Source: Paludibaculum fermentans
Lineage (GTDB): Bacteria; Acidobacteriota; Terriglobia; Bryobacterales; Bryobacteraceae
Direction: 5' to 3'
Assembly (NCBI RefSeq): GCF_015277775.1
Contig: NZ_CP063849.1
Coordinates: 1,922,001 to 1,986,000 of the forward strand
DNA length: 64,000 nucleotides
Both the position numbers and the translations under genes were made by a program. The notes below the pieces were generated by a model, which had not been told where the DNA came from, did not search any database, and saw only the letters and a list, made by a program, of their open reading frames with translations. Of this stretch, positions 1 to 64,000 are shown one piece after another. Every line of letters starts with the position of its first letter. The first letter of the stretch is position 1.

Positions 1-507
1 CGCGTTTATGCGCAGGTTGACGATGCGGAGGCCCCTCTGCCCGGAGTCCCCGGGCGGATCCACCGGCACGCCGTAAAAGACGACGGCATTCGAGGCCAGA
101 ACCTTGCCCTGAAAGACATTGGGCCCCTTGCTGCCGCCGGTCCATGTGCAGAGGCTGGGGTCCGTTGTACACGGCACCTGCTGCGGGGCGGAAGGATCGT
201 CGATGAGGAGAAGCGATTCTGTGAACAGCCCTGTCGTCCGACCCGTATAGTCGGCATTGAAATAGATCTGGATGTCGTGGGTGGGCACGGGCTGACCGGC
301 AGGGGTCGGGGTTCCGCCCCAGCAATTGATGACGATCTCTCCGACAGGTGCGGTGATCTCCGCCTGCCGAATCGGGGGCGTGGTACCCGAATTCACCAGG
401 CATTGCAGCGGCGTGGTCTGCCCCACCGCGGTCAAAGCGAGGGCAACCAGAGCGAGCAGGTTCCAGGCGAGCCGCCTGGAGATCGGTATAGGTAAGAGGG
501 TGTTCAT
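1..507 (-). CDS. Secreted repeat-family protein, N-terminal part (runs off the window)
   Basis: The frame starts at the ATG at 507-505 and stays open to the window edge, so only about 169 N-terminal residues are seen. It opens with a signal peptide (LLALVALALTAVGQ) and then matches the N-terminus of the next gene closely. Shared features are the C-x-G-G element after the first Cys, the 'YTGRTTG' turn, and a 'PCTT(D)' then 'SLC.WTGG' pair of cysteines. It lies 90 bp downstream of that paralogue on the same strand, so the two may be co-transcribed. The function is unknown; it is inferred to be an exported or cell-surface protein. The homology and start are clear; the full length is not visible. 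Confidence 0.8.
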   Translation of the reverse strand, partial: MNTLLPIPISRRLAWNLLALVALALTAVGQTTPLQCLVNSGTTPPIRQAEITAPVGEIVINCWGGTPTPAGQPVPTHDIQIYFNADYTGRTTGLFTESLLLIDDPSAPQQVPCTTDPSLCTWTGGSKGPNVFQGKVLASNAVVFYGVPVDPPGDSGQRGLRIVNLRINA

Positions 508-597
508 TGTCTTTGTTTGGTCAGGATTCGAATTCGTCAGGAGATCTGGAGAGCAGAGAGGGAGAGCGAGCCTGGCCGGGCCGCTCTCCCGGTTTCC

Positions 598-3354
598 TCA
601 GGGGACCTGGTAGGTCCCTACCTGCTGCCATCCCGAATCCCGCAGGAGGGGATCCATGGTGCGCATGTACAGCTTCTTGGCACCGGACATGGGCGCCTTG
701 AGTGTCAGCGGCAGAGTGAGGCTGGAGCTGAAGTCTCCGGCGATGCCTGCCGCGGCAGCGGCGGTGTTTACCGTGCACGCGCTGCTGTCTAGAGCGTTGG
801 AGGCCGCGCCGGGCGCGACCGGCCCCAGGAAGAACCCGACGTCTGATGAGAACATCCAGAAGGCGCCGCCCGCGCGGTCGTAGTGTACGAAGCAGAACGG
901 CTGCCCGCCTCCGGTGGAGTCCGCCGCCACCAGGAACTGCTGCCACCCGAGCGGCAGGGAGCCCTGATTGCCGTAGGCGTCGGAAGCGAACCTCGCCTGG
1001 AACAGCGGCGTGGACGAATTGCCGGATGCCGGCGTCATGGTCATCGCGGGTGTGGCTAAAGGCACCTGAGTCCAGACTCCGCGTTGGACCATTCCAGTGT
1101 CCGTACCGTTGTCATCGTAGGTGCGCAAGTAGACCTTCCTTTCGGCCGACGACTTGAAGACAAGCGGAAAATTGACAGTCAACTGAGTGCCCAATCGAGT
1201 AGCAGAGGAGTTGAACGTATCCAGGGCACAGGTTGAAGCCTGGAGGGTGCCCGAGGGAGCGTGGGGCGCGACGGGTCCTTGGAAGAAGCCGTCCAAATCC
1301 GAGTAAACCCAGAAGGCATTCCCGTGGACATCGTAGTGGACCAGGCAGAAGGGCTGGCCGCCGCCATTCTCCGCTGCAGCGATGAGCAACTGCACCCAGG
1401 AGAGAGCTCCGGATCCCTGTGCCTCGTTGAAAACCGCGCTGAAAGTCCGCTTGCTCCCCGCACCGGACTCTGGGGTCAGCGTGCCAGCGCCAAGGCCAGT
1501 ACTTGCGGGAACGAAACTGGCCTGCATGCTCTGCGGTCCCGTCATAATTAAGCCGGCTAAACTGGAGAGCGTCGCGATGCTCCCTGTGAAGCCGGCAAAA
1601 GTGTACCCCGGGGACGGTATTGCTGAGAGCGTGACCGCCGTGTCCGGAGCGTAGAAACCGTCCGCCGAAGCCGGCGAGGCCGCGATGGTACCGCCTCCCT
1701 GCGGGGAGACGCTCAATGTGAGCTGGTATTGGGTATTGAATCCCGCAGTGTAAACCGTGGGGAAATCGGGCGCGGTGATGGTGTGTGTAGCAGTGCCGGA
1801 ATCGCTCCACCAGAGGAAGTTGTGGCGGACCGTGGAGCTGGAGAATTGCGGCGTCGTCACGCTGAGGGTGTGAGTAGACTTGGGCTGCCAGTTGAACGAA
1901 TGTGGCGCGGTGTAGGCCTGTCCGTCGACGGTTACTGTCAGTCCGGCAGGATTGCTGGTCACGACATAGCTGTCTCCGGGGCACATGTTGCGGATTGTGA
2001 CCAGTTGCGCGCCGTTGAAGGCATCCAGGAACCGGGGCAGCGGAGCCGTTTCGTCCGAAGTCTTCAAAGTAGACACGGGCCCTTGCCGCAGGTTCACCGA
2101 GGCTGTCCCGAGTCCAACGGTGTTGGCCGGGTAGGAGATCCACAAGGGGAAATCAGCATTGTCCAATGCACCTGGATTGCTCTTCAGAACTTCCCAGACC
2201 GCCTGGGCGCTGCCCTGGGTAATCGGGAGGGCGGCCGCCGGAATTCCATCCAGGACTTCCGTGGCGGTGACGGGTGCAAAGGCGCCTGTAGCGGAACTGA
2301 TGAGGCGCGCCCGCAATTGGGGGTCGCCGTTGGGCGCCGGCACTCCGTTGGTGAAGGTCACCGGGACCGTGGCGACGTATAGAGTCGCACCTGCCGGCAG
2401 GTTGGAGAAGTCGGCCTGGATCCGGCTGCCGAAGTCCGCCAGGCCCGCCTTGTTGAGATTGTTCGTTGCGGGCAGCGCCGGCGAGTAGAACCCGGTTTCG
2501 GAATTATAGATGGTGCCGATTGAGTTCTGGGCCTGGGGGGTGGGTGAGGTTTCTGTATCGATGAACGCCGCAGCCGATCGCGGGAGCAGTGCGGTTCCGA
2601 AGCTCTTGCTGAACCGCAGCGTCGCAAATCGCTGTTTGGCGGCAGAGACACAATTGGGCAGTTCAACGCCCATGAAGGCGGGCACAACGGTATCCGCCGT
2701 CGAGTTCATGACCGCCATGGTCAACGGTTTCTGGATGTAGCCGATCGTCAACTGTGAATTCGCCAGTGCCGGAGAAGCTGCCCCTGCTGTCGCGATGAAA
2801 GCATTGACCGTGTTGGGTATCGTCGAGCTGGAAATGCCTAGGGAGGAAGCATCGACGCGAATGTTGGTGAACCGGAAGACGCGGTTCGGTCCGGAACCGG
2901 GCGGATCGAAGGGGATGCCCTGGAACGTGATTGCATTCGTGCCCAGCACTTTCGCCTGATAGACGTTCGGGCCGCTTGCGCCGCCAGTCCAACCGCACAG
3001 ACTGACATCGGTCGTGCAGGGAACGCGGTTTGCCGGCAGGGGTTCGTCGATCAGCAACAATGCTTCGGTCAGAACGCCAGTGGTGCGGCCCGTATAGTTC
3101 GCATTGAAGAAAATCTGGAAGTCCACGGTCGGGACTGGGGAGCCGGCCGAAGTAGGGAAACCGCCGGAACAGGTAACCACGATCTCACCCGCGAGGGCCG
3201 TGATCTCCGTCGAGCGCATCACAGGCGTAGTCGCTGCCGACGCGACGCATTCGAGTGGCGTTGACTGCGCAAACGCGGGCATCCCCAGGAGGAACAGCAG
3301 GCACGCCAGCCCGCGGCTCCCCGCGCTCATTAACTTGAAAGATCTTATATCCAT
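598..3354 (-). CDS. Large secreted protein with InlB-like repeat and two C-terminal repeat domains
   Basis: This is a 918-residue protein with an N-terminal signal peptide ending near FAQ at about residue 30; a Met at residue 9 is an alternative start. The first 200 residues are shared with the neighbouring partial gene. Residues about 545-617 resemble a divergent InlB B-repeat (YxLTLSVSPQGGG ... GYTFAGF). The last 300 residues form two homologous copies (about 625-765 and 772-918). Each has a GGGQPFC(L/F)VHYD core, an FF.GPVAP motif and a pair of cysteines that could form a disulfide. The domain layout suggests an extracellular adhesive or binding protein, but no enzyme motif is visible and no function can be named. 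It sits between two family members on the same strand. Confidence 0.82.
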   Translation of the reverse strand: MDIRSFKLMSAGSRGLACLLFLLGMPAFAQSTPLECVASAATTPVMRSTEITALAGEIVVTCSGGFPTSAGSPVPTVDFQIFFNANYTGRTTGVLTEALLLIDEPLPANRVPCTTDVSLCGWTGGASGPNVYQAKVLGTNAITFQGIPFDPPGSGPNRVFRFTNIRVDASSLGISSSTIPNTVNAFIATAGAASPALANSQLTIGYIQKPLTMAVMNSTADTVVPAFMGVELPNCVSAAKQRFATLRFSKSFGTALLPRSAAAFIDTETSPTPQAQNSIGTIYNSETGFYSPALPATNNLNKAGLADFGSRIQADFSNLPAGATLYVATVPVTFTNGVPAPNGDPQLRARLISSATGAFAPVTATEVLDGIPAAALPITQGSAQAVWEVLKSNPGALDNADFPLWISYPANTVGLGTASVNLRQGPVSTLKTSDETAPLPRFLDAFNGAQLVTIRNMCPGDSYVVTSNPAGLTVTVDGQAYTAPHSFNWQPKSTHTLSVTTPQFSSSTVRHNFLWWSDSGTATHTITAPDFPTVYTAGFNTQYQLTLSVSPQGGGTIAASPASADGFYAPDTAVTLSAIPSPGYTFAGFTGSIATLSSLAGLIMTGPQSMQASFVPASTGLGAGTLTPESGAGSKRTFSAVFNEAQGSGALSWVQLLIAAAENGGGQPFCLVHYDVHGNAFWVYSDLDGFFQGPVAPHAPSGTLQASTCALDTFNSSATRLGTQLTVNFPLVFKSSAERKVYLRTYDDNGTDTGMVQRGVWTQVPLATPAMTMTPASGNSSTPLFQARFASDAYGNQGSLPLGWQQFLVAADSTGGGQPFCFVHYDRAGGAFWMFSSDVGFFLGPVAPGAASNALDSSACTVNTAAAAAGIAGDFSSSLTLPLTLKAPMSGAKKLYMRTMDPLLRDSGWQQVGTYQVP

Positions 3355-3402
3355 GAATTGCCTTTGCCGGGACTGGGAAAAATCCGTCGGTTATGGAATC
3401 GG

Positions 3403-3768
3403 TTAAGTCCCCACCTGATTCCAGCCGGAGTCGATGTCGAATGCGTCAAAAGCTGCCAATGGCCCCCCTGCCGGCTCCGCGGTGCGCTGCGTAGGGTCGG
3501 CACTAGAATCTGCTCGGAGTTGCGCTGTGGGGATGGGCGCGTCCACGGAGACCGGAGATCCTCCCGAGCAAAAAATAACGATGCCGCCGGCAGCGGACGG
3601 CATTTTCATCGCATGCATCGGGTGCGATTCCGGAGCTGAGCCCGTGCAGCGCGATGAGGCAGTGTGAGCCCGGCAAGGAAGCCAACTCAGGAGCAATAGA
3701 GACAGAATCAAAACGGATCTGAGGGCGAGCGTGAATAGCGCCGCTGGGTATCGAAACCGTTCAGACAC
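3403..3768 (-). CDS. Internally deleted paralogue of the 918-residue secreted protein
   Basis: The 121-residue product has a GTG start and a hydrophobic signal segment (LILSLLLLSWLPC). It then carries the family N-terminal block (AGGIVIFCSGGSPVS, matching AGEIVVTCSGGFPTS of the neighbour). It ends with DSGWNQVGT, matching the extreme C-terminus DSGWQQVGT of the same neighbour. Roughly 800 residues in between are missing. It may be a decaying gene that has kept its reading frame, or a genuine short secreted peptide. It lies 48 bp upstream of the full-length paralogue on the same strand. The reading frame and dual homology are seen directly; expression is uncertain. Confidence 0.55.
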   Translation of the reverse strand: MSERFRYPAALFTLALRSVLILSLLLLSWLPCRAHTASSRCTGSAPESHPMHAMKMPSAAGGIVIFCSGGSPVSVDAPIPTAQLRADSSADPTQRTAEPAGGPLAAFDAFDIDSGWNQVGT

Positions 3769-4431
3769 AATCCCCCACAGGAAAACGCATGGGCCACTCG
3801 CCCGATAGACCGGGGATGACCGAAGAACTAATATACTCCTACGGGATGAATGCCCGCTTGTTCGATAGGCATATTTTCGGAATATTAATGAAATTTACTG
3901 CGCATGGCGAGGCTGGTCTTCCCGCATGTGCCTCAGGCAGGTCCAGCCCAAGAGAGGCCCGCCATCGCCTTACTATCGACGGAACATGCTACGGATCAGT
4001 AACTTAGAGAGAATAACCTGGAGTACTGCCAGGCTTCGGAAATCAGGCACTGGCGGGCGGGGCAATTGGGGTGTGCGCGGGGCATGTTTAGCAGTGGTGA
4101 ATCGGCCGGGCCATCATGGATAGTTTCGTACATATTTGAATTCGGTAATCGGTAATAACTGAACGGGCAATTCTGAAGGAGAGTTGCACGGTGAGATTCA
4201 GAGATTGCCCGCCTGCCTGCACGCCGGGCTTCGCGGGTATTGAAAAGATTCAGACACAATCCGCACAGGAATAGACAGATTCCACACATCCCGGAGAACT
4301 GTGATGGTCGAAGAACTGAATATACTCCCGAGGAGCGAATCATCGCTCGTAAGGTGTATTCCTTTCTGGTTGTTCGATTGAGTGGACAGGGGGAAGCAAA
4401 GACAGAAAGTTCATCAGTGCCTCAGGAAAAA
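3769..4431. other. Gene-poor stretch with a relic copy of a promoter/start region
   Basis: No convincing gene is present. The only notable structure is a diverged direct repeat: about 3747-3840 (immediately upstream of the 121-residue gene) resembles about 4236-4330. Shared blocks are TTCAGACACAATCC followed by CACAGGAA, and CGAAGAACT-AATATACTCC. The second copy retains the GTG TCT GAA start and a few codons, then degenerates. Read on the minus strand, both copies contain a TATATT element that could be a -10 box. The best explanation is a remnant of another family member's 5' end. Confidence 0.5.
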
Positions 4432-6066
4432 CTAACGGCCGCTGGAAGCCGCCAGCCGCCAAGGGCTGCCCTGCGCTTCCGGGACAAACTCCACTGCCCC
4501 GGGCGATACGCTGGACGGTGCCGCGGAGAGACTGCCGGCCACCGGCGAGATGCGGACGACACCAGGACCGGTTTCCTGCAAGAGGAACGCCTGGGCGGAC
4601 GAGGCTCCATCGCAAGCGGTTAACTGCAAGCGGTAGCTGGAACGCCCGTTTTGTGCTTCCGCGCAGAGCCCGGAGGCGGCGTCGATGAATCGGACCGGTG
4701 CATTCGGAGCATCGGTGACAGGCGCAACGAGCCACTTCTGCCCGGAGCTGGATGCCTCCGCCTGCAACAGCGCACCCGAATCGGCGGCGGAGATCGTGGT
4801 GGGTTCCAGGACCTGCCACCGGTAGATCAAATTGGGTGACACCAGCGCCCTGTCAACCAGCTTCAAGCGGGTTTCACCGGGTAGCGCCGAGATCACCAGG
4901 CGCGGCCAGTCCGGCACCACCAGGTAGAAGTAAGACCCCGAGAATTCGAGCGCGAAGGCTTGCGTCTGCTGGGAGCCTTCGACATTCGCCTGGCAGGCGC
5001 CTTGCGCGATGTCGTAGCCTTTGAGCTCGATGCAAAGACCGTTGTGTTCGTTCCGCAACTGGTAGACGATGGCGCCAGCCCTCTTGACGGGCCAGAAGAT
5101 CCAACCGTCCGTGCGGCCGGCGCCGGCCGGCAACGCGTGCAACTCCGCACCGGGATAGTCAAGGTTGCCTTGCAGCGTCCACAGCCTGGTAGTCCCTCCG
5201 GTGTTCGTGGTGACCGCTCCGCGGCGATAGGAACCGGAGATGCCGATCTCTCCATTCCGCTTGATCCAGGCGTAGCGCGTGCCCTGATCCAGGGGAAACA
5301 GGGAGGTCACGTTTTCGGTATTGCCCCCGGTGGAGCCGAGAAAGGCGGCATCGCCATAGGTTGTGACGCCGCCGTCCTGATTCAGCATCCAGTAGCCATT
5401 GACCAGGCCGGCCGCGGTGTAGCTGAGCACCAGTCCTGTGTAGTGTTTCTTGAACGAGCCGCCGGTGGAGCCGAAGAAGACAGCGTCGCCGCGGGCGTGC
5501 ACGCCGCCGTCGTTTTTCAGGATGTAGTAGCCGTTGCCCGATGGCGTCGGTACGATGGCGGTGGCCGTGAGGTCGTATCGCTCAATTGCGTCGCCGTATG
5601 GTGTGGCCGTCCCGACGGTCCACACCTGACCACGCCGGCCCAACGCCCACAGTCCCTGGCCGTCGGGCGTGGCGGCCGCGAATGTCACGAACTCCCAATC
5701 CTCCGGTTCAAACGGAAAGTTGGTGCAGTTCTGCAGGTGTCCGCCGCACAACTCGCGAGCTCCGCCGCGCGCGTGGATCGAGCCTCTCTTGCCGACCACC
5801 CAGTAACCGGCCTTTCCGGGAACGGCGACAATGGTGCCTGGTTCGTTGACGCTTTCATACACCGGCGCACCCCCTCTCGCCTCGGTTTTGCCGGTTTCCA
5901 CACCGGTTTGCAGTTGAACCCAGGTGCCCCCGTTGGGCGCTTGGGCCGCGCTGGTGAGCCACACCGAGCCGTCATAGTCCGATGCGCTGGCGACCGGCGC
6001 CAGCGTCAGGCACGCCAGCAAGGCGGGCATCACAAAGCGGAGCAGGGATGGAAGGATCGTTTTCAT
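4432..6066 (-). CDS. Secreted propeller-like repeat protein with ricin-type C-terminal part
   Basis: This 544-residue protein has a clear signal peptide (LLACLTLAPVASAS). Residues about 85-250 hold repeats of the form G-Y-W/Y-x-L-x-x-D-G-G followed by GDA.F.GSTGG, seen best at 179-203 and 224-248. These recall the strand repeats of bacterial beta-propeller proteins. Residues about 335-500 hold two segments of ricin-B-like character (NGLCIEL... and SGLCAEA...LTACDG), so carbohydrate binding is plausible. No catalytic motif is seen. It is the only gene on its stretch; a decayed relative of its C-terminus lies directly upstream at 6213-6530. The exact function is unknown. Confidence 0.75.
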   Translation of the reverse strand: MKTILPSLLRFVMPALLACLTLAPVASASDYDGSVWLTSAAQAPNGGTWVQLQTGVETGKTEARGGAPVYESVNEPGTIVAVPGKAGYWVVGKRGSIHARGGARELCGGHLQNCTNFPFEPEDWEFVTFAAATPDGQGLWALGRRGQVWTVGTATPYGDAIERYDLTATAIVPTPSGNGYYILKNDGGVHARGDAVFFGSTGGSFKKHYTGLVLSYTAAGLVNGYWMLNQDGGVTTYGDAAFLGSTGGNTENVTSLFPLDQGTRYAWIKRNGEIGISGSYRRGAVTTNTGGTTRLWTLQGNLDYPGAELHALPAGAGRTDGWIFWPVKRAGAIVYQLRNEHNGLCIELKGYDIAQGACQANVEGSQQTQAFALEFSGSYFYLVVPDWPRLVISALPGETRLKLVDRALVSPNLIYRWQVLEPTTISAADSGALLQAEASSSGQKWLVAPVTDAPNAPVRFIDAASGLCAEAQNGRSSYRLQLTACDGASSAQAFLLQETGPGVVRISPVAGSLSAAPSSVSPGAVEFVPEAQGSPWRLAASSGR

Positions 6067-6212
6067 TGCTTGATCTCTCTACGTTTCTTGAATGCTTACT
6101 GGCCTATGGTGGACGAGCTCGCGGCGCCAAGCCATGGTTTCGGGATGACTTGGATCTCAACCGGTATTTGCCACAGCGACAGGCACTTAGGAGAACGGGT
6201 GGCGTGCTCTGG

Positions 6213-6776
6213 TCACTTCGCCAGGTCCAGGTTCCAGGCTCTGCTGGCAAGCGTGAGCTTGACCCTACCGTTGGCGGCGGAGGCTGCCCCGATGGCGGTC
6301 GTGAAGAGAGGGGAGATTCAAGGTGCGCCATCGACTGGCGACTGCAGACGCAGCGTCTGCAACTGGGCAGAGGGCTGGCAGACCGTCTGAGCAGGAGACG
6401 GGTCCGCGCCGGCCCAGACCATCTCCGCACAGAATCCGGAGTCGAGATCGACGAACCGGACGGTGGAACCGGCAATCGCAGCCGTGGCCGTGACTACCCT
6501 TTTCCGCGGCGGCGTATGCGGTCCGGGCACAGCGGCGGGGGCCAGGGCGCCTGGTCCGCCGGATCACTGCGACTGCGCGCCCGTAGGGACGGCCGTCACG
6601 GTTGTCGAGACCAGGGCGCGCCTGAGTCCACGGCCGGAACGAAGCAGCTTCAGGCGCGAACTCGCGCTCTCCTTCGCTTGGAAGTACAGCGGAAAGCCGG
6701 CCCACGCGATGTGGGAGTTCGCGCTGCCGGCGGGCTTGAGCGTCACGGCTCCCGCTGATTCGACGGGGTCGCCCAT
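6213..6776 (-). pseudogene. Decayed C-terminus of a ricin-like secreted protein
   Basis: One minus-strand frame runs from 6776 to a stop at 6213 and is broken by TGA at 6566-6564 and again at 6320-6318. The part from about 6500 down aligns with the end of the 544-residue neighbour. TVRFVDLDSGFCAEM matches PVRFIDAASGLCAEA. Just past the second stop, ISPLFTTAIGAASAA matches ISPVAGSLSAAPSS, and RAWNLDLAK aligns with the terminal PWRLAAS. The Arg codon preceding ISP in the intact gene is the stop codon here. The 6564-6776 part is in the same frame but has no recognised relative. This is a nonsense-mutated gene remnant, not a functional CDS. Confidence 0.7.
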
Positions 6777-6780
6777 TCGC

Positions 6781-7130
6781 CGTCGCGGTCCAGACCCAGG
6801 ACCTGGACTGCTGGGGACGCCAGTTCTTCAAACCGCACCTCGGCGCCTTCTTCGCGGGCATGGGCCGCGGTTCGCCAGCGGAGACAGGCCCACACGACGG
6901 CGAGCCCGGGCAGCGCCGGAACGAACAGCCTTGGTTCGGCCAGCGCCTGGCGCTCATACATGACACTCAGGAGGATGGACCAGAGGAGAGCCAGGCCTCC
7001 GAGGATCGCCAGATGACCCGCGGCCGCACGCCACGGCCACAGCCAGAAGCAGCAGACGGCCGAGAGAAGCCATAAGGGGCCAGCCGAGAACAGCAGGAGA
7101 GAACGGCTGGCGGCCGCCATTCGGACCCAC
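6781..7130 (-). pseudogene. Fragment of the ABC permease/beta-lactamase gene (C-terminal membrane segment)
   Basis: The open frame 6743-7192 contains a block nearly identical to the C-terminus of the 938-residue permease at 11.6-14.4 kb. It begins at RSLLLFSAGPLWLLSA and runs to VQVLGLDRDG, where homology stops abruptly at about 6781. Compared with the full gene, the fragment lacks 36 residues (108 bp). In the full gene that segment is flanked by a 13-bp direct repeat at 11897-11909 and 12005-12017. The fragment has no transporter N-terminus and no hydrolase domain, so it is a truncated duplicate. The 6743-6780 tail and 7131-7192 head are unrelated sequence. Confidence 0.7.
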
Positions 7131-7301
7131 CCCTGGAAGTTCCCCTCCGCGGTTGCCACCCTGCCGGCTGCCGACTTTGCCGGGCGGCGCAATCCGGGGT
7201 TTCGTACTTCCGTTTCGCATTCACTAATTTGAGGTCTGTATATCCTTATACTATGCCAACGACAATCGAGCGTTTGTTATGATGGCGAACTGGTCGCCAC
7301 T

Positions 7302-9653
7302 ATGCATAATATAATCCGGCCTTTCCTTATCTTCACTTTCGCGTTCATTTTTCCTGTCAGTGCCCAGGTGGATATTCCCGAGGGTACGAGAGTACAAGTG
7401 AGATTGGAGGAACGTCTATCCTCGGAAACTGCCAATCAAGGGCAGAAGATTCGATTCACCGTGACGGAAAACGTCGAGGTGAATGGCAAGACGGTGATTG
7501 ATCAAGGAGCTCCCGTAACCGGCACCATTACGGTCGTGGAACCCCGGCATCGGATGGGCAAGGACGGCAAACTTGAGTTTTCGGTAGATCGAGTGGCCAG
7601 CGTGGACGGGCAGCCCGTCGAACTACGTTCAGAGAAACAAGGAAAGAAGAATGAAAAGGGCATAACGGGCAAAACCGTTTCCGCAATTACCACCGCACCC
7701 CTCATGTCCAAAAAAGGAAAGGAGCGCGCGTTCGAAAAGGGATTGATTCTGGAGGTCTATACGAACGCCGCGATCATCTCGAAGAGCCAAGGCGCCGCTC
7801 CGATGGTGGTGAATGGCGCAGCCAGGTCCGGCACCATTGCGGTACCGATCACCTCCGAACCGCCGGGCGCGGAGATCGAGGTGGACGGAATGTTTGTGGG
7901 CAGTACACCGTCGACCGTCAAGATGGCTCCCGGTGAACGAGTGGTGAGAGTGAAGAAGGGTGGGCTCGTCTGGTCGCGAAAGCTCAGTCTGCAAGACGGC
8001 GTAAACATCACTCTCCACGCGATTCTGGAGGAACCCCGCGCTAGCGCGGAACCGACGGCCACGCCGGTGTCCGATGCAACTGCCGTTCGCCGCGAACCGG
8101 CTCCGGAGCCCGCCTCGACAACGCCGGCAGTGTCCAAGGAACTGCCCACTGACCGGTCATCGCAGCAATCGGTGTTCGTGCAGTCCAAGCCATGGCGTAT
8201 CACCACACTGGACCGTGAGCGCAATTCGATTAGTGGAGCCGTGGAACTCGATGACAAACCGGAGCGCATCCTGACGGATGGACACTTTGTGTACCTCACC
8301 CATCTCAAGGGAAAGAACACATTCAGGCTCATCATTGTCGATGCCCAACGCAGCGTCAAGGTGAAGGAAATCCTGCTGGGGTCCATCAGTTGGGGCATTT
8401 ACTCGATGGCGCTTGAACCCAAACGCCTGGTCATATGGACAGAGAAGCGCGAATGGAGGATCGACAGGACGACGCACGAATTCACAACAGGAGATCCCAC
8501 GCGCAATAGGGTGGAGAAGATCCTGAAGGGCGACCGGGCGCTGAGCTTCTCGAAAGACACGGAATCAAAGGGAATGCTCGGACTTGGCACGGCCTTCCTT
8601 CCGCAGAACATGTGGATTGAAGATCTGAACAGCGCCGAGACGGCCAAAACAATCGACGTTGGCGGACACGTGATGGCTTGGAAGACATCGCGAGACGAAA
8701 AGTTGCTCTACCTGTTGGTGCGTTCCGTGAAGCCCAAGGCAAAGGAATTGCTACCCAGGGGTGAGCTCAAAGTATTCGATGTGGCCTCAGCGCAACTACT
8801 GCGCACAACTCCGGTTCCAGACAACGCCGAGGATCTCTTCCGGTTTGCGGAGGATGGCCCACTGTGGCTGCAAACGTCGGGCCTCATCCAGAAGATTGGA
8901 GACGAGGGCACGCTGGCCAGTGTCAAGATTCCCTTCCCGGCGGGCACCAGATTGAACATGGTCGCTCCGGTGAAGATCGATGAACGGCGGTACGCAGTGA
9001 CGGTGGGAGGGCAGCACAAACTCGCCGTCCTGGAGATAGAGGGAGGACAGATCGAGAAGACCATTCCTGTCGGAAGAGAATCGGTGCGCCGGTCCAAGGC
9101 GACCAAGAGAACCCTGACGGCCATAGCGATCACGGTCGGCACAGCGGCGGCCGCTGGTGGAGCGGTTGCCGGAGGAGCGCCGTCAGCACCGTATCTCATC
9201 ATGTTCCCCGGAGGCGGCTCCGGCTACATTGACGCTGTGCTGGGGCCGGACAAGGACAAGCTCTATGTGCTGGACGCGGAGAGCGAAGACGTGACGGTGC
9301 TGTCGGTGCGCGACTGGTCTGTCTCCGCCACCGTCCCGGTGGGGAAGGATCCGCAAGGTCTCTGGGCGCCGGAAGGCGGGCACTTCATTTATTGCTTCAA
9401 CATGAAGAACCTCTTCGTGGTCAACATGGACTCCAATGAGGCAGCTGAGAAGATGTCGCTCGACAAGGACGAGCGCGTATCGGTCGATGAAAAGCGGAAG
9501 GAGCTGCTGATCATGAAGCAGGACGGACTGGATGTTCTAGACGCCCTGACTTCCCAGCGAAAGCTCATGGTGGCGGATCTTGCTAACGCCCGCATGCGGC
9601 TGACGCCGAGCGACTCGGCCTGGTCCGCCTACGGGCTGGGGTCGCAGTTCTAG
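7302..9653 (+). CDS. Secreted PEGA-domain protein with C-terminal propeller-like region
   Basis: This 783-residue protein has a signal peptide (FAFIFPVSAQ) followed by a region around residues 24-155 of TrbI/conjugal-like beta character (EGTRVQVRLEERLSSETA). Residues about 178-245 form a PEGA domain (PITSEPPGAEIEVDG ... APGERVVRVKKGG), a fold often found in surface proteins. Residues about 300-760 carry loosely repeated beta strands such as LYVLDAESEDVTVLSVRDWS, typical of YVTN/WD-type propellers. A hydrophobic Gly/Ala-rich patch lies near residues 607-630 and could be membrane-active. The gene stands alone, converging on the DUF4331 gene. The role is unknown. Confidence 0.75.
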   Translation: MHNIIRPFLIFTFAFIFPVSAQVDIPEGTRVQVRLEERLSSETANQGQKIRFTVTENVEVNGKTVIDQGAPVTGTITVVEPRHRMGKDGKLEFSVDRVASVDGQPVELRSEKQGKKNEKGITGKTVSAITTAPLMSKKGKERAFEKGLILEVYTNAAIISKSQGAAPMVVNGAARSGTIAVPITSEPPGAEIEVDGMFVGSTPSTVKMAPGERVVRVKKGGLVWSRKLSLQDGVNITLHAILEEPRASAEPTATPVSDATAVRREPAPEPASTTPAVSKELPTDRSSQQSVFVQSKPWRITTLDRERNSISGAVELDDKPERILTDGHFVYLTHLKGKNTFRLIIVDAQRSVKVKEILLGSISWGIYSMALEPKRLVIWTEKREWRIDRTTHEFTTGDPTRNRVEKILKGDRALSFSKDTESKGMLGLGTAFLPQNMWIEDLNSAETAKTIDVGGHVMAWKTSRDEKLLYLLVRSVKPKAKELLPRGELKVFDVASAQLLRTTPVPDNAEDLFRFAEDGPLWLQTSGLIQKIGDEGTLASVKIPFPAGTRLNMVAPVKIDERRYAVTVGGQHKLAVLEIEGGQIEKTIPVGRESVRRSKATKRTLTAIAITVGTAAAAGGAVAGGAPSAPYLIMFPGGGSGYIDAVLGPDKDKLYVLDAESEDVTVLSVRDWSVSATVPVGKDPQGLWAPEGGHFIYCFNMKNLFVVNMDSNEAAEKMSLDKDERVSVDEKRKELLIMKQDGLDVLDALTSQRKLMVADLANARMRLTPSDSAWSAYGLGSQF

Positions 9654-9662
9654 ACGAATTGC

Positions 9663-9702
9663 GAAGGTGCTATTGGCGATGGACGCGCCAGGCGACCTTC
9701 TT
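9663..9702. terminator. Hairpin between convergent genes
   Basis: GAAGGT at 9663-9668 pairs with ACCTTC at 9695-9700, and an inner TGGCG/CGCCA stem (9674-9678 with 9686-9690) sits inside it. It lies between the stop of the PEGA gene and the stop of the convergent DUF4331 gene. There is only a weak T run, so intrinsic termination is an inference. Confidence 0.35.
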
Positions 9703-9733
9703 AAATGACTGGGGCACTGGGCCCGCCAGTTGG

Positions 9734-10711
9734 TTACGCCAACTCGTGGGGCGGCCCGAGGTAGGGGAATTCGGGGAGGAGATCGCGATGCGGTTCGACG
9801 CCATCGCGGGTCACCCTTCCGTTGGTGAGCAGGGCGATGAAGCCGTCCATCACGTCATCCGTGAGGGTGCGGCCATTGTGCGGGTAAGACGCCGGCTGCC
9901 GCGAATCGTAGAAGAGGATATCCGGGAGCAAAGACTCGGCCACTCGTTTGGCTTCCTGGGGCGAATAGCCGCCCGTATGCTCCAAAGAATGCGCGAAGAT
10001 GGCGGCGAAGCGGGCGTCGCCGGCCGGTTGTGCGGCGAGGTAGTCGGACTTTTGCTCGCCGGTCAGGAATACGGATTGTGAGGGCCGTGCGCCGCGGTCC
10101 GCCTGAACCCACGTCCCGCCTCTGCCGTCGAGGGTGCGCTGCCAAAGACCGACAGGGGTAGGGCCGAGGGCCTCGGCGGGCAATTCCAGCACGATGCTGC
10201 ATACGTCTTTTCCAGCAAAGAAGTCGCGGCCGGTGAATTGGAAATTGTTCAGCGCGCCCTCGGTGTCGAAGAAGAAGGGATCGCTTCGCCAGCCCGCGAA
10301 GAAGCGATAGCCCGCGGCTTCGGACACGAGCGCTTCCCGGCCGGTGGAAACCCGCGCCGAAGCGAGGATCGTCTGTCCGCCGGGGCCATCGCCGGCCGCC
10401 GCTTCGCCTTGGGCACGGCGCACGGTGGCGACCTGGCTGCCGTCGTTAGTGGACGAGAAGGAGACACGGTAGGCAAGATCGGCGACGGCATCGCCGTTTG
10501 TATCCACTTTCAGTTCATACACTGCCTGTGTCGAGAAAGGCTCGCGGGTGGTGGGGCCGGATGGGTTGACGCCGGCTGAGGGATGAACATTCATGACGAC
10601 AATCGACTTGCCGGCACCGCCGGGTTTCGGGAAGGCGTACAGGTCGGTGAGATCGAGGCGCGCATCGCCGTGGGGAAAGCCGTAGTCAGGTCCAGAGTAA
10701 TGGTGGGACAC
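9734..10711 (-). CDS. DUF4331 family protein
   Basis: This 325-residue protein opens with SHHYSGPDYGFPHGDARLDLTDLYAFPKPG, spread over residues 2-30, the recognisable start of the DUF4331 family (a Ser-His-His-containing N-terminus with a 'DLTDLYAF' motif). A conserved 'FFAGKDVCSIVLELP' block follows around residue 190. The start is GTG at 10711, chosen because AGGAGG lies eight bases upstream. No signal peptide is visible, although family members elsewhere are often exported. The biochemical role of the family is not established. Neighbours (a surface protein on one side, a pseudogene on the other) give no functional hint. Confidence 0.8.
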   Translation of the reverse strand: MSHHYSGPDYGFPHGDARLDLTDLYAFPKPGGAGKSIVVMNVHPSAGVNPSGPTTREPFSTQAVYELKVDTNGDAVADLAYRVSFSSTNDGSQVATVRRAQGEAAAGDGPGGQTILASARVSTGREALVSEAAGYRFFAGWRSDPFFFDTEGALNNFQFTGRDFFAGKDVCSIVLELPAEALGPTPVGLWQRTLDGRGGTWVQADRGARPSQSVFLTGEQKSDYLAAQPAGDARFAAIFAHSLEHTGGYSPQEAKRVAESLLPDILFYDSRQPASYPHNGRTLTDDVMDGFIALLTNGRVTRDGVEPHRDLLPEFPYLGPPHELA

Positions 10712-10945
10712 GGATCATCCTCCTGCAGTGTTTGACAACCTGTCTCAAGGCAAACGAGGGGCCGCCCTTCCAGTCCCCGCAACTGCCGTGTTTAGAGCCG
10801 GGCGCTCGGATAACAAGGGGCAGGCGGGCGGAGGGGTGTCGATAACTGGTGGTGGTGGAGCGACAGGCGACAGCAGAAGCCAGGCGCGAGCGAGGGGCGC
10901 GGTCGTTGCCGGAGGCCCGCCTTCCTGCCAGGAAACGCGTTGGTT

Positions 10946-11518
10946 CTAGTGGGTGGGCTGACGAAGCCGGGCAGCCGTATCGTCAATGGGCAGGCGGGTG
11001 ATGACGCCCAGTGCAGGATCCGTCTGCCCGTCGGTTGGCGCGTAGCGGCCGTCCGGCTCGCGGACCAGAAACAGCAGGTCAGAGCCGCATCTCCTGGGGT
11101 CCTGAGGGTCGAAGAAGACCAGCACTGGTCCGTTTGCGACAGGCTGAGCCTGCGGCCAGCGGGCGTGATGGAGGGCGAATTTCTGAAGGCTCCGATCGCC
11201 TTTGAGAACCGCGGAGACCACGAACTGCGTCTCGACTGCCCTATATTTCGCCTGGGTGACCTGCCCTTGCGCATCGAGTGTGGAGATACCGGGCAGAAGG
11301 ATCTCCTCCGCAGTATCGGTGGTTCGGCCTGAGGCGGTGGCGATGGCCACCAGATCTGATTTGTCGAGCAGTTCCTGGTAGGAGACGATGCGAACGGCCG
11401 GGGCTTCCGCCGCGGGGACCGTGAGTCAAGCTGTTGCCGCGAGGATGACGGCAACGGGCAGCGTGAGTACGGAATACCAGCGGCGCCGGCAGGAGGGTGG
11501 AATCGCGGGTTTGCTCAT
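10946..11518 (-). pseudogene. Secreted-protein paralogue with a stop codon in the signal peptide
   Basis: Reading from the ATG at 11518, the frame encodes a typical signal peptide (SVLTLPVAVILAATA). It meets TGA at 11428-11426, then continues in the same frame through VSYQELLDKSDLVAIAT and LPGISTLDAQGQVTQAK to the stop at 10946. The body matches the intact gene at 16465-17016 along its whole length, including FVVSAVLKGDR, LVFFDP and LLFLVREPDGRYAPT. In the intact gene the corresponding leader is uninterrupted. A shorter product could start at the GTG at 11350 but would not be exported. A single nonsense change makes this a young pseudogene, or a sequencing error. Confidence 0.75.
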
Positions 11519-11618
11519 CCTTTTTACCCATCCTAGCTCCGCTAGTTGACCCAGGTTGGCTCCGCGCGTCGAGTTGTAGATCGCGTTGTGAGGGCGGGCT
11601 TCGAGGCTGTACAGAAGA

Positions 11619-14435
11619 TTAGGGCGTGCCCGGGCGTTCCGGCCCAGACTGGGGCGACTGGTTGGGCCAGGCACCGTCGCGGTCCAGGCCCAGGACCTGG
11701 ACTGCTGGGGACGCCAGTTCTTCAAACCGCACCTCGGCGCCTTCTTCGCGGGCATGGGCCGCAGTTCGCCAGCGGAGACAGGCCCACACGACGGCGAGCC
11801 CGAGCAGCGCCGGAACGAACAGCTTCGGTTCAGCCAGCGCCTGGCGCTCATACATGACACTCAGGAGGATGGACCAGAGGAGAGCCAGGCCTCCGAGGAT
11901 CGCCAGATGGACTTGGGACTTGCCCGGCAGGTAGGAGCACGTGAACGGGATCTTGTGGAACCCGTGCAAACACAACTCGGCGAGGATCAGGGCGAGGGCG
12001 GCAAGGATCGCCAGATGACCCGCGGCCGCGCGCCACGGCCACAGCCAGAAGCAGCACGCGGCCGAGAGCAGCCATAAGGGGGCCGCCGAGAATAGCAGGA
12101 GCGAACGGCGGGCAGCGGATAGACACTCCGGCACACGGCGGAGGCCGGTGACCTGGAAGATCCAGTTTCCGCGCAGATCGAGTGGGATCGAAAAGGCGAC
12201 GCGGGTGCCGAGCATGGCGAAACCGAGCAGGGTGATGGTGGCGGCCAGCAAGGGCTCGTTCACCTGGCTCCAGGGATCGGCCGCCGGAGCGTCCGCCAGT
12301 TGATTCGGCGGTCCGCCATTCTTCACCATGGCGATCACCAGTGCGAAGCCGACGCCCAGATAGAAGGCGAGAATGACGCGATGGAGCCGGCTGCGCTGCA
12401 GGGTCCGGGCGCTGAACTGGACCAGCGCGGCCCGGACCGAGTGCCCGAAGCCAGGCATCCAGAGGCCGTCGCCGGCGCCGGAAACAATATCCGGTTCCTC
12501 GACAATCTGGCGGATAGTGCGGAGGTAAGACAGCGTGTACGCGGCGGCCGTGCCGAAGAAAGCAACTGCCAGTCCGAGCCAGGCCCGGCGCGCCAACACA
12601 GCCAGCGCCGGCGATCCGGTCCACTGCTGAAACAGGCCCAGGAACCAATAAGACGGTGACCAGCCGAGCAGCCCGCTGCCGGTGGCATGAACCGTGTCGG
12701 GCGGCACCATCGGCTGCAGGCAGTAAACGCAGACGATGACGCAAAAGGCCGCCATCTGCAGCCAGGAGGATGCGCGCAGGAACAGCCGGCGCGGCAGCAG
12801 TTGGGCGGCGAAGCCCTGCAGGCACAGCATGCAGCAATAGATGAACGCACCGGCGAGCAACATGATGGCCCAGTAGACGGCGAACATGCGAAGTACGCCG
12901 GAGAGGCCGCCGCCCTGGGGCACGCTCACCAGGCCCAGAGAGATTGCCGGCTCGCCCGCGAGCCGCTGCCGAATGTGCAGGGGCAGCAGGGCGCCCAGGA
13001 ACGAGGCCGCCTGGTTCACCAGGACAACCCCGGCATAGTCGCCCTTGGGGTTGAAGAACGCGTAGCTGCCATAGCCGGAGATGGCTCCACTGTGTCCGTA
13101 GGTGCCGGCATTCCTGTCGTAGAACCAGGCAAGAGCGATGCGCGATTCGCGGCTGGCGGCAGCCCGCGGCACCTGGGATAGACGCAGCGCGGGCGAAGCC
13201 GCGTGAAGCTGCGCCTCCAGATAGGTGAGCAGGTCATCGGCAGTGGAGTTGATGGCACCCGCTGGAGCAAACGAATCCAAGTCCCAAGGCGGCAGGGGTT
13301 CGTGCCGGTCGCCATAGGCCTGGATGAGGCGCTGCCGCCGTTCCGGCGAAAGGATTACAGAGGTATCGCGCATGTGGAGGGGGCCCGTGATGCGCTGCGC
13401 CAGCAACTCCGAATACGAGACTCCGGCTCGAACGGCGAGCGCCTCGCCGAGGAGGGAGTAGCCCCAGTTGCTGTAGACGAAGGGCGGAGCGGCGTCGCGG
13501 CCGACCCCATGCCTGGCGATGGAGGCCCGCAGGTCGGTTGCATGATAACCGGCAAATCCGGCGGCCACGCTGCGAAAGCGGCCCGAGTGGAAATCATCCG
13601 GCATGGGCCCCAAGCCGGAGTGGTGCGTTGCCAGGTCGAGCAGGGTGATCTCAGGGCCACCGGGAGGGGCCACCACCCCCACAGGCAGGAAGGCGCGCAA
13701 CGGTTCGTCGAGACGCACCCGGCCTTCCACGGCCAACTGGGCCAGAAGGAGTCCCGTGAAGGTTTTGGTGATGGACCCGACCTGGTAGATGGAATCGGGC
13801 TGCGCGGCGCCATAGGCGAGGATTCGGCGCTGGCCGTGTTTCAACACTCCAACGACAATGCCCATGCCGCGCGGCAACTGAGGCGGCAGAGCGTCCTTCA
13901 GCAGTAGTTCGATGCCGGCCGCATCGGCAGGCGGCCTCACCGGAAGATACCCAAAGGCCGGCATGGTCACCTGTGCAGTGGGCTGAGCGCTGAAGGTCAG
14001 CGGACACACCAGACCCGCCGCGGAGTGCAGCAGTAGAACGGTGAGACCCAGCGCCGTACCGGCCGCCGCGACCTTGGCGAGAAACAGGGTTCGGGCGCGC
14101 ACCGGCAAAGGCGCGAGCACCAGCACGTCGCGGCGATCGGGGAACGTGGAATCCCAACTCAGCACCGCGAACAGCCCGACGACCAGCATCGTGGTGGCGA
14201 TGAGGAAGTGCTCGACACCCCAGGTTCCAAACACTCTCATTTCCGGCGTCAGACGGCTGGAGGCAACGGCGAGGGCGGGCCCGGAAAGGAAGAAGATGCT
14301 CACAAAGATGAGCAGGGCCGCGAACTGACCCAGCAGCTTGTTGGAATCGCCGAGAGCATCCGCCGAGAGGATTTCCAAATCGACCATGCGGAACAGGAAC
14401 TGGCGGTAGAGCACGCGGAACTGGAGCTTCTCCAT
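11619..14435 (-). CDS. ABC transporter permease with an inserted serine beta-lactamase-type domain
   Basis: In this 938-residue protein, residues about 38-140 hold three hydrophobic segments typical of an exporter permease. Residues about 155-495 form a beta-lactamase/penicillin-binding-protein-type (class C) domain with SITK at 221-224 (nucleophile Ser221, Lys224), YSN at 321-323 and HSG at 448-450. From about 510 onward several more membrane segments follow. The hydrolase would therefore sit in a large extracytoplasmic loop of the permease. The gene lies 8 bp downstream of the ATPase gene on the same strand, so they should form one transporter. Family serine hydrolases act on D-amino-acid peptides or esters; the substrate here is unknown. 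Residues about 841-876 are bounded by a 13-bp direct repeat in the DNA. Confidence 0.88.
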   Translation of the reverse strand: MEKLQFRVLYRQFLFRMVDLEILSADALGDSNKLLGQFAALLIFVSIFFLSGPALAVASSRLTPEMRVFGTWGVEHFLIATTMLVVGLFAVLSWDSTFPDRRDVLVLAPLPVRARTLFLAKVAAAGTALGLTVLLLHSAAGLVCPLTFSAQPTAQVTMPAFGYLPVRPPADAAGIELLLKDALPPQLPRGMGIVVGVLKHGQRRILAYGAAQPDSIYQVGSITKTFTGLLLAQLAVEGRVRLDEPLRAFLPVGVVAPPGGPEITLLDLATHHSGLGPMPDDFHSGRFRSVAAGFAGYHATDLRASIARHGVGRDAAPPFVYSNWGYSLLGEALAVRAGVSYSELLAQRITGPLHMRDTSVILSPERRQRLIQAYGDRHEPLPPWDLDSFAPAGAINSTADDLLTYLEAQLHAASPALRLSQVPRAAASRESRIALAWFYDRNAGTYGHSGAISGYGSYAFFNPKGDYAGVVLVNQAASFLGALLPLHIRQRLAGEPAISLGLVSVPQGGGLSGVLRMFAVYWAIMLLAGAFIYCCMLCLQGFAAQLLPRRLFLRASSWLQMAAFCVIVCVYCLQPMVPPDTVHATGSGLLGWSPSYWFLGLFQQWTGSPALAVLARRAWLGLAVAFFGTAAAYTLSYLRTIRQIVEEPDIVSGAGDGLWMPGFGHSVRAALVQFSARTLQRSRLHRVILAFYLGVGFALVIAMVKNGGPPNQLADAPAADPWSQVNEPLLAATITLLGFAMLGTRVAFSIPLDLRGNWIFQVTGLRRVPECLSAARRSLLLFSAAPLWLLSAACCFWLWPWRAAAGHLAILAALALILAELCLHGFHKIPFTCSYLPGKSQVHLAILGGLALLWSILLSVMYERQALAEPKLFVPALLGLAVVWACLRWRTAAHAREEGAEVRFEELASPAVQVLGLDRDGAWPNQSPQSGPERPGTP
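11897..12017. repeat. 13-bp direct repeat bounding a 108-bp in-frame segment
   Basis: GGATCGCCAGATG occurs at 11897-11909 and again at 12005-12017 inside the permease gene, exactly 108 bp (36 codons) apart. The truncated copy at about 7.0 kb has only one such site and lacks the intervening segment, while the flanking sequence is nearly identical. This is what recombination between the repeats, or an in-frame insertion with duplication, would leave. Confidence 0.75.
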
Positions 14436-14443
14436 GTTGCCCC

Positions 14444-15208
14444 CTAGGCTTCAATCAGGTCGGCCACCTGGCGCGAGATGGCAGCGGTGTCCTGCTCCAC
14501 CGCGAGTTGCGAGAAGATCGCCTCCAGTGTCGGAGCCGACATCAGGGTGCGCAGGTGCTCAATGGAATCGTCGGCGACCACTTTGCCGCGATGCAGGATC
14601 ACGACGTGGGAACAGACCCGCTCGACCGTTTCGAGCTCATGTGAGCTGAAGAGCACCACCTTGCCGCGCGCGGCCAGTTCCTGGATCAGGCTGCGCAGCA
14701 CGAGGGCCGTCGCGACGTCGAGGCCGGAGAAGGGTTCATCGAGCAGGATGAGGGCGGGATTGTGCAGCAGGGCGGCGATGAGCAGCACCTTCTGCCGCAT
14801 CCCCTTCGAGTAGGCCGAGATGGGGACGTGGCGGTCAGGGTGCAGCGAGAACAGGCGCAGCAGTCCGTCGATTCGGCCGGCGGTGGGCTTCGCCGCCAGT
14901 CCGCGCAACTGGCCCACCATAATGAGGTACTCCAGGCCGCTGAGGTGCGCGTAGAGATGCGGCTCCTCCGGCACATAGCCCATGCGTTGCCGGTAGTCGA
15001 TGGAAGCGTGCTGGATCCGTTCCCCCTGGAAGCGGATCTCGCCCGAGGTGGCCTCCATCAGACCGGTGATCATCTTCATGGTGGTGGATTTGCCTGATCC
15101 ATTGGGACCCAGGTAGCCGGTGATCTCGCCGCTGCGGGCGGTGAAGCTCACGTCCTCGACGGCGGCGATGCCGTGAAATCGTTTCGTGAGGTGAAGCAGT
15201 TCAAGCAT
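14444..15208 (-). CDS. ABC transporter ATP-binding protein
   Basis: This 254-residue cytoplasmic ATPase has Walker A GPNGSGKS at residues 34-41, a signature-like YSKGMRQK, Walker B ALILLDEP, and the switch His in LFSSHELE. The closest group is the ABC-2 exporter ATPases, which pair with polytopic permeases. It is the first gene of a two-gene operon: the permease with the inserted hydrolase domain starts 8 bp after its stop. It is divergent from a PadR-type repressor gene, with palindromic sites and a promoter in the 69-bp gap. Expression of the exporter is therefore probably controlled by that regulator. Confidence 0.93.
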   Translation of the reverse strand: MLELLHLTKRFHGIAAVEDVSFTARSGEITGYLGPNGSGKSTTMKMITGLMEATSGEIRFQGERIQHASIDYRQRMGYVPEEPHLYAHLSGLEYLIMVGQLRGLAAKPTAGRIDGLLRLFSLHPDRHVPISAYSKGMRQKVLLIAALLHNPALILLDEPFSGLDVATALVLRSLIQELAARGKVVLFSSHELETVERVCSHVVILHRGKVVADDSIEHLRTLMSAPTLEAIFSQLAVEQDTAAISRQVADLIEA

Positions 15209-15215
15209 GGCTGCA

Positions 15216-15265
15216 CCCTATGTAGCAAACTACAAACAGGGTGTCAAGTATTATCCTACATAGGG
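15216..15265. promoter_or_regulatory. Palindromic operator sites between the ABC operon and padR-type gene
   Basis: CCCTATGTAG at 15216-15225 is mirrored by CTACATAGGG at 15256-15265. The arms are 40 bp apart start to start, close to four helical turns. A second palindrome, TGTAG-N4-CTACA, occupies 15221-15234. All lie in the divergent intergenic gap. A PadR-type protein encoded at 15278 is the obvious candidate to bind them and to repress both directions. The repeats are seen directly; the regulator assignment is inference. Confidence 0.65.
15219..15247 (-). promoter_or_regulatory. Sigma-70-type promoter for the ABC exporter operon
   Basis: Read on the minus strand, TTGACA (15247-15242) is followed after exactly 17 bases by TACATA (15224-15219). 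The hexamers overlap the palindromes described for this gap, so a bound repressor would block polymerase. The ATPase start codon lies only 10 bases past the -10 box, so the transcript would be nearly leaderless. The -35 box is a perfect consensus; the -10 box is weak. Confidence 0.55.
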
Positions 15266-15277
15266 TAGAATGGGCGC

Positions 15278-15592
15278 ATGGCTGCCGAGCTGAAACTTTC
15301 GCACACCGCCGCGCTGATCCTGCAGGCGGTCCAGACCGGCGATGGCTACGGCTTCAGTGTGATGGAACTCACGGGGCTGCCCAGCGGCACGGTCTATCCG
15401 GCGATGCGCCGTTTGGAGCGGGACGGCCTGGTGGTCTCGCAGTGGGAGGGGCAGGCGATCGCCGACGCCGGCCAGCGGCCGCCGCGGAAGTACTACCAAC
15501 TGACAGAGGCCGGACAGGCGACACTGGCGGCCTCGCAGCGGCGCTATCCTTTGTTGGCTAAACTGGCCGCGGTCGAGACGGAGCAGGCATGA
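15278..15592 (+). CDS. PadR-family transcriptional regulator
   Basis: The 104-residue winged-helix protein has the PadR pattern: LSHTAALILQAV at the start, YGFSVMELTGLPSGTVYPAMRRLERDGLV spread over helices 2-3 and the wing (residues about 24-54), and RKYYQLTEAGQATL near the end. PadR proteins are usually local repressors of membrane or exporter genes and often respond to small ligands. It is divergent from the ABC exporter operon and shares a 69-bp regulatory gap containing palindromes. Its stop overlaps the start of the next gene by four bases, so the two are translationally coupled. Confidence 0.92.
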   Translation: MAAELKLSHTAALILQAVQTGDGYGFSVMELTGLPSGTVYPAMRRLERDGLVVSQWEGQAIADAGQRPPRKYYQLTEAGQATLAASQRRYPLLAKLAAVETEQA

Positions 15593-16374
15593 GCATTCAC
15601 CTCGCAATGCTACGCAGCGCGGCCTGGCTGGTGCCTGGCACGTTGCGCGAGGAGTGGCTGGCCGAATGGAGTGCGGAACTCTGGCACGTCCGGCGCGCAA
15701 GGGAACTGCGAGCCACGGGCTTCTGCCTGGGCGCGTTCCGGGATGCGCTCTGGATGCGGCGCAATTGCCCGCCGGAAGCGCAGCCCGCGCCTTGGCTGGA
15801 ATCGCCCGCGCGGTGTCTTGGCTTCCTTGGCCTGGCAGCGGCCGTGTGTGCACTCCTTGCATTGCGCTACCACCAGCCCGGCATGCCAGTGCCTGTTCGC
15901 GGGCCGATTGGCGCAATGCTCTACATGGCCCTGATGACCGTGCCCATGGTCGCGGCCATTACGAGCCTGGGCCTAGGGTCGTATCCGGGCCAACGCAATG
16001 CCTGGCGCTGGGCATTCTTCGCAGCCAAGGTCGCACTGCTGTTGTTCATCGTCTTTGCCGGCGTGCTGAACCTCGCGGCCATGGTGGGACTGAAGGTCAC
16101 TTCCGGCCCGCTCCACTTCATTCTGATGGGGAACGTCGCCGCATTGCGTTGGGCACTGGTGGACCAACGGCGGCGCTGTCCGGAATGCCTGCGGCTGCTG
16201 GCGCATCCGGCGCGCATCGGCGTGCCCTCACAAACGTTCCTTGAATGGTATGGGACCGAGTTTGTTTGCGGGAAGGGCCACGGCCTGATGCACGTCCCCG
16301 AGATCCCGACGGTGTCGTTCCGGACACAGAGCTGGACTCATCTGGACCGGTCGTGGAGCGAGCTGTTCAAGTAG
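15589..16374 (+). CDS. PadR-linked membrane protein with a C-terminal zinc-ribbon-like motif
   Basis: This 261-residue protein overlaps the regulator gene by the sequence ATGA. It has a soluble N-terminus rich in Trp/Arg (EEWLAEWSAELWHVRRARE), four hydrophobic segments between about residues 82 and 185, and a cytoplasmic-looking tail. The tail contains CPEC and a later CGKGHG, which could ligate a metal. Small proteins of this arrangement are commonly found next to PadR genes in acidobacteria (recalled, not checked). The coupling suggests it works with the regulator, perhaps as a sensor or partner of the exporter. The function is unknown. Confidence 0.75.
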   Translation: MSIHLAMLRSAAWLVPGTLREEWLAEWSAELWHVRRARELRATGFCLGAFRDALWMRRNCPPEAQPAPWLESPARCLGFLGLAAAVCALLALRYHQPGMPVPVRGPIGAMLYMALMTVPMVAAITSLGLGSYPGQRNAWRWAFFAAKVALLLFIVFAGVLNLAAMVGLKVTSGPLHFILMGNVAALRWALVDQRRRCPECLRLLAHPARIGVPSQTFLEWYGTEFVCGKGHGLMHVPEIPTVSFRTQSWTHLDRSWSELFK

Positions 16375-16464
16375 GGCGGGAACGAGGGAGCCGGCGGCTG
16401 GGGACGGGGTGATCGCAGACCCGCGGTGACGGGCCCGTTGAACGGAACAGGCCATGCTCCAGGA

Positions 16465-17016
16465 TCAGTAGGGCCGCGTACCAAGATCCTCAAAGGGCAG
16501 CCGGCTGATGACGGCCATTCCTGGATCGGTCTGCCCGCCGGTAGGCGCATACCGGCCATCCGGTTCCCGCACCAGGAAGAGCAAATACGAGCCGGATCTC
16601 TGGGCGAGGCGCGGATCGAAGAAGACAAGGGCCGATCCGTTCACGGCGGGCACTTCCGGCGGCCAGCGGCCATGGTGCAGGGTGAACTTCCGCAGGTTAC
16701 GGTCGCCCTTGAGAACGGCCGAGACCACGAACGGGGTCTCGACGCCGAGGCACTTCACCTTCTCCGTGCGGCCCTGCCCGTCCATCGTCGAGATGCCCGG
16801 CAGGACCAACTCCTCGCCCGTATCCGCCGTCCGCGCGGAGGGGGTTGCGATCGCCACGAGATCGGATTTGTCCAGCAACTCCTGGTACGAGAGACTGCGC
16901 ACCACCCTGCCCGTTGCTTCCGGCACGGCCAGCCAGAACGCTGCCGCGCCCACGACAACCGCGGGCAGCAACCGGAGACGCCGGAACACAGGGGCAACCG
17001 CGGCCAGGGTTCTCAT
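16465..17016 (-). CDS. Secreted protein of unknown function (intact paralogue of the 11-kb pseudogene)
   Basis: The product is 183 residues from the ATG at 17016. A signal peptide with a hydrophobic core (LLPAVVVGAAAFWLAVPEA) is followed by a compact domain with YQELLDKSDLVAIATP, FVVSAVLKGDRNLRKF, LVFFDP and YLLFLVREPDGRYAPTGG motifs. The same blocks occur in the pseudogene at 10946-11518, which confirms that this is a genuine family. The pattern (a strand-rich domain after 'SDLVAIA') recalls small exported acidobacterial proteins with no assigned role. The gene converges on the PadR-linked membrane protein gene. A TTG nine bases upstream is an alternative start. Confidence 0.75.
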   Translation of the reverse strand: MRTLAAVAPVFRRLRLLPAVVVGAAAFWLAVPEATGRVVRSLSYQELLDKSDLVAIATPSARTADTGEELVLPGISTMDGQGRTEKVKCLGVETPFVVSAVLKGDRNLRKFTLHHGRWPPEVPAVNGSALVFFDPRLAQRSGSYLLFLVREPDGRYAPTGGQTDPGMAVISRLPFEDLGTRPY

Positions 17017-17122
17017 ATGCTCCAATGCTAAATCGTCTGGGAGGCCGCTGTACCCCGGCGCGAGACGGTTGAAGGGTCAAGGGATGGGGCGTGCGGAAAG
17101 CTGTCACCCGTCCGGCACACGC

Positions 17123-17152
17123 AAAAAGAGCCGGGAGACTGGCTCCCGGCTC
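17123..17152 (-). terminator. Intrinsic terminator of the first tandem coiled-coil gene
   Basis: A perfect 10-bp stem (GAGCCGGGAG at 17128-17137 pairing with 17143-17152, five-base loop) is followed on the minus strand by five T residues (17127-17123). It lies 28 bases past the stop codon. The same structure follows the second copy at 18430-18459. Confidence 0.9.
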
Positions 17153-17180
17153 TCTGCCCCAACGAAGTGGGCTATGGTCC

Positions 17181-18071
17181 CTAGCGCTTGGCCATTGTTT
17201 TCACTTTGGGCACCGCCAAGTAGCCGATCACCTGGTCCTTACGGATCTCGTTCACGACCACTTCATAGGGAGTCCGTGCGCCGGAGGTGTAGAACTGCAC
17301 CGGCTCGTTCACGTTCTTGTCCTTCTTCTCGACCGTCTTGTCGTCGGCCAGGACGTTCATGGTGAACTTGTTCCGCTTCACATCCGTCTTCTTCAGCGCC
17401 AGGCGGATCTCGCCGACCTTCTGGGGCTGACCGTTGCGGGGCAGGGTGAATTCGAAGTAGTCCTTCTCACCCAGCTTGCGCAGTTCGCCGAGCTCAGTGG
17501 AATTGGTTGCAATCAGGCCACTCATGACGCCCATGTCGCCCGTCATCCGCTTCAGGTCTTCCTTGGTCTGCGACAGGTCGGTCTTGGTGCTATCCACATC
17601 GGTGCGAACGGTGCCAACGTCACCCTTGATCCCGTTGAGGGCTTCGTCCACCTGGGTGGACTTCTGTTCGGTGGCCTGCTTGTAGTCTTCCAACTGCTTG
17701 GTCAACTCTTCGTTCTTGGCGGTGAGCGTGGTCATCACCCGGCCGGCCTGTTGCTTCGCGGCCCGCTGGGAGTTGGCCAGGGCTTCCTGCCGTGCCTTGG
17801 CGACTTCGTCGTTCATTTTGGCCAGGGTCTCGTCGACCTGCGCCTTGGCTACGGTGGCGCTGGTCTGCATCTGGCTCTGCAGCTGTTCGAACTTCTGCTG
17901 CGATTGGGCCATTTCCTGGCGTACCGAGGATACCTGATTGCTCTGGTACCACCAGCCTCCGAGGGCAGCCACCAGGGCCACGGCCACGGCCACCTTTGTC
18001 ACAGTCCCGCCGGAACTATGACGCTCCTCGTTCCGGATCACGGTCTCGTTGTTTTCGTTATAGCTCGACAT
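17181..18071 (-). CDS. Membrane-anchored coiled-coil protein, tandem copy 1
   Basis: The 296-residue product starts at the ATG at 18071, chosen because AGGAG lies about eight bases upstream and because the tandem copy has the same start. An acidic-polar N-terminus is followed by one membrane helix (VAVAVALVAALGGWWY, about residues 25-40). A long heptad-rich coiled coil (about 45-200) and a C-terminal beta-rich domain (about 205-290) with DYFEFTLPRNGQ and KKTDVKRNKFTMNVLADDK come next. The single N-terminal helix suggests anchoring with the coiled coil outside the cytoplasm. It is about 95 percent identical to copy 2. The function is unknown; a scaffold or envelope-spanning role is only inference. 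Confidence 0.82.
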   Translation of the reverse strand: MSSYNENNETVIRNEERHSSGGTVTKVAVAVALVAALGGWWYQSNQVSSVRQEMAQSQQKFEQLQSQMQTSATVAKAQVDETLAKMNDEVAKARQEALANSQRAAKQQAGRVMTTLTAKNEELTKQLEDYKQATEQKSTQVDEALNGIKGDVGTVRTDVDSTKTDLSQTKEDLKRMTGDMGVMSGLIATNSTELGELRKLGEKDYFEFTLPRNGQPQKVGEIRLALKKTDVKRNKFTMNVLADDKTVEKKDKNVNEPVQFYTSGARTPYEVVVNEIRKDQVIGYLAVPKVKTMAKR

Positions 18072-18099
18072 CCTGTGCATCTCCTCAAAGATTCGTTTC

Positions 18100-18116
18100 T
18101 GGCGCTTTCGGCGCCA
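18100..18116 (-). promoter_or_regulatory. Leader hairpin upstream of coiled-coil copy 1
   Basis: TGGCGC and GCGCCA (18100-18105 with 18111-18116) form a 6-bp stem around a CGAAA loop on the minus strand, about 30 bases before the start codon. Copy 2 has TGACGC and GCGTCA around the same loop. The third base pair has changed from G-C to A-T on both sides, which favours a conserved RNA stem or a two-fold protein site. Confidence 0.6.
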
Positions 18117-18429
18117 CGCACTGTATATTGCAGCTGCCGTGCCAAATCGTAAGTCCTGTGTTTTCAATGCGGTTTAAAAATTAACGGGCGGATTCGGCAA
18201 TTCTGCCCGACCTGCCCGATGGACTACGCAGGCAACTGTACCCGAAGAAACGGGGCAGCGGCTGGCCGTCCCCCGGAACCACTACAATCCAGGCCGGAAA
18301 GACACCAGCCGGCACAATGCGAGAACCGGTAAATAGTCGGGGAGAGGCACGGGCAGGGGGGTGAATCGGCCAGTAGTGGGGCATTCGAGCGGAGACGGTG
18401 GCGCAATCAGGAGAGAGTCCGGCAGACGT

Positions 18430-18459
18430 AAAAAGAGCCGGGAGACTGGCTCCCGGCTC
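18430..18459 (-). terminator. Intrinsic terminator of the second tandem coiled-coil gene
   Basis: The stem GAGCCGGGAG (18435-18444) pairs with 18450-18459 around a five-base loop, with five T residues on the minus strand (18434-18430). It is identical in stem and loop to the terminator of copy 1. It separates transcription of copy 2 from copy 1. Confidence 0.9.
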
Positions 18460-18488
18460 GCTGTCCCAACAGAATTGGGCTCTAGTCC

Positions 18489-19379
18489 CTAGCGCTTGGC
18501 CATCGTTTTCACTTTGGGCACCGCCAAGTAGCCGATCACCTGGTCCTTACGGATCTCGTTCACGACCACTTCATAGGGAGTCCGTGCGCCGGAGGTATAG
18601 AACTGCACCGGCTCGTTCACGTTCTTGTCCTTCTTCTCGACCGTCTTGTCGTCGGCCAGGACGTTCATCGTGAACTTGTTCCGCTTCACATCGGTCTTCT
18701 TGAGAGCCAACCGGATCTCGCCGACCCTCTGGGCCTGGCCGTTGCGGGGCAGGGTGAACTCGAAGTAGTCCTTCTCACCCAGCTTGCGCAGTTCGGAGAG
18801 CTCCGTACCGTTCGTCGCAATTAGGCCGCTCATGACGCCCATGTCGCCCGTCATCCTCTTCAGGTCTTCCTTGGTCTGCGACAGGTCGGTCCGGGTGGTG
18901 TCCACGTCCGTGCGGACCGTGCCAACGTCACCCTTGATCCCGTTGAGGGCTTCATCCACCTGGGTGGACTTCTGTTCGGTGGCCTGCTTGTAGTCTTCCA
19001 ACTGCTTCGTCAGTTGTTCGTTCTTGGCGGTGAGTGTGGTCATCACCCTGCCGGCCTGCTGTTTGGCAGCCCGCTGGGAGTTGGCCAGCGCTTCCTGCCG
19101 CGCCTTGGCGACTTCGTCGTTCATTTTGGCCAGGGTCTCGTCGACCTGTGCCTTGGCGACGGTGGCGGTGGTCTGCATCTGGCTCTGCAGTTGTTCAAAC
19201 TTCTGCTGCGACTGGGCCATTTCCTGGCGTACCGAGGATACCTGACTGCTCTGGTACCACCAGCCTCCGAGGGCAGCCACCAGGGCCACGGCCACGGCCA
19301 CCTTGGTCACAGTTCCGCCGGAACTATGACGCTCCTCGTTCCGGATCACGGTCTCGTTCTTTTCGTTATAGTCCGACAT
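18489..19379 (-). CDS. Membrane-anchored coiled-coil protein, tandem copy 2
   Basis: The product is 296 residues, the same length as copy 1, starting at the ATG at 19379 with AGGAG about eight bases upstream. It has the same layout: polar head, one N-terminal membrane helix (VAVAVALVAALGGWWY), a long coiled coil rich in Gln, Lys, Glu and Thr, and a C-terminal beta-rich domain ending in KVKTMAKR. Differences from copy 1 are scattered and conservative (SDYNEKN for SSYNENN, TDLSQ after DTTR for DSTK). Both genes therefore appear to be maintained. It has its own leader hairpin and terminator, so the copies are independently expressed units. Confidence 0.82.
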   Translation of the reverse strand: MSDYNEKNETVIRNEERHSSGGTVTKVAVAVALVAALGGWWYQSSQVSSVRQEMAQSQQKFEQLQSQMQTTATVAKAQVDETLAKMNDEVAKARQEALANSQRAAKQQAGRVMTTLTAKNEQLTKQLEDYKQATEQKSTQVDEALNGIKGDVGTVRTDVDTTRTDLSQTKEDLKRMTGDMGVMSGLIATNGTELSELRKLGEKDYFEFTLPRNGQAQRVGEIRLALKKTDVKRNKFTMNVLADDKTVEKKDKNVNEPVQFYTSGARTPYEVVVNEIRKDQVIGYLAVPKVKTMAKR

Positions 19380-19716
19380 CCTGTGCATCTCCTCAAAGAT
19401 TTTTGTTGTCTGACGCTTTCGGCGTCACGCACTGTATATTGCAGCTGCCGTACCAAACTATAAGTCCTGTATTTTCAATGAGGTTTCAAATTTAACGTGT
19501 CGATTCGGCAATTCTGCCCGAGCCGCCCGGTGTGCTATGCAGGCAACAGTGCCCGAAGAAACGGCACAGGCCCCGGCCGGCCCCCCGAAACCACTCCAAT
19601 CCAGGCCGGAAAGACACCAGCCAGTTCGGCAGCGGACCCGGTAAAGGATACGGCCGCCAAGCGGCGTGGCTATATCCACTCTTTGGCTGAATCTGGAAAC
19701 TCGAGTAGTATTACTC
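19380..19716. other. Divergent intergenic region between coiled-coil copy 2 and the 1190-residue gene
   Basis: There is no gene here. It contains the leader hairpin of copy 2 and sequence duplicated from the region upstream of copy 1 up to about 19640. The last 75 bases are unique and must carry the start signals of the plus-strand gene. I see no clear promoter boxes. Confidence 0.55.
19411..19427 (-). promoter_or_regulatory. Leader hairpin upstream of coiled-coil copy 2
   Basis: TGACGC (19411-19416) pairs with GCGTCA (19422-19427) around the loop CGAAA on the minus strand, about 32 bases before the start codon. It corresponds to the hairpin of copy 1 with one compensated base pair. Confidence 0.6.
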
Positions 19717-22700
19717 ATGCAGAGGCTCTGGCTTGTTCTCGCCTGGACGGGCATATGTTCGGCCGCCACCTGGGTGGCGCCTGGTATTGTCAATCGAACG
19801 CTCGATTCCGGCGCTCACGCTTCCTCCGCGCTGAAGATCCGCAACACGGGTGCGGCGGCCGCCACCATCACCCTGGAACTGCTGCCCTCGGCCGCCGGAC
19901 CGGCCGATCCGGTCACCCAGACGCTGGATCCCGGCAGTACGCTGGTAGTCGCCAATCCGCTGCGCGCGCTGTGGAGCCGCGAAGAGGCCGCGGGGGCGAT
20001 CAAGGTGACGGCGGACCAGGCGCTTGCCATCACGTCGGAGTCCGTCGTCGATTTGCCAGACGGCTCGCAAGTGCGCTCGGGCGGCCTCGTCATGCGCTAC
20101 CAAGACACCCTGGGCCCGGATACCGCCGGCGACCTGCTCAACTTCCCTGCCCCCGAATCCTCATCCTCCAGCCTGGGGGTCGCGTTTCTCTTGCCCGGAT
20201 CGGCCGACGTCGTTTCCTACAACGCCGACGGCGCGGAACTCGTGCGCCAGACTGTGGAATCGGCCTCGGCCGGAGTCGTCGAGATACCCGCCGCCAACCT
20301 GAGCGCGCCGGGCACGGAGACGTTCCGGTTCGAGATCCAGGTCGCTTCCGGGCGTGCCAGCGCCTACCTGCAGACAGTCGATGCCGCGCGGAACGACGTT
20401 GTTCTCGCCGCTGCAACGCCCGAGCCGTCGGGCGGCCCCCGCGTCACCTACCTGGCGCCCACGGCGGGCAGCAAGGTGTCGGTAAGGGTCCTGAATCCTG
20501 ACGATTCGTACTCCACCGTGATCACCGCGGCGTTCTACGCACCCACCGGCGGCGATCCGCTGGCCACTGCGAAACTGTTCGTCACCGCATCCAAGACACT
20601 GTCGATCGAAGACATTGCCGTGGAGACATTTGGCCTCGCGCCAGGTACACCCGGCACCATTCAACTCTCGGCGTCCTACCCCGCCGTGATCCAGAGCCGG
20701 ACCACGTCGCCTACGGGGCACGGGTCGGTGACCTTGACGGTTCCGGCCAGTTCCGATCCGGCCCAGCTCATTGCACTCGAGCCGGCCGCCACTTTGGGCT
20801 TCAGCTCCAGTGCGGACGGAGGAGCCGCGACCCTCACCCTGCTGGACGCGGCCGGGCAAACGGTCGCATCGGGTTCAGTGACGCTCGACCCGAACTCTGC
20901 ACAAGAAACACCCGCGGCGGCTGTGTTCAATCTCGACGCCATCCCGCAAGGCGCAGCCGTCCTGATCGAAACCACACAAGGCGCCGTCGCCGCCTACGCC
21001 CGCATGGCCGGTACCCTCCTGCAGCCCGCCCAGACCGTCGCGGAATATGTCTGCGACGCGCCGTATATCGACCACTTCACCTCCTCGGCCGGGTTCCCCG
21101 CCCCCGCCGGCTCCTATGACCTTTCATGGAGCGTGTTCAACGCCGATTCCGTCTCCATCTCGGGCCTGGGGCCGGTGGCCACGACCGGCACGGCCGCCGT
21201 CGACCTGGCTACGTCCACGACCTACGAACTCACGGCCACTGGAGTTTGCGGCCAGTCGGTGCAGCAGTTGAATGTGGCAATTGGCGCTCCGCGCCTGACG
21301 GCACTGATCCCGGCTGAAGCGAAGCCCGGCCAGACTGTTCGGATGACCGTGGAGAACCTCGCCACAAACGACGCAGTGACCGGCGCGTTCCTGACCTTCC
21401 CGAACGGCACGACGGCGGTCGCACAGGTGAACGTCGAGGACGGCGTCCCGGTCTTCACAGTCCCGCTGCCGCGCGACGTGGGCGGAGTGAGTGGCGACTA
21501 CACCGGTGCAGTCAGCGTGTCCGCCCGGCTGAACGACGACACGCTCACCAATACCGTCAACTTCACCTTCCTCAAATCCACTTATGCGGGCGACGCCCCA
21601 GCCGACTTCCGCCAGTGGATCACCAGCAAGGCGGCGGCCGTGCGCGACATCCTGAACCAACTGCACGACCAGCCCGACCTTGCCCCGGCCATCGACGTCC
21701 TGCTCGCCGGGCTCGATCCCGACCTTGCCGTGTTGCAGAAGATGGCGGATGATATCGCCGCCACGGGCTCCGCCGTGCTTCCTGCGTTTCCGGCCACCGC
21801 CGAGTATCCGAACCCGCAACCCGTCACCGTGACCCGCGCCGACCTCGAGACGATGATGTCGATGATCCACGAGCTCACACCGGCTGAGCCGGAGTCGCCC
21901 GAGGCGTGGAAGAACCGCCTGCGCCTCGCCGGGGACGCCGGCCCCTGCCTGACGGACGACCCCAGGTACTCGGTTTGCTACGGCATCGCGCAGATTGATT
22001 CCAATTCCCTGCTGGTCAAGGCCTGGAACGCGGCCGGCGGCATCGTCGACGAGATCGGGAAGTTCGCCGAGAAGTTCTCGAAGAACCCGTATATTATGGC
22101 GTTCAACCGCATCCGGCGCCTCGTCGGCAAGGCCGAGTTCTATTGCAACCTCTACCCCATCTACCTGGACTCGTTCAACGCACGGCCGTTCCCTGACCCG
22201 GTCCCGGTGGGCACGTTCAGAGAGGTCCGCAACGACGGCACGCGGTTCTATGCCCTGCTTAAATCCCGCTGGACGAAGGAACAGGCGGTCGACCAGATCG
22301 TGCAGGTGGCCCGCAACTTCGTGCTCGATTCCATCATCAACAGCGACAAGAAGACCAGCAAGGAAGGCAAGGACGCAGCCAAGGAGCAAGCCCGGATCTG
22401 GCTCGACTGGCTGTATCAGCAGAGCCGCGACGAGGTCCAGCGTATGGCCAAGCAAATGGGACTCGTCCAGCCGACGCGCGAAGTGCAGGTCTACAAATGC
22501 GACCTGAAGACCGTGCAGCCGCAGGGTCTGGGGCGCAACCCACTGCTCGGCCGCGATCAACGGGTGGAGCCGCTATTTGAGTCGAACGGCAGCTATGCAT
22601 ACGGCTTCTGGGGCAAGGAGGACGGCGGCCTCACCTACGTGCAGCTCACCACGTTCCCGAATCACTTCGTGGAACTGACGCCGAACGTCAACGCCCAGCA

Positions 22701-23289
22701 GCACCGCGGCGTCAAGGGCGGGGTGTACGGCGTGCCGATCGAGGTGGGCCGCGGCGTTTCGTCCCTTAAAGTGACGTTGACGCGCGTGGAAGAGCGCGGC
22801 GGTACATACCGCACGCTGGTCGAGACGTACCGCGAGTTCAAGGTCACGACCGAAACCCGCTTCGACTACTCGTTTGCCACCGGCAAGAGTTCCATGACGA
22901 TGAAGGTGAGCAAGAACGGCCCCAGTTATAAGATCGAGGCCAGTGTCAGCGGCAGCGACCCGGTGGACGTCCAGCCCCAGGGCGGCATGCAGTTCACCGC
23001 GAAACTGCGCCGTCAGCGCGGCAACCGGCAGCAGCTGCGCTTCTCGGGACAGGCCTCCGGCACCTCAGACCGCGGCTATGCGGGTGCGTCGATGTACTTC
23101 CAGAATGACGGCAGCGCCCCCAGCACCAGTCCGCGCATCACCTACGCCTTCCCGCCCGACATCCTGAACCTCTCGTGGAACATCACCTCAACGGGCGCGC
23201 GCACGGCCAGCATCTCCCTGGGCCTGCTGGGCGGGGGTAGAAGCTCCAACGTCAAGCTCACCGGCACGCTGACGCTGCCCGTACCCTAA
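19717..23289 (+). CDS. Very large secreted protein with immunoglobulin-like N-terminal domains
   Basis: The product is 1190 residues from the ATG at 19717, which places a signal peptide (LWLVLAWTGICSA) at the N-terminus; an in-frame GTG at 19666 is a less likely start. Residues about 20-340 look like tandem beta-sandwich domains rich in Ala, Gly, Thr and Ser. Residues about 450-630 contain further Ig-like segments (YDLSWSVFNADSVSISG; PGQTVRMTVENLATND). Residues about 630-870 are mainly helical and Cys-containing. The C-terminal third is again beta-rich. No catalytic motif is recognised. It ends directly before hypF, so it may be co-transcribed with the hydrogenase-maturation genes, although a surface protein has no obvious role there. 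Confidence 0.78.
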   Translation: MQRLWLVLAWTGICSAATWVAPGIVNRTLDSGAHASSALKIRNTGAAAATITLELLPSAAGPADPVTQTLDPGSTLVVANPLRALWSREEAAGAIKVTADQALAITSESVVDLPDGSQVRSGGLVMRYQDTLGPDTAGDLLNFPAPESSSSSLGVAFLLPGSADVVSYNADGAELVRQTVESASAGVVEIPAANLSAPGTETFRFEIQVASGRASAYLQTVDAARNDVVLAAATPEPSGGPRVTYLAPTAGSKVSVRVLNPDDSYSTVITAAFYAPTGGDPLATAKLFVTASKTLSIEDIAVETFGLAPGTPGTIQLSASYPAVIQSRTTSPTGHGSVTLTVPASSDPAQLIALEPAATLGFSSSADGGAATLTLLDAAGQTVASGSVTLDPNSAQETPAAAVFNLDAIPQGAAVLIETTQGAVAAYARMAGTLLQPAQTVAEYVCDAPYIDHFTSSAGFPAPAGSYDLSWSVFNADSVSISGLGPVATTGTAAVDLATSTTYELTATGVCGQSVQQLNVAIGAPRLTALIPAEAKPGQTVRMTVENLATNDAVTGAFLTFPNGTTAVAQVNVEDGVPVFTVPLPRDVGGVSGDYTGAVSVSARLNDDTLTNTVNFTFLKSTYAGDAPADFRQWITSKAAAVRDILNQLHDQPDLAPAIDVLLAGLDPDLAVLQKMADDIAATGSAVLPAFPATAEYPNPQPVTVTRADLETMMSMIHELTPAEPESPEAWKNRLRLAGDAGPCLTDDPRYSVCYGIAQIDSNSLLVKAWNAAGGIVDEIGKFAEKFSKNPYIMAFNRIRRLVGKAEFYCNLYPIYLDSFNARPFPDPVPVGTFREVRNDGTRFYALLKSRWTKEQAVDQIVQVARNFVLDSIINSDKKTSKEGKDAAKEQARIWLDWLYQQSRDEVQRMAKQMGLVQPTREVQVYKCDLKTVQPQGLGRNPLLGRDQRVEPLFESNGSYAYGFWGKEDGGLTYVQLTTFPNHFVELTPNVNAQQHRGVKGGVYGVPIEVGRGVSSLKVTLTRVEERGGTYRTLVETYREFKVTTETRFDYSFATGKSSMTMKVSKNGPSYKIEASVSGSDPVDVQPQGGMQFTAKLRRQRGNRQQLRFSGQASGTSDRGYAGASMYFQNDGSAPSTSPRITYAFPPDILNLSWNITSTGARTASISLGLLGGGRSSNVKLTGTLTLPVP

Positions 23290-23325
23290 TTGGACACGCA
23301 GGCATATGATGGATCTGCGTTCTTC

Positions 23326-25518
23326 ATGCGTCTGCGTATCCGCATTACCGGAGCCGTCCAAGGCGTCGGCTTCCGCCCTCACGTCTATCGCCTGGCCGCT
23401 TCGGCGGGTCTGGGCGGCTTCGTTCAAAATTCCATCCAGGGCGTGCTGATCGAGGCCGAAGGTCCTCCGCGCGTGGCGCGCTGGCTGGAACAGAAGCTCA
23501 GGGAGACGCCGCCGGCGAACGCCGTCGTCCATTCGTTCATTAGCGAGGAGATTCCGGAACAAGGGATCACTGCCTTTCGAGTCGACGACAGCGACACCAA
23601 AGGAGAGCCCGCCGCGTTCCTGCTGCCAGACCTCGCGATCTGCCCGGCGTGCCTGGCCGACATCCGGGATCCGGGCAACCGCCGCTACCGCTATCCCTTC
23701 ACCACCTGTACGCATTGCGGACCGCGTTACTCGATCGTTGAAGGAATCCCCTACGACCGGCCCCTGACCTCGATGCGGCGCTTTCCGCTGTGCCCGCAGT
23801 GTGAGGACGAGTACAGGGACCCGCGCGACCGCCGCTTTCACGCCCAGACCAACTGCTGCCCGGCCTGCGGCCCGCAACTCTCGCTCTGGTCCGCAGACGG
23901 CACGGTGATGGCCAGCCGGCAGGAGGCTCTGTCTGGCGCGGTGCAGGCCCTGCGCGAGGGCCGCATCGTGGCGATCAAGGGCATCGGCGGCTTCCATCTC
24001 TGCTGCAACGCCCGCGACGCGGCCGCCATCCGCCTGCTGCGCGAACGCAAACACCGCCCCACGAAACCCTTCGCCGTGATGACCGCCGCCTGGCACGTTC
24101 GACCCGAAGCAGACCGGCTCCTCCGCTCGCCGCAGGCGCCCATTGTCCTGATCGAGCATCGCGGGCTGCTGCCGGACGAGATCGCTCCAGGCAACCCCTA
24201 CCTGGGCCTGATGAGCCCGTACTCGCCCCTGCACGCGCTGTTGCTGGACGAGTTCCAGGGTCCCATGGTCGCCACCAGCGGCAACCTCACGGACGAGCCC
24301 ATCTGCTTCGATGAAAGCGAAGCACTGCAGCGCCTGGCAGGTATCGCCGACGTCTTTCTCATACACGACCGCCCCATCGTCCGGCCCGTCGACGATTCCA
24401 TTGTGCGTTTCATCGATGGACAGGCCGTACTGCTGCGCCGTGCCCGCGGCTACGCGCCCCTGCCCTTCCCTGCGCCGTACCCGCTGCCGGATATGCTGGC
24501 CACCGGTGCGCACATGAAGAACACGGTTGCGTTCTCGCGCGGCAATCTGGTGTTCCTCAGCCAACACTTGGGCGACCTGGAGACGGTCGCTGCCCTGGAG
24601 AACCAAGCCCGCACGCTGGACGATCTGCGCCGCACTTACCAACTGGGCCCAAGAGTGGTGGCCTGCGACCTGCACCCCGACTACGGCTCCACCCACGCCG
24701 CGCAGGCGATGGGCCTGCCCGTCGAGCCCGTCCAGCATCACGAGGCGCATGTGCTTGCGGGGATCCTGGAACACCGCATCGAGGGTCCCGTGCTCGGCGT
24801 GGCCTGGGACGGCACGGGCTACGGCCACGACAAGACAATCTGGGGCGGCGAGTTCCTCGTCTTTCAGGCCAACCGTTTCACGCGCGCCGCGCACCTGCGG
24901 CCCTTCCGCCTGCCCGGCGGCGACCAGGCCGTCCGCGAGCCGCGCCGCTCCCTGCTGGGCGTCCTCCACCAGTTCGGCCGCGCGGGCCTGGCGCGCCCCT
25001 TGTTCCAGGCCAACCAGTTCGAAGTGCTGCAGCAGATGCTCGTCACCGGCTTGAACAGCCCCGTCAGCACCAGCGCCGGCCGGCTGTTCGATGCCGCGGC
25101 GGCGTTGCTGGGCCTCTGCCCTGTTTCCACCTTTGAGGGCGAGGCGGCGATGCTGCTCGAGTTCGCTGCCCGGCGGGCCGAGCCGTGCCCGTTGCCGCCC
25201 GCGTCCACAGACTGGCAGCCGCTGTTCGAGATCCTCGCCAACCCGGCCCACTCCGTGCCGGCGCGCGCCGCCTGCTTCCACCACGCGCTGGCCGGCCTCA
25301 TCCTGCAGCAGGCACAGCATCTCGGAATCGAGCAGGTGCTGCTCACCGGAGGCTGCTTCCAGAACGCCATCCTGACGGAACTCGCCGCCGCCCGCCTGCG
25401 CGAGGCAGGTTTCCGTGTCTTCACCCACCAGGCCATTCCCCCGAACGACGGCGCCATCGCCGCCGGCCAGATTCTTGCGGCTGCGTTGCGCCGCCAGGAG
25501 CCGTCCCCATGTGCCTAG
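23326..25518 (+). CDS. hypF: Hydrogenase maturation carbamoyltransferase HypF
   Basis: The product is 730 residues from the ATG at 23326; a TTG at 23290, touching the previous stop, is an alternative. HypF makes the carbamoyl donor for the CN ligands of the [NiFe] centre, passing it to HypE. Visible domains are an acylphosphatase domain (GAVQGVGFRPHVYRLA), two C-x2-C...C-x2-C zinc fingers (CPACLADI...CTHCG; CPQCEDEY...CCPACG), a YrdC-like domain (GGFHLCCNARDAAAIRLLRERK region) and a Kae1-like C-terminal half with HHEAHVLAG and a GVAWDGTGYG motif. The length matches the family. It overlaps hypC by 10 bases and heads the overlapping maturation operon. Confidence 0.96.
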   Translation: MRLRIRITGAVQGVGFRPHVYRLAASAGLGGFVQNSIQGVLIEAEGPPRVARWLEQKLRETPPANAVVHSFISEEIPEQGITAFRVDDSDTKGEPAAFLLPDLAICPACLADIRDPGNRRYRYPFTTCTHCGPRYSIVEGIPYDRPLTSMRRFPLCPQCEDEYRDPRDRRFHAQTNCCPACGPQLSLWSADGTVMASRQEALSGAVQALREGRIVAIKGIGGFHLCCNARDAAAIRLLRERKHRPTKPFAVMTAAWHVRPEADRLLRSPQAPIVLIEHRGLLPDEIAPGNPYLGLMSPYSPLHALLLDEFQGPMVATSGNLTDEPICFDESEALQRLAGIADVFLIHDRPIVRPVDDSIVRFIDGQAVLLRRARGYAPLPFPAPYPLPDMLATGAHMKNTVAFSRGNLVFLSQHLGDLETVAALENQARTLDDLRRTYQLGPRVVACDLHPDYGSTHAAQAMGLPVEPVQHHEAHVLAGILEHRIEGPVLGVAWDGTGYGHDKTIWGGEFLVFQANRFTRAAHLRPFRLPGGDQAVREPRRSLLGVLHQFGRAGLARPLFQANQFEVLQQMLVTGLNSPVSTSAGRLFDAAAALLGLCPVSTFEGEAAMLLEFAARRAEPCPLPPASTDWQPLFEILANPAHSVPARAACFHHALAGLILQQAQHLGIEQVLLTGGCFQNAILTELAAARLREAGFRVFTHQAIPPNDGAIAAGQILAAALRRQEPSPCA

Positions 25519-25775
25519 CCATACCCGGCCAGATCCTCAACCTGCAGGGCGATGACGAGATCACCCGCATGGCCCGCGTGTCCTTCGACGGCATCGTCAA
25601 GGAGATCTCCCTCGCCTATGTCCCAGAGGCCCGCACAGGCGACTATGTGCTGGTCCATGCCGGCTTCGCCATTCAGACCATTGACGAGGCCGAGGCCGAG
25701 CGCACCTTGAAGATCCTGCGCGAGATGGGCGAACTGGACGAGGAAACCGGAGGTCCGGGCGCCACCGATGCATGA
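25509..25775 (+). CDS. hypC: Hydrogenase maturation chaperone HypC
   Basis: This 88-residue protein begins MCLAIPGQIL, the diagnostic HypC start in which Cys2 binds the Fe(CN)2CO unit together with HypD. The ATG at 25509 was chosen over an upstream in-frame start because the family Met-Cys motif must be N-terminal. A central GIVKEISLAYVPEARTGDYVLVHAGFAI region matches the family (residues about 29-57). It overlaps hypF by 10 bases and hypA by 8 bases. HypD, its normal partner, is not encoded in this window. Confidence 0.95.
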   Translation: MCLAIPGQILNLQGDDEITRMARVSFDGIVKEISLAYVPEARTGDYVLVHAGFAIQTIDEAEAERTLKILREMGELDEETGGPGATDA

Positions 25776-26103
25776 GCTCTCCATCACGGAGTCGATCCTC
25801 GAGATCGCGCTGCGCCATGCCGCCGGCCGCCGCGTCGTGTCGGTTCACCTGGTGATCGGCGAACTGTCCTCCTATGTCGACGAGTCGATCCAACTCTTCT
25901 GGCAGGAGCTGACGCGCGGCACGCTGGCGGAAGAGGCGGTGCTCCAATTCGCCCGCGAACCCGGCGAGCTGCTCTGCCTCGATTGCGGCAAACAGTTCCC
26001 AGTCCGCACCCGCGACTTCATCTGCCCTCACTGCCAGTCCGCCAGCGCGCTGCCGGCCACGGGCCAAGACTGCTACGTTGATTCCATCGAGGTATTCGAA
26101 TGA
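25768..26103 (+). CDS. hypA: Hydrogenase/urease nickel insertion protein HypA
   Basis: This 111-residue protein starts MHELSITESIL. The N-terminal Met-His-Glu is the nickel-binding motif of HypA. A zinc site is formed by CLDCG and CPHC about 22 residues later, the usual structural site. HypA delivers nickel with HypB to the hydrogenase large subunit. It overlaps hypC by 8 bases and hypB by 4, consistent with translational coupling. Confidence 0.95.
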   Translation: MHELSITESILEIALRHAAGRRVVSVHLVIGELSSYVDESIQLFWQELTRGTLAEEAVLQFAREPGELLCLDCGKQFPVRTRDFICPHCQSASALPATGQDCYVDSIEVFE

Positions 26104-26756
26104 ACCCCGTCCGCATTCCCGTTGTCGAGAAGGTCCTCTCCGCCAACGACTCCGTGGCCGCCGCCACCCGGGCTCAGCTCGACGCCCTGGGCATCTTCTC
26201 GTTGAACCTGATGGCGTCGCCCGGCGCCGGCAAGACGTCACTGGTCGAGCGCACCGCCGCCGCCCTCAAAGGCTCCCATCCCGTGGGGATGGTGAACGGT
26301 GACACGTCGGAGGCCGCCTTCGACGCTGAGCGCAGCCAGCGCGCCGGAGCGCTCTCCGTCCACATCAACACCGGAGGCAAGTGCCACCTCGAGGCGGCCA
26401 TGGTGCGCGATGCCCTGGCCCTGCTGCCGCTGGATCAGATCCGGCTGCTGATCATTGAGAACGTCGGCAACCTGGTGTGCCCCTCGGCCTGGCAGTTGGG
26501 CGCCCAGCGCAGCGTGCTGATCGCGTCGATTCCAGAAGGCGATGACAAGCCTTACAAGTACCCCAAGATGTACTCGGGCGTGGACGTGCTGGTGATCAAC
26601 AAGATCGACCTGCTGCCCTATGTCGACTTCCGCATGGACTACTTCCGCCGCGGCGTGGAGACGCTGAATCCGGGCCTCGTCACCTTCGCGGTCTCCTGCC
26701 GCACCGGCGAAGGGCTGGATGCCTGGTTCGACTGGCTGCGGAGCCGCATGGCGTGA
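26100..26756 (+). CDS. hypB: Hydrogenase nickel incorporation GTPase HypB
   Basis: This 218-residue GTPase has a P-loop SPGAGKTSL, a metal-linked region GDTSEAAFDAERSQRAG, GGKCHLEA (conserved Cys-His at the metal site of the G domain), and NKIDLLP for guanine recognition. The long His-rich or CxxCGC N-terminal extension of some HypB proteins is absent, so nickel storage is unlikely and only the G-domain metal site remains. It hydrolyses GTP to drive nickel transfer from HypA. It overlaps hypA and the downstream protease gene by four bases each. Confidence 0.95.
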   Translation: MNPVRIPVVEKVLSANDSVAAATRAQLDALGIFSLNLMASPGAGKTSLVERTAAALKGSHPVGMVNGDTSEAAFDAERSQRAGALSVHINTGGKCHLEAAMVRDALALLPLDQIRLLIIENVGNLVCPSAWQLGAQRSVLIASIPEGDDKPYKYPKMYSGVDVLVINKIDLLPYVDFRMDYFRRGVETLNPGLVTFAVSCRTGEGLDAWFDWLRSRMA

Positions 26757-27283
26757 GCACGCTGATCGCAGGCCTGGGCAACGTCCTGATGGGCGACGAC
26801 GCCATTGGCCCGACGCTCATCTATTACCTCCAGGCTCGCTACGACTTCCCGCCGGACGTGGAGTTGAAGGACCTCGGGACGCCCGGGATCGACCTCGCGC
26901 AGCATCTGGCTGGGCGCGGTACCGTGATCCTATTGGACGCCATGGTCGATGCGCAGAGCACGCCCGGCTCCACGCGAACGGTCACGCTCGATGACCTGCA
27001 CTCGAACGCGAGGCCGCTGCCCGGCGACGTGCATTCGCCGGATCTTCGCGAATCCCTCAAGCTGGCGGCACTGCTCGGGGAACCGCCCCAGCGCGTGGTG
27101 CTCCTCGGTATCGTGGTGAGCTCCTGTGAACTGGGCAACCCGATGTCTCCCCAGATTCGTGACCGGATGGAGGCGATCCTCGGAGAAGTCACGGCCGAAC
27201 TGGCAAAGCGGCAAGTCCCATTCACGGCCCGCCCCAACGCCGTCGATCCGGATCTGTGGTGGCAGCACCGACCCGCCTGCTGA
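26753..27283 (+). CDS. [NiFe]-hydrogenase maturation endopeptidase (HyaD/HybD type)
   Basis: The product is 176 residues with a GTG start overlapping the hypB stop. Family features are GLGNVLMGDDAIGP (metal-binding acidic residue), ILLDAMVD (second metal ligand) and VHSPDL (His ligand region). Such proteases remove the C-terminal tail of the large subunit after nickel insertion and are specific to one hydrogenase. The presence of this protease implies that a cognate [NiFe] hydrogenase is encoded elsewhere in the genome. It ends the overlapping maturation cluster. Confidence 0.92.
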   Translation: MSTLIAGLGNVLMGDDAIGPTLIYYLQARYDFPPDVELKDLGTPGIDLAQHLAGRGTVILLDAMVDAQSTPGSTRTVTLDDLHSNARPLPGDVHSPDLRESLKLAALLGEPPQRVVLLGIVVSSCELGNPMSPQIRDRMEAILGEVTAELAKRQVPFTARPNAVDPDLWWQHRPAC

Positions 27284-27431
27284 CCCGCACTCCACTGTCC
27301 GCCTGGTCTTCGCCGTTACCATGGGCGCCCGCGATGCCGTGTGTTAGCGTGGAGACGCTCAGCCGCGTCATATCGAGCATTTTTGTAATGAATTCGCGGC
27401 TGGAAGCACGAATCGAAGAGGAGCATCACTT

Positions 27432-27989
27432 GTGCCATCAACCATTCAAACCAAGGGCGGGTTCGAAGTCTCCTGCCCCGACGGCTCAGACCGTCTGGTC
27501 GTCAAGAAAGGCGGCCTCGTTCAGCTCGAAATCGATCTGGGAGTGCAGGGCATGAAAATCCAATCAACGGGCGACCTAGTCATCCAGGCGGGCGGCAGCC
27601 TTTCCCTCAAATCCGGAGGCAGCATGTCTGTGACCTGCGGATCCAACCTGGTCGCCGCCGTGGGCTCCGCCCTGGACCTCACCATCGGAGGCCAGGGTAC
27701 GGTCAACGCCCGATCGAACATGACGTTTACGGTCGGCAGCGCCATGAGCATCACGGCGGGCACCGCGCTGCAGTTGACCGCAGGCAATCAGTTCAGCCTG
27801 CTGGGCGGCCACACCGTCAACATCAAGAGCGGCAACGAGGTGGCGATCGAGACCAAGAAATTGACGGAAAAGGTGGCCACCGATACGGTGATCGATACGA
27901 AGGACTTCGTTCTCAAAGGCGATGGCAAGATCTCGATCAAAGCCGGAGGCGACCTGGTCCTGAAGGGCAGCAAGATCGCGCAGAACTGA
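27432..27989 (+). CDS. VgrG/phage spike-like beta-repeat protein
   Basis: The 185-residue product has a GTG start. It is almost entirely made of repeating strand-and-Gly units with Thr, Ser, Val and Ile alternating (DLVIQAGGSLSLKSGG; SLDLTIGGQGTV-like; SMSITAGTALQLTAGN; GKISIKAGGDLVLKG). This pattern is typical of the trimeric beta-helical spike of VgrG C-termini and phage gp5 C-termini (DUF2345-like). No gp27/gp5 N-terminal base, OB-fold or effector domain is present. Neighbours are a hydrogenase protease and a GlcG-like protein, with no sheath, tube or baseplate genes, so it stands alone here. The role is inferred only from the repeat pattern. Confidence 0.65.
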   Translation: MPSTIQTKGGFEVSCPDGSDRLVVKKGGLVQLEIDLGVQGMKIQSTGDLVIQAGGSLSLKSGGSMSVTCGSNLVAAVGSALDLTIGGQGTVNARSNMTFTVGSAMSITAGTALQLTAGNQFSLLGGHTVNIKSGNEVAIETKKLTEKVATDTVIDTKDFVLKGDGKISIKAGGDLVLKGSKIAQN

Positions 27990-28031
27990 GGCGGAGGCCC
28001 TGCGCCGCCGCCCGGACGCCAGCCCGCATCG

Positions 28032-28493
28032 CTACTTCAGCAGGGCGTCGATGGCGGCCTGCCCGATGGCCTCATCCACGGCCGAGGGTCCGCCGCTGAT
28101 GGCGATGGAGCCGATCAATTGCCCGTCAACCTTGATCGGCAGTCCACCCTGATTGGGAAAGAAGAACGGAAACGCGAGAGCCTCGACATGCCCGGCCTTG
28201 ACGGTATCGGCCGCGTTCTTGGAGGGGCTCCCGTTGAGGGCGGCATGCCGCGCCTTCCGCTGCGCCCATTCCAGCGTACTGATGGAGGCCTTGTCGCCCT
28301 TCTGCAGGAACAGGATGTTGGCGCTGTCGTCCATGATGCAGATGGTGACGCTGACATTCGCCTTCTCGGCCTCGGCCTCGGCGACGGCCACCAGCTTTTT
28401 CACGGCGGCCAGATTCAGGTACTTTTTCGACGGAAGCTCCGCCCCGGAAGTGAGTGACATCGCCATCAAGCCTATCGCAACAAGTCGCAGCAT
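28032..28493 (-). CDS. Secreted GlcG/HbpS family protein
   Basis: This 153-residue protein has a short signal peptide (VAIGLMAMSLTSGA) and then the GlcG/HbpS (DUF336) fold: NLAAVKKLVAVAEAEAEKANV, then ICIMDDSANILFLQKGDKA, and a Gly-rich end with GGLPIKVDGQLIGSIAISGG. Family members bind haem or organic cofactors, and the same domain forms the C-terminus of PduO in propanediol microcompartments. A PduS/PduT-like pair lies 0.5 kb away but on the other strand. This protein is exported, so a direct link is unproven. Confidence 0.85.
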   Translation of the reverse strand: MLRLVAIGLMAMSLTSGAELPSKKYLNLAAVKKLVAVAEAEAEKANVSVTICIMDDSANILFLQKGDKASISTLEWAQRKARHAALNGSPSKNAADTVKAGHVEALAFPFFFPNQGGLPIKVDGQLIGSIAISGGPSAVDEAIGQAAIDALLK

Positions 28494-28706
28494 GCGGAAC
28501 AGCCTATCACAGGGAATGTGGATCTCAGTCCTGTAGCTCCAGATTTCCCAGAATCGGGCTGAGCCCTCGCCCCTACGACCGTCCCTTGCCGGCCCGGCCC
28601 ACCCTCTCGCGATCTACGACTCCTGTTGCGCGAGACGGCGCGAGCGGGCAGATAGACTTCCGAATTGTCCATTACGCTGAAGGTCAGGGCAGGCAGATCG
28701 AAATTA

Positions 28707-28955
28707 ATGACACCAGAACAGTTTCCCGAGTACCAATGCTGCTTTTGCGGGTTGATCATCGAGCCAGTCCCACCCGACACCGGATCGCTCATCTACACAA
28801 CGTGCGCCGGTCAGAAGCCGGAAATGCAGCACGATCAGGAGCTCTTCTGCCACACGCAGTGCTTGCGTGACCGGCTTCACCCGTCCGTCAAAATGTACGC
28901 AAGCGACCTGCTGGATCTGGCAATTAGACGCATGCAGAGGAAAGGTCGAGCATAA
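28707..28955 (+). CDS. Small Cys-rich protein, probably metal binding
   Basis: The product is 82 residues from the ATG at 28707; an upstream in-frame TTG would add 14 unlikely residues. It has QCCFCGLI near the start, an isolated Cys at TTCAG, and FCHTQCL, a pattern suggesting one zinc site of four cysteines or Cys/His. The C-terminal 25 residues are a charged helix. No named family is recognised. It lies just before the PduS/PduT-like pair on the same strand (84-base gap), but no overlap links them. Confidence 0.6.
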   Translation: MTPEQFPEYQCCFCGLIIEPVPPDTGSLIYTTCAGQKPEMQHDQELFCHTQCLRDRLHPSVKMYASDLLDLAIRRMQRKGRA

Positions 28956-29038
28956 GCCCATCGCCCATCCCTGGCCAGTGGGCGCACCTTCATAGCGGCC
29001 CAACCCCGCCCCCTGCGCTATAGTGTGAATTCCGGTCC

Positions 29039-30355
29039 ATGCTGAACCTCAGTCAGAACTTACGCGAGATGGGCGTCGTTGGCGCCGGCGGCGCCGGCTT
29101 CCCCACCGAAGTCAAAGCCAAGTCCCAGGTCGAGTACATCCTCGCCAACGGAGCCGAGTGCGAACCACTGCTCCATAAGGACTTCGAGCTCATGAAGCGC
29201 TACCCCGCCGAGATGGTCTCCGGCATGGCGCGCATGATCCAGGTCACCAGCGCCCGCGAAGGCCGCTTCTGCATCAAGGAAAAGAACAAAGAAGCCGTCG
29301 ACGCCATCACACCGCACGCCAAAGCGGCCGGCATCGAGATGACCTATCTCGGCGACTTCTACCCCTCCGGCGACGAATATGAGATCGTTTATGCCGCCAC
29401 CGGCCGCCTCATCCCCGCCGCCGGCATCCCGCTGAACGTCGGCTGCGTCGTCAACAACGTCGAGACGCTCTATAACGTCGAACTCGCGGCCAACGGCACC
29501 CCCGTCACAAAGAAGTTCGTCTCCATCAGCGGAGCCGTCAAACGCCCCTGCAGCTTCTGGGCCCCCATCGGCTGTACGTTCGCCGACCTTCTCGCCATCG
29601 CCGGCGGACCCACCGTCCCCGACATCGGCATCTTCGTCAGCGGCATGATGATGGGCACGCTCACCTTCGACCTCACCGGCATCGTCACCAAGACCACCTG
29701 CGGCCTCATCGTCCTGCCACGCGAACACTCGCTGGTCCAGCGCAAGAGCAAGCCCAAAGAGGTGATGGCCCACATCGGCAAATCGGCCTGTGACCAGTGC
29801 AGCTACTGCACCGAATTCTGCCCGCGCTATCTGCTCGGCTATGATGTGCAGCCGCACAAGGTGATGCGGACCCTCGGCTTCACGCTTTCCGGCAAAGAGA
29901 ACTGGAGCCAGTGGGGCGAGCTCTGCTGCTCCTGCGGCCTGTGCACGCTCTACGCCTGCCCCGAAGACCTCTTCCCCAAGGAAGCCTGCGACGACGCCAA
30001 AGTGACGCTGCGCACCGCCGGCATGAAGTACGTCCAGCAGCACCCCGTCCGGGCCCATCCGATGAAGGAGTACCGCCGCGTCCCGCAGTCGATGCTCCGC
30101 CAGCGCCTGAATGTCGAGGCCTACGAAAGCCACACGCCGTTCGTCGCCGACGAGCCCAAGCCCGCGCGGGTGCGCATCCTCACCAAGCAGCACGCCGGCA
30201 AGCCCGCGACGCCCGTCGTGGCGGAAGGCGACCGCATTGAAGCGGGCCGCCCCATTGCCCGCATGAACGACAACGAACTAGGCGCGGACGTCCACGCGAG
30301 CATCTCCGGCCGCGTGGCCCGAGTCACCGCCGAAGCCATCGAAATCGAAGCCTGA
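29039..30355 (+). CDS. PduS/RnfC-like electron-transfer protein of a bacterial microcompartment
   Basis: In this 438-residue protein (PduS proteins are close to 450), residues 14-21 read VGAGGAGFP, the flavin-site motif of the RnfC/NuoF-like fold. Two [4Fe-4S] motifs follow: C251-x2-C254-x2-C257-x3-C261-P and C296-x2-C299-x2-C302-x4-C307-P. The C-terminus (about 377-438) forms a barrel-sandwich hybrid domain. PduS proteins pass electrons, in known systems to cobalamin, and dock to the shell protein PduT. The next gene is a PduT-like shell protein 17 bases downstream, so the two form an operon. The physiological acceptor here is unknown. Confidence 0.85.
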   Translation: MLNLSQNLREMGVVGAGGAGFPTEVKAKSQVEYILANGAECEPLLHKDFELMKRYPAEMVSGMARMIQVTSAREGRFCIKEKNKEAVDAITPHAKAAGIEMTYLGDFYPSGDEYEIVYAATGRLIPAAGIPLNVGCVVNNVETLYNVELAANGTPVTKKFVSISGAVKRPCSFWAPIGCTFADLLAIAGGPTVPDIGIFVSGMMMGTLTFDLTGIVTKTTCGLIVLPREHSLVQRKSKPKEVMAHIGKSACDQCSYCTEFCPRYLLGYDVQPHKVMRTLGFTLSGKENWSQWGELCCSCGLCTLYACPEDLFPKEACDDAKVTLRTAGMKYVQQHPVRAHPMKEYRRVPQSMLRQRLNVEAYESHTPFVADEPKPARVRILTKQHAGKPATPVVAEGDRIEAGRPIARMNDNELGADVHASISGRVARVTAEAIEIEA

Positions 30356-30372
30356 GCCAAAGGAACAACCAA

Positions 30373-30924
30373 GTGGCCCGCAATTCCATCGGATTGATTG
30401 AACTCTCGAGCATCGCCGCCGGCTTCCTGGTGTGCGACTGCATGTTGAAGACGGCGGATGTCGAACTGGTTCTGGCGCGCACCATCTGCAGCGGCAAATA
30501 CATGGTCCTGATCCGCGGCGACGTCGGAGCCATCCAGGCCGCGGTCGACGCCGGCAAACAGGCAGGCGACTTCTCCATCATCGACACCTTCGTCATCGCC
30601 AACCTCCACGAAGACATCTTCCCGGCCATCAGCGGCACCACGAACGTAGGCCAACTCGAGTCCCTCGGCATCGTCGAATCCTTCTCGGTGACCAGCCTGA
30701 TCGAAGCCGCGGATGCCATGGCCAAAGCGGCCAACGTCCGTCTGGTGGAAGTGCGGCTGGCAATGGCACTGGGCGGCAAGGCCTTCGCGTCCTGCACCGG
30801 CAGCGTCTCGGCGGTAAGGACGGCGGTGGACGCGGGAGCCCAGGTCATTGGCCGCAAGGGACTGCTGGTGAATAAGGTTGTCATCCCGCAGCCCAGGCCG
30901 GAGCTACTGCGCGAGATGATCTGA
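30373..30924 (+). CDS. PduT-like double BMC-domain shell protein
   Basis: The product is 183 residues with a GTG start. Two BMC domains in tandem (about 5-80 and 95-175) give a trimeric pseudohexamer. Conserved features include IGLIELSSIA, TICSGKYMVLIRGDVGAIQAA with Cys39 at the pore position that binds a [4Fe-4S] cluster in PduT, and GIVE at the start of domain two. It would form a redox-active pore tile of a microcompartment shell, coupled to the PduS-like protein encoded 17 bases upstream. No BMC hexamer, pentamer or enzyme gene is present in this window. Confidence 0.9.
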   Translation: MARNSIGLIELSSIAAGFLVCDCMLKTADVELVLARTICSGKYMVLIRGDVGAIQAAVDAGKQAGDFSIIDTFVIANLHEDIFPAISGTTNVGQLESLGIVESFSVTSLIEAADAMAKAANVRLVEVRLAMALGGKAFASCTGSVSAVRTAVDAGAQVIGRKGLLVNKVVIPQPRPELLREMI

Positions 30925-30985
30925 GCCGCGCGGGCCGGGCCGCAAGTGCACCACCCAAACGGCTGACGATTGAGTTCCGACGACG

Positions 30986-31225
30986 TCATTCCAAACGGTC
31001 CCAATCCTCGGGCCGAATATGCGCCTGACTCAGGATGCTCCTCAGTGTGCCAACAGGCACTTCCGTCTTCTTCGGTACGACCACTGTGTCGATGGATGTC
31101 AGAGATCGCCGGATGAACTTGACGTGACTGCCCCGCTGACTGGCCTCTACGAAGCCTTTCAATTCAAGTCGACGCTTGATTTCACGGAAGGGCAACGGCT
31201 TAAGCCGCGCCAACCTCAACCTCAA
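30986..31225 (-). CDS. hicA: HicA-family mRNA interferase toxin
   Basis: The 79-residue protein has a dsRNA-binding-like fold and the family motif FREIKRRLELKGF then GSHVKF, where the His is the catalytic residue of HicA. VVVPKKTEVPVGTLRSILSQA closes the domain (residues about 48-68). HicA degrades mRNA when not bound by HicB. It is slightly longer at the N-terminus than average. It overlaps the upstream HicB gene by 26 bases, with the antitoxin first. Confidence 0.85.
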   Translation of the reverse strand: MRLRLARLKPLPFREIKRRLELKGFVEASQRGSHVKFIRRSLTSIDTVVVPKKTEVPVGTLRSILSQAHIRPEDWDRLE

Positions 31226-31406
31226 TCATACGAACCTCGGGCGGACGCGTTGCACAGGGCTCCTCGAAATGCAGTTCCAGCGCCTCTTTGAGATTGGCTA
31301 ACGCTTCTTCTTCGGTCTCCCCTTGACTGGCGATGTCTACTTCCAGGCATTGGGAAACGAACCAATTCCCTTCCCGCCAGACTGTCGCAGCGAAAGGTCG
31401 CTTCAT
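31200..31406 (-). CDS. hicB: HicB-family antitoxin
   Basis: The product is 68 residues from the ATG at 31406; a TTG at 31424 is an alternative. It shows the HicB partial RNase H-like fold: FAATVWREGNWFVSQCLEVDIASQG (residues about 4-28), then TEEEALANLKEALELHFEE, the usual helix. No extra DNA-binding domain is visible after the fold, so any autorepression would have to use a short C-terminal region. It should neutralise the HicA toxin encoded next, with which it overlaps. Confidence 0.83.
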   Translation of the reverse strand: MKRPFAATVWREGNWFVSQCLEVDIASQGETEEEALANLKEALELHFEEPCATRPPEVRMIEVEVGAA

Positions 31407-31637
31407 AGAAACATTCTTCCACAACGGCGCAGGAATTGCGCTCCGCCAACTTGGTCGGGTTAGCCGGGGTTGTCAGTGCTCCGATGACAGCCCGCAATCC
31501 GGAACCGGCCCATGCTTAGGATTCCGCCTGTACGATGCATTGACTGCATTCGGAACCGGCAGCAGCGCCACTTCACGGCTTGCGCCGGAGAACGGACGGT
31601 CAATTCGAACCCTGTTATTCTGCAATGAACCAACAGC

Positions 31638-32261
31638 ATGCTCACAATCGATGAAGCAGCCCTCGCTGCGGTTCAACCCGAACTTGCCGACGGCGAAGTC
31701 GTCCTCTGGGCCGGCCGGCCCAACCCCCGGATCCACCTGCACAAGCACGACGGATTCTTAATCCCCTTCGGTCTGATTTGGGGCGGATTGGCCGGATTTA
31801 TCGCGTGGGTCGCCGCTTCTGCCTGGCTGTCGCAACTGAATGGCGCAACCTCTCCGCTTCCAGTAGTGATTGTCACAAGCGCCTTCGCTTCAATGGGTCA
31901 GTACCTGATTTGGGGCCGCTTCCTCTATGCGAAGCGGATGAAGCTCAGAACCCACTATGCAGTAACGAACCAGCGAGTCCTCGCCGTCCAGGGCTTCGCC
32001 CGGCGCCGCATGGCCTCTGCTTATATCGACAAAATACATACAGTCGGGCTGGAAGAAGGACCCAACCAATCGGGCACATTGCGCTTTACCGACACCCCGC
32101 CCAATTGGGGCATCTTCTCCGCTGACAACCAGTGGCAGGGTTGGAACATCATGTCCATCGGGACCATCCCGGTCTTCGTGGACATCGACGAACTGAAACA
32201 CGTATACCGCCTCGTGCTTCAACTACGAGCCCAATCACAGTCGCCATTGGTAGGAGCTTAG
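31638..32261 (+). CDS. Membrane protein with bacterial PH-like domain
   Basis: This 207-residue protein has an N-terminal soluble part (VVLWAGRPNPRIHLHK), two membrane segments (about 42-65 and 73-95), and then a bPH2-like beta domain. That domain contains the usual YAVTNQRVLAVQG start and conserved strands to about residue 185. Proteins of this type are common, with no fixed function. The gene is on its own strand segment beside the HicBA pair and is not obviously linked to it. Confidence 0.75.
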   Translation: MLTIDEAALAAVQPELADGEVVLWAGRPNPRIHLHKHDGFLIPFGLIWGGLAGFIAWVAASAWLSQLNGATSPLPVVIVTSAFASMGQYLIWGRFLYAKRMKLRTHYAVTNQRVLAVQGFARRRMASAYIDKIHTVGLEEGPNQSGTLRFTDTPPNWGIFSADNQWQGWNIMSIGTIPVFVDIDELKHVYRLVLQLRAQSQSPLVGA

Positions 32262-32292
32262 TCCATTCGGGCTCCGCCCCATTCACTTCGCC

Positions 32293-33705
32293 TCAAAACT
32301 CAAACACATACTCCCTGCAGATCTGCGACTTCAGCAAATCCTGCGTCGAGAAGTACTCGCTCTCCTTCTGCAGCTCCGCCACCAGCGTCGACCGCGGCAC
32401 TTCCGTATGCGACTGCACACTCCCATGCTTGCCCGGCTTCGTCGACACCACCGTCGTCAAGCGTTCCGGTGCCGGCGTCTCGTGCTTGTGCTCGAACAAC
32501 GCCCAGAGCGATTTAGGTGTCGCATTCAGACTCCCGTGGTGCCCTACCTTGTAGACATCCACCACCTTCAGCATCTCCTTGATCGGCTCCTGGCTCAGCG
32601 CGAACTGCCAGTTCTCGATCTGCGCATCACCGGGAAACAGGAAGCTCTTGCCGCCCACCTGAAACAACAGGATCACGCTCGTGTTGTTCATCGCCGTATC
32701 CAGCGAGCGCACCAGCTCCATCAACTGCTCACCCCGTATCTTCTGCGCCCGGCCCACGAACCAGCGCACATTCGCCGGAATTGCGTGCGCTTCGTGCGCC
32801 TCGGCATCGGGAAACAGCGGGACCTTCGAATCGACTGACTCGCCCGCCGCCGCCTGGAATTGCCAGAACGCCGCGAACTGCCAGAACTCGTTCGCGTCCC
32901 GGTCCTTCTCCTTCTTGATCGACTGCGTCTGCTTCAGGTTCGGCGGTCCCAGCACATGCACGGTCACACCCGGCAGCACCGGCTCCAGCCCGGACTTCGA
33001 GCCCGCGTTCACATACGCCGCGCGGCCCTTCTTGCCCATCTCGATCAGGTTCACCACCGCCGACTTGTTCGGCAGGTTGTTGTCCCCCAGAAAGCCCATC
33101 TGGCTCGCCATCCGCATCGACAGCCCCAGGTGTTCGTCCCGCGACGCCTCCGCGATCGCCCCAGCCATGCGGTTCATGTTGTGCAGGCTGGCGATGAACG
33201 CCTTCGGGTCCGGCTTGCCTCCGGTGAACGTGGTCGCCGTCGCCTCTTCCGCATTCGGCTGGGCATCGGGATCCTCGGTCCAGGGCTGGATCACCAGCCC
33301 CGGATTCATGCGCGCAATCACCCCGCCCGTGTTGTCCCCATCGGTCGAAAACCCGCTGATGTGGTCGCGATGACGATGCGTCGCCACCACGGCATCCAGG
33401 CGCGCCACCCCATCGGCATCGGTGCACTGCGCCTCGATGTCCTTCGCGATGGCCATCATGTAATCGTCATCGGCATTCCTGGGCGCAGCCGTACTGCCGT
33501 AGTCGATCAGGATCCGCCGTTTGAGCTTCGGATACTCAAACGTCAGCAGGAAGCAGTCGCCGAAGCCCACGTTATACGCGCGCAGCGTCAGCTTCGAAGG
33601 GCCATTCCCCGCCGCCGCCTTCTTCACCGCAACCTTCTTCGCAGGCGCCTGCTTTGCGGCCTTCTTTTGAGCCGGAGCCGATCTCTTCAACTGGATCTTG
33701 GCCAT
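32293..33705 (-). CDS. ComEC-like metallo-beta-lactamase-fold hydrolase
   Basis: The product is 470 residues from the ATG at 33705. A basic Lys/Ala-rich N-terminus (SAPAQKKAAKQAPAKK) is followed by an MBL fold with LRAYNVGFGDCFLLTF, LIDYGST, the metal-binding motif THRHRDH, and later FLFPGDAQ and VGHHGSLNATP. The last motif is typical of ComEC/Rec2-type MBL domains. It is encoded one base after the stop of an upstream gluzincin peptidase gene, so the pair is almost certainly translated together. The Lys-rich tail could bind nucleic acid, but that is speculative. The substrate is unknown. Confidence 0.85.
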   Translation of the reverse strand: MAKIQLKRSAPAQKKAAKQAPAKKVAVKKAAAGNGPSKLTLRAYNVGFGDCFLLTFEYPKLKRRILIDYGSTAAPRNADDDYMMAIAKDIEAQCTDADGVARLDAVVATHRHRDHISGFSTDGDNTGGVIARMNPGLVIQPWTEDPDAQPNAEEATATTFTGGKPDPKAFIASLHNMNRMAGAIAEASRDEHLGLSMRMASQMGFLGDNNLPNKSAVVNLIEMGKKGRAAYVNAGSKSGLEPVLPGVTVHVLGPPNLKQTQSIKKEKDRDANEFWQFAAFWQFQAAAGESVDSKVPLFPDAEAHEAHAIPANVRWFVGRAQKIRGEQLMELVRSLDTAMNNTSVILLFQVGGKSFLFPGDAQIENWQFALSQEPIKEMLKVVDVYKVGHHGSLNATPKSLWALFEHKHETPAPERLTTVVSTKPGKHGSVQSHTEVPRSTLVAELQKESEYFSTQDLLKSQICREYVFEF

Positions 33706-33706
33706 G

Positions 33707-35473
33707 TTACTCCGCCTCCTGCGGTTGCTCCACATGCTCTTCGTGCGCCGTCCAATCGGCCAGGGCCGCACCGCTGGCCTGCCCCCAACCCGACATCCGC
33801 TTGCGATGCATCGCCGCGAAACGCCGCATCTTCGATGCCCCCGGCTTGAAGAACCCGTACTGCCACAGATACTTCAAACGGCGCGTCTGCCGCTCGGCGT
33901 TGAAGATCGAATTGCCTACGTTGTACTTCAACCGCCCGAACTGATCGAAGATCATGGCGTTGCCGCCGTAGAGAGTCACCTCCAGGTCCTTGGGCATGCC
34001 CTCCGGCTTCTCGATCTTGAGCCGCTTCAACTCGTTGGCACGGATCGTGAGTTGCTGGATGTACTCCACCACCGTCTCGCGCAAGGTGAACCCGTCATCG
34101 CCCACCCGCACACAAGGCCGCACCGACTGCACTCGCGTATAAGCGTCTTCATTCAGTTTAAAGGCCTTGCGATTCTCCCAGATAAACCGGAACACCTCGT
34201 CGTAATCGCTCTTCATCTCTTCGAAATGCGTGCGGTCGTAGACCACGTGGTGCGCCTTGTCGCCCTCGGGCGGCGGATCCCACGTGCCCGGCTCGCGTTG
34301 GCCTTGCGAGGTCGGCACGATGCCATACCCGTTGAAGGACGCGTAGAGCTTTTTGCGGAATTCGTACTTGATGTCCTTCGGGTACATCTCCCAGTCGGCC
34401 GTCAGCAGCGCACTGGCGAAGTCGCAGAACTCCAGGTCCGTCGGCGGACAGTAGTCGATGGCCCGTACGCAGATGGTCAGCAGGTGGTCCGCCACCTCCG
34501 CGCCCTCTTCGACAGCCCGCTTGCGATCCAGCGTCTTGTCCGGGTGGATGTAAGGCTGCATCCGCGCCACCCACACCTCAAGGAAGACGTTGATGATCGC
34601 GGCCACCAGCACTTCGCCTCGCCGGTGGGGCTCTTCAAACTCGGGATCGTGCAGATAATCCTGGCCCGGCAGCAGCGTCACTGAACGGCGCAGCGCATTG
34701 CCGCGAATCCCTGACAATTCCTGTCCGAACTGCTCCGCCAGGCCCGTCAGGATCGACTCGCGTAGCGCCTTCAACGTCACATTGCTGGCGTTCATCATCA
34801 CGCGGCGGCCTGTCGGATCCAGCACCTTGGCGACCACTTCGCGCATTGAAAAGACGCTCAGAATGGCAACAATGTCGGCAAAGCCTTCATGGAATCCGGC
34901 CTGTTCGGGAGACGACGGATCAGTGAACCGCTCGCGCAAACCATCCAACAGGGCATGCGTGGTTTCGTGCGCGATCACGTCATGAGCCAGGCAGCCGAAG
35001 ACGTAGCCCTTGCTCAGCACCTTCGGGAAGTAGCCGAACATCAGCGCCTGGTCATCGGGCGAGTAGAACGCATTGGCGTCGGCAAACGCATGCGGAGCCA
35101 CCTGGATCTGGTGCCCCGGGAAGCTCCACGCCACCCGCCGCCCCAGTGCGAACTCAAAGCGCGCCAGCGTCCGCATGACGATCGCGTAGGCGTTCATCGC
35201 GTGGAAATCCGGGCTCGCCAGCAACTGCGTATCCGTCATCTCCTTGAAAGGATCTGGAGGCAGGCCGTCGGAGTGGTTCACCGGTTTCGGGACGGTTTTG
35301 TAGAGAGTGTTGGTGGTGGAGTCGTAGTCGACGACCTGCACTCGATAACCGCGCGGTCCCGGCTCCAACTCTTCATTGGGAATTTCGATCTGTGTCCGGA
35401 CGATCTTGCCCCCGACTTGGATGCTGGGATCCTGGGCAAAGATCGTGGTCTTGCGAATGGGGTAGTAAGGCAC
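33707..35473 (-). CDS. Gluzincin-type zinc metallopeptidase
   Basis: The product is 588 residues with a GTG start and no signal peptide, so it is likely cytoplasmic. The zinc site is HETTH at 169-173 with GFHEGFAD at 193-200 supplying the third ligand (Glu196), the gluzincin layout. The region after it (DIVAILSVF) resembles M4/M36-like helices. The C-terminal half is rich in charged residues and ends MRRFAAMHRKRMSGWGQ. It is the first gene of a two-gene unit: the ComEC-like MBL gene starts one base after its stop. A role in a conflict or stress pathway is speculation. Confidence 0.82.
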   Translation of the reverse strand: MPYYPIRKTTIFAQDPSIQVGGKIVRTQIEIPNEELEPGPRGYRVQVVDYDSTTNTLYKTVPKPVNHSDGLPPDPFKEMTDTQLLASPDFHAMNAYAIVMRTLARFEFALGRRVAWSFPGHQIQVAPHAFADANAFYSPDDQALMFGYFPKVLSKGYVFGCLAHDVIAHETTHALLDGLRERFTDPSSPEQAGFHEGFADIVAILSVFSMREVVAKVLDPTGRRVMMNASNVTLKALRESILTGLAEQFGQELSGIRGNALRRSVTLLPGQDYLHDPEFEEPHRRGEVLVAAIINVFLEVWVARMQPYIHPDKTLDRKRAVEEGAEVADHLLTICVRAIDYCPPTDLEFCDFASALLTADWEMYPKDIKYEFRKKLYASFNGYGIVPTSQGQREPGTWDPPPEGDKAHHVVYDRTHFEEMKSDYDEVFRFIWENRKAFKLNEDAYTRVQSVRPCVRVGDDGFTLRETVVEYIQQLTIRANELKRLKIEKPEGMPKDLEVTLYGGNAMIFDQFGRLKYNVGNSIFNAERQTRRLKYLWQYGFFKPGASKMRRFAAMHRKRMSGWGQASGAALADWTAHEEHVEQPQEAE

Positions 35474-35605
35474 GGCGTCTCTCTGAGTGTGAAGAGTACA
35501 CGCATCCCGTTACAGAATCCATGGTTTCTTTTTGAATTGACGAAACCGGGTGGATTAATTAACAGGAACTGCCCGTGCCGGGCCAGGAGACGCCCCAAAC
35601 AGAAG

Positions 35606-35638
35606 ACCGGCGCCCCACCATTGCGGTGCGGCGCCGGT
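35606..35638 (-). terminator. Hairpin after the Oar-like receptor gene
   Basis: ACCGGCGCC (35606-35614) pairs with GGCGCCGGT (35630-35638), and CACC/GGTG extend the stem inside with one mismatch. It lies 20 bases past the receptor stop codon. The following sequence is pyrimidine-rich but not a clean T run, so termination is likely but not certain. Confidence 0.5.
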
Positions 35639-35657
35639 TGCTTGCGGTTTGTCCGGT

Positions 35658-38600
35658 TTAGAAGTAGTACTTCAGGCCGAACTGGATGTTCCGCGGGTTC
35701 TGGATCTGGCCCGTGATCTGTCCGAAGTTGCTCGGAGAGTTGATCGCGCGAGCGGGCGGGCCCCAACTGACGTGGTTCAGGGCGTTAAACAACTCCATGC
35801 GGAAGTCGAAGTACTGCCGCTCGGTCACGTTGAACTTCTTGCCGATGGAGGCGTCCATGTTGAAGAAGCTGGGCGCGCGCTCGGTGCCGACGCCGGCCGA
35901 TCCGAACTGCCCGTTGGCGCCCTGCCCGTAAGCGCAGGTGCCGTCGTTGATTCCGTCGCCGCAGAAGACGAAGCCAGTGCCGAAGAAGGTGTCGACGGAC
36001 CGGGTGCCCTGGACGACGAAGTCCTTGTAGCGCATGGCGCGGACGTTGCCGCGGGCCGCCTGGCCGGTATTGTCACGGGCAGTGATGGTCACCGGGAAGC
36101 CGGAGTGCGCCGAGAAGAAGTAGTTGAGGTTCCAGCCGCCGACGATGAGGTCAGTGACCTTGTTCAAATTGGAGCCCCACTTCTGGCCCTTTCCGATGGG
36201 CAGGTTGTACAAACCACCCAGCGTGAAGTTGTTCCGCGAATCGAAGCAGGCCGGTCCGCGATTGGCGAGCCGGTCATAAGCGTTCTGCCAGTATGCGCCG
36301 TCGGAGTTGACGCTGCCGCAGCCGTAGTAGCCCAGGTTGTCCATCATGGTCTTGGAGAACGTGTAGCTGCCCAGGAACTCGAAGCCCTGGCTGAGGCGTT
36401 TGCGGGTGCTCATCTGCAGGGCGTTGTAGCTGCTGCGGGCCGAGCCCTCGGTCAAGGCGATGTTGCCGACGTTCGGCAGAACACCGACAAGCGGACGGCG
36501 GTCGTTGATAGGCGCCCAGTTAGCAAAGGCGCCGGTGCCGGCGAGGGCCTGATTGGCTTCGTGCGGCACAACGAGGTGGCTGCCCTTCTGGCCGACGTAC
36601 GCGCTGGTCAAAGACCAGGTGTTGGAAACCTGGTATTCCAGCGAGAAGTTGTACTGCTGGGTGAACTGGGGTTTCAGGTCCTGATCCCAGGCGCGGCCCT
36701 GATAGAACGGCGTGGAGCCGGTGCGGGGCCCGCTGAGAACACCCGTAGCGGCGACATCGGTGAAGCCGATGGCGATATCGCTGGGGGTGCGGGAATCGTA
36801 AGTCACGTTGGATTCGAGGAAGAATGGCGGGTTCAGGGGCAGCCGCAGGTTGGCGCCGGTGCCTTCCATAAAGCTGGTGAACGCATAACCGGCGCGCATC
36901 ACCATCTTGTTGTGCAGCATTCCGGGCGTCCAGGCGAAGCCGAGACGGGGCTGGAACTGCTTGTAGTAGGGGCGATACAGGGCGCGGCTGTTGCCGTCCT
37001 TGCCGGCATAGAGCAGCTTGCCGGTGTAGGTGTCGATGTTGACCTGGCGGTCGGCCACCTCGTAGATGGGCTGGGCATACTCCCAACGGATGCCGAGATT
37101 GAGGGTGAAGTCGGAGCGCAGTTTGTAGTCGTCCTGGAAGAACACGGACGATCTCCAGCTACGGTGGCCCCACTTGCCCGTGACGCTGCCGCGGCCTTTG
37201 GAGTTCAGGGCGTTGAGCAGGAAGTCGCCGAAGTTGACGCCGGAGTACACGTTGGCATACGTGAACGAGCCGAGAGCGCCATTGTTACCGGCATAGTAGC
37301 GGTTCTGCTGATAACGAACGGCCGAACCACCCATCTTGATCAAGTGACGGCCCTTGACCCAGGTCAGGTTGTCGAAGTACTGATACTTGTTGTCCATCGT
37401 GGAACCGATGGAGGCGATGCTGCCAATACCCGTCAGGCCGTCACCCAAAGTGATGGAGCTGAGACCCGGGATGGGCTGGCCGCCGCCGATGCCGAAATCG
37501 GCATTGCCGTTGGTAAGCTTGCCGGACCAGTCGACCACGTTGTCGTCGATGCCGATGCGGCTAAAGCCGACGCGGAACTCGTTGACGATCGTCGTCGTAA
37601 AGGTACGGTTCCAATTGATCACCGCGGTCTGCGTCGGTCCCGTGGTACCGCCACCCATCTGTTCGATGAGGGGATTCAGGCTGGTGTATTGTTCGTAGCG
37701 GCCAATCGACCAGCGGCCACTGATGTTGTCTTTATCGCTGAGGCGGTAGTCGAGTTTGACGTCCGCCTGATGGTTCTTCGTCAACGCTGCCGTGCCGGCC
37801 TGGTAGTTGCTGGTGATACCTAGCGTGCCCGAGCCGGCCTGATTGGGCAGCGGGTAGTACGTGGGATCAGCGAACAACTTCTTGGCGACGGGATTGGTGA
37901 TGCGCGAAACCGGAATCTGATTGTTCGGGAATGGGGTGCGGTCCGTCAGGATCGCACCGGTCGTCGGGTCTCGGACAATTTGTGGAGTGGACAGCTTCAG
38001 CCAGTCGCTGAGATCACCCGTTCGCCATGCGGACTTGGCCACGCTGGCGGTGGAAGCTCCGCTCGAGCGCTGCTCCGTGCCCTCATAGTCCATGAAGAAG
38101 AATGCTTTATCTTTCTTAATCGGACCACCGAAGGTGCCGCCGAAGATGTTGCGCTTGAACGGCGCGCGCGGCGTGAGGTTCTTGTTGCGGAAGAAGCCGT
38201 TGGAATCGAGCTTTTCGTTTCTCAGGAACTCAAACACATTGCCGTGGTACTGATTTGTTCCACTCTTGATCGACATGTTGACGATCGCGCCGCCGACATT
38301 TCCGAACTCGGCGCCGCCATTGCCGGTGATTACCTTCACTTCTTCGAGGGCATCCACGCTGGGCTGGTAGCCGATGCGGTTATCGATCGAGTCGTTCACA
38401 TCGATGCCGTCGAGGAGGAAGTTGTTGGTTTGCTCGCGGTTGCCGTTGACTTGCGGCCGGCTGCCGCTGCCCTGGAACCGGCCCGAGGTATTCATTGCGT
38501 TCGGGCTGGTGCTGATCGCGCCAGGGATCAGCAGAGTGAGGCTGGCGAAATTGCGCCCATTCAGCGGGAGGGCGGTCAGTTTCGAGGCGCTCAGAGAGTC

Positions 38601-39005
38601 GCCCGTGGCCGTCGATTCCGTCTGGAGGATGGGCGCGACGTCTTTCACCTCTACGGTCTGGCTGGTGTCGCCGACCTCGAGCTTCACGTCCACGCGAGCG
38701 ATCTGGTTGACCTCGAGCTTGAACGGCCCGAGGCTGGATTTTTTAAAGCCTGATACTGAGATGGTGAGGCTGTAATCTCCGATAGGCAGGAACGGCAGGT
38801 TATAGAATCCTGACTCGTTCGTCTGGGTTTCGGACGAGATGTTCGTCCCTTTGTTGGTCGCCGTCACTTTCGCGTTCGGGATGATCGAACCGCTGGGATC
38901 CGTTACCGATCCTGTGATGGCGCCCGTGATAGTCTGCCCTTGAATGCCGACTGGCAGGGCAAGCAGGCCAAGGCAAAATGCCAAGGTCACTCTATTGCAG
39001 GTCAT
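35658..39005 (-). CDS. Oar-like TonB-dependent outer-membrane receptor
   Basis: This 1115-residue protein has a signal peptide (FCLGLLALPVGIQG) followed by an N-terminal carboxypeptidase-regulatory (Cna-B-like) domain (GSVTDPSGSIIPNAKVTAT; ESGFYNLPFLPIGDYSLTI). A plug-like segment (LPLNGRNFASLTLLIPG) and a long beta-barrel ending in aromatic FGLKYYF complete it. The C-terminal aromatic residue is the outer-membrane insertion signal. Such receptors are numerous in acidobacteria and are thought to import large organic molecules or mediate surface interaction; no specific substrate can be assigned. A promoter lies 25-53 bases upstream of the start. Confidence 0.9.
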   Translation of the reverse strand: MTCNRVTLAFCLGLLALPVGIQGQTITGAITGSVTDPSGSIIPNAKVTATNKGTNISSETQTNESGFYNLPFLPIGDYSLTISVSGFKKSSLGPFKLEVNQIARVDVKLEVGDTSQTVEVKDVAPILQTESTATGDSLSASKLTALPLNGRNFASLTLLIPGAISTSPNAMNTSGRFQGSGSRPQVNGNREQTNNFLLDGIDVNDSIDNRIGYQPSVDALEEVKVITGNGGAEFGNVGGAIVNMSIKSGTNQYHGNVFEFLRNEKLDSNGFFRNKNLTPRAPFKRNIFGGTFGGPIKKDKAFFFMDYEGTEQRSSGASTASVAKSAWRTGDLSDWLKLSTPQIVRDPTTGAILTDRTPFPNNQIPVSRITNPVAKKLFADPTYYPLPNQAGSGTLGITSNYQAGTAALTKNHQADVKLDYRLSDKDNISGRWSIGRYEQYTSLNPLIEQMGGGTTGPTQTAVINWNRTFTTTIVNEFRVGFSRIGIDDNVVDWSGKLTNGNADFGIGGGQPIPGLSSITLGDGLTGIGSIASIGSTMDNKYQYFDNLTWVKGRHLIKMGGSAVRYQQNRYYAGNNGALGSFTYANVYSGVNFGDFLLNALNSKGRGSVTGKWGHRSWRSSVFFQDDYKLRSDFTLNLGIRWEYAQPIYEVADRQVNIDTYTGKLLYAGKDGNSRALYRPYYKQFQPRLGFAWTPGMLHNKMVMRAGYAFTSFMEGTGANLRLPLNPPFFLESNVTYDSRTPSDIAIGFTDVAATGVLSGPRTGSTPFYQGRAWDQDLKPQFTQQYNFSLEYQVSNTWSLTSAYVGQKGSHLVVPHEANQALAGTGAFANWAPINDRRPLVGVLPNVGNIALTEGSARSSYNALQMSTRKRLSQGFEFLGSYTFSKTMMDNLGYYGCGSVNSDGAYWQNAYDRLANRGPACFDSRNNFTLGGLYNLPIGKGQKWGSNLNKVTDLIVGGWNLNYFFSAHSGFPVTITARDNTGQAARGNVRAMRYKDFVVQGTRSVDTFFGTGFVFCGDGINDGTCAYGQGANGQFGSAGVGTERAPSFFNMDASIGKKFNVTERQYFDFRMELFNALNHVSWGPPARAINSPSNFGQITGQIQNPRNIQFGLKYYF

Positions 39006-39029
39006 TAAGATTTACCCCTGTGTCACGAG

Positions 39030-39058
39030 ACTGTAGCAGGCAATGTTGCCCGAATCAA
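39030..39058 (-). promoter_or_regulatory. Sigma-70-type promoter for the Oar-like receptor gene
   Basis: On the minus strand TTGATT (39058-39053) is followed after 17 bases by TACAGT (39035-39030). The start codon at 39005 lies about 25 bases beyond the -10 box and is preceded by AGGGG. Both hexamers match consensus at four or more positions. Confidence 0.55.
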
Positions 39059-39169
39059 GGGGTAAGTGCATGAATAGACTGGGACTAGTTTAGGATTTAA
39101 TAATCTTGAGACTTTCTCGCGGGAATCATTCCTGCGATAGTTGAATTGATTCATCGCCCACTTAGGGGG

Positions 39170-39907
39170 TTAGCTCTTGGCAAGGTCCGGCTTCGTGGGA
39201 CGGCCCGCAACCAAGTCTTTCATGGTGTCGGCAGCCCCACGGATAATCGGGTCGCCGTGTCCCACACAGAGCACCTCGGCATGTACCATGTCGCACAGTT
39301 TTCCGACCGATTCACGGTTCTGCTTATTGTCCAGGGTGATTTGGGGCCATCCCAAAGCCACCTCCGGCCAGGTCACCACGATATCTCCCGCGATCAGGGC
39401 CTTTTTCTCCGGCCAGTAGAAGGTGATGCTGCCGGGCGTATGACCGGGGGCTCCCATGACGGTAAGGGGGCCGATGTGATCGCCATCCTTCAGGTTCTCG
39501 TCCACTTCGCAGGGCGGCGGAACGCCGAGGCCCAATACGAAGGCAACCTGCAAGTAGTAGATCTTCAGTGGCTTCTGCGGCCATAGCGTGGTGGTGGGCG
39601 GAACCTGGACCTTCTTACGGCCAGCCAGGATGTCGGCTTCCCAGGCGTGGGAGTAGACCCGCGCACCGGTGGCCTTCTTCAGGGCGGCCAGGCCGCCGAA
39701 GTGAGACTGGTGGGCGTGCGTCTGGATGATCGACTTCACATCCGACGGCTTCTTGCCAATCTTGGCCAGTTCTTCCAGTACGAGTTTGCCGGTTTTGTCG
39801 AGCAGCGTGTCGATGAGAATCAGGCCGTTGCCGTCATCGATCAGGTAGGAGCGGACGTAGCCGCCGCTGCTGTCCCCCAGGGCGTACAAGCCGGGTAGAA
39901 TCTGCAT
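39170..39907 (-). CDS. MBL-fold hydrolase with altered metal motif
   Basis: This 245-residue cytoplasmic protein of the glyoxalase II/lactonase-like MBL class shows LIDTLLDKTG, then T63-H64-A-H66-Q-S68-H69, GAPGHTPGS, GDIVVTWPE and VGHGDPI. The usual motif is H-x-H-x-D-H; here the Asp that binds the second zinc is Ser68. The other ligands are retained. The enzyme may use a single metal or have a different activity. It stands alone between the receptor gene and a methyltransferase gene. Confidence 0.85.
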   Translation of the reverse strand: MQILPGLYALGDSSGGYVRSYLIDDGNGLILIDTLLDKTGKLVLEELAKIGKKPSDVKSIIQTHAHQSHFGGLAALKKATGARVYSHAWEADILAGRKKVQVPPTTTLWPQKPLKIYYLQVAFVLGLGVPPPCEVDENLKDGDHIGPLTVMGAPGHTPGSITFYWPEKKALIAGDIVVTWPEVALGWPQITLDNKQNRESVGKLCDMVHAEVLCVGHGDPIIRGAADTMKDLVAGRPTKPDLAKS

Positions 39908-40009
39908 TGCATCCTCCAGAAAGGGCGCCGGAATGATCCCGACACCGAAGTATGGGTAGGCTAACAGAAACTTAGGAAACAGGATAGGGGGTAGAAGGAT
40001 GGGAAACGA

Positions 40010-40807
40010 CTAAGGCTTGCGGGCGATGGCCAGCAGGTGCTGGCTGGCGCCGAGCAGGGTTTCCTCGCGCTCAATGCGGCGCAGGACCTCCAGCAGGAAC
40101 GCCCGGCGGACCGGATCGCGCCAACGGGCTTCCAGGTCGGGTGCAATGTAGGCGGGACCTTCGACCCCGAAGATCTGGGGCTCGACGAAGCCGCCGTGCT
40201 CGATCTCAGTGCGCAGTTCGGCCGGCAGGTGGTAGTGGGCGGAGGTGAAGTAAGACGGGTCGCCCGAGTCGTTTTCGTGAATCCCGGAGTCGATTGTTTT
40301 CAACAGGATCGGCTGGAACAAGGGATCGTCGATGAAGCCGCGGTTGAGGCCGTCGAGGAAGGCCGTGAAGCGGCCGATGGCGGCAGCGGCCAGGATGCCT
40401 CCGCGCTTCAGGACGCGGCGGGCCTCCAGCAAAGCGGAGTGCCGGGCGGAGGGTTCGGCCAGGTGGTAGAGCGGCCCCATTAAGAGGATAGCGTCGGCCT
40501 GGTTGCCGGACCAGGGCAGGCGGCGGGCGTCGCCCCTGGTGACGCTGGCGATGCCGGTGCGCTGGGCGGCGATTTCGATGTGGCGGGGAATGGGGTCGAG
40601 CAGGTGGGTTTCGTAGCCCTGCGCAGCCAGGGCCTCGGAGTAAGGTCCGGTGGCGCCGCCAATGTCCAGGATGCGGGCGGGCGGAGGCGGCAGGTGGCGG
40701 GCGAGGATGTCGAGAGTCCGGGCGAATTCGAACTTACCGGCGGGGGTGGTCAGGCGAGCATCCTCGTCGTAGAGGTCGTAGAATTCGAACACCGCCGGGT
40801 CAAGCAT
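40010..40807 (-). CDS. SAM-dependent methyltransferase
   Basis: This 265-residue class I methyltransferase has motif I ILDIGGATGPYSEALAAQG for SAM binding, LLDPIPRHIE after it, GDARRLPW as motif II, and ILLMGPLYHL as motif III/IV. The C-terminal part has no known acceptor signature. The layout resembles small-molecule methyltransferases. Neighbours (an MBL hydrolase and gamma-glutamyltransferase) give no clear pathway. Substrate unknown. Confidence 0.85.
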   Translation of the reverse strand: MLDPAVFEFYDLYDEDARLTTPAGKFEFARTLDILARHLPPPPARILDIGGATGPYSEALAAQGYETHLLDPIPRHIEIAAQRTGIASVTRGDARRLPWSGNQADAILLMGPLYHLAEPSARHSALLEARRVLKRGGILAAAAIGRFTAFLDGLNRGFIDDPLFQPILLKTIDSGIHENDSGDPSYFTSAHYHLPAELRTEIEHGGFVEPQIFGVEGPAYIAPDLEARWRDPVRRAFLLEVLRRIEREETLLGASQHLLAIARKP

Positions 40808-40839
40808 ACTTCCATTGTCCCATTGGCGGAGGAATTCGC

Positions 40840-42642
40840 CTACCAGGCGACGGCGGAGCGGTAGCCGTAGGGGTCGGCGCCGGCTTCGATGACGCCGTCG
40901 GGGCGGATGCGGATGGCGACCGGGGCGGCTCCGCTGCCGTAGCGGGAACGGATCTCCACGCGGTGCCCGCGCTGCATCAGATCGCGCTGGACGGTCTGGC
41001 CCATGCGCTCATCCAGGATCAGGTCAGCCGGACTCATGGCGTGGTTGTCGAAGCTCGAAACCAGGTGGCGGGTCTGATAGCGAGCCGCTTCCACCGCCTG
41101 TTGCGGGTTCATCCCGAAGTCCAGAATATCGAGCATGACCTGGAGCAGGGACTGGTCCTGGTTGTCGCCGCCAGGTGTAGCCAATGCCAGATACGGCTTG
41201 CCCTGGAACGTCACCAGCGTCGGGCTCAGCGTGACACGGGGCCGCTTGCCGCCGGCAACAGCATTCGGATGGCCGGCGATCAGGAGGAAACTCTGGGCGC
41301 GCTGGGTGAGCGGGATGCCGGTGTCGCCCGCGATGACGGCCGGAGTCCACGCACCCGAGGGGGTGGAAGAGAACACGATGCCATCTTTATCGGCGGCGGT
41401 GACACAGGTCGTATCGCGCTGCATGAGGGCGTCGTCGATGTTGGCGACCTTGCCGGCATGGGCGGAAGGATGCTCGCCCGTCTTCCCGTTGACGAGGCCC
41501 GGGCGGAACTCCGACGAGGCCTTGGGCCCGAGCAACTGGGCGCGCTGGCGGGCGTAGTCGAGGGTGAGCAGTTCGCGCGGCTCGGGTGTGAACTTGGGAT
41601 CGCCATACCAGGTATCCCGATCGGCATAGGCGAGCTTCAGGGCTTCGACGGAGGTGTGGATATACTCCGGCGAGTTCCAGCCGAAGCGGGTGAGGTCCTG
41701 AAGTCCAAGGATGTTGAGCGCCTCGATCATGGAGGGCCCTTGGGACCAAAAGCCGGGCTTATAGACCGTGTAGCCGTGATAGACGCCGGAGACCGGCTCC
41801 TCGGGCACGAGGTGGAAGGCGGCGAAGTCCTCGTAGCGGAGGAGCCCCCCATTGGACTTGGAGAACTCGCCGATGCGGCGGGCAATGTCCCCGCGGTAGA
41901 AGAAGTTGCGGACGGCTTCGATGGCCTGTTTGCGCGAGGCGCCCTTTTCGGCGGCGATCATGGCCTGGATCGTTCGGGCGAGATCGGGTTGATGGAACAG
42001 GTCGCCCGGGCGCGGCACTTTGCCGTCGGGCAGAAACACGGCCTTCGAAGTGGGCCACAGGGCGAGGATGTGGCGGGTGGCCTGGATCTCGCGGACGCGC
42101 GGCTCGTCGATGGCCGAGGACTGCGCGAGCTCGAGCGCGGGCTGCGCGACTTCGGCAAAGGTAAGCGTGCCAAACTCCTGCAGGGCGACGAGCACGGCGT
42201 CGACCATGCCGGGCACCAGCGCGGCGTGCAGGCCGGCGGTGGGCAGCATGTGATCGAGGCCGTTCTCCTCGATCTCATAAACCTCCTCGGCCTTCAACTT
42301 GCGGTTGAGGAAGTAGTCGAAGGTGGCGGCCTTCGGCATGGTGCCGACGCCGGCGATGCTATAGACCTTGCCCTGGGCTGTCCGGATGAGGATGGGCGCC
42401 TCGCCGCCGAAGCCGAAGTGGGAGTACTCGGTGACAGCCGCGGCGAGGGTGGCGGCGACTCCGGCATCCACCGCGTTGCCGCCGCGATGCAGGATGCGGA
42501 GACCGGCCTCCGTGGCGTAGTCGGACCCGGCGGCGACAGCCCCATGCAGGCCGCGCGCGGAGTAGCGAACCGGGACGGTGGGCCGCTGTGCGGGGAGGAG
42601 GGCTGTCCATGCGGCGAAGACAACAAGAAGGTTCTTCAGCAT
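40840..42642 (-). CDS. ggt: Gamma-glutamyltransferase
   Basis: This 600-residue exported enzyme has a signal peptide (LLVVFAAWTALLPAQ), the N-terminal GNAVDAGVAATLAAAVTE block and a TSVEALKLAYADRD region. A catalytic Thr411 lies in D-TTCVTAADKDG, where autoproteolysis normally creates the small subunit. The usual motif is Thr-Thr-His; here His is Cys. The end of the protein (GGDNQDQSLLQVMLDILDFGM) matches family substrate-loop and C-terminal features. It should cleave gamma-glutamyl compounds such as glutathione in the periplasm. No operon partners are obvious. Confidence 0.93.
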   Translation of the reverse strand: MLKNLLVVFAAWTALLPAQRPTVPVRYSARGLHGAVAAGSDYATEAGLRILHRGGNAVDAGVAATLAAAVTEYSHFGFGGEAPILIRTAQGKVYSIAGVGTMPKAATFDYFLNRKLKAEEVYEIEENGLDHMLPTAGLHAALVPGMVDAVLVALQEFGTLTFAEVAQPALELAQSSAIDEPRVREIQATRHILALWPTSKAVFLPDGKVPRPGDLFHQPDLARTIQAMIAAEKGASRKQAIEAVRNFFYRGDIARRIGEFSKSNGGLLRYEDFAAFHLVPEEPVSGVYHGYTVYKPGFWSQGPSMIEALNILGLQDLTRFGWNSPEYIHTSVEALKLAYADRDTWYGDPKFTPEPRELLTLDYARQRAQLLGPKASSEFRPGLVNGKTGEHPSAHAGKVANIDDALMQRDTTCVTAADKDGIVFSSTPSGAWTPAVIAGDTGIPLTQRAQSFLLIAGHPNAVAGGKRPRVTLSPTLVTFQGKPYLALATPGGDNQDQSLLQVMLDILDFGMNPQQAVEAARYQTRHLVSSFDNHAMSPADLILDERMGQTVQRDLMQRGHRVEIRSRYGSGAAPVAIRIRPDGVIEAGADPYGYRSAVAW

Positions 42643-42709
42643 CGGATCTGGCCAGTATAGCGGGCCAGGCCGTTGGACGGGACGCGGGCTACTGCAGTGA
42701 GCAGCGGCC

Positions 42710-44482
42710 TCAGCGAGCGGAGACGGCTGGACTCGGCAGGGTTTGCGTACCCGGAGTCCAGCCGCTGTCGTTGAAGGCGTCGACGGTGAAGTAGTAATCC
42801 GTCTCCCGGTTGAGGCCGTGGACGGAGAGTTCCTTCTGGCCGCGCACTTCGTAGCTGTGATAGAGCTGGCCGGGGGCGATGCCGTAGCGGACGATGTAGC
42901 CCTCCGTGTCGCGCGACATCGTCCAGCGGATCACCGCATTCCTGGGATCGCTGGAGTCGCGGTGGACCTCAAACGCCGGAGCGGCGGCCGGCGGCTTGCC
43001 CTCTCCGCTGCCGAAGAGGCGCAGATCGCGCACGCTGAACGGGCCGCCCGCGGGCATTTGGACATTGGTGAGCCGCACGTAGCGGGCAGTCGCCGGCGTG
43101 GGCAGTTGGAGATAGTCGTGGGGGACGTCCTTGAGGTTGCTGGAACGGTCGGCCAGGAGCTGCCAGGTTTTGCCGTCGAGCGAGGATTCGAGACGGTATT
43201 GGTGGTGGAGTCCGGCGGTACGGCCCAGGGTGGTGGACTCGTGCTCGGCGAAGTTGACCTGGATGGCTTCGAGGCGGCAGGTTTTGCCCAGGTCCACGCT
43301 GAGCCATTCGCCGGCATTGGCGGTGCGGGCGCTCCAGTAGGTCTTGATGTCTTCGTCGAAGGCTTTCTCAGGACCCAAGGTCTCGATGCTCGAGGAGGCT
43401 TGCGCCTTCTTGCCGAAGGAGAGCAGCATCCAGCCCGCGAAGGTATCGAGGGAATCGCCCTTGCGATCGTGGGGCGCGGCCTGGGGATAGTCGCCGAACA
43501 GGGTATTCATGTGGAGGACGCCGCTGGTGTCGAAGCCCACCGGGAACAGGCCGAGGCGGCGCTCGAACTGGTGCTTCATGGAGATGACCATGGTGGCGAT
43601 GTGCCAGTAGCGGCCCTGCTTGTCGGCGAAGGTGCCGCTGTGGCCGGCGCCGGTGATGAAGCCGGTGGGCTTGAAGGAGAAGGGGCTGGAGGGAGAGTAA
43701 GTGAAGGGTCCGCGCGGGCTGGAGGCCGTGTACACGCCATCGGCGTAGGTGCGGTATTCGGTGCCGGGCGAGGCGTACTGGAGATAGTAGGTGCCGTTGT
43801 GCTTCGTCATCCAGGAGCCTTCGAGCCAGGGCCCTTCCTGGAAGAGGTTGCCGGTGGCCGCGCCAAGGTTGTCGTCGCCGCGCCGCTCCCAGCCATGTTG
43901 GGCATAGTTGGCGCGGAAGCAGACCCACGGCTCGCCGATGGGCTTGAACTGATTCTTCGCATCGAGCTCCATGCCTGAGATGGCGCCGTTGTAGGAAAGC
44001 CCGTAGTAGAGGTAGACGCGGCCATCGTCGTCGGCGAAGAGGTCGGGATCGCCGACATTGAAGGTCTGGCTGACAAACTCCCACTTGCCGCTCTTGGGGT
44101 CGGTGGTCTTGTAGAGTCCGATGTTGCAGGCGGTGTAGTAGAGCGTGTTGTTGTAGACCATGACGGCCGGAGCATAGGCCTCGATGGGCAGGTCGGAGGA
44201 GACCACGAAGGTCCAGTCGAGCAGATCCTTCGAATGCCAGTAGCCGCCGGACTTGGACGCGAAGAGGTAGTAGTCGTCGCCGAAGAGGACGATGGCGGGG
44301 TCGGCTGCCTCGCGGCGGCTGGGCTGGTCGACCATGAAGCGGTAGTCGAGGTTGAGGGGGTTGGCGAAGGTGCGGGGCCGCGCGGGTTCGGCGCCCGGGA
44401 GGAGCATCAGCGAAGCGCTTGCCAGGAAGAGGAAGGGGAGAATGGCGTGGCGGCCAGAGGGTGGGATTCGCTGAAAGCTCAT
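42710..44482 (-). CDS. GH43 glycosidase with discoidin and fibronectin type III domains
   Basis: The product is 590 residues from the ATG at 44482. A signal peptide (LPFLFLASASLMLLPGA) precedes a five-bladed GH43-like catalytic domain with the base Asp61 in ADPAIVLFGDDYYLFAS, VGDPDLFADDDGRVYLYYG, and the acid Glu in EGPWLEGSW. Residues about 360-490 form an F5/8-type (discoidin) domain (KAFDEDIKTYWSA; RYVRLTNVQM), and a fibronectin type III domain ends the protein. GH43 members cleave arabinose or xylose side chains of plant hemicellulose. It is divergent from a CBM6-GH5 gene, which fits a hemicellulose-use role. Confidence 0.9.
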   Translation of the reverse strand: MSFQRIPPSGRHAILPFLFLASASLMLLPGAEPARPRTFANPLNLDYRFMVDQPSRREAADPAIVLFGDDYYLFASKSGGYWHSKDLLDWTFVVSSDLPIEAYAPAVMVYNNTLYYTACNIGLYKTTDPKSGKWEFVSQTFNVGDPDLFADDDGRVYLYYGLSYNGAISGMELDAKNQFKPIGEPWVCFRANYAQHGWERRGDDNLGAATGNLFQEGPWLEGSWMTKHNGTYYLQYASPGTEYRTYADGVYTASSPRGPFTYSPSSPFSFKPTGFITGAGHSGTFADKQGRYWHIATMVISMKHQFERRLGLFPVGFDTSGVLHMNTLFGDYPQAAPHDRKGDSLDTFAGWMLLSFGKKAQASSSIETLGPEKAFDEDIKTYWSARTANAGEWLSVDLGKTCRLEAIQVNFAEHESTTLGRTAGLHHQYRLESSLDGKTWQLLADRSSNLKDVPHDYLQLPTPATARYVRLTNVQMPAGGPFSVRDLRLFGSGEGKPPAAAPAFEVHRDSSDPRNAVIRWTMSRDTEGYIVRYGIAPGQLYHSYEVRGQKELSVHGLNRETDYYFTVDAFNDSGWTPGTQTLPSPAVSAR

Positions 44483-44587
44483 TGGATGATCATATCCGGC
44501 GGAGGCCGGAGATGGGACGGGATATTGGGACCGTCTCGTCTGGATGAGCGGATTGCGATGGGCGGCCCACTGTGATTGACTCGTGGC

Positions 44588-46189
44588 ATGAATTCGTTCG
44601 CCTGTCCGGGAACCGTGCTGCGTAGTTGGGTTTTTGCCGTTGCCGCCGGAGTGCTGTGCGCCCAGCCAGCCGCCAATTATCAGGGGAAGCCCTATCAGGG
44701 TCACGCCCAGGTGATTCCGGGCCGCGTGCAGATGGAACTGTACGACACTGGCGGGCCGGAAGTGGCCTTCCACGATACGGATGCCGATAACAACGGCAGT
44801 GGAAAACTGAACAAGGGCAACACTCCGGTTGAGCGATTCCGCCAGGACGAGGCGGTGGACCTCTCCTTTACAAAGCCGAAGATCGACAACACCGTGGATG
44901 GGGTTCAGGAGAAGGTGGGTGAACTCTACCTGGGCTGGACCGCGCCCGGCGAGTGGGTGAACTACACGGTGGACGTGCAGGTGGCGGGCGCCTATGCGGT
45001 GCACGCGCACATGACGTCGCGAACCGATAACGCGCAGATCCGCCTGGCGGTGGACGGGGTGGATGTGACCGGCGCACTGCGGCTGCCGACCACCACGCAC
45101 TGGCACCTGTGGCGGACGGCCGCGAACCTGGCGCAGGTCCGCCTGGAAAAGGGCGTGCATGCCCTCAGGATTTCCGTCTTGAAGGAGGGCAACTTCAATC
45201 TCGACTACCTGGAGTTCGAACCCGCGGCCGCCGCGTCGACGGCGCACGTGTTCCCGGCGGTGGGCGCGATGGACCAGGTAAAGAAGATGGGGCGCGGGCT
45301 GAACATCATCGGCTACGACCCACTGTGGAAGGACCCCGCAAAGGCCCGCTTCCAGGACCGGCATTTCCAACGCATCCGGGAGGGCGGGTTCCAGACGGTG
45401 CGCGTCAATCTGCACGCGTTTTCGCACATGAACGCCGAGAACCGGTTGAGCGAGGCGTGGTTCAGGACAGTCGACTGGGCTGTGAATGCGGCCGTGGAGA
45501 ACGACCTGACGGTGATCCTGGACGAACACAACTTCACCGATTGCGGACGCGATGCGGCGGCCTGCAGGCCGAAGCTGATGGCGTTCTGGGAGCAGGTGTC
45601 GGAACACTACAAGGACGCTCCGGCGAGCGTGGTATTCGAGATCCTGAATGAGCCGAACGGGCAGGTGACGGTGGAGCGGTGGAACGCCTGGGCGAAAGAG
45701 GCGCTGGCGGTGATCCGGAAGACGAACCCTACGCGCAACGTGATCATCGGGCCGGCGTCGTGGAACGGCATCGGCGCATTGAACCAGCTGGAACTGCCGG
45801 AAGATGACCGGCACATCATTGCGACGGTCCACTACTATTTGCCGATGGCGTTCACGCACCAGGGGGCTGCGTGGTCGAAAGAGACCGCGAAGCTGTCGGG
45901 GGTGACGTGGGGCTCAGAGGAAGAGAAGCGAAAGGTGGACGCCGATTTCGCAGGGGTTCAGGAGTGGTCGAAGGCGCACGGCCGGCCGGTTCTGCTGGGT
46001 GAGTTCGGGGCGTACGACAAGGGCGAAATGGACGCGCGGGTGCGGTACACGGCGTACCTGGCACGCACGGCGGAGTCGTTGGGCTGGACGTGGACTTACT
46101 GGCAGTTCGACTCGGACTTCCTGGCCTGGGACATGAGCAAGGATGACTGGGTGGGGCCGATTCACTCGGCCCTCGTGCCTCCGAAATAG
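44588..46189 (+). CDS. CBM6-GH5 glycoside hydrolase
   Basis: The product is 533 residues from the ATG at 44588. A signal peptide (WVFAVAAGVLCAQP) is followed by a CBM6-like carbohydrate-binding module (about residues 50-215, YLGWTAPGEWVNYTVDVQVAGAYAV region) and a GH5 TIM barrel. The acid/base Glu355 is in EILNEPNG and the nucleophile Glu472 in LLGEFGAY, both as in endoglucanases/endoxylanases. It is divergent from the GH43 gene with a 105-bp gap. Polysaccharide degradation is well supported; the exact polymer is not. Confidence 0.93.
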   Translation: MNSFACPGTVLRSWVFAVAAGVLCAQPAANYQGKPYQGHAQVIPGRVQMELYDTGGPEVAFHDTDADNNGSGKLNKGNTPVERFRQDEAVDLSFTKPKIDNTVDGVQEKVGELYLGWTAPGEWVNYTVDVQVAGAYAVHAHMTSRTDNAQIRLAVDGVDVTGALRLPTTTHWHLWRTAANLAQVRLEKGVHALRISVLKEGNFNLDYLEFEPAAAASTAHVFPAVGAMDQVKKMGRGLNIIGYDPLWKDPAKARFQDRHFQRIREGGFQTVRVNLHAFSHMNAENRLSEAWFRTVDWAVNAAVENDLTVILDEHNFTDCGRDAAACRPKLMAFWEQVSEHYKDAPASVVFEILNEPNGQVTVERWNAWAKEALAVIRKTNPTRNVIIGPASWNGIGALNQLELPEDDRHIIATVHYYLPMAFTHQGAAWSKETAKLSGVTWGSEEEKRKVDADFAGVQEWSKAHGRPVLLGEFGAYDKGEMDARVRYTAYLARTAESLGWTWTYWQFDSDFLAWDMSKDDWVGPIHSALVPPK

Positions 46190-46196
46190 ACCGCGG

Positions 46197-47234
46197 CTAG
46201 GCCCGGCTGACGAAGCGGAAGAAGAGCGCCTGCTTGGAGACGGGCTCGGCGCGGTGCGCGATGGCGGCCATCTGCTTGTCGCTCAGAGGGGTGAAGGCGC
46301 GGGCAATCTGCACATTCTCCTCGAGCTGGGCGATGGAGTCGCAGCCCACAATGACAGTGGTGACAGGCAAGGTGAGCGAGTAAGACATGGCCTCGCGCAT
46401 CGTGAGCGGGCCGGGTGTCGTGGCGATGACGGCGCCTTCCCAGGAGCGCTGCTGCCGTTCCAGCGGCGGCGGCGTCCAACTGGAGAGCAGTCGTCCACGG
46501 CCGGGCACTTTCATGCCGATGATGCCCATCTGCTTTTCGACGGCGAGCGGCAGGAGTTCGTCGAGAAAGCTGTAGTGGTATTTGTCGGCGGCGTTTAGCG
46601 AAATGAGGATCGTGTCGAAGGGGAAGCGCCGGATGGACTCCACGAGCGCTTCGGGCCGGAAGTGGCCGGTGACTCCGAGATAGCGGACCAACTTCTGCTC
46701 GCGCGCCTGGAGCAAGGCTTCCATGGCTCCGCCCTTGGCGAAGACGGCTTCCACGTCTTCCGGCAGGCCGATATCGTGGAGCTGCCAGAGGTCGAGGTGA
46801 TCGGTGTTGAGGAGCTTGAGCGACTCCTCGAGCATGCGGAGGGAGCCGTCGCGCGTGCGCTCCTTGGTCTTGCTGGCGAGGAAGGCTTCGTTGCGGCGGC
46901 GTTTCATGACCTGGCCGACATAGCGCTCGCTCCAACGGTCTTTGCCGCCATAGATGGACGAGGTGTCGATGTAGTTGATGCCGAGGTCGAGGGCGCGATC
47001 GATGATGGGGACTGCGGTGGCGTCGTTGTTGGGGCGCTCGAGGGCAGCCTGTCCGCCCAGGCTGAAGAGGCCGGTTTTATAGCCGGTGCGGCCCAGGTTG
47101 CGCGTGGGCATGGCGGGCTGTGGCGGAGCCGGAGCGGCGGCGGCCACGCTGGTAGTAGTGCCAAGGAGGCCGGCGACGGTGGCCCCTCCAGCCTTCAGGA
47201 ATGTGCGGCGTTCGCGAGGGGTGACTTTTTTCAC
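46197..47234 (-). CDS. Tat-exported aldo/keto reductase
   Basis: The product is 345 residues from the GTG at 47234, chosen because AGGAG lies seven bases upstream and because it yields a Tat signal RRTFLKAGGATVAG. The mature domain is an AKR barrel with DTSSIYGG (Tyr), ASKTKER (Lys), LDLWQLHD (His) and NRTLG-like N-terminal strands, so the catalytic Asp-Tyr-Lys-His set is present. Tat export implies it folds with cofactor before translocation. Substrate is unknown; neighbours are sugar-degrading genes, so a carbonyl sugar derivative is a guess. Confidence 0.88.
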   Translation of the reverse strand: MKKVTPRERRTFLKAGGATVAGLLGTTTSVAAAAPAPPQPAMPTRNLGRTGYKTGLFSLGGQAALERPNNDATAVPIIDRALDLGINYIDTSSIYGGKDRWSERYVGQVMKRRRNEAFLASKTKERTRDGSLRMLEESLKLLNTDHLDLWQLHDIGLPEDVEAVFAKGGAMEALLQAREQKLVRYLGVTGHFRPEALVESIRRFPFDTILISLNAADKYHYSFLDELLPLAVEKQMGIIGMKVPGRGRLLSSWTPPPLERQQRSWEGAVIATTPGPLTMREAMSYSLTLPVTTVIVGCDSIAQLEENVQIARAFTPLSDKQMAAIAHRAEPVSKQALFFRFVSRA

Positions 47235-47343
47235 GGTAAAGCTCCTGGGGCAATGACGGGTCCGGCGTGATGGAACCGGCTGGCATTGCGGTCTCACTAT
47301 ATCGGAGTGGGGGGCGGGTGGGAAGAGGAAGTGGCCGCGGAGG

Positions 47344-47832
47344 CTATTTCTCCAGCAGCCGGAAGCGGAAGATGACTTGCGCCGCGCCAGGCTGGATGGC
47401 CTCGGCGATGCGCAGTTCCGCGTAACGCCGCTGATTGGTCTGGACACAGAGATAGAGATCCTTGGGACTGCCGTCCACTCTCAGCCGGCTGCTCGAGTAG
47501 CGAGCTTGCACGCAGCCTGACAGACCGGGCTGCACCGAAGTGGGTTTGGCGATGAGGGCTCCGTTCCGGGGTTGGAGGTAGAGCCGGGAGCCGGATGGTT
47601 CCAACCGGAAGTCGTGGTCCTGCCCCGAAGGATGGCTTGGCGGCTCGGTCCCATCGCCATCGAGGGTCACCATGCACTCGCTGATGCCGGCGTCGAGGTC
47701 TACCGCGCAGTGGGGATCCACTTGCAATTCGCCCTGTTTGCCGGTTTGCGCGGAGGCGAGGACGACAGTGAGAAGAAGCAGCATGCCGGTTAAGGGCACG
47801 GTACCCCAGTTCCGCCGTGCAGTGAATCGCAT
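47344..47832 (-). CDS. Small secreted protein of unknown function
   Basis: The product is 162 residues with a signal peptide (MLLLLTVVLASAQ) and a compact beta-rich body with four cysteines (HCAVDL, SECMV, GCVQARY, LCVQTNQ). These could form two disulfides. No family is recognised. It lies upstream of the aldo/keto reductase gene on the same strand with a 109-bp gap, so co-transcription is possible. Confidence 0.6.
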   Translation of the reverse strand: MRFTARRNWGTVPLTGMLLLLTVVLASAQTGKQGELQVDPHCAVDLDAGISECMVTLDGDGTEPPSHPSGQDHDFRLEPSGSRLYLQPRNGALIAKPTSVQPGLSGCVQARYSSSRLRVDGSPKDLYLCVQTNQRRYAELRIAEAIQPGAAQVIFRFRLLEK

Positions 47833-48297
47833 ATCTCACGGTAATCCATTGGTGGGGGGGGAGAGGGGCGAGATGGCGGACGAAACGAACTGCCGTATTC
47901 TTAGCAGGGTGAATTTGCCAGAAGCTGTCAATAGCCCTTTGGTAGCATTTTTCGGCTTTTCTAAATTGATGCAGTGCTCCAATCGATACAGCCTGTTTTA
48001 CCCTTGCTTCTCACATAAGAATGACTTCTCTTTCTCTTCGTCCTGTCCGAACTGTATAGGAGCACAATCATCACCGTGACAGTGACTCAATCCTTCGGGC
48101 ATAACTGAATGTTTTCCGAATATTCGCCTTGAGAGACCGTCGCTGCCTCGATCTTCCGATAAACATCTTTGGATATTCAATCCCGCTACTTATCGACAGA
48201 TCGGCTCGAAAAAGCCACTTACGGATCAATCATCTCGATGGGTGTTGGGTTATTAAACATTAAGAGGGGTTCAACCCTAACATCAGGAGAAGACGAA
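47833..48297. other. AT-richer leader region of the second Oar-like receptor
   Basis: No supported gene is present. The stretch is visibly richer in A and T than its surroundings, as expected for a regulatory region. A GGGT/ACCC arm pair sits at 48267-48277 just before the Shine-Dalgarno AGGAG at 48285-48289. I could not identify convincing -35/-10 boxes. Confidence 0.55.
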
Positions 48298-51200
48298 ATG
48301 AGCCGTTTCCGCTTTGTAGCGGGGGCTGCAGCCGTGTGGGCTGCTGCCGCCTTCTTAGCCGTGCCCCTGCGCGCGCAATCCGACCTGGGGTCCATCCAAG
48401 GGTATGTGCGAGACCCGTCGGGCGCCACCATTCCGAACGCCAAGGTAACCGTCAACAACGAGACGGGCCTGGAACGGGTGTCGACCACCAACGAGTCGGG
48501 CCGCTACGTGATCACGAATATCCCGCCCGGGTTCTACCGGGTGTCGGTGACCGCGACCGGTTTCAAGAAGTATGAGAGCAGCGGCAACAAGCTGGACCCC
48601 AGCGCCGCACTGGCCCTGGATATGAGTCTAACGATTGGGGCTGCGAACGAGTCGGTCGTGGTGACCGCCAATTCCGCGGCGCTGCAAACGGAGTCGGCCG
48701 CGATCCAGAAGGTGGTCACACGGCAGCAGATCGACAGCCTTGAACTGAACGGCCGGAATCCGATCTTCATGGCAAATCTGGTGCCCGGCACGAGGGGCGG
48801 CAATCTCTCCGCGCTGTCGTTCTCGTTCAGCCAGGGGCCCAACAACATCAATGGAGCGAGAACCCAGGACAGCCTCATTACTTTCGATGGAGCTCCGGCG
48901 GTCAGGACGCGATCGAACGGAACGAGCCTGGGCTCCGCCGATGTGGATTCCACTTCAGAGATCCAAATTCTCACCTCCAATTATGCCGCGGAGTATGGGC
49001 GGTCTTCCGGAGGGCAGATTCGCATTCTTACCAAGACTGGAACCAATGAGTTCCACGGAGCGGCTTATGAGTATCTGCGCAACACAGCGTTCAATGCCAA
49101 TACGTGGACGAGGAACAATACGCTGGGCCAGGGCTTTGTGCCGCCGTTCCACTATAACCAGTTTGGCTACAACGCGGGCGGGCCTTTCTATATCCCCGGC
49201 CGGCTCAACCGGGACAAGAATAAGTTCTTCTGGTATTGGGGCCAGGAGTGGGTCAGGAATCGTTACCTGGACACCAATTCCATGACGGTGCCCTCGATGG
49301 CGATGAGACAGGGCGACTTCAGTGAACTATTGAACCCCACTAATGTCTACTACGGGAAAGTAGTACAGATCAAGGATCCGACGACGGGCAATCCGTTCCC
49401 GAACAATGTAATTCCCACGAACAGACTGAGTCCCAGCGGCGTGGGCATCCTGAGCGAGTTCCCGAAGCCCAACCTGACGGTGCCGATCAACACGAACCAG
49501 TTCTGGTACGCGGCGCTGCCGCATCCCCAGGATCAGCGTAAGGACACACTGGCCGCCGATATGAACCTGACGGACACGCAGCGCATCCAGTTCCGCCGGA
49601 TGAACTACGCCTTCAACGAATATCAACCACTCGACGGTGGGACGCCGTTCACGCCCAAATACTTCAACCGGCCGAACCAGACCAATTCGGTGAATTATGT
49701 CTGGACGATTAGCCCGACGATGGTGAACGAATTCCTGGCCACGGTGAGCCTGGATGATGTCTACATCCCGGTGGATACGGCGAATTTTCTGGACCGCACG
49801 ACGATCGGGATCAATTATCCATATATATTCCCGCAGGGCAAGCTGATTCCCACGCGCATTCCGACGGTGAATATGACGGGCTTCAGCGGGGTGAGCGGCG
49901 GACCGTACCCGTCGCACTCCACCGGGCCGATTTATACATTGTCTGACAGCTTCACGTGGATCAAGGGCAACCACACACTGAAGTTTGGGTTCTCCTTCGA
50001 GCGTTCCGGGGAAAACGACAACGACGAGATCAATGTGAGCGCCTGCCCCACGTGTACGAACAACCAGAACGGGCAGTTCAGTTTCACGGATACGCGGTCG
50101 GGCCAGCCGACCTCGGGCAACGCGGCCGCAAATGCGGCTCTGGGCCTGTTCGACACGTACTCGGAACTGGGCCAGCGGGCGTACACCATCTTCCGCGGCA
50201 ACATGTACGAGGGCTTCGCGCAGGACCGCTGGAAGGTGAACCAGAAGCTGACGGTGGACCTGGGCATGCGCTACACGGTGGTCGTGCCCTTCCATGCGCA
50301 GTGGGGCAACATGATCGTGTTCGACCCGTCGCTGTATGATCCGGCCCAGGCGGTGCAGGTGGATCCGAAGACGGGCGCGGTGGTTCCCGGATCGGGTGAC
50401 CGGTACAACGGCATGGTGATTCCCGGCAACGGTTGGCCCGATTCGGCAGCCGGCCGGTTCCCCGAAGCAAATGATCCGCAGTATGCCTACCTGTTCCGCA
50501 ATGGCGTGTCGTCGGATCACTACTCCGACGTCCGCTGGAATCAGTGGCAGCCGCGGGTCGGCATCGCCTATGCGCTGAACCCGAAGACGGTGCTGCGCGC
50601 CGGAGCGGGGCGGTTCTTCACCAAGCTGGGCGTGAGCGATTCCATCTTCCTGGGCGGCAATCCGCCGTTCCAGCCCACCGCCAATGTGTCGTTCGGCAGC
50701 GTGGACAATCCGGGCGGGACACAGGCGAATTCCCTGCCCCTGACGGTGACGACGCAGAGCAAGGCGTTCAAGAATCCCGAGTCATGGGAGTGGAACTTCA
50801 CGGTGGAGCGGGATTTCTTCTGGAAGTCGGTGGTGTCGGTGGGTTATGTTGGCCGCCGCGGCCTGCACCTGCAGCGCGAGGCGAACATCAACCAGCCAAC
50901 GGTCGCCACGGTGCTGGCGAATCCGGGCGTAAACCTGGACGCGCTGCGTCCCTATGCCGGCTATAACTCGATCCGCGAGTCGGACAATGTCGCGAGCTCG
51001 ATGTACAACTCGCTGCAGCTGAGCTGGAACCGGCGGTTCGCCAACGGCTTCTCGTTCGGGGCGGCGTACACTTACTCGAAGAGCATGGACGACGGTTCGG
51101 CGCAGCGGGACATCATTCCGGACACCTACGATGCGCACAACCTGTGGGGGCTCTCGGACTTCGACGTCACCCACATCCTGATCGTGAACTACCTGTATGA

Positions 51201-51747
51201 ACTGCCGTTCTTCCGTGACCAATCCAAGCTGAGCGGCAAACTGCTGGGCGGCTGGCAACTGAGCGGCATTTCGCAGTTCCAGACCGGGACGCCATGCAGT
51301 GTGGCGAAGGGCAACGACTATGCGGGTGTGGGCCAGGACGGCAGCATGTCGTGCGCGGGCCAGTTCTGGAACATGAACGGGTCGCCCACGGTGGTGGGGC
51401 AGTTCGCGGCGAACGGGTCGAGCGATCCGAACCAATGGTTTTCGGTGACGAACTCAAACGGGTCGCCCATCTTCACCGCTCCGTCGGCGGGCACGTTTAA
51501 TACGACGCAGGCGGTGCGGAACATCATCCACAATCCGGGCCTGCAGAACTGGAACATCGGCCTTTTCAAGAGGTTCAGCGTGACGGAGAAGACGGGCTTC
51601 CAGTTCCGGGCGGAGGCGTTCAATGCCTTCAACCATCCGAATCTGGGCGGAGCGAACTTTGACCCGACCAGCGCTTCGTTCGGCAAGGTGACCGGCAAGA
51701 CGGGGGATGTGCGGAACCTGCAGTTGTCGTTGCGGTTCTTCTTCTAA
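48298..51747 (+). CDS. Oar-like TonB-dependent outer-membrane receptor
   Basis: The product is 1149 residues from the ATG at 48298, with AGGAG about eight bases upstream. It has a signal peptide (AAAAFLAVPLRAQ), a carboxypeptidase-regulatory domain (GYVRDPSGATIPNAKVTVN; ESGRYVITNIPPGFYRV), a plug segment with LNGRNPIFMANLVPG and a long barrel ending in aromatic LRFFF. It is a distant paralogue of the receptor at 35.7-39.0 kb. Such proteins take up large substrates or bind surfaces. No neighbouring SusD-like gene is present, which separates it from Bacteroidetes PUL systems. Confidence 0.9.
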   Translation: MSRFRFVAGAAAVWAAAAFLAVPLRAQSDLGSIQGYVRDPSGATIPNAKVTVNNETGLERVSTTNESGRYVITNIPPGFYRVSVTATGFKKYESSGNKLDPSAALALDMSLTIGAANESVVVTANSAALQTESAAIQKVVTRQQIDSLELNGRNPIFMANLVPGTRGGNLSALSFSFSQGPNNINGARTQDSLITFDGAPAVRTRSNGTSLGSADVDSTSEIQILTSNYAAEYGRSSGGQIRILTKTGTNEFHGAAYEYLRNTAFNANTWTRNNTLGQGFVPPFHYNQFGYNAGGPFYIPGRLNRDKNKFFWYWGQEWVRNRYLDTNSMTVPSMAMRQGDFSELLNPTNVYYGKVVQIKDPTTGNPFPNNVIPTNRLSPSGVGILSEFPKPNLTVPINTNQFWYAALPHPQDQRKDTLAADMNLTDTQRIQFRRMNYAFNEYQPLDGGTPFTPKYFNRPNQTNSVNYVWTISPTMVNEFLATVSLDDVYIPVDTANFLDRTTIGINYPYIFPQGKLIPTRIPTVNMTGFSGVSGGPYPSHSTGPIYTLSDSFTWIKGNHTLKFGFSFERSGENDNDEINVSACPTCTNNQNGQFSFTDTRSGQPTSGNAAANAALGLFDTYSELGQRAYTIFRGNMYEGFAQDRWKVNQKLTVDLGMRYTVVVPFHAQWGNMIVFDPSLYDPAQAVQVDPKTGAVVPGSGDRYNGMVIPGNGWPDSAAGRFPEANDPQYAYLFRNGVSSDHYSDVRWNQWQPRVGIAYALNPKTVLRAGAGRFFTKLGVSDSIFLGGNPPFQPTANVSFGSVDNPGGTQANSLPLTVTTQSKAFKNPESWEWNFTVERDFFWKSVVSVGYVGRRGLHLQREANINQPTVATVLANPGVNLDALRPYAGYNSIRESDNVASSMYNSLQLSWNRRFANGFSFGAAYTYSKSMDDGSAQRDIIPDTYDAHNLWGLSDFDVTHILIVNYLYELPFFRDQSKLSGKLLGGWQLSGISQFQTGTPCSVAKGNDYAGVGQDGSMSCAGQFWNMNGSPTVVGQFAANGSSDPNQWFSVTNSNGSPIFTAPSAGTFNTTQAVRNIIHNPGLQNWNIGLFKRFSVTEKTGFQFRAEAFNAFNHPNLGGANFDPTSASFGKVTGKTGDVRNLQLSLRFFF

Positions 51748-51852
51748 AAGCGAACTAGCCTGGGAGCCGGTATACGCGCTCCGCTGGCCGCCGCTGCCCA
51801 AATGAAGGCTGTGGTGGCTGGCGGGGCGCGCATTGTTTGTGGAACCCAACTT

Positions 51853-51869
51853 AGTACCAATTCCGTACT
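51853..51869. promoter_or_regulatory. Short palindrome upstream of the PEP-CTERM fusion gene
   Basis: AGTAC at 51853-51857 and GTACT at 51865-51869 are separated by seven bases, about 145 bp before the start codon. It could be an operator site. The match is short enough to arise by chance. Confidence 0.25.
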
Positions 51870-52013
51870 GTTTTGTCTTGAAGTGAAACGGATCGGAGGA
51901 TAGGATCACTTAGTCAGGACGGCCGCCGGTTCCGGCTTGTACCCCGGGCTGGGGGGTTTGCAATTGTCTTCCGGGGTTCGGGCCGCGGCGACTGCTGATT
52001 AGGAGGGGCCTAC

Positions 52014-54896
52014 GTGAACACTCGTTTCGATGTCGTTCGAAAGGGCGTCAGAGTCGTCTTCTGCGTTCTCGCTCTCAGCCTCATGCTGGCCATGCACCTT
52101 GGCGCCAGCGTCATCACTTTTGGAACTTACCAGGAGTTCGGGTTTAGCGATGCCGGCATCAGTGCCACCGGCTGTGATCCGGCGGATCCTTCCGGACCGT
52201 TCTGCATCGAGAGTTCGGGTACCGTAGCCGGATTGCTGGGCGCGGCTCCCTGGACCTTCACGGCTCCCGTTGGCGGCGCCGTGCTCACGGTGACCGATGC
52301 GTTTCTTTCCGGAGAGCGGTTTGAAATCTTCGACTTCGGCAGCTCGATCGGCCTGACATCGGTGCCGGTGGATAACATCGATTGCGGCGATGATCCGGTG
52401 CCGTGCCTGGCGACAGCCGGCGTCAGTATCGGGATCTTCCACCTGGCTGCGGGCAACCACTCGCTGACCATCACGCCTACTATCTCCAACGGGGGCGGGT
52501 CCGCCTATTTGCTGGTGGATGCACCCCTGACGAATGTGCCCGAACCCGGTTCGTGGCTGCTGATGGGCCTCGGCTTGACCATGGTCGTCCTGGCGAAGCG
52601 CTGGCCTGCGATTGTCTTGCCCCTGAAGCGGCGGCGGAGAATGGGCATCCCCTTGATCTGCCTCGCCATCGCCGGATTCGCACGGCTGGTCTACCAGCCC
52701 ATTCCGGTGCAGGGGGCAGGGCCCACGATGTTCAGCGGGCCCACCTCCTCCCAGCCGCTGGCAATCACGGCGGATGATGCTTTCCTGGTGGTCGCGAATC
52801 CTGACAACAACAGCGTGAGTTTCTTCGATGTGCGGTTGGACCGGAACCGGCGGCTGGCTGAAGTTCCGGTTCAGACGGAGCCGAACGGGGTGGCCATCCT
52901 ACCCGACGGGTCGAAGGCGTACGCGGCGAATACGGTCAGCGGCACCGTGACGGTAGTCCCGCTCAATTTGAAGAACGGCGTCATCTTCAAGCCCACTAAG
53001 CACATCGTGGTGGGCACAGAACCGTATGGGTTGGCGCTGAGTCCGAATGGGCGGAAGCTGTATGTCTCGAATTCACGGTCGGATTCCGTGTCGGTCATCG
53101 ATACAGCGACCGATACCGTGACGAAGACGATCTTTGGCGTCGGCCCGGAGCCTCGGGGCCTGGCGATCACGAACGATGGGGACGCCGACGATGCCGACGA
53201 GACGATCTATGTCACCCAGTTCCTGGCGCTGCCGGTCGCCGGAAAGCTGGACGGTCAGGACGATGCGAAGGCCGGGCACGTGACGGTGATCGCTGCAAGC
53301 ACCGACACCGTGACTGGCAACATCACGATCAAACCGCTGGCGGACACGGGCTTCCGGGCGACGGGCGACGCGATTGGGCGGGTCCCGCCGGGCGATCCGG
53401 GCAATCCTGCGAATTTCACGTTCACCACAGGCGCGTATCCAAACCAGCTCAACAACATAGCGGTGAAAGGCGGGTTCGCGTTCGTGCCGAGCGTGGGGGC
53501 ATCGCCGAACGGCCCGGTACGCTTTGATGTGAATACGCAGAGCCTGCTTTCAGCGATCAACCGGACAAGCGGCCTGGATGCGGGCCAGACCATCAACCTG
53601 CACCTGGCGGTGAAGAACCAGACGGGCAGCCCGAAACTGTTCAATACCCTGCCCTGGGCGCTTGCGTTCAAACACGGGGCGGACGAGGGGTATGTGGTGA
53701 TCGCGGCCAGCAATGTGGTGGTCAAGGTATCGGTGAATCCGTCGACGGGCGCCGCGGCGGTACGGAACGATCCGGTGAACTCGACGCGCGTGCTGCAATT
53801 GCCGGTGGGCAGGAATCCGCGTGGGATCGTGATCAACTCCTCGGATACGCGGGCTTACGTAATGAACTACGTGTCGCGGGACTTGACGGTGCTGAACTTG
53901 GCCGGCCAGGAGAGCACGATGGCCACGGTGCTGTCAGCGAAGCAACCGGCGGCCGGGAGCCTGGCCGAGAAGGTCCAGATCGGCAAGGAGCTGTACAACA
54001 CGTCGGTGGGGGTGTTCGATCCGCCGACCCTGGGGGCGCCGGCGATCACGGGCCGCATGTCGGCGAACGGCTGGGGCGCGTGTGCGACTTGCCATCCGTC
54101 CGGCCTGTCGGACAACGTGGTGTGGATCTTTGCTTCGGGCCCGAAACGGACGATTCCCCAACATACGAATTTCGACCTGACGGACCCGAACCGGACTTCG
54201 ATGCGGCCGTTGAACTGGTCGGCCGAGCGGGATGAGCAGGAAGACTTTGAACTGAACATCCGGGCGGTTTCGGGCGGCGAGGGACTCATCGTGCAAGGTG
54301 ACGGGGTGACTCCGGAGAGCGCCGTGACGAACCTGACTCCGCTGGCGAATGGCGGGCGCAGTCAACTGAAGGTACGCGGGGTAGGAGCCTGGGATGCGTT
54401 GAAGGCGTATGTGCAGTATGGCATCCGGCCTCCGGTTTCGCCGTTCTCGAAGTCGGATCCAAACGTGCTTGCGGGCCGGGCTTTGTTTGTTTCGGCCAAC
54501 TGCCAGCAATGCCATGGCGGTCCGCAATGGACGACGGCGAAGATCCGGTTCACACCTCCACCGGTCGCCGGGCTGATCAGCGGAGGCGAAGAGATTAGCG
54601 GGGAGCTGCGGAATGTGGGGACGTTCAATTCGCTGGCGCTCAACGAGGTGCGGCAGAATGGAGCGCCGCCGCTGGGCGCGAACGGGTATGTACCGCCCTC
54701 GCTGCTGTCGGTCTTCGCGTTTCCGCAGTCCTTCCTGCACAATGGCGCGGCAATTAGCCTGGATGAAGTTCTGAATAGCGTGTCCCACCGGAGCGCAGGT
54801 ACAAGTGGAGTGGACACGCTGTCGAGTCCCGCGGACCGGTCGAAGATAGTGGAGTTCCTGAAGACGATTGACGCGGCGTCGACGCCGGTTCCGTAG
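52014..54896 (+). CDS. Fusion of PEP-CTERM protein, beta-propeller and diheme cytochrome c
   Basis: The product is 960 residues with a GTG start and AGGAGG seven bases upstream. Residues 1-32 form a signal peptide and about 33-170 a beta-sandwich. VPEPGSWLLMGLGLTMVVL at 175-193 with a following Lys-Arg-rich run (to RRRR 206-209) is a typical PEP-CTERM sorting signal, but internal rather than terminal. A second hydrophobic segment (212-226) follows, then a YVTN-type propeller (about 240-640, e.g. YVSNSRSDSVSVIDTATDTV). Two haem motifs close it, C690-ATC-H694 and C830-QQC-H834. It looks like a PEP-CTERM gene joined in frame to a propeller-cytochrome gene at about Met210. An oxidoreductase role on the cell surface is inferred. 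Confidence 0.82.
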   Translation: MNTRFDVVRKGVRVVFCVLALSLMLAMHLGASVITFGTYQEFGFSDAGISATGCDPADPSGPFCIESSGTVAGLLGAAPWTFTAPVGGAVLTVTDAFLSGERFEIFDFGSSIGLTSVPVDNIDCGDDPVPCLATAGVSIGIFHLAAGNHSLTITPTISNGGGSAYLLVDAPLTNVPEPGSWLLMGLGLTMVVLAKRWPAIVLPLKRRRRMGIPLICLAIAGFARLVYQPIPVQGAGPTMFSGPTSSQPLAITADDAFLVVANPDNNSVSFFDVRLDRNRRLAEVPVQTEPNGVAILPDGSKAYAANTVSGTVTVVPLNLKNGVIFKPTKHIVVGTEPYGLALSPNGRKLYVSNSRSDSVSVIDTATDTVTKTIFGVGPEPRGLAITNDGDADDADETIYVTQFLALPVAGKLDGQDDAKAGHVTVIAASTDTVTGNITIKPLADTGFRATGDAIGRVPPGDPGNPANFTFTTGAYPNQLNNIAVKGGFAFVPSVGASPNGPVRFDVNTQSLLSAINRTSGLDAGQTINLHLAVKNQTGSPKLFNTLPWALAFKHGADEGYVVIAASNVVVKVSVNPSTGAAAVRNDPVNSTRVLQLPVGRNPRGIVINSSDTRAYVMNYVSRDLTVLNLAGQESTMATVLSAKQPAAGSLAEKVQIGKELYNTSVGVFDPPTLGAPAITGRMSANGWGACATCHPSGLSDNVVWIFASGPKRTIPQHTNFDLTDPNRTSMRPLNWSAERDEQEDFELNIRAVSGGEGLIVQGDGVTPESAVTNLTPLANGGRSQLKVRGVGAWDALKAYVQYGIRPPVSPFSKSDPNVLAGRALFVSANCQQCHGGPQWTTAKIRFTPPPVAGLISGGEEISGELRNVGTFNSLALNEVRQNGAPPLGANGYVPPSLLSVFAFPQSFLHNGAAISLDEVLNSVSHRSAGTSGVDTLSSPADRSKIVEFLKTIDAASTPVP

Positions 54897-54958
54897 CCGC
54901 AAGTTCGCGTAATCAGGGCGGGGTTGAAGCTCCGTCCAGCTTAGGATTCAATAAAGAG

Positions 54959-56119
54959 ATGCGTTCCAACTGGATTTCCGCCGGAGTTTCCGCAATTGGC
55001 AGCTTGGCGTTGCTGCCGTTTTTGGCGGGACAGATGCCGGGTGATAAGGAGATCTGGGAGAAGGACAAGAATTCGGACACGCCATTGTTCCGGTTCGTGG
55101 TTCAGGGCAAGGCCGGGTATATCAACATCGAGGGACGAGTGGTAATCCAGCCGCAGTTCCGGGTTCTGGGAGACATCGGCTGGGACGACTTCCACGAAGG
55201 GATCGCCAGCGCCGGATTTGGCGGCCGTTTCTGGGTCAATGAGCAAGGCAAGGAACTGGAGCCTCTGTCCGACGGCTCAGAGCGCACCGGCAAAGCGGCA
55301 GAGGGGATGATCCGCACCTATCGGAAGCTGAATGGCTCGAGGCAGGAAGGCTTTGTCGATTTCCAGGGCCGGAGAGTGATCCCCGAGAAGTTTGAAGGGA
55401 CAACGGAGTTCTCGGAGGGCCTCGCGGCAGTACGCGTTGGCGGACTGTGGGGCTATATCGACAAGAGCGGCGCCTTTGCCATCGCTCCTCGATTTCTGGA
55501 GGCCGAACCCTTTTCGGAAGGGGCGGCCCGGGTGATAGCGGAGGGCCCCTGCATGAGTCCGTGGCGCGGTGGCTGCATCATAGGCGGTGTAGCGATTGGA
55601 GCCCCGGAGGGTACTGATGTACGACGGGCGAAGTTCCCGGGCTGCCGCTACTCCTACATCGACAAAAGCGGCGTCCCGCTGTTCGAGACGACATACGGAT
55701 CCGCCGACAACTTCTCGGAGGGACTAGCCAGAGTTTCTGGCGCTGGGGGTTCCGGCTTCATTGACAAGACCGGGACGGTTCGGATTCCACTCCAATTTAG
55801 GCACGTCCGTCCGTTCTCCGATGGGATGGCGCGGTTCCTGAAAGGCCGGGACTGGGGCTACATGGACAAGGCAGGGCGGGAAGTATTCCCGGCGCAGTTT
55901 GAGTATGCGCAGGACTTCTCGGAAGGCGCGGCCGTGGTAGGCCGTCCGTTTGGGGCTGTGCACTTCATCGACAAAGGGGGGCGAAAGCTGTTCGACGCGG
56001 AGTACACCAGGGCGAGCGGATTCCGGTTGGGACTGGCTCATGTCTGTTCCGGGCACGATTGCGCCTATATTGACCGGACGGGCCAGGCCGTGTTCCGGTA
56101 TCAGAGTGATCGCGAATAG
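54959..56119 (+). CDS. WG-repeat protein, exported
   Basis: This 386-residue protein has a signal segment (AIGSLALLPFLAGQ) and then repeats of the WG type: G-Y-I-N-I-E-G-R-V-V-I-Q-P-Q-F, G-F-V-D-F-Q-G-R-R-V-I-P, GYIDKSGAFAIAPRF, GFIDKTGTVRIPLQF, GYMDKAGREVFPAQF. Each has an aromatic/Gly start and a terminal P-x-F. Such repeats form binding modules and are common in surface proteins of uncertain role. It lies 62 bases after the PEP-CTERM fusion gene, and the two may form a unit. No enzyme motif is visible. Confidence 0.8.
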   Translation: MRSNWISAGVSAIGSLALLPFLAGQMPGDKEIWEKDKNSDTPLFRFVVQGKAGYINIEGRVVIQPQFRVLGDIGWDDFHEGIASAGFGGRFWVNEQGKELEPLSDGSERTGKAAEGMIRTYRKLNGSRQEGFVDFQGRRVIPEKFEGTTEFSEGLAAVRVGGLWGYIDKSGAFAIAPRFLEAEPFSEGAARVIAEGPCMSPWRGGCIIGGVAIGAPEGTDVRRAKFPGCRYSYIDKSGVPLFETTYGSADNFSEGLARVSGAGGSGFIDKTGTVRIPLQFRHVRPFSDGMARFLKGRDWGYMDKAGREVFPAQFEYAQDFSEGAAVVGRPFGAVHFIDKGGRKLFDAEYTRASGFRLGLAHVCSGHDCAYIDRTGQAVFRYQSDRE

Positions 56120-56289
56120 GCAGCGGTTGCGGTCCAGCGGCCTTGTTACACCTCAAAGACTGACTCGGGGTGGCGGCCCGGATATACTCTTGAGTTCGGA
56201 GCAGAGCCTGGCGCTGGGATGGAGCCGGGCCTGATCGAGTGGGGCCGGTGCGCCGGATCGACTCTAGAACGCTCCGCCGAATTCTCGCC

Positions 56290-57540
56290 ATGACACGCAA
56301 AGACTTCCTCAAATCGCTTTTTGCCGCTCCGCTTCTCGCCGGGGCGTGGGCCAAGAATTCCCTGTTGGGCCAGACGGTGGGTACGGTTTGTCCGCCCTGG
56401 CAGCCGGGCGGATTGGATATCCACCACATTGCCACGGGACGCGGCAATTCCACCCTGTTCATCTGTCCCGACGGGACGTCCATGATGGTGGACGCGGGCG
56501 CCACGTCGGGCGGTTTGAAGTACACCATTGCGCCGAAGCCGGACGACTCGCGGCGGCCGGGCGAATGGCTGGGGCGGTATGCGAAGCGGCACCTGCAGGC
56601 GGCCGGCCGGAATGAGATCGACTACTTCGTATTGACCCACCTGCATGGCGACCACATGGGCGATGTTGTGGCGGAGTCACCCACAGCCCGGTTGGGCGGG
56701 TACAAGCTGACCGGCATCTCCGATGTGGCGGAGATTGTGCCGATCCGGCGGATTCTGGATCGCGGGTATCCCGATTACTCTTACCCGGTGAAGCAGGAAG
56801 GCGCGGCGGCGCTGAACTATATCGAGTTCGTGAAGGCGCAGCAGAAGAACGGCGCCGTGGCGGAGAAGTTCCGGGCCGGATCCCGGCAGCAGATCCGCCT
56901 GCTGAGGAAACCCGCGGATTTTGGCGATTTCTCGGTGCGGAACCTGGCCGTGAATGGGGAAGTCTGGACCGGAGTGGGCGAGTCGACGCGGCACCATTTC
57001 CCTGCCCTGGAGACGCTCGCGCGGGCCGATTATCCGAGCGAGAACATGTGCTGCCTGGCTTTGCGGCTGAGCTACGGGCCTTTCGATTACTACACGGGCG
57101 GGGACCTGCCTAGCGGCATTAACGACGGCTCGGCGGCATGGAAGGACATCGAGTCGCCCGTGGCGCGGGCCGCGGGTCCGGTGGAGGTGGCGATTCTGAA
57201 TCACCACGGGTATACGGACACGACGGGTGCGGAGTATGTGCGGTCGCTGCGGCCGCGCGCGTTCATCCTGATGGCCTGGGATTCGGCGCATCCCGCGATT
57301 TCGAGCTTGCAGCGGATGTATAGCACGACGTTGTATCCAGGGCCCCGCGATGTGTACGCGACGGCACTGAAGGCCGAGAACAAGATCGCGAATAAGGGAC
57401 TGGCGAACCTGAAGAGCGACGACGGACATATTCTGGTGCGCGTATCGCCGGGCGGCAAGGAGTTCCGGGTGCTGATCCTCGATAACGCGTCAGAATCGGA
57501 TCGGGTGAAGGCGGAGTTCGGGCCGTTTGCCTGTGGGTGA
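56290..57540 (+). CDS. Exported MBL-fold hydrolase
   Basis: The product is 416 residues from the ATG at 56290; an upstream in-frame start at 56239 would bury the signal. The N-terminus KDFLKSLFAAPLLAGAWA is a weak signal or anchor. The MBL motif LTHLHGDHMGD is canonical (His-x-His-x-Asp-His), with GDLPSG and LNHHGYTDTTG downstream as further ligands. The layout resembles ComEC-like MBL domains, as in the gene at 32.3 kb. It follows the WG-repeat gene on the same strand with a 170-base gap. Confidence 0.82.
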   Translation: MTRKDFLKSLFAAPLLAGAWAKNSLLGQTVGTVCPPWQPGGLDIHHIATGRGNSTLFICPDGTSMMVDAGATSGGLKYTIAPKPDDSRRPGEWLGRYAKRHLQAAGRNEIDYFVLTHLHGDHMGDVVAESPTARLGGYKLTGISDVAEIVPIRRILDRGYPDYSYPVKQEGAAALNYIEFVKAQQKNGAVAEKFRAGSRQQIRLLRKPADFGDFSVRNLAVNGEVWTGVGESTRHHFPALETLARADYPSENMCCLALRLSYGPFDYYTGGDLPSGINDGSAAWKDIESPVARAAGPVEVAILNHHGYTDTTGAEYVRSLRPRAFILMAWDSAHPAISSLQRMYSTTLYPGPRDVYATALKAENKIANKGLANLKSDDGHILVRVSPGGKEFRVLILDNASESDRVKAEFGPFACG

Positions 57541-58117
57541 TTTCGCAGGGGTTTTGGGCGGGACGACGGGCTCGTCCGGTTGATGGCTGGAGCCTTTGGG
57601 TTGATCCCACGTTGAAAACGCGTGGGTGTCCGGGGCCCTGTCCATTGAAGACGCGCTGGCAATTGGTCGCGATACTGCCTGAGTGGAGCCTTTCGGTGGC
57701 CATCCGCTCACTCACGTTCGCGGCTCCGTTCGCGGATCCGTGCGCTTTGGCGGCCCGTGGGGCGATGCGGGCATCCTCGCAGTCGCGGTTCGGAATGAAC
57801 GCACGAATGGGCCGATCCGGGTTCGGGCTGGACGCTGGAATTCATGGGTGGCTTCGTTTCGTCAAACCGTGCGAGGCGGCGTTGTGCCCGGTGGCTCAGG
57901 GGGAGCCCGTCGCTGAGGCTTCGGGGACTGGGTGAGCGGACGGGTTGGGCAAGCGAGGGGAGCCGACACTATTCGCAACTCGTAGCAGAAGCCGCGCAGC
58001 CCCCCTGACGGTAATCAGGCGGTGTGGTTTTCAAGGATCTGGCGCCCGGTGAGGCGGAACGACGGAGATGGAACGGACGAACGCTGGAACCGGTTCGAGG
58101 GAACGGAGTGAGAGTGT
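57541..58117. other. 577-bp stretch without a supported gene
   Basis: A 132-codon open frame (57537-57935) contains GPCPLKTRWQLVAILPEWS and SVAIRSLTFAAPFADP. I recall similar strings as recurrent non-coding sequence in Solibacter-type genomes, so this may be a dispersed repeat rather than a gene (from memory, not checked). The remainder shows nothing I can name. Confidence 0.4.
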
Positions 58118-58783
58118 TCAGGCCGCGGCTTCCACGGCGGGTTTGCCTGCCCTGACTTTCTTGAGCCACTTGGCAGTCAAGGATTTGCTGAACTGGACGG
58201 CGGTTTTGGTGCCGGTTGTGAAGCGGACGCGGGCCGTGACCTGGTCGGTATGGGATCCGCTGAAGACTTCGCGGAGTTGCGGAAGCAAAGTCGTCATCTC
58301 GGCCATTGGGGTGGATTCGGCGACCGCATGGATGGCAAAGGGACCCTGCAGTTGGAGGGTCGCGCGTTCGGTCTGGAGTTTGCGGAGTTCGTTCATGGCG
58401 CGGTAGAGCGAGCGCTCGAGGTCGCGGCGGTAGCGGGCGAAGTGGTTCAGGCGGGCGGCGTCGGTCTCGGAGAAGTCGATTGGGTCCGTTTCGGCGAGGA
58501 TGGCGGACTCGAAGGTTTCGATGCGGCGGAGGTTCCAGGTGTGGGCGAGGATGCGGTGGAACACCTCCTCTTCGAGACAGGACTTGGGGTGGGTCTCGCG
58601 GAGAAGGCGGGCTTCGAGGGCGGCGAATTCGGCGCGGTCGTCTTCTGAGATGTGGGGCGAGCGGGCGGTGAGGCCGTGGCGGCGGGCGTTTTGGGCGGAG
58701 CGCGATTTGCCCTGGACGGTGACGGGTCCAGTGGAGAGTTGGGCGTTGGCCTGGTTGGCGGTGAGCTGGGCGGCGGAAGCCAT
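58118..58783 (-). CDS. Conserved acidobacterial-type protein with 'NANAQLSTGP' N-terminus
   Basis: The product is 221 residues from the ATG at 58783, with AAGGAG ten bases upstream. It starts with ASAAQLTANQANAQLSTGP and continues SRSAQNARRHGLTARS, a pattern that I recall as recurring in many copies per acidobacterial genome. The middle is helical and charged (ARRDLERSLYRAMNELRKLQTERATLQ region), and the C-terminus is Lys-rich and Ala-rich. No function is known; a nucleic-acid-binding role would fit the basic tail. A terminator-like hairpin lies in its leader. Confidence 0.75.
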   Translation of the reverse strand: MASAAQLTANQANAQLSTGPVTVQGKSRSAQNARRHGLTARSPHISEDDRAEFAALEARLLRETHPKSCLEEEVFHRILAHTWNLRRIETFESAILAETDPIDFSETDAARLNHFARYRRDLERSLYRAMNELRKLQTERATLQLQGPFAIHAVAESTPMAEMTTLLPQLREVFSGSHTDQVTARVRFTTGTKTAVQFSKSLTAKWLKKVRAGKPAVEAAA

Positions 58784-59131
58784 GATGAAAGTCTCCTTAG
58801 AAATGCAAAAAGCCGGCAGGAAAGCCGGCGCGATTCCAAGGTAGCTGGCATGGTCAAGGCCGCTTCGCCTTCTCTTCATTGGCGTTGTTGCAAATAAAGG
58901 AAATAAAGATCTGCAAACCCTGTGATGGTCTTGCGGCCCCTGGCCGAAATCGGTGGATCTTCGCTCCAAACATGGCCAGAGGCCGAGGGAACAAACACGC
59001 GAGCAGCGGGCTCGCTGGAGCTACCATGCGGCCTGCCCTTGCGTCGAGTGGGCCGCATGGCTCCTGCTCATCGCCGATGGCGTGGACGAGCAGCAGGGAC
59101 GGATTCCGCACTGCCCGTGGCAGTGGACTCG
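58784..59131. other. 348-bp intergenic stretch
   Basis: It holds the leader hairpin at 58806-58829 and no supported gene. A 93-codon frame (58854-59135) overlaps the hairpin's upstream side but has no plausible protein features. Confidence 0.5.
58806..58829 (-). terminator. Terminator-like hairpin in the leader of the NANAQLSTGP gene
   Basis: GCCGGC at 58824-58829 and 58812-58817 pair around a six-base loop, and five T residues follow on the minus strand (58811-58807). The structure ends only about 25 bases before the start codon and just before AAGGAG. It could stop upstream transcription or act as an attenuator for this gene; no minus-strand gene is seen upstream. Confidence 0.55.
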
Positions 59132-59692
59132 TCACTTTGCGTTGGAGACGAACTCAATGTCCAGGTCGACGAAAATGTCGTCGCCGACCAAGAAGCCGCC
59201 GGTCTCGAGCGCCTTATTCCAGGTAAGCCCGAAGTCCTTGCGGTTGATCGTGACGCTGGCGGTAACGGCAATTCGAACACTGCCCCATGGGTCTGGAGTC
59301 GGTGCCGAGATCTCGCCCACCTTCACCTCGACGGGCCGGGTAACGCTACGGATTGTGAGATCGCCGGCCACCACCGGACTCCCCGGGCTCCCCGAGATCC
59401 CGGTGGATTGGAAATGGATGGATGGGTAGCGCGCAACGTCAAAGAAGTCCGCATTGCGCAGGTGGGTATCCCGATCCACTTCACCGCTGTTTACCGAGGC
59501 CGGATCGATGTCAACCTCGATCCGCGACTCGGCGATATTGTCTTTGACCAGATGCAGTGTTCCGGTCCGCACGCGAAAACTGCCGCGGACCCACGCGATC
59601 GCCATGTGGCGGATCTTGAACTGAATCGAAGAGTGGGCCGGGTCGATCGACCAGGGCGCGACTGCTACTTCCTGAACGGCTTCGTTTGCCAT
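59132..59692 (-). CDS. YceI-family protein
   Basis: The product is 186 residues from the ATG at 59692; no signal peptide, so it is probably cytoplasmic. It shows the YceI lipocalin-like pattern: WSIDPAHSSIQFKIRHM at the start, VRGSFR, SVNSGEVDRDTHLRNADFFDVARYPSIHFQST (residues about 66-98), and TINRKDFGLTWNKALETGGFLVGDDI near the end. Family members bind polyisoprenoid or amide lipids and are often stress-induced. It is divergent from the alpha/beta hydrolase gene with a 290-bp gap. Confidence 0.92.
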   Translation of the reverse strand: MANEAVQEVAVAPWSIDPAHSSIQFKIRHMAIAWVRGSFRVRTGTLHLVKDNIAESRIEVDIDPASVNSGEVDRDTHLRNADFFDVARYPSIHFQSTGISGSPGSPVVAGDLTIRSVTRPVEVKVGEISAPTPDPWGSVRIAVTASVTINRKDFGLTWNKALETGGFLVGDDIFVDLDIEFVSNAK

Positions 59693-59982
59693 GTACACCT
59701 CTGAGCTTCCTGTTGCAACCGGGTGACCAGAGTGCTCGAAGGTCGAATACAGGAGATACGAGCGAGCTTGTGGGCATCTGGCGGCCCGATGAGTCGAACA
59801 CCCGACAGACGACCATGCAGCGCCGCATTTGCCAAGCCTCGGCCGGTCAATAGGGACCGTGCCTTTTCGCCGGCTTGGCGCCGCCCGGGTTGACGCCTCG
59901 TCCTTCGTCCGCACGACGTGGAAGAGCAATTGCTCTGTACTGACCGCGGCGAGCTTCCGGCGGCCGCGCCAAGGAGCAACCA

Positions 59983-60870
59983 ATGAAATATCCGACCTCT
60001 TATCGCAAGATCCTGATCGACGGCCTTTCGATCTTCTATCGTGAGGCTGGCCCCACGAACGCTCCAGCAATTCTATTGCTGCATGGATTGCCTTCGTCCT
60101 CGCGGATGTTCGAGCCGCTCTTCCAGCGACTGAGCGATCGCTATCACCTGATCGCGCCCGACTACCCCGGGTTTGGCCACAGCGATTGGCCCGACCCGGC
60201 GAGCTTCGGGTATACCTTCGATCGTTACGCCGAAATCATGGACCAGTTCACCGAAGCGATGAACCTCCCGCGCTACACGCTGTACCTGCAGGATTACGGC
60301 GGCCCGGTCGGGTTTCGCATGGCGCTGGCGCATCCGGAGCGGGTGCAGGGGCTGATCGTTCAGGACGCAGTGGCCCACGATACCGGTTTGGGCGCGAATT
60401 GGAACGCGAGGCGCGCCTTCTGGGCCGACCGCGCTGCTAACGAAGAGAAGCTTCGCAGCAACCTCCTGTCTCTGGCCACGACGCGCACACGACATCTGGG
60501 CAACGATCCGAACGTGGAGCGATACGACCCCGACCTATGGACCGACGAGTTCGCTTTTCTCAGCCAGCCAGGCCAGGCGCAGATTCAGAGCGACCTGTTC
60601 TACGACTATCGCAGCAACGTGCAGGCATACCCGAAGTGGCAGGAATGGATGCGCCGCAACCAGCCACGTTTGCTCGTGATCTGGGGCAAGTACGATCTCT
60701 CGTTCGACTTGACCGAGCCGGAGGCATATCGCCGCGACGTACCAAATGCCGAGGTCCATGTGCTCGAGGCAGGCCACTTTGCGCTCGACACCGCCGCGGA
60801 CGAAATCGCAGGCCTGGTCGCGGCGTTCTTGCCGCAAGAGGCGCGGAAACTCGCCGCGCAAGCAAAGTAA
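59983..60870 (+). CDS. Alpha/beta hydrolase (haloalkane dehalogenase-like)
   Basis: The product is 295 residues. The oxyanion region is HGLPSSS (34-40); the nucleophile Asp104 is in LQDYGGPVG, as in haloalkane dehalogenases and epoxide hydrolases; and the catalytic His265 is in EAGHFALD. The cap region is Trp-rich. With Asp as nucleophile, the reaction should be hydrolysis through an ester intermediate, but the substrate is unknown. AAGGAGC precedes the start by five bases. The next 593 bp are non-coding. Confidence 0.9.
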   Translation: MKYPTSYRKILIDGLSIFYREAGPTNAPAILLLHGLPSSSRMFEPLFQRLSDRYHLIAPDYPGFGHSDWPDPASFGYTFDRYAEIMDQFTEAMNLPRYTLYLQDYGGPVGFRMALAHPERVQGLIVQDAVAHDTGLGANWNARRAFWADRAANEEKLRSNLLSLATTRTRHLGNDPNVERYDPDLWTDEFAFLSQPGQAQIQSDLFYDYRSNVQAYPKWQEWMRRNQPRLLVIWGKYDLSFDLTEPEAYRRDVPNAEVHVLEAGHFALDTAADEIAGLVAAFLPQEARKLAAQAK

Positions 60871-61463
60871 TTGGAGGCGCAGGTGGCCGCAACCACGACG
60901 CACTCCACGGGGCCGCAGGTCCATCGATCGAACGCGTATCGAAGAGTGACGCCTGTCCTTCGTTCGCTGGACGTCCTTGGGCAATCGAAGATCTCGCAAC
61001 TGGGGGCGAACGTGTGTGCGATCGAGACGGACGGCCCTGGAGAGGAGACCATGGAGAGGCTTCTCCCCACTCGGCACCAGGGCTCATTCTTCGTGGCTTG
61101 TCATCGAGATCGCAAAGACGCGCCTGCCGCGCTTGCGCACCCGTATCACCAGGGAGTGTCGACCCGCAGTGCCGATCATTCGACACTTGTTGACCGGCAA
61201 GCTGCGCCCGGCCGGCTGCGACTTGGGCTAAGCGCTTCAGATTCCCGCGTTTCCGGCGGCTGGAATGCCGCAACAGGGTTTGGCTGGCGGCATGCACTTA
61301 CAGCCGGCGAGGGGATGGAAACTCACCAGGTGGTTGGCGCCCGGCTAAACCTCGCTGACGTCAGAGGGTCGGCAGCTCATCCAAAGGTGCTGTGCGGCTC
61401 AACGATTTCCTGGTGGCAGATTCGCGAACGAAGGAAGATCCAGTCCAACTAAGGAGCAACGAA
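60871..61463. other. 593-bp stretch without a supported gene
   Basis: Several overlapping open frames exist on both strands, but none shows family motifs or a good start. No tRNA-like cloverleaf or repeated array was noticed. The last few bases hold the Shine-Dalgarno sequence of the DJ-1 gene. A promoter for that gene is expected here but was not identified. Confidence 0.5.
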
Positions 61464-62153
61464 ATGAAAATCCTGATGGTGCTAACGTCACATGATCAAT
61501 TGGGCGATACCGGCCGCAAGACCGGTTTCTGGCTGGAAGAGTTTGCCGCTCCCTATTTTGTATTCAGGGACGCCGGCGTTGAATTGACCCTGGCGTCTCC
61601 GAAGGGCGGGCAGCCCCCGGTCGATCCGAAGAGTGACCTGCCTGAGAACCAGACTACAGCCATGACCCGGTTCAAAGGGGACAAAGCCGCGCAACAGGCG
61701 CTGGCGCACACGGTCAAACTGGCCGACATGAAGGCGGAAGATTTCGACACGATTTTCTACGTCGGCGGGCACGGCCCCATGTGGGACCTGGCCGATAATC
61801 CCGTTTCGATCGCGCTGATCGAGGCCTTCTACAACTCCGGCAAGCCTGTCGCGGCTGTGTGCCATTCGCCGGCCGTGTTCCATCGCGTCATGTACAAAGG
61901 CGCGCCGCTGGTGAAAGGCAAGCGCGTCACCGGGTTTACCAACGGCGAAGAAGAGGCGGTACAGCTCACGAAGGTCGTGCCGTTCCTGGTTGAGGACGAG
62001 CTAAAGAGGATCGGCGGCCTGTATGAGAAAGCGGCCGATTGGGAAAGCTTCGCGGTGGTCGACGGCCGGCTGGTCACCGGGCAAAACCCGGCCTCGTCGA
62101 CGGCCGCGGCCTGGGAGCTCCTGAAGGTACTTGCCGTGAGCAAAGCGGCGTAG
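61464..62153 (+). CDS. DJ-1/PfpI-family protein
   Basis: The product is 229 residues. It shows the class I glutamine amidotransferase-like fold with FYVGGHGPMWDL, nucleophile Cys133 in AAVCHSPAV, and an acidic Glu pair in WLEEF near residue 25. This combination is that of Hsp31/YajL-type chaperone or glyoxalase-like proteins that repair carbonyl damage. AAGGAGC lies six bases upstream of the start. It leads a short series of genes (cupin, cytochrome c) with identical spacing. Confidence 0.92.
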   Translation: MKILMVLTSHDQLGDTGRKTGFWLEEFAAPYFVFRDAGVELTLASPKGGQPPVDPKSDLPENQTTAMTRFKGDKAAQQALAHTVKLADMKAEDFDTIFYVGGHGPMWDLADNPVSIALIEAFYNSGKPVAAVCHSPAVFHRVMYKGAPLVKGKRVTGFTNGEEEAVQLTKVVPFLVEDELKRIGGLYEKAADWESFAVVDGRLVTGQNPASSTAAAWELLKVLAVSKAA

Positions 62154-62284
62154 GTTCGATTCAGGACGGCTGGGCGGGAGCGGTCGCCGCCGGTTTGAGA
62201 CGACGTTTATCGAGTCCCTGGACGCCTGGGCTCGACGGGAGCATCTGCGATGCCGGAGCCAGAGCCACAGCAAGGAGCGATGAG

Positions 62285-62809
62285 ATGTTTCGACGTATCT
62301 CGATCGGAGTGCTTTTCTGCGCGTTGTCGGGACTCTCCTGGGAGGCACAGGAGAACGCGCGCGCCAGCGACCGCCCGCTCCACCAACCAGGGCAGGCGGT
62401 CTTTCGGTCCGTGCTGCCGGAAGATATCGACTGGAAACCGTTCCCCGCCTTCCCGCCATCGGTCCGGCTCGCGGTGGTGGTCGGGGAGCCCTCGACCGCG
62501 CATCCCTACGTGGTGAGGGTCAAGGTGCCGTCAGGCGTGAAACTGATGCCGCACCGCCATCCGGAGGATCGGGTCTACACGGTCCTCTCTGGCGTGTTCT
62601 ATATCGGCCTGGGCGAGACATTCGAGGCGGACAATCTGACCGCGTATCCACCTGGCAGCGTCGTCGTGCTTCCGGGCAACACGTACCACTACCATTGGGC
62701 GAAGTCCGGAGAGTATGTCACCCAGGTGACGGCGATTGGACCGCTGGGCCTGGAATACCGGAATGCGGAAGACGATCCACGCCGTGCCGCGCAAGGAGCG
62801 AAGCAGTGA
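62285..62809 (+). CDS. Secreted cupin
   Basis: The product is 174 residues with a signal segment (IGVLFCALSGLSWEA). The cupin core contains MPHRHPEDRVYTVLSGVFYIGLG (residues about 90-112: two His and a Glu-like acidic ligand) and GNTYHYHWAKSG with further His, giving a metal site. The enzyme or binding activity is unknown. AAGGAGC precedes the start by six bases. It overlaps the cytochrome c gene by four bases (GTGA), which argues that the two work together. Confidence 0.85.
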   Translation: MFRRISIGVLFCALSGLSWEAQENARASDRPLHQPGQAVFRSVLPEDIDWKPFPAFPPSVRLAVVVGEPSTAHPYVVRVKVPSGVKLMPHRHPEDRVYTVLSGVFYIGLGETFEADNLTAYPPGSVVVLPGNTYHYHWAKSGEYVTQVTAIGPLGLEYRNAEDDPRRAAQGAKQ

Positions 62810-64000
62810 TCCGTCGCGTTGGTATCGCTGCCCTGGCCGTGGCAGTGCTGGCGCTCTGCGGCCTGCTGCTGCTGGCGCGGCGGAGCGAGATCGGGCCGCT
62901 CGGCAGCGCTGCTCAAGCAAGTTTCCCTGCCGCGGATATCGCGCAGGGGGCAGCGCTCGCTGCCGCGGGGCATTGCGCCTCCTGCCACACACAAACCGGA
63001 GGACCCGTCTTCGCCGGCGGCTATGCGGTGAATACGCCGTTTGGAAAGATCTACGGATCGAACATCACGCCGGATCCGGCAACAGGAATCGGGCTGTGGC
63101 CACTGGAGGCATTCACTCGCGCGATGAGGGAGGGTGTGTCGCGCGACGGATCGCATCTGTTCCCCGCCTTCCCGTACTACGCGTATACCAAGCTCAGCGA
63201 CTCAGACATCCGGTCGTTATACGCGTTCCTCATGACGCGCACTGCGGTGAGGGCTTCCGTGCCGGGCAATACCCTGCCCTTCCCGTTGAGGATTCGCGCT
63301 TTCCAGGAGGGCTGGAAGATCCTCTTCTTTCAGGAAGGGCGCTACCAGCCTAATCGAGCGAGGAGCGATGAATGGAATCGCGGCGCCTACCTGGCGGAGG
63401 GCCTGGCGGACTGTTCGGGCTGCCACACGCCGCGGAATGCGCTCGGCGGAGAAGAGAGCCGCCGTGCTTACGCCGGCGCTGGGATAGACGGCTGGATTGC
63501 GCCCGCGCTGAACAGCGCCAACCCGTCGCCCATCCCGTGGACGCGCGAGGAGCTGTTCCAGTTCCTGCGCACCGGTTCCAGCCCGCTCCACGGCGCAACG
63601 AGCTCGACAATGACCGCGGTCATTCGCGACAGCCTGGCGTTGCCCATAGTTCCGGACTCCGACATTCGGGCGATCGCAGCGTACTTCATCGATGCGGATC
63701 AAGCGAATCCTCGCGCGGAGGGAACCGAGTCCAGGATACGAGAAGCGCTGGCCACTTCCTCACTTGGCAGCGGCCAGGAAGACGACCCGGATGCAGCGCT
63801 GTATGCCGCAGCCTGCATCGCCTGTCATTACAACGCGAGTTCCGGCCCTCTGGCCGCGCGCCCGGAACTGGCCCTGAACAGCTCGCTAACGATGCCGGAT
63901 CCGGCGAACTTCATTCAGGTGGTATTGCAGGGTGTCGGCAGCACGGACGGCGCGCCGGGACTGGTGATGCCCGGATTTGCCTCCTCCCTGACGGATGCCG
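62806..64000 (+). CDS. Triheme cytochrome c subunit (runs off the window)
   Basis: The product has a GTG start, with 398 residues visible. An N-terminal membrane helix or signal (VLALCGLLLLA) is followed by three CxxCH motifs: CASCH at 57-61, CSGCH at 203-207, CIACH at 337-341. The layout, with ITPDPATGIG and YPYYAYTKLSD-like blocks, matches the cytochrome subunit of membrane alcohol/aldehyde/isoquinoline dehydrogenases, which pass electrons to the respiratory chain. It overlaps the cupin gene by four bases. The dehydrogenase partner, if any, lies beyond the window. Confidence 0.9.
   Translation, partial: MIRRVGIAALAVAVLALCGLLLLARRSEIGPLGSAAQASFPAADIAQGAALAAAGHCASCHTQTGGPVFAGGYAVNTPFGKIYGSNITPDPATGIGLWPLEAFTRAMREGVSRDGSHLFPAFPYYAYTKLSDSDIRSLYAFLMTRTAVRASVPGNTLPFPLRIRAFQEGWKILFFQEGRYQPNRARSDEWNRGAYLAEGLADCSGCHTPRNALGGEESRRAYAGAGIDGWIAPALNSANPSPIPWTREELFQFLRTGSSPLHGATSSTMTAVIRDSLALPIVPDSDIRAIAAYFIDADQANPRAEGTESRIREALATSSLGSGQEDDPDAALYAAACIACHYNASSGPLAARPELALNSSLTMPDPANFIQVVLQGVGSTDGAPGLVMPGFASSLTDA

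Follow-up and report, generated by a model that had tools for sequence, protein, structure and literature searches.

The chromosome of the wetland bacterium Paludibaculum fermentans P105T carries a PduS-type and a PduT-type gene that, on sequence comparison, probably constitute a two-gene satellite operon belonging to a dispersed metabolosome. We favor this reading because further shell and cargo genes are encoded elsewhere in the genome and because relatives retain an intact pair, its two genes together and away from other BMC genes, nearly always in BMC-bearing genomes.

The pduS-pduT pair and its neighbors

Within the window (the whole stretch of 64,000 nucleotides that was analyzed), the features considered are:

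28032-28493, minus strand (opposite to pduS): GlcG-like gene (PF03928, HbpS-like), 545 bp from the pduS start
28665-28955: 96-aa ORF, no Pfam match
29019..29024, plus strand: -10-like element TATAGT, 14 nt upstream of the pduS start codon
29039..30355, plus strand: pduS-type gene, 438 aa; FMN/NADH domain, SLBB, two [4Fe-4S] motifs, C-terminal RnfC-type barrel-sandwich domain
30356..30372, plus strand: pduS-pduT intergenic gap, 17 bp
30373..30924, plus strand: pduT-type gene, 183 aa; two BMC domains (PF00936 twice), Cys39 at the pore position

The Pfam domains of PduS are Complex1_51K (residues 9-147), SLBB (161-194), Fer4_17 (250-311), and RnfC_N (366-432), which is the order 51K-FMN, SLBB, Fer4_17, RnfC_N listed for the family (PMC6325248, cited like all papers below from excerpts). 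Its Fe-S motifs, C251xxC254xxC257xxxC261 and C296xxC299xxC302xxxxC307, match the tetracysteine patterns CxxCxxCxxxC and CxxCxxCxxxxC and are spaced as in Citrobacter PduS (C264..C274 and C309..C320), with a constant offset of 13 (PMC2982820). The cluster cysteines are invariant in all 56 aligned sequences, the query counted, and in comparison with four relatives dN (0.009-0.17) is well below dS (0.25-0.69). In a sequence search the best PDB relatives were RnfC chains; an assignment as RnfC itself (TIGR01945) was rejected, as the score of 211.6 bits lies below the curated cut-off of 245.95 and the RnfC_N domain, at residues 366-432, is not N-terminal.

PduT combines tandem BMC domains with a cysteine at the pore position, as expected of its family, and its nearest solved structures, found by sequence, are the PduT-type shell proteins 3NWG, 3N79, and 3PAC. 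In alignment with PDB chain 3PAC, Cys39 falls on the cysteine of the TICPGK motif; it is present in all 59 aligned sequences (59 of 59), unlike Cys21, Cys23, and Cys141, which vary. Because the protein scores 127.7 bits against TIGR02526, below the cut-off of 250.3, we name it PduT-type rather than a TIGR02526 equivalog. Its start codon is GTG, preceded by a Shine-Dalgarno-like AAAGGA (30359-30364). Gaps between the two genes range from -10 to +38 bp in the loci measured, except at L120, L122-L124, L126, L127, and L129 (22 to 590 bp). A preliminary description of this DNA had reported a PduS-like protein with two Fe-S motifs 17 bp from a PduT-like double-BMC protein with the pore Cys, and a GlcG-like gene about 0.5 kb away; both observations are confirmed here.

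It had also reported no BMC hexamer, pentamer, or core enzyme nearby, which holds for the window: whole-genome searches with PF00936 and PF03319 gave no further match inside it, and a Pfam scan of its 43 called genes revealed no aldehyde dehydrogenase, class II aldolase, phosphotransacylase, acetate kinase, or iron-type alcohol dehydrogenase. An aldo/keto reductase gene lies 16 kb off the pair (46197-47234). Three sets of neighbors were considered as partners and rejected. The GlcG-like protein, whose N-terminus resembles a signal peptide by eye, had been noted alongside the pair, together with the GlcG-like domain that PduO carries; its gene stands beside the pair in 1 of 20 relatives and adjoins it only in the window and in L082, so we discard its membership. 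The 96-aa ORF was seen only in the window among the compared loci. The upstream hydrogenase-maturation genes (HypF, HypC, HypA, HypB-type, and a HycI-type protease, by Pfam) are not found as a common cluster next to pduS in the loci of relatives.

The TATAGT element is probably pduS's own promoter, which would imply a very short leader. Among 38 distinct pduS upstreams, 19 contain GCTANNNT no more than 60 nt ahead of the gene; for other genes of the same loci the figure is 24 of 304. These upstreams came from 47 of 50 loci (L061, L065, and L078 were not found) and were reduced to the 38 with distinct last 60 nt; motif positions vary among loci, the start codon having been misplaced by the script at several with GTG starts. 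A shared operator was also sought in the 80 nt upstream of locus-C-type BMC-H genes (see below; 30 loci, L158-L187), where GCTANNNT appeared in 2 of 27 upstreams. The pduS element is therefore not common to the locus C BMC-H, and no shared regulon is shown.

Dispersed BMC loci and the distribution of the satellite

The chromosome is circular (9,476,802 bp), and genome-wide searches for shell-protein domains (PF00936 and PF03319) found shell genes at four further places:

Locus A, 1.32 Mb: DeoR-type regulator, class II aldolase, aldehyde dehydrogenase, BMC-H, tandem BMC-T
Locus B, 4.36 Mb: class II aldolase, BMC-H, three BMC-P
Locus C, 8.37 Mb: BMC-H and aldehyde dehydrogenase
Locus D, 7.64 Mb: BMC-T beside a DHDPS-family gene

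Together these hold three BMC-P, three BMC-H, two other BMC-T, two shell-adjacent aldehyde dehydrogenases, and two class II aldolases. The nearest lies about 0.63 Mb from the pair, so BMC genes immediately outside the region, which would have made the module ordinary, are absent. The preliminary description of an orphan without a microcompartment thus applies inside the window and fails genome-wide, while its suggestion of a satellite of a distant BMC is supported: since the rest of the compartment that the pair most likely serves is encoded elsewhere in the genome, the pair is a detached part and not an orphan. No PduL match was obtained in the genome, and the genes scanned at loci A-D, for which 19 flanking genes were added to the Pfam scan, include no iron-type alcohol dehydrogenase. 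By eye, the class II aldolase has a C-terminal extension with helix-like sequence, at the end where the aldolase of an ACI compartment (see below) would bear an encapsulation peptide.

We then surveyed 200 genomes of the order, evenly drawn from a larger group. Satellite-type PduS is present in 74, of which 72 have BMC-P and/or a locus-C-type aldehyde dehydrogenase. BMC-P occurs in 68 of the 74 versus 57 of the 126 genomes lacking the satellite (Fisher 6e-12), and the locus-C aldehyde dehydrogenase in 71 of 74 versus 53 of 126 (Fisher 3e-16), both values being uncorrected for phylogeny and inflated by shared ancestry; for the dehydrogenase, 41% identical AdhE-like matches (G038, G109) were scored absent and a 62% identical fragment (G127) present. 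A PduT-type match accompanies PduS in 74 of 77 PduS genomes, and none of the 17 fetched satellite relatives has another BMC gene in its stretch, their neighbors differing. One 99% complete genome (G124) has the pair, BMC-H, and aldehyde dehydrogenase and no BMC-P match. Of 125 BMC-P genomes, 57 lack the satellite (3 of these 57 carry the main-locus type). It is also missing from the 18 genomes listed for family f3, and BMC-P is present in 16 of them, indicating that a BMC of this kind does not depend on the satellite.

Two narrower partnerships were rejected. PduL was found in 10 of 200 genomes, all PduS-positive, and 67 of the 74 satellite genomes lack it, which argues against PduS-PduT as a companion of PduL. 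The locus-A aldehyde dehydrogenase is likewise associated with the satellite above chance (5e-7) but is present in only 22 of 74 satellite genomes, so the satellite tracks the locus B/C system more closely than locus A.

In three genomes (G038, G065, G109) a divergent, 44-45% identical PduS and its PduT are part of a full metabolosome locus, where their neighbors are acetate kinase, PduL, BMC-T, BMC-H, BMC-P, aldehyde dehydrogenase, and class II aldolase. G016 and G137 (the latter contig-cut) each have a PduL-type locus that contains BMC genes and shows no PduS beside it. The satellite PduS group is distinct from this main-locus group (tree support 100/100). The detached pair also appears in six loci labeled Ignavibacteriae, Melioribacter, or Bacteroidetes (57-59%) and in L120, and all 7 of these genomes have BMC-P, on contigs that differ in length from the one with PduS.

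Proposed role and alternative readings

Published work indicates that PduS oxidizes NADH and binds PduT, and electron export has been proposed (PMC2982820; PMC6325248). Most likely, judging by the genes at hand, the pair provides an electron exit from the shell in a genome without PduL. PduT would insert as a minor trimeric shell tile with a [4Fe-4S] cluster in its pore, and PduS would dock on its luminal face; electrons from NADH produced by the aldehyde dehydrogenases would pass through the PduS FMN and two clusters to PduT and on to a cytosolic acceptor, regenerating NAD+ inside the shell. Judged by family resemblance only, the substrate is probably an aldehyde released by a class II aldolase (fuculose/rhamnulose-phosphate type). 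Against this explanation count genes for an aldo/keto reductase and a short-chain dehydrogenase within a few kb of loci B and C, whose products could act as aldehyde reducers, as well as the BMC-P genomes that lack the satellite, the promoter-like element not shared with BMC-H, genome G124, the PduL-type loci of G016 and G137, and the low TIGR02526 score of PduT.

A bolder version, which we hold to be doubtful, makes PduS-PduT a conserved stand-alone "redox vent" of fragmented metabolosomes (in Ignavibacteriota and in Acidobacteriota mostly without PduL), switched independently of shell and cargo, with which the cell could equip a compartment, complete in other respects, with an electron exit under anoxia; in P. 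fermentans it might feed Fe(III)-reducing pathways. Loci lacking phosphotransacylase or alcohol dehydrogenase are described as recycling cofactors in as yet unknown ways (Axen 2014, PMC4207490). P. fermentans is cultured, its genome is complete and lacks PduL, and its pduST operon stands alone; it thus offers a clean deletion target, since removing pduST would abolish the proposed electron exit while leaving shell and cargo genes untouched. Our results also suggest that locus-based surveys can miss a compartment's redox parts.

Electrons might instead run inward, bringing reducing power into the lumen for lactaldehyde reduction or enzyme activation. Luminal uses of PduS/PduT are discussed for GRM compartments (PMC6325248), and the radical SAM gene adjoining the BMC-T of locus D leaves room for an activation role; however, the published midpoints (-150 mV for PduS, +99 mV for PduT; PMC2982820) run downhill towards PduT, and no glycyl radical enzyme was found by Pfam among the scanned genes of the window and loci A-D, making this direction improbable. 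Somewhat less probable again is that PduS, as in the Pdu compartment, is a corrin reductase for a B12-dependent enzyme, with PduT as its anchor. PduS of Citrobacter does reduce cobalamin as well as bind PduT (PMC2982820), but no B12-dependent dehydratase or adenosyltransferase family turned up among the genes scanned with Pfam in the window and at loci A-D, and PduS is frequent in GRM loci, which have B12-independent signature enzymes (PMC6325248).

The preliminary description had also raised a redox tile used outside any compartment, either soluble or in a lattice. In all satellite stretches examined the pair does stand apart in the chromosome, and G001 has PduST and no other BMC match; yet only 2 of the 74 satellite genomes lack both BMC-P and the BMC-linked aldehyde dehydrogenase, both are drafts (81 and 84% completeness), and one of them, G191, has a further partial BMC domain, so that we consider this reading very unlikely. 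Least credible is a decaying leftover of a lost BMC locus: locus A resembles a reduced form of the full G038/G065/G109 locus and relatives display graded stages of loss, but dN/dS of about 0.02-0.25 and the invariant cluster cysteines speak against decay, and the separate grouping of satellite PduS indicates that the pair is no remnant of the main locus.

Comparison with known systems

The satellite operon that we favor shares with described satellite BMC loci (Axen 2014, PMC4207490; Sutter 2021, PMC8217296) an incomplete shell set far from the locus with BMC-H and BMC-P, and differs from those in the excerpts in that its content is an electron-transfer pair. It is a satellite as defined by Sutter 2021, namely shell genes with or without enzymes, distal to a main locus with BMC-H and BMC-P (PMC8217296). 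Axen 2014 requires that no other BMC-related gene lie beside the shell gene (PMC4207490); as PduS is adjacent and itself BMC-related, the pair falls outside that definition and is "satellite-like" under its wording.

The dispersed system resembles ACI (PMC8217296) in its BMC-P triplet with class II aldolase and BMC-H and in an aldehyde dehydrogenase at a satellite. ACI is described mainly from subdivisions 4 and 6 and with a hydroxyacid dehydrogenase (PMC8217296); the scan of five genes flanking locus B gave no such enzyme (PF00389/PF02826), and we therefore do not file the system as ACI. FRAG is likewise scattered, with shell genes at up to six places, and is not listed for Acidobacteria in the excerpted part of PMC8217296. 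A relative, Candidatus Solibacter usitatus, has PVM-like split loci with class II aldolase, one with and one without BMC-P; a PduS-PduT satellite is not mentioned for it in the excerpt of PMC4207490.

GRM1, GRM3, and GRM5 have in common with our system an adjacent PduS-PduT pair in compartments without B12 chemistry, and GRM5 also a class II aldolase, but there the pair sits within the BMC locus (PMC6325248). Relative to PduS/PduT of the 1,2-propanediol compartment of Citrobacter and Salmonella, domain order, Fe-S motif spacing, pore Cys, and gene adjacency are the same, whereas the P. fermentans PduT-type protein stays below the TIGR02526 cut-off (127.7 versus 250.3 bits) and the pair stands alone in the chromosome, with no diol dehydratase or PduO adjoining. 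We regard the pair as a further member of the already known PduS-PduT type.

The pduS-pduT pair in the window

Two adjacent genes in the window, separated by an intergenic gap of 17 bp, encode the pair:

29039-30355, forward strand: PduS, with four PduS Pfam domains in PduS order
30373-30924, forward strand: PduT, with two BMC domains by Pfam

The pore Cys of PduT is residue number 38 in the described protein. The counterpart of Cys39 of the window protein in PDB chain 3PAC is the Cys within its TICPGK motif, and the conserved pore Cys is named as the cluster ligand in a portion of PMC6325248, the source also of the list of PduS Pfam domains used for comparison. Both Fe-S motifs of PduS have a spacing identical to that of Citrobacter PduS as given in part of PMC2982820. 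The position and identity of the pair, judged by Pfam domains, Fe-S motif spacing and pore Cys, are as the preliminary description stated. Because both proteins fall below the curated cut-offs (PduT, 127.7 versus 250.3 bits for TIGR02526; PduS, 211.6 versus 245.95 bits for RnfC), we use the names "PduT-type" and "PduS". PduS is single-copy in the P. fermentans genome, the sole other match being weak (32% over 100 residues). When the 43 called genes of the window were all scanned with Pfam, no BMC core enzyme was found, so that the absence of one nearby, also described earlier, holds within the window.

Each of the 56 aligned PduS sequences keeps the cluster cysteines, and each of the 59 aligned PduT sequences keeps Cys39 (query included in each; identical sequences removed, some genomes repeated under different locus ids), while the other PduT cysteines vary. 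For pduS and pduT in four relatives, dN is 0.009-0.17 and dS 0.25-1.06. Judging from these sequence comparisons, the pair appears to be in use.

The window also contains:

17181-18071 and 18489-19379, reverse strand: two neighbouring 296-aa genes, nearly identical in their first 70 residues, neither with a Pfam match
23326-27283: hydrogenase-maturation cluster (HypF, HypC, HypA, CobW/HypB-type, HycI-type protease)
27432-27989: DUF2345-like protein (PF10106, just above cut-off)

No structural hydrogenase gene occurs among the 43 scanned genes. DUF2345 is a frequent terminal domain of VgrG spikes; a DUF2345-like gene (75% identity) also lies upstream of pduS in one relative (L082).

Microcompartment genes elsewhere in the genome

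The pair had been described as an orphan module without a microcompartment, with the rest of the genome still to be searched for BMC-H and BMC-P genes. A genome search found both at distant loci: BMC-H in loci A, B and C, and three BMC-P in B. PF00936 matches five places with nine domains in total, two being those of the window PduT, and the three PF03319 (BMC-P) matches lie in a single place. The assembly comprises 9,532,094 bases in two contigs, the larger (C1) of 9,476,802 bases and carrying the window at 1922001-1986000; for P. fermentans P105T, a facultatively anaerobic member of the order Bryobacterales in which Fe(III) reduction is coupled to sugar fermentation, a circular chromosome of 9,476,802 bp and a total of 9.53 Mb are reported (PMC8407742).

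BMC loci outside the window (gene calls and family scans; distances from the window are along the circular chromosome)
Locus A, about 1.32 Mb (about 0.63 Mb away): DeoR-type regulator, class II aldolase (359 aa), aldehyde dehydrogenase (482 aa), BMC-H, tandem BMC-T
Locus B, about 4.36 Mb (about 2.4 Mb away): class II aldolase (264 aa), BMC-H, three BMC-P
Locus C, about 8.37 Mb (about 3.1 Mb away): BMC-H, 623-aa aldehyde dehydrogenase
Locus D, about 7.64 Mb (about 3.8 Mb away): BMC-T adjoining a DHDPS-family gene

PduL has no match in the genome. The 19 additional genes scanned around loci A-D include no phosphotransacylase, acetate kinase or iron-type alcohol dehydrogenase; they do include an aldo/keto reductase near B and a short-chain dehydrogenase near C. 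The locus D BMC-T (L015:7989-9789), flanked by the DHDPS-family gene and an adjoining radical SAM gene, has a first BMC domain much weaker than its second (42.1 versus 89.4 bits), and its true start probably lies upstream of the called one (9750). In the locus C aldehyde dehydrogenase (L014:9899-11770), about 165 residues lie outside the dehydrogenase match, and by eye its C-terminal end looks similar to the N-terminal end of the locus A aldolase.

Conservation and distribution of the detached pair

The same 200 genomes of the order were searched with PduT, BMC-P, PduS, PduL and the locus A and locus C aldehyde dehydrogenases. PduS (E <= 1e-60) occurs in 77, with a PduT-type match in 74 of these. 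The PduS proteins are of satellite type (the type of the window) in 74 genomes and of main-locus type (within a metabolosome locus) in three (G038, G065 and G109; 44-45% identical). BMC-P was found in 68 of the 74 satellite genomes, the locus C enzyme in 71 and at least one of the two in 72, compared with 57 (BMC-P) and 53 (locus C enzyme) of the 126 genomes without the satellite (Fisher 6e-12 for BMC-P and 3e-16 for the locus C enzyme, values that ignore shared descent). Since 72 of 74 carry one or both markers, the satellite hardly occurs outside BMC-bearing genomes, yet it is optional, being absent from all 18 listed genomes of family f3, 16 of which have BMC-P. Six satellite genomes are missing BMC-P; five have a BMC domain besides PduT, only partial in G191, and the sixth, G001, with no further BMC domain, is 81% complete. 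The most awkward is G124 (L080), 99% complete, with PduS-PduT, BMC-H and a BMC-linked aldehyde dehydrogenase and no BMC-P match; either its shell lacks pentamers or the assembly has a gap.

We examined the surroundings of PduS in 20 hand-picked genomes of the 77 with PduS, using a 19.9-kb stretch from each of 19 and a 12.8-kb stretch from one. No other BMC gene was found in the 17 satellite stretches, and no neighbour recurs widely across them; in the three main-locus stretches, the pair lies near acetate kinase, PduL, BMC-T, BMC-H, BMC-P, aldehyde dehydrogenase and class II aldolase. A PduS scan of genome contigs gave 26 loci, with some genomes recurring, and blastp with P. fermentans proteins found no other BMC gene within the stretch examined at any of them; PduT follows PduS in 24, and in L125 and L128 PduS is cut at the contig end. 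The records behind six of these loci carry the label Melioribacter, Ignavibacteriae or Bacteroidetes (PduS 57-59% identity). The label of L120 (Bacteroidetes; 63% identity) may be wrong, as its PduS falls among Acidobacteriota in the tree; it is probably a mislabelled or mixed assembly. In L120, PduT lies about 590 bp from PduS. All seven genomes behind L120 and these six loci have BMC-P, in each case on a contig differing in size from the PduS contig.

A midpoint-rooted tree built from 56 sequences separates the satellite and main-locus PduS groups with 100/100 support, which rules out the satellite as a recent fragment of a G038-type locus.

Locus A corresponds to a G038-type locus minus PduS-PduT, acetate kinase, PduL and BMC-P; its cargo, if the locus is active, would need the pentamers of locus B. 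Across the family, loci of this kind form a graded series from a full metabolosome locus to the dehydrogenase alone (L012:7158-10592, L077, L078, L079, L198-L205), as compared by blastp with P. fermentans proteins, by which distant genes could be missed. PduL is present and BMC-P not detected in G190, G121, G197 and G093, the G093 contig being only 4.7 kb long; G039 and G049 have dehydrogenase and aldolase only, and G066, G178 and G119 the dehydrogenase only, the G066 and G178 stretches stopping at a contig end. G016 has acetate kinase, PduL, BMC-T, BMC-H, a BMC-P and aldolase, with the dehydrogenase not detected, and the G137 and G169 loci are cut by short contigs.

Possible role and relation to known satellite loci

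PMC2982820 describes Citrobacter PduS as a flavoprotein that depends on NADH, carries two [4Fe-4S] centres and binds PduT, and proposes electron export via PduT. With the midpoints given there (-150 mV for PduS with clusters, +99 mV for PduT), transfer towards the shell is downhill. In P. fermentans, two aldehyde dehydrogenases adjoin shell genes, one of PRK15398 type and above cut-off. These enzymes should generate luminal NADH, and NAD+ could be regenerated by electron exit through the pair. Such a route seems reasonable because the genome lacks PduL and the scanned BMC-locus genes lack an iron-type alcohol dehydrogenase. Beyond gene anatomy, we infer this mechanism, and its flow direction and substrate are tentative.

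No stand-alone PduS-PduT satellite is described in the titles and abstract openings of the literature searched; the surveys' supplementary tables may contain one. Satellite loci are defined in parts of PMC4207490 and PMC8217296, and split class II-aldolase loci in Solibacter usitatus have already been reported (in part of PMC4207490). Satellite loci are already known as a kind, of which the PduS-PduT satellite is a further member.
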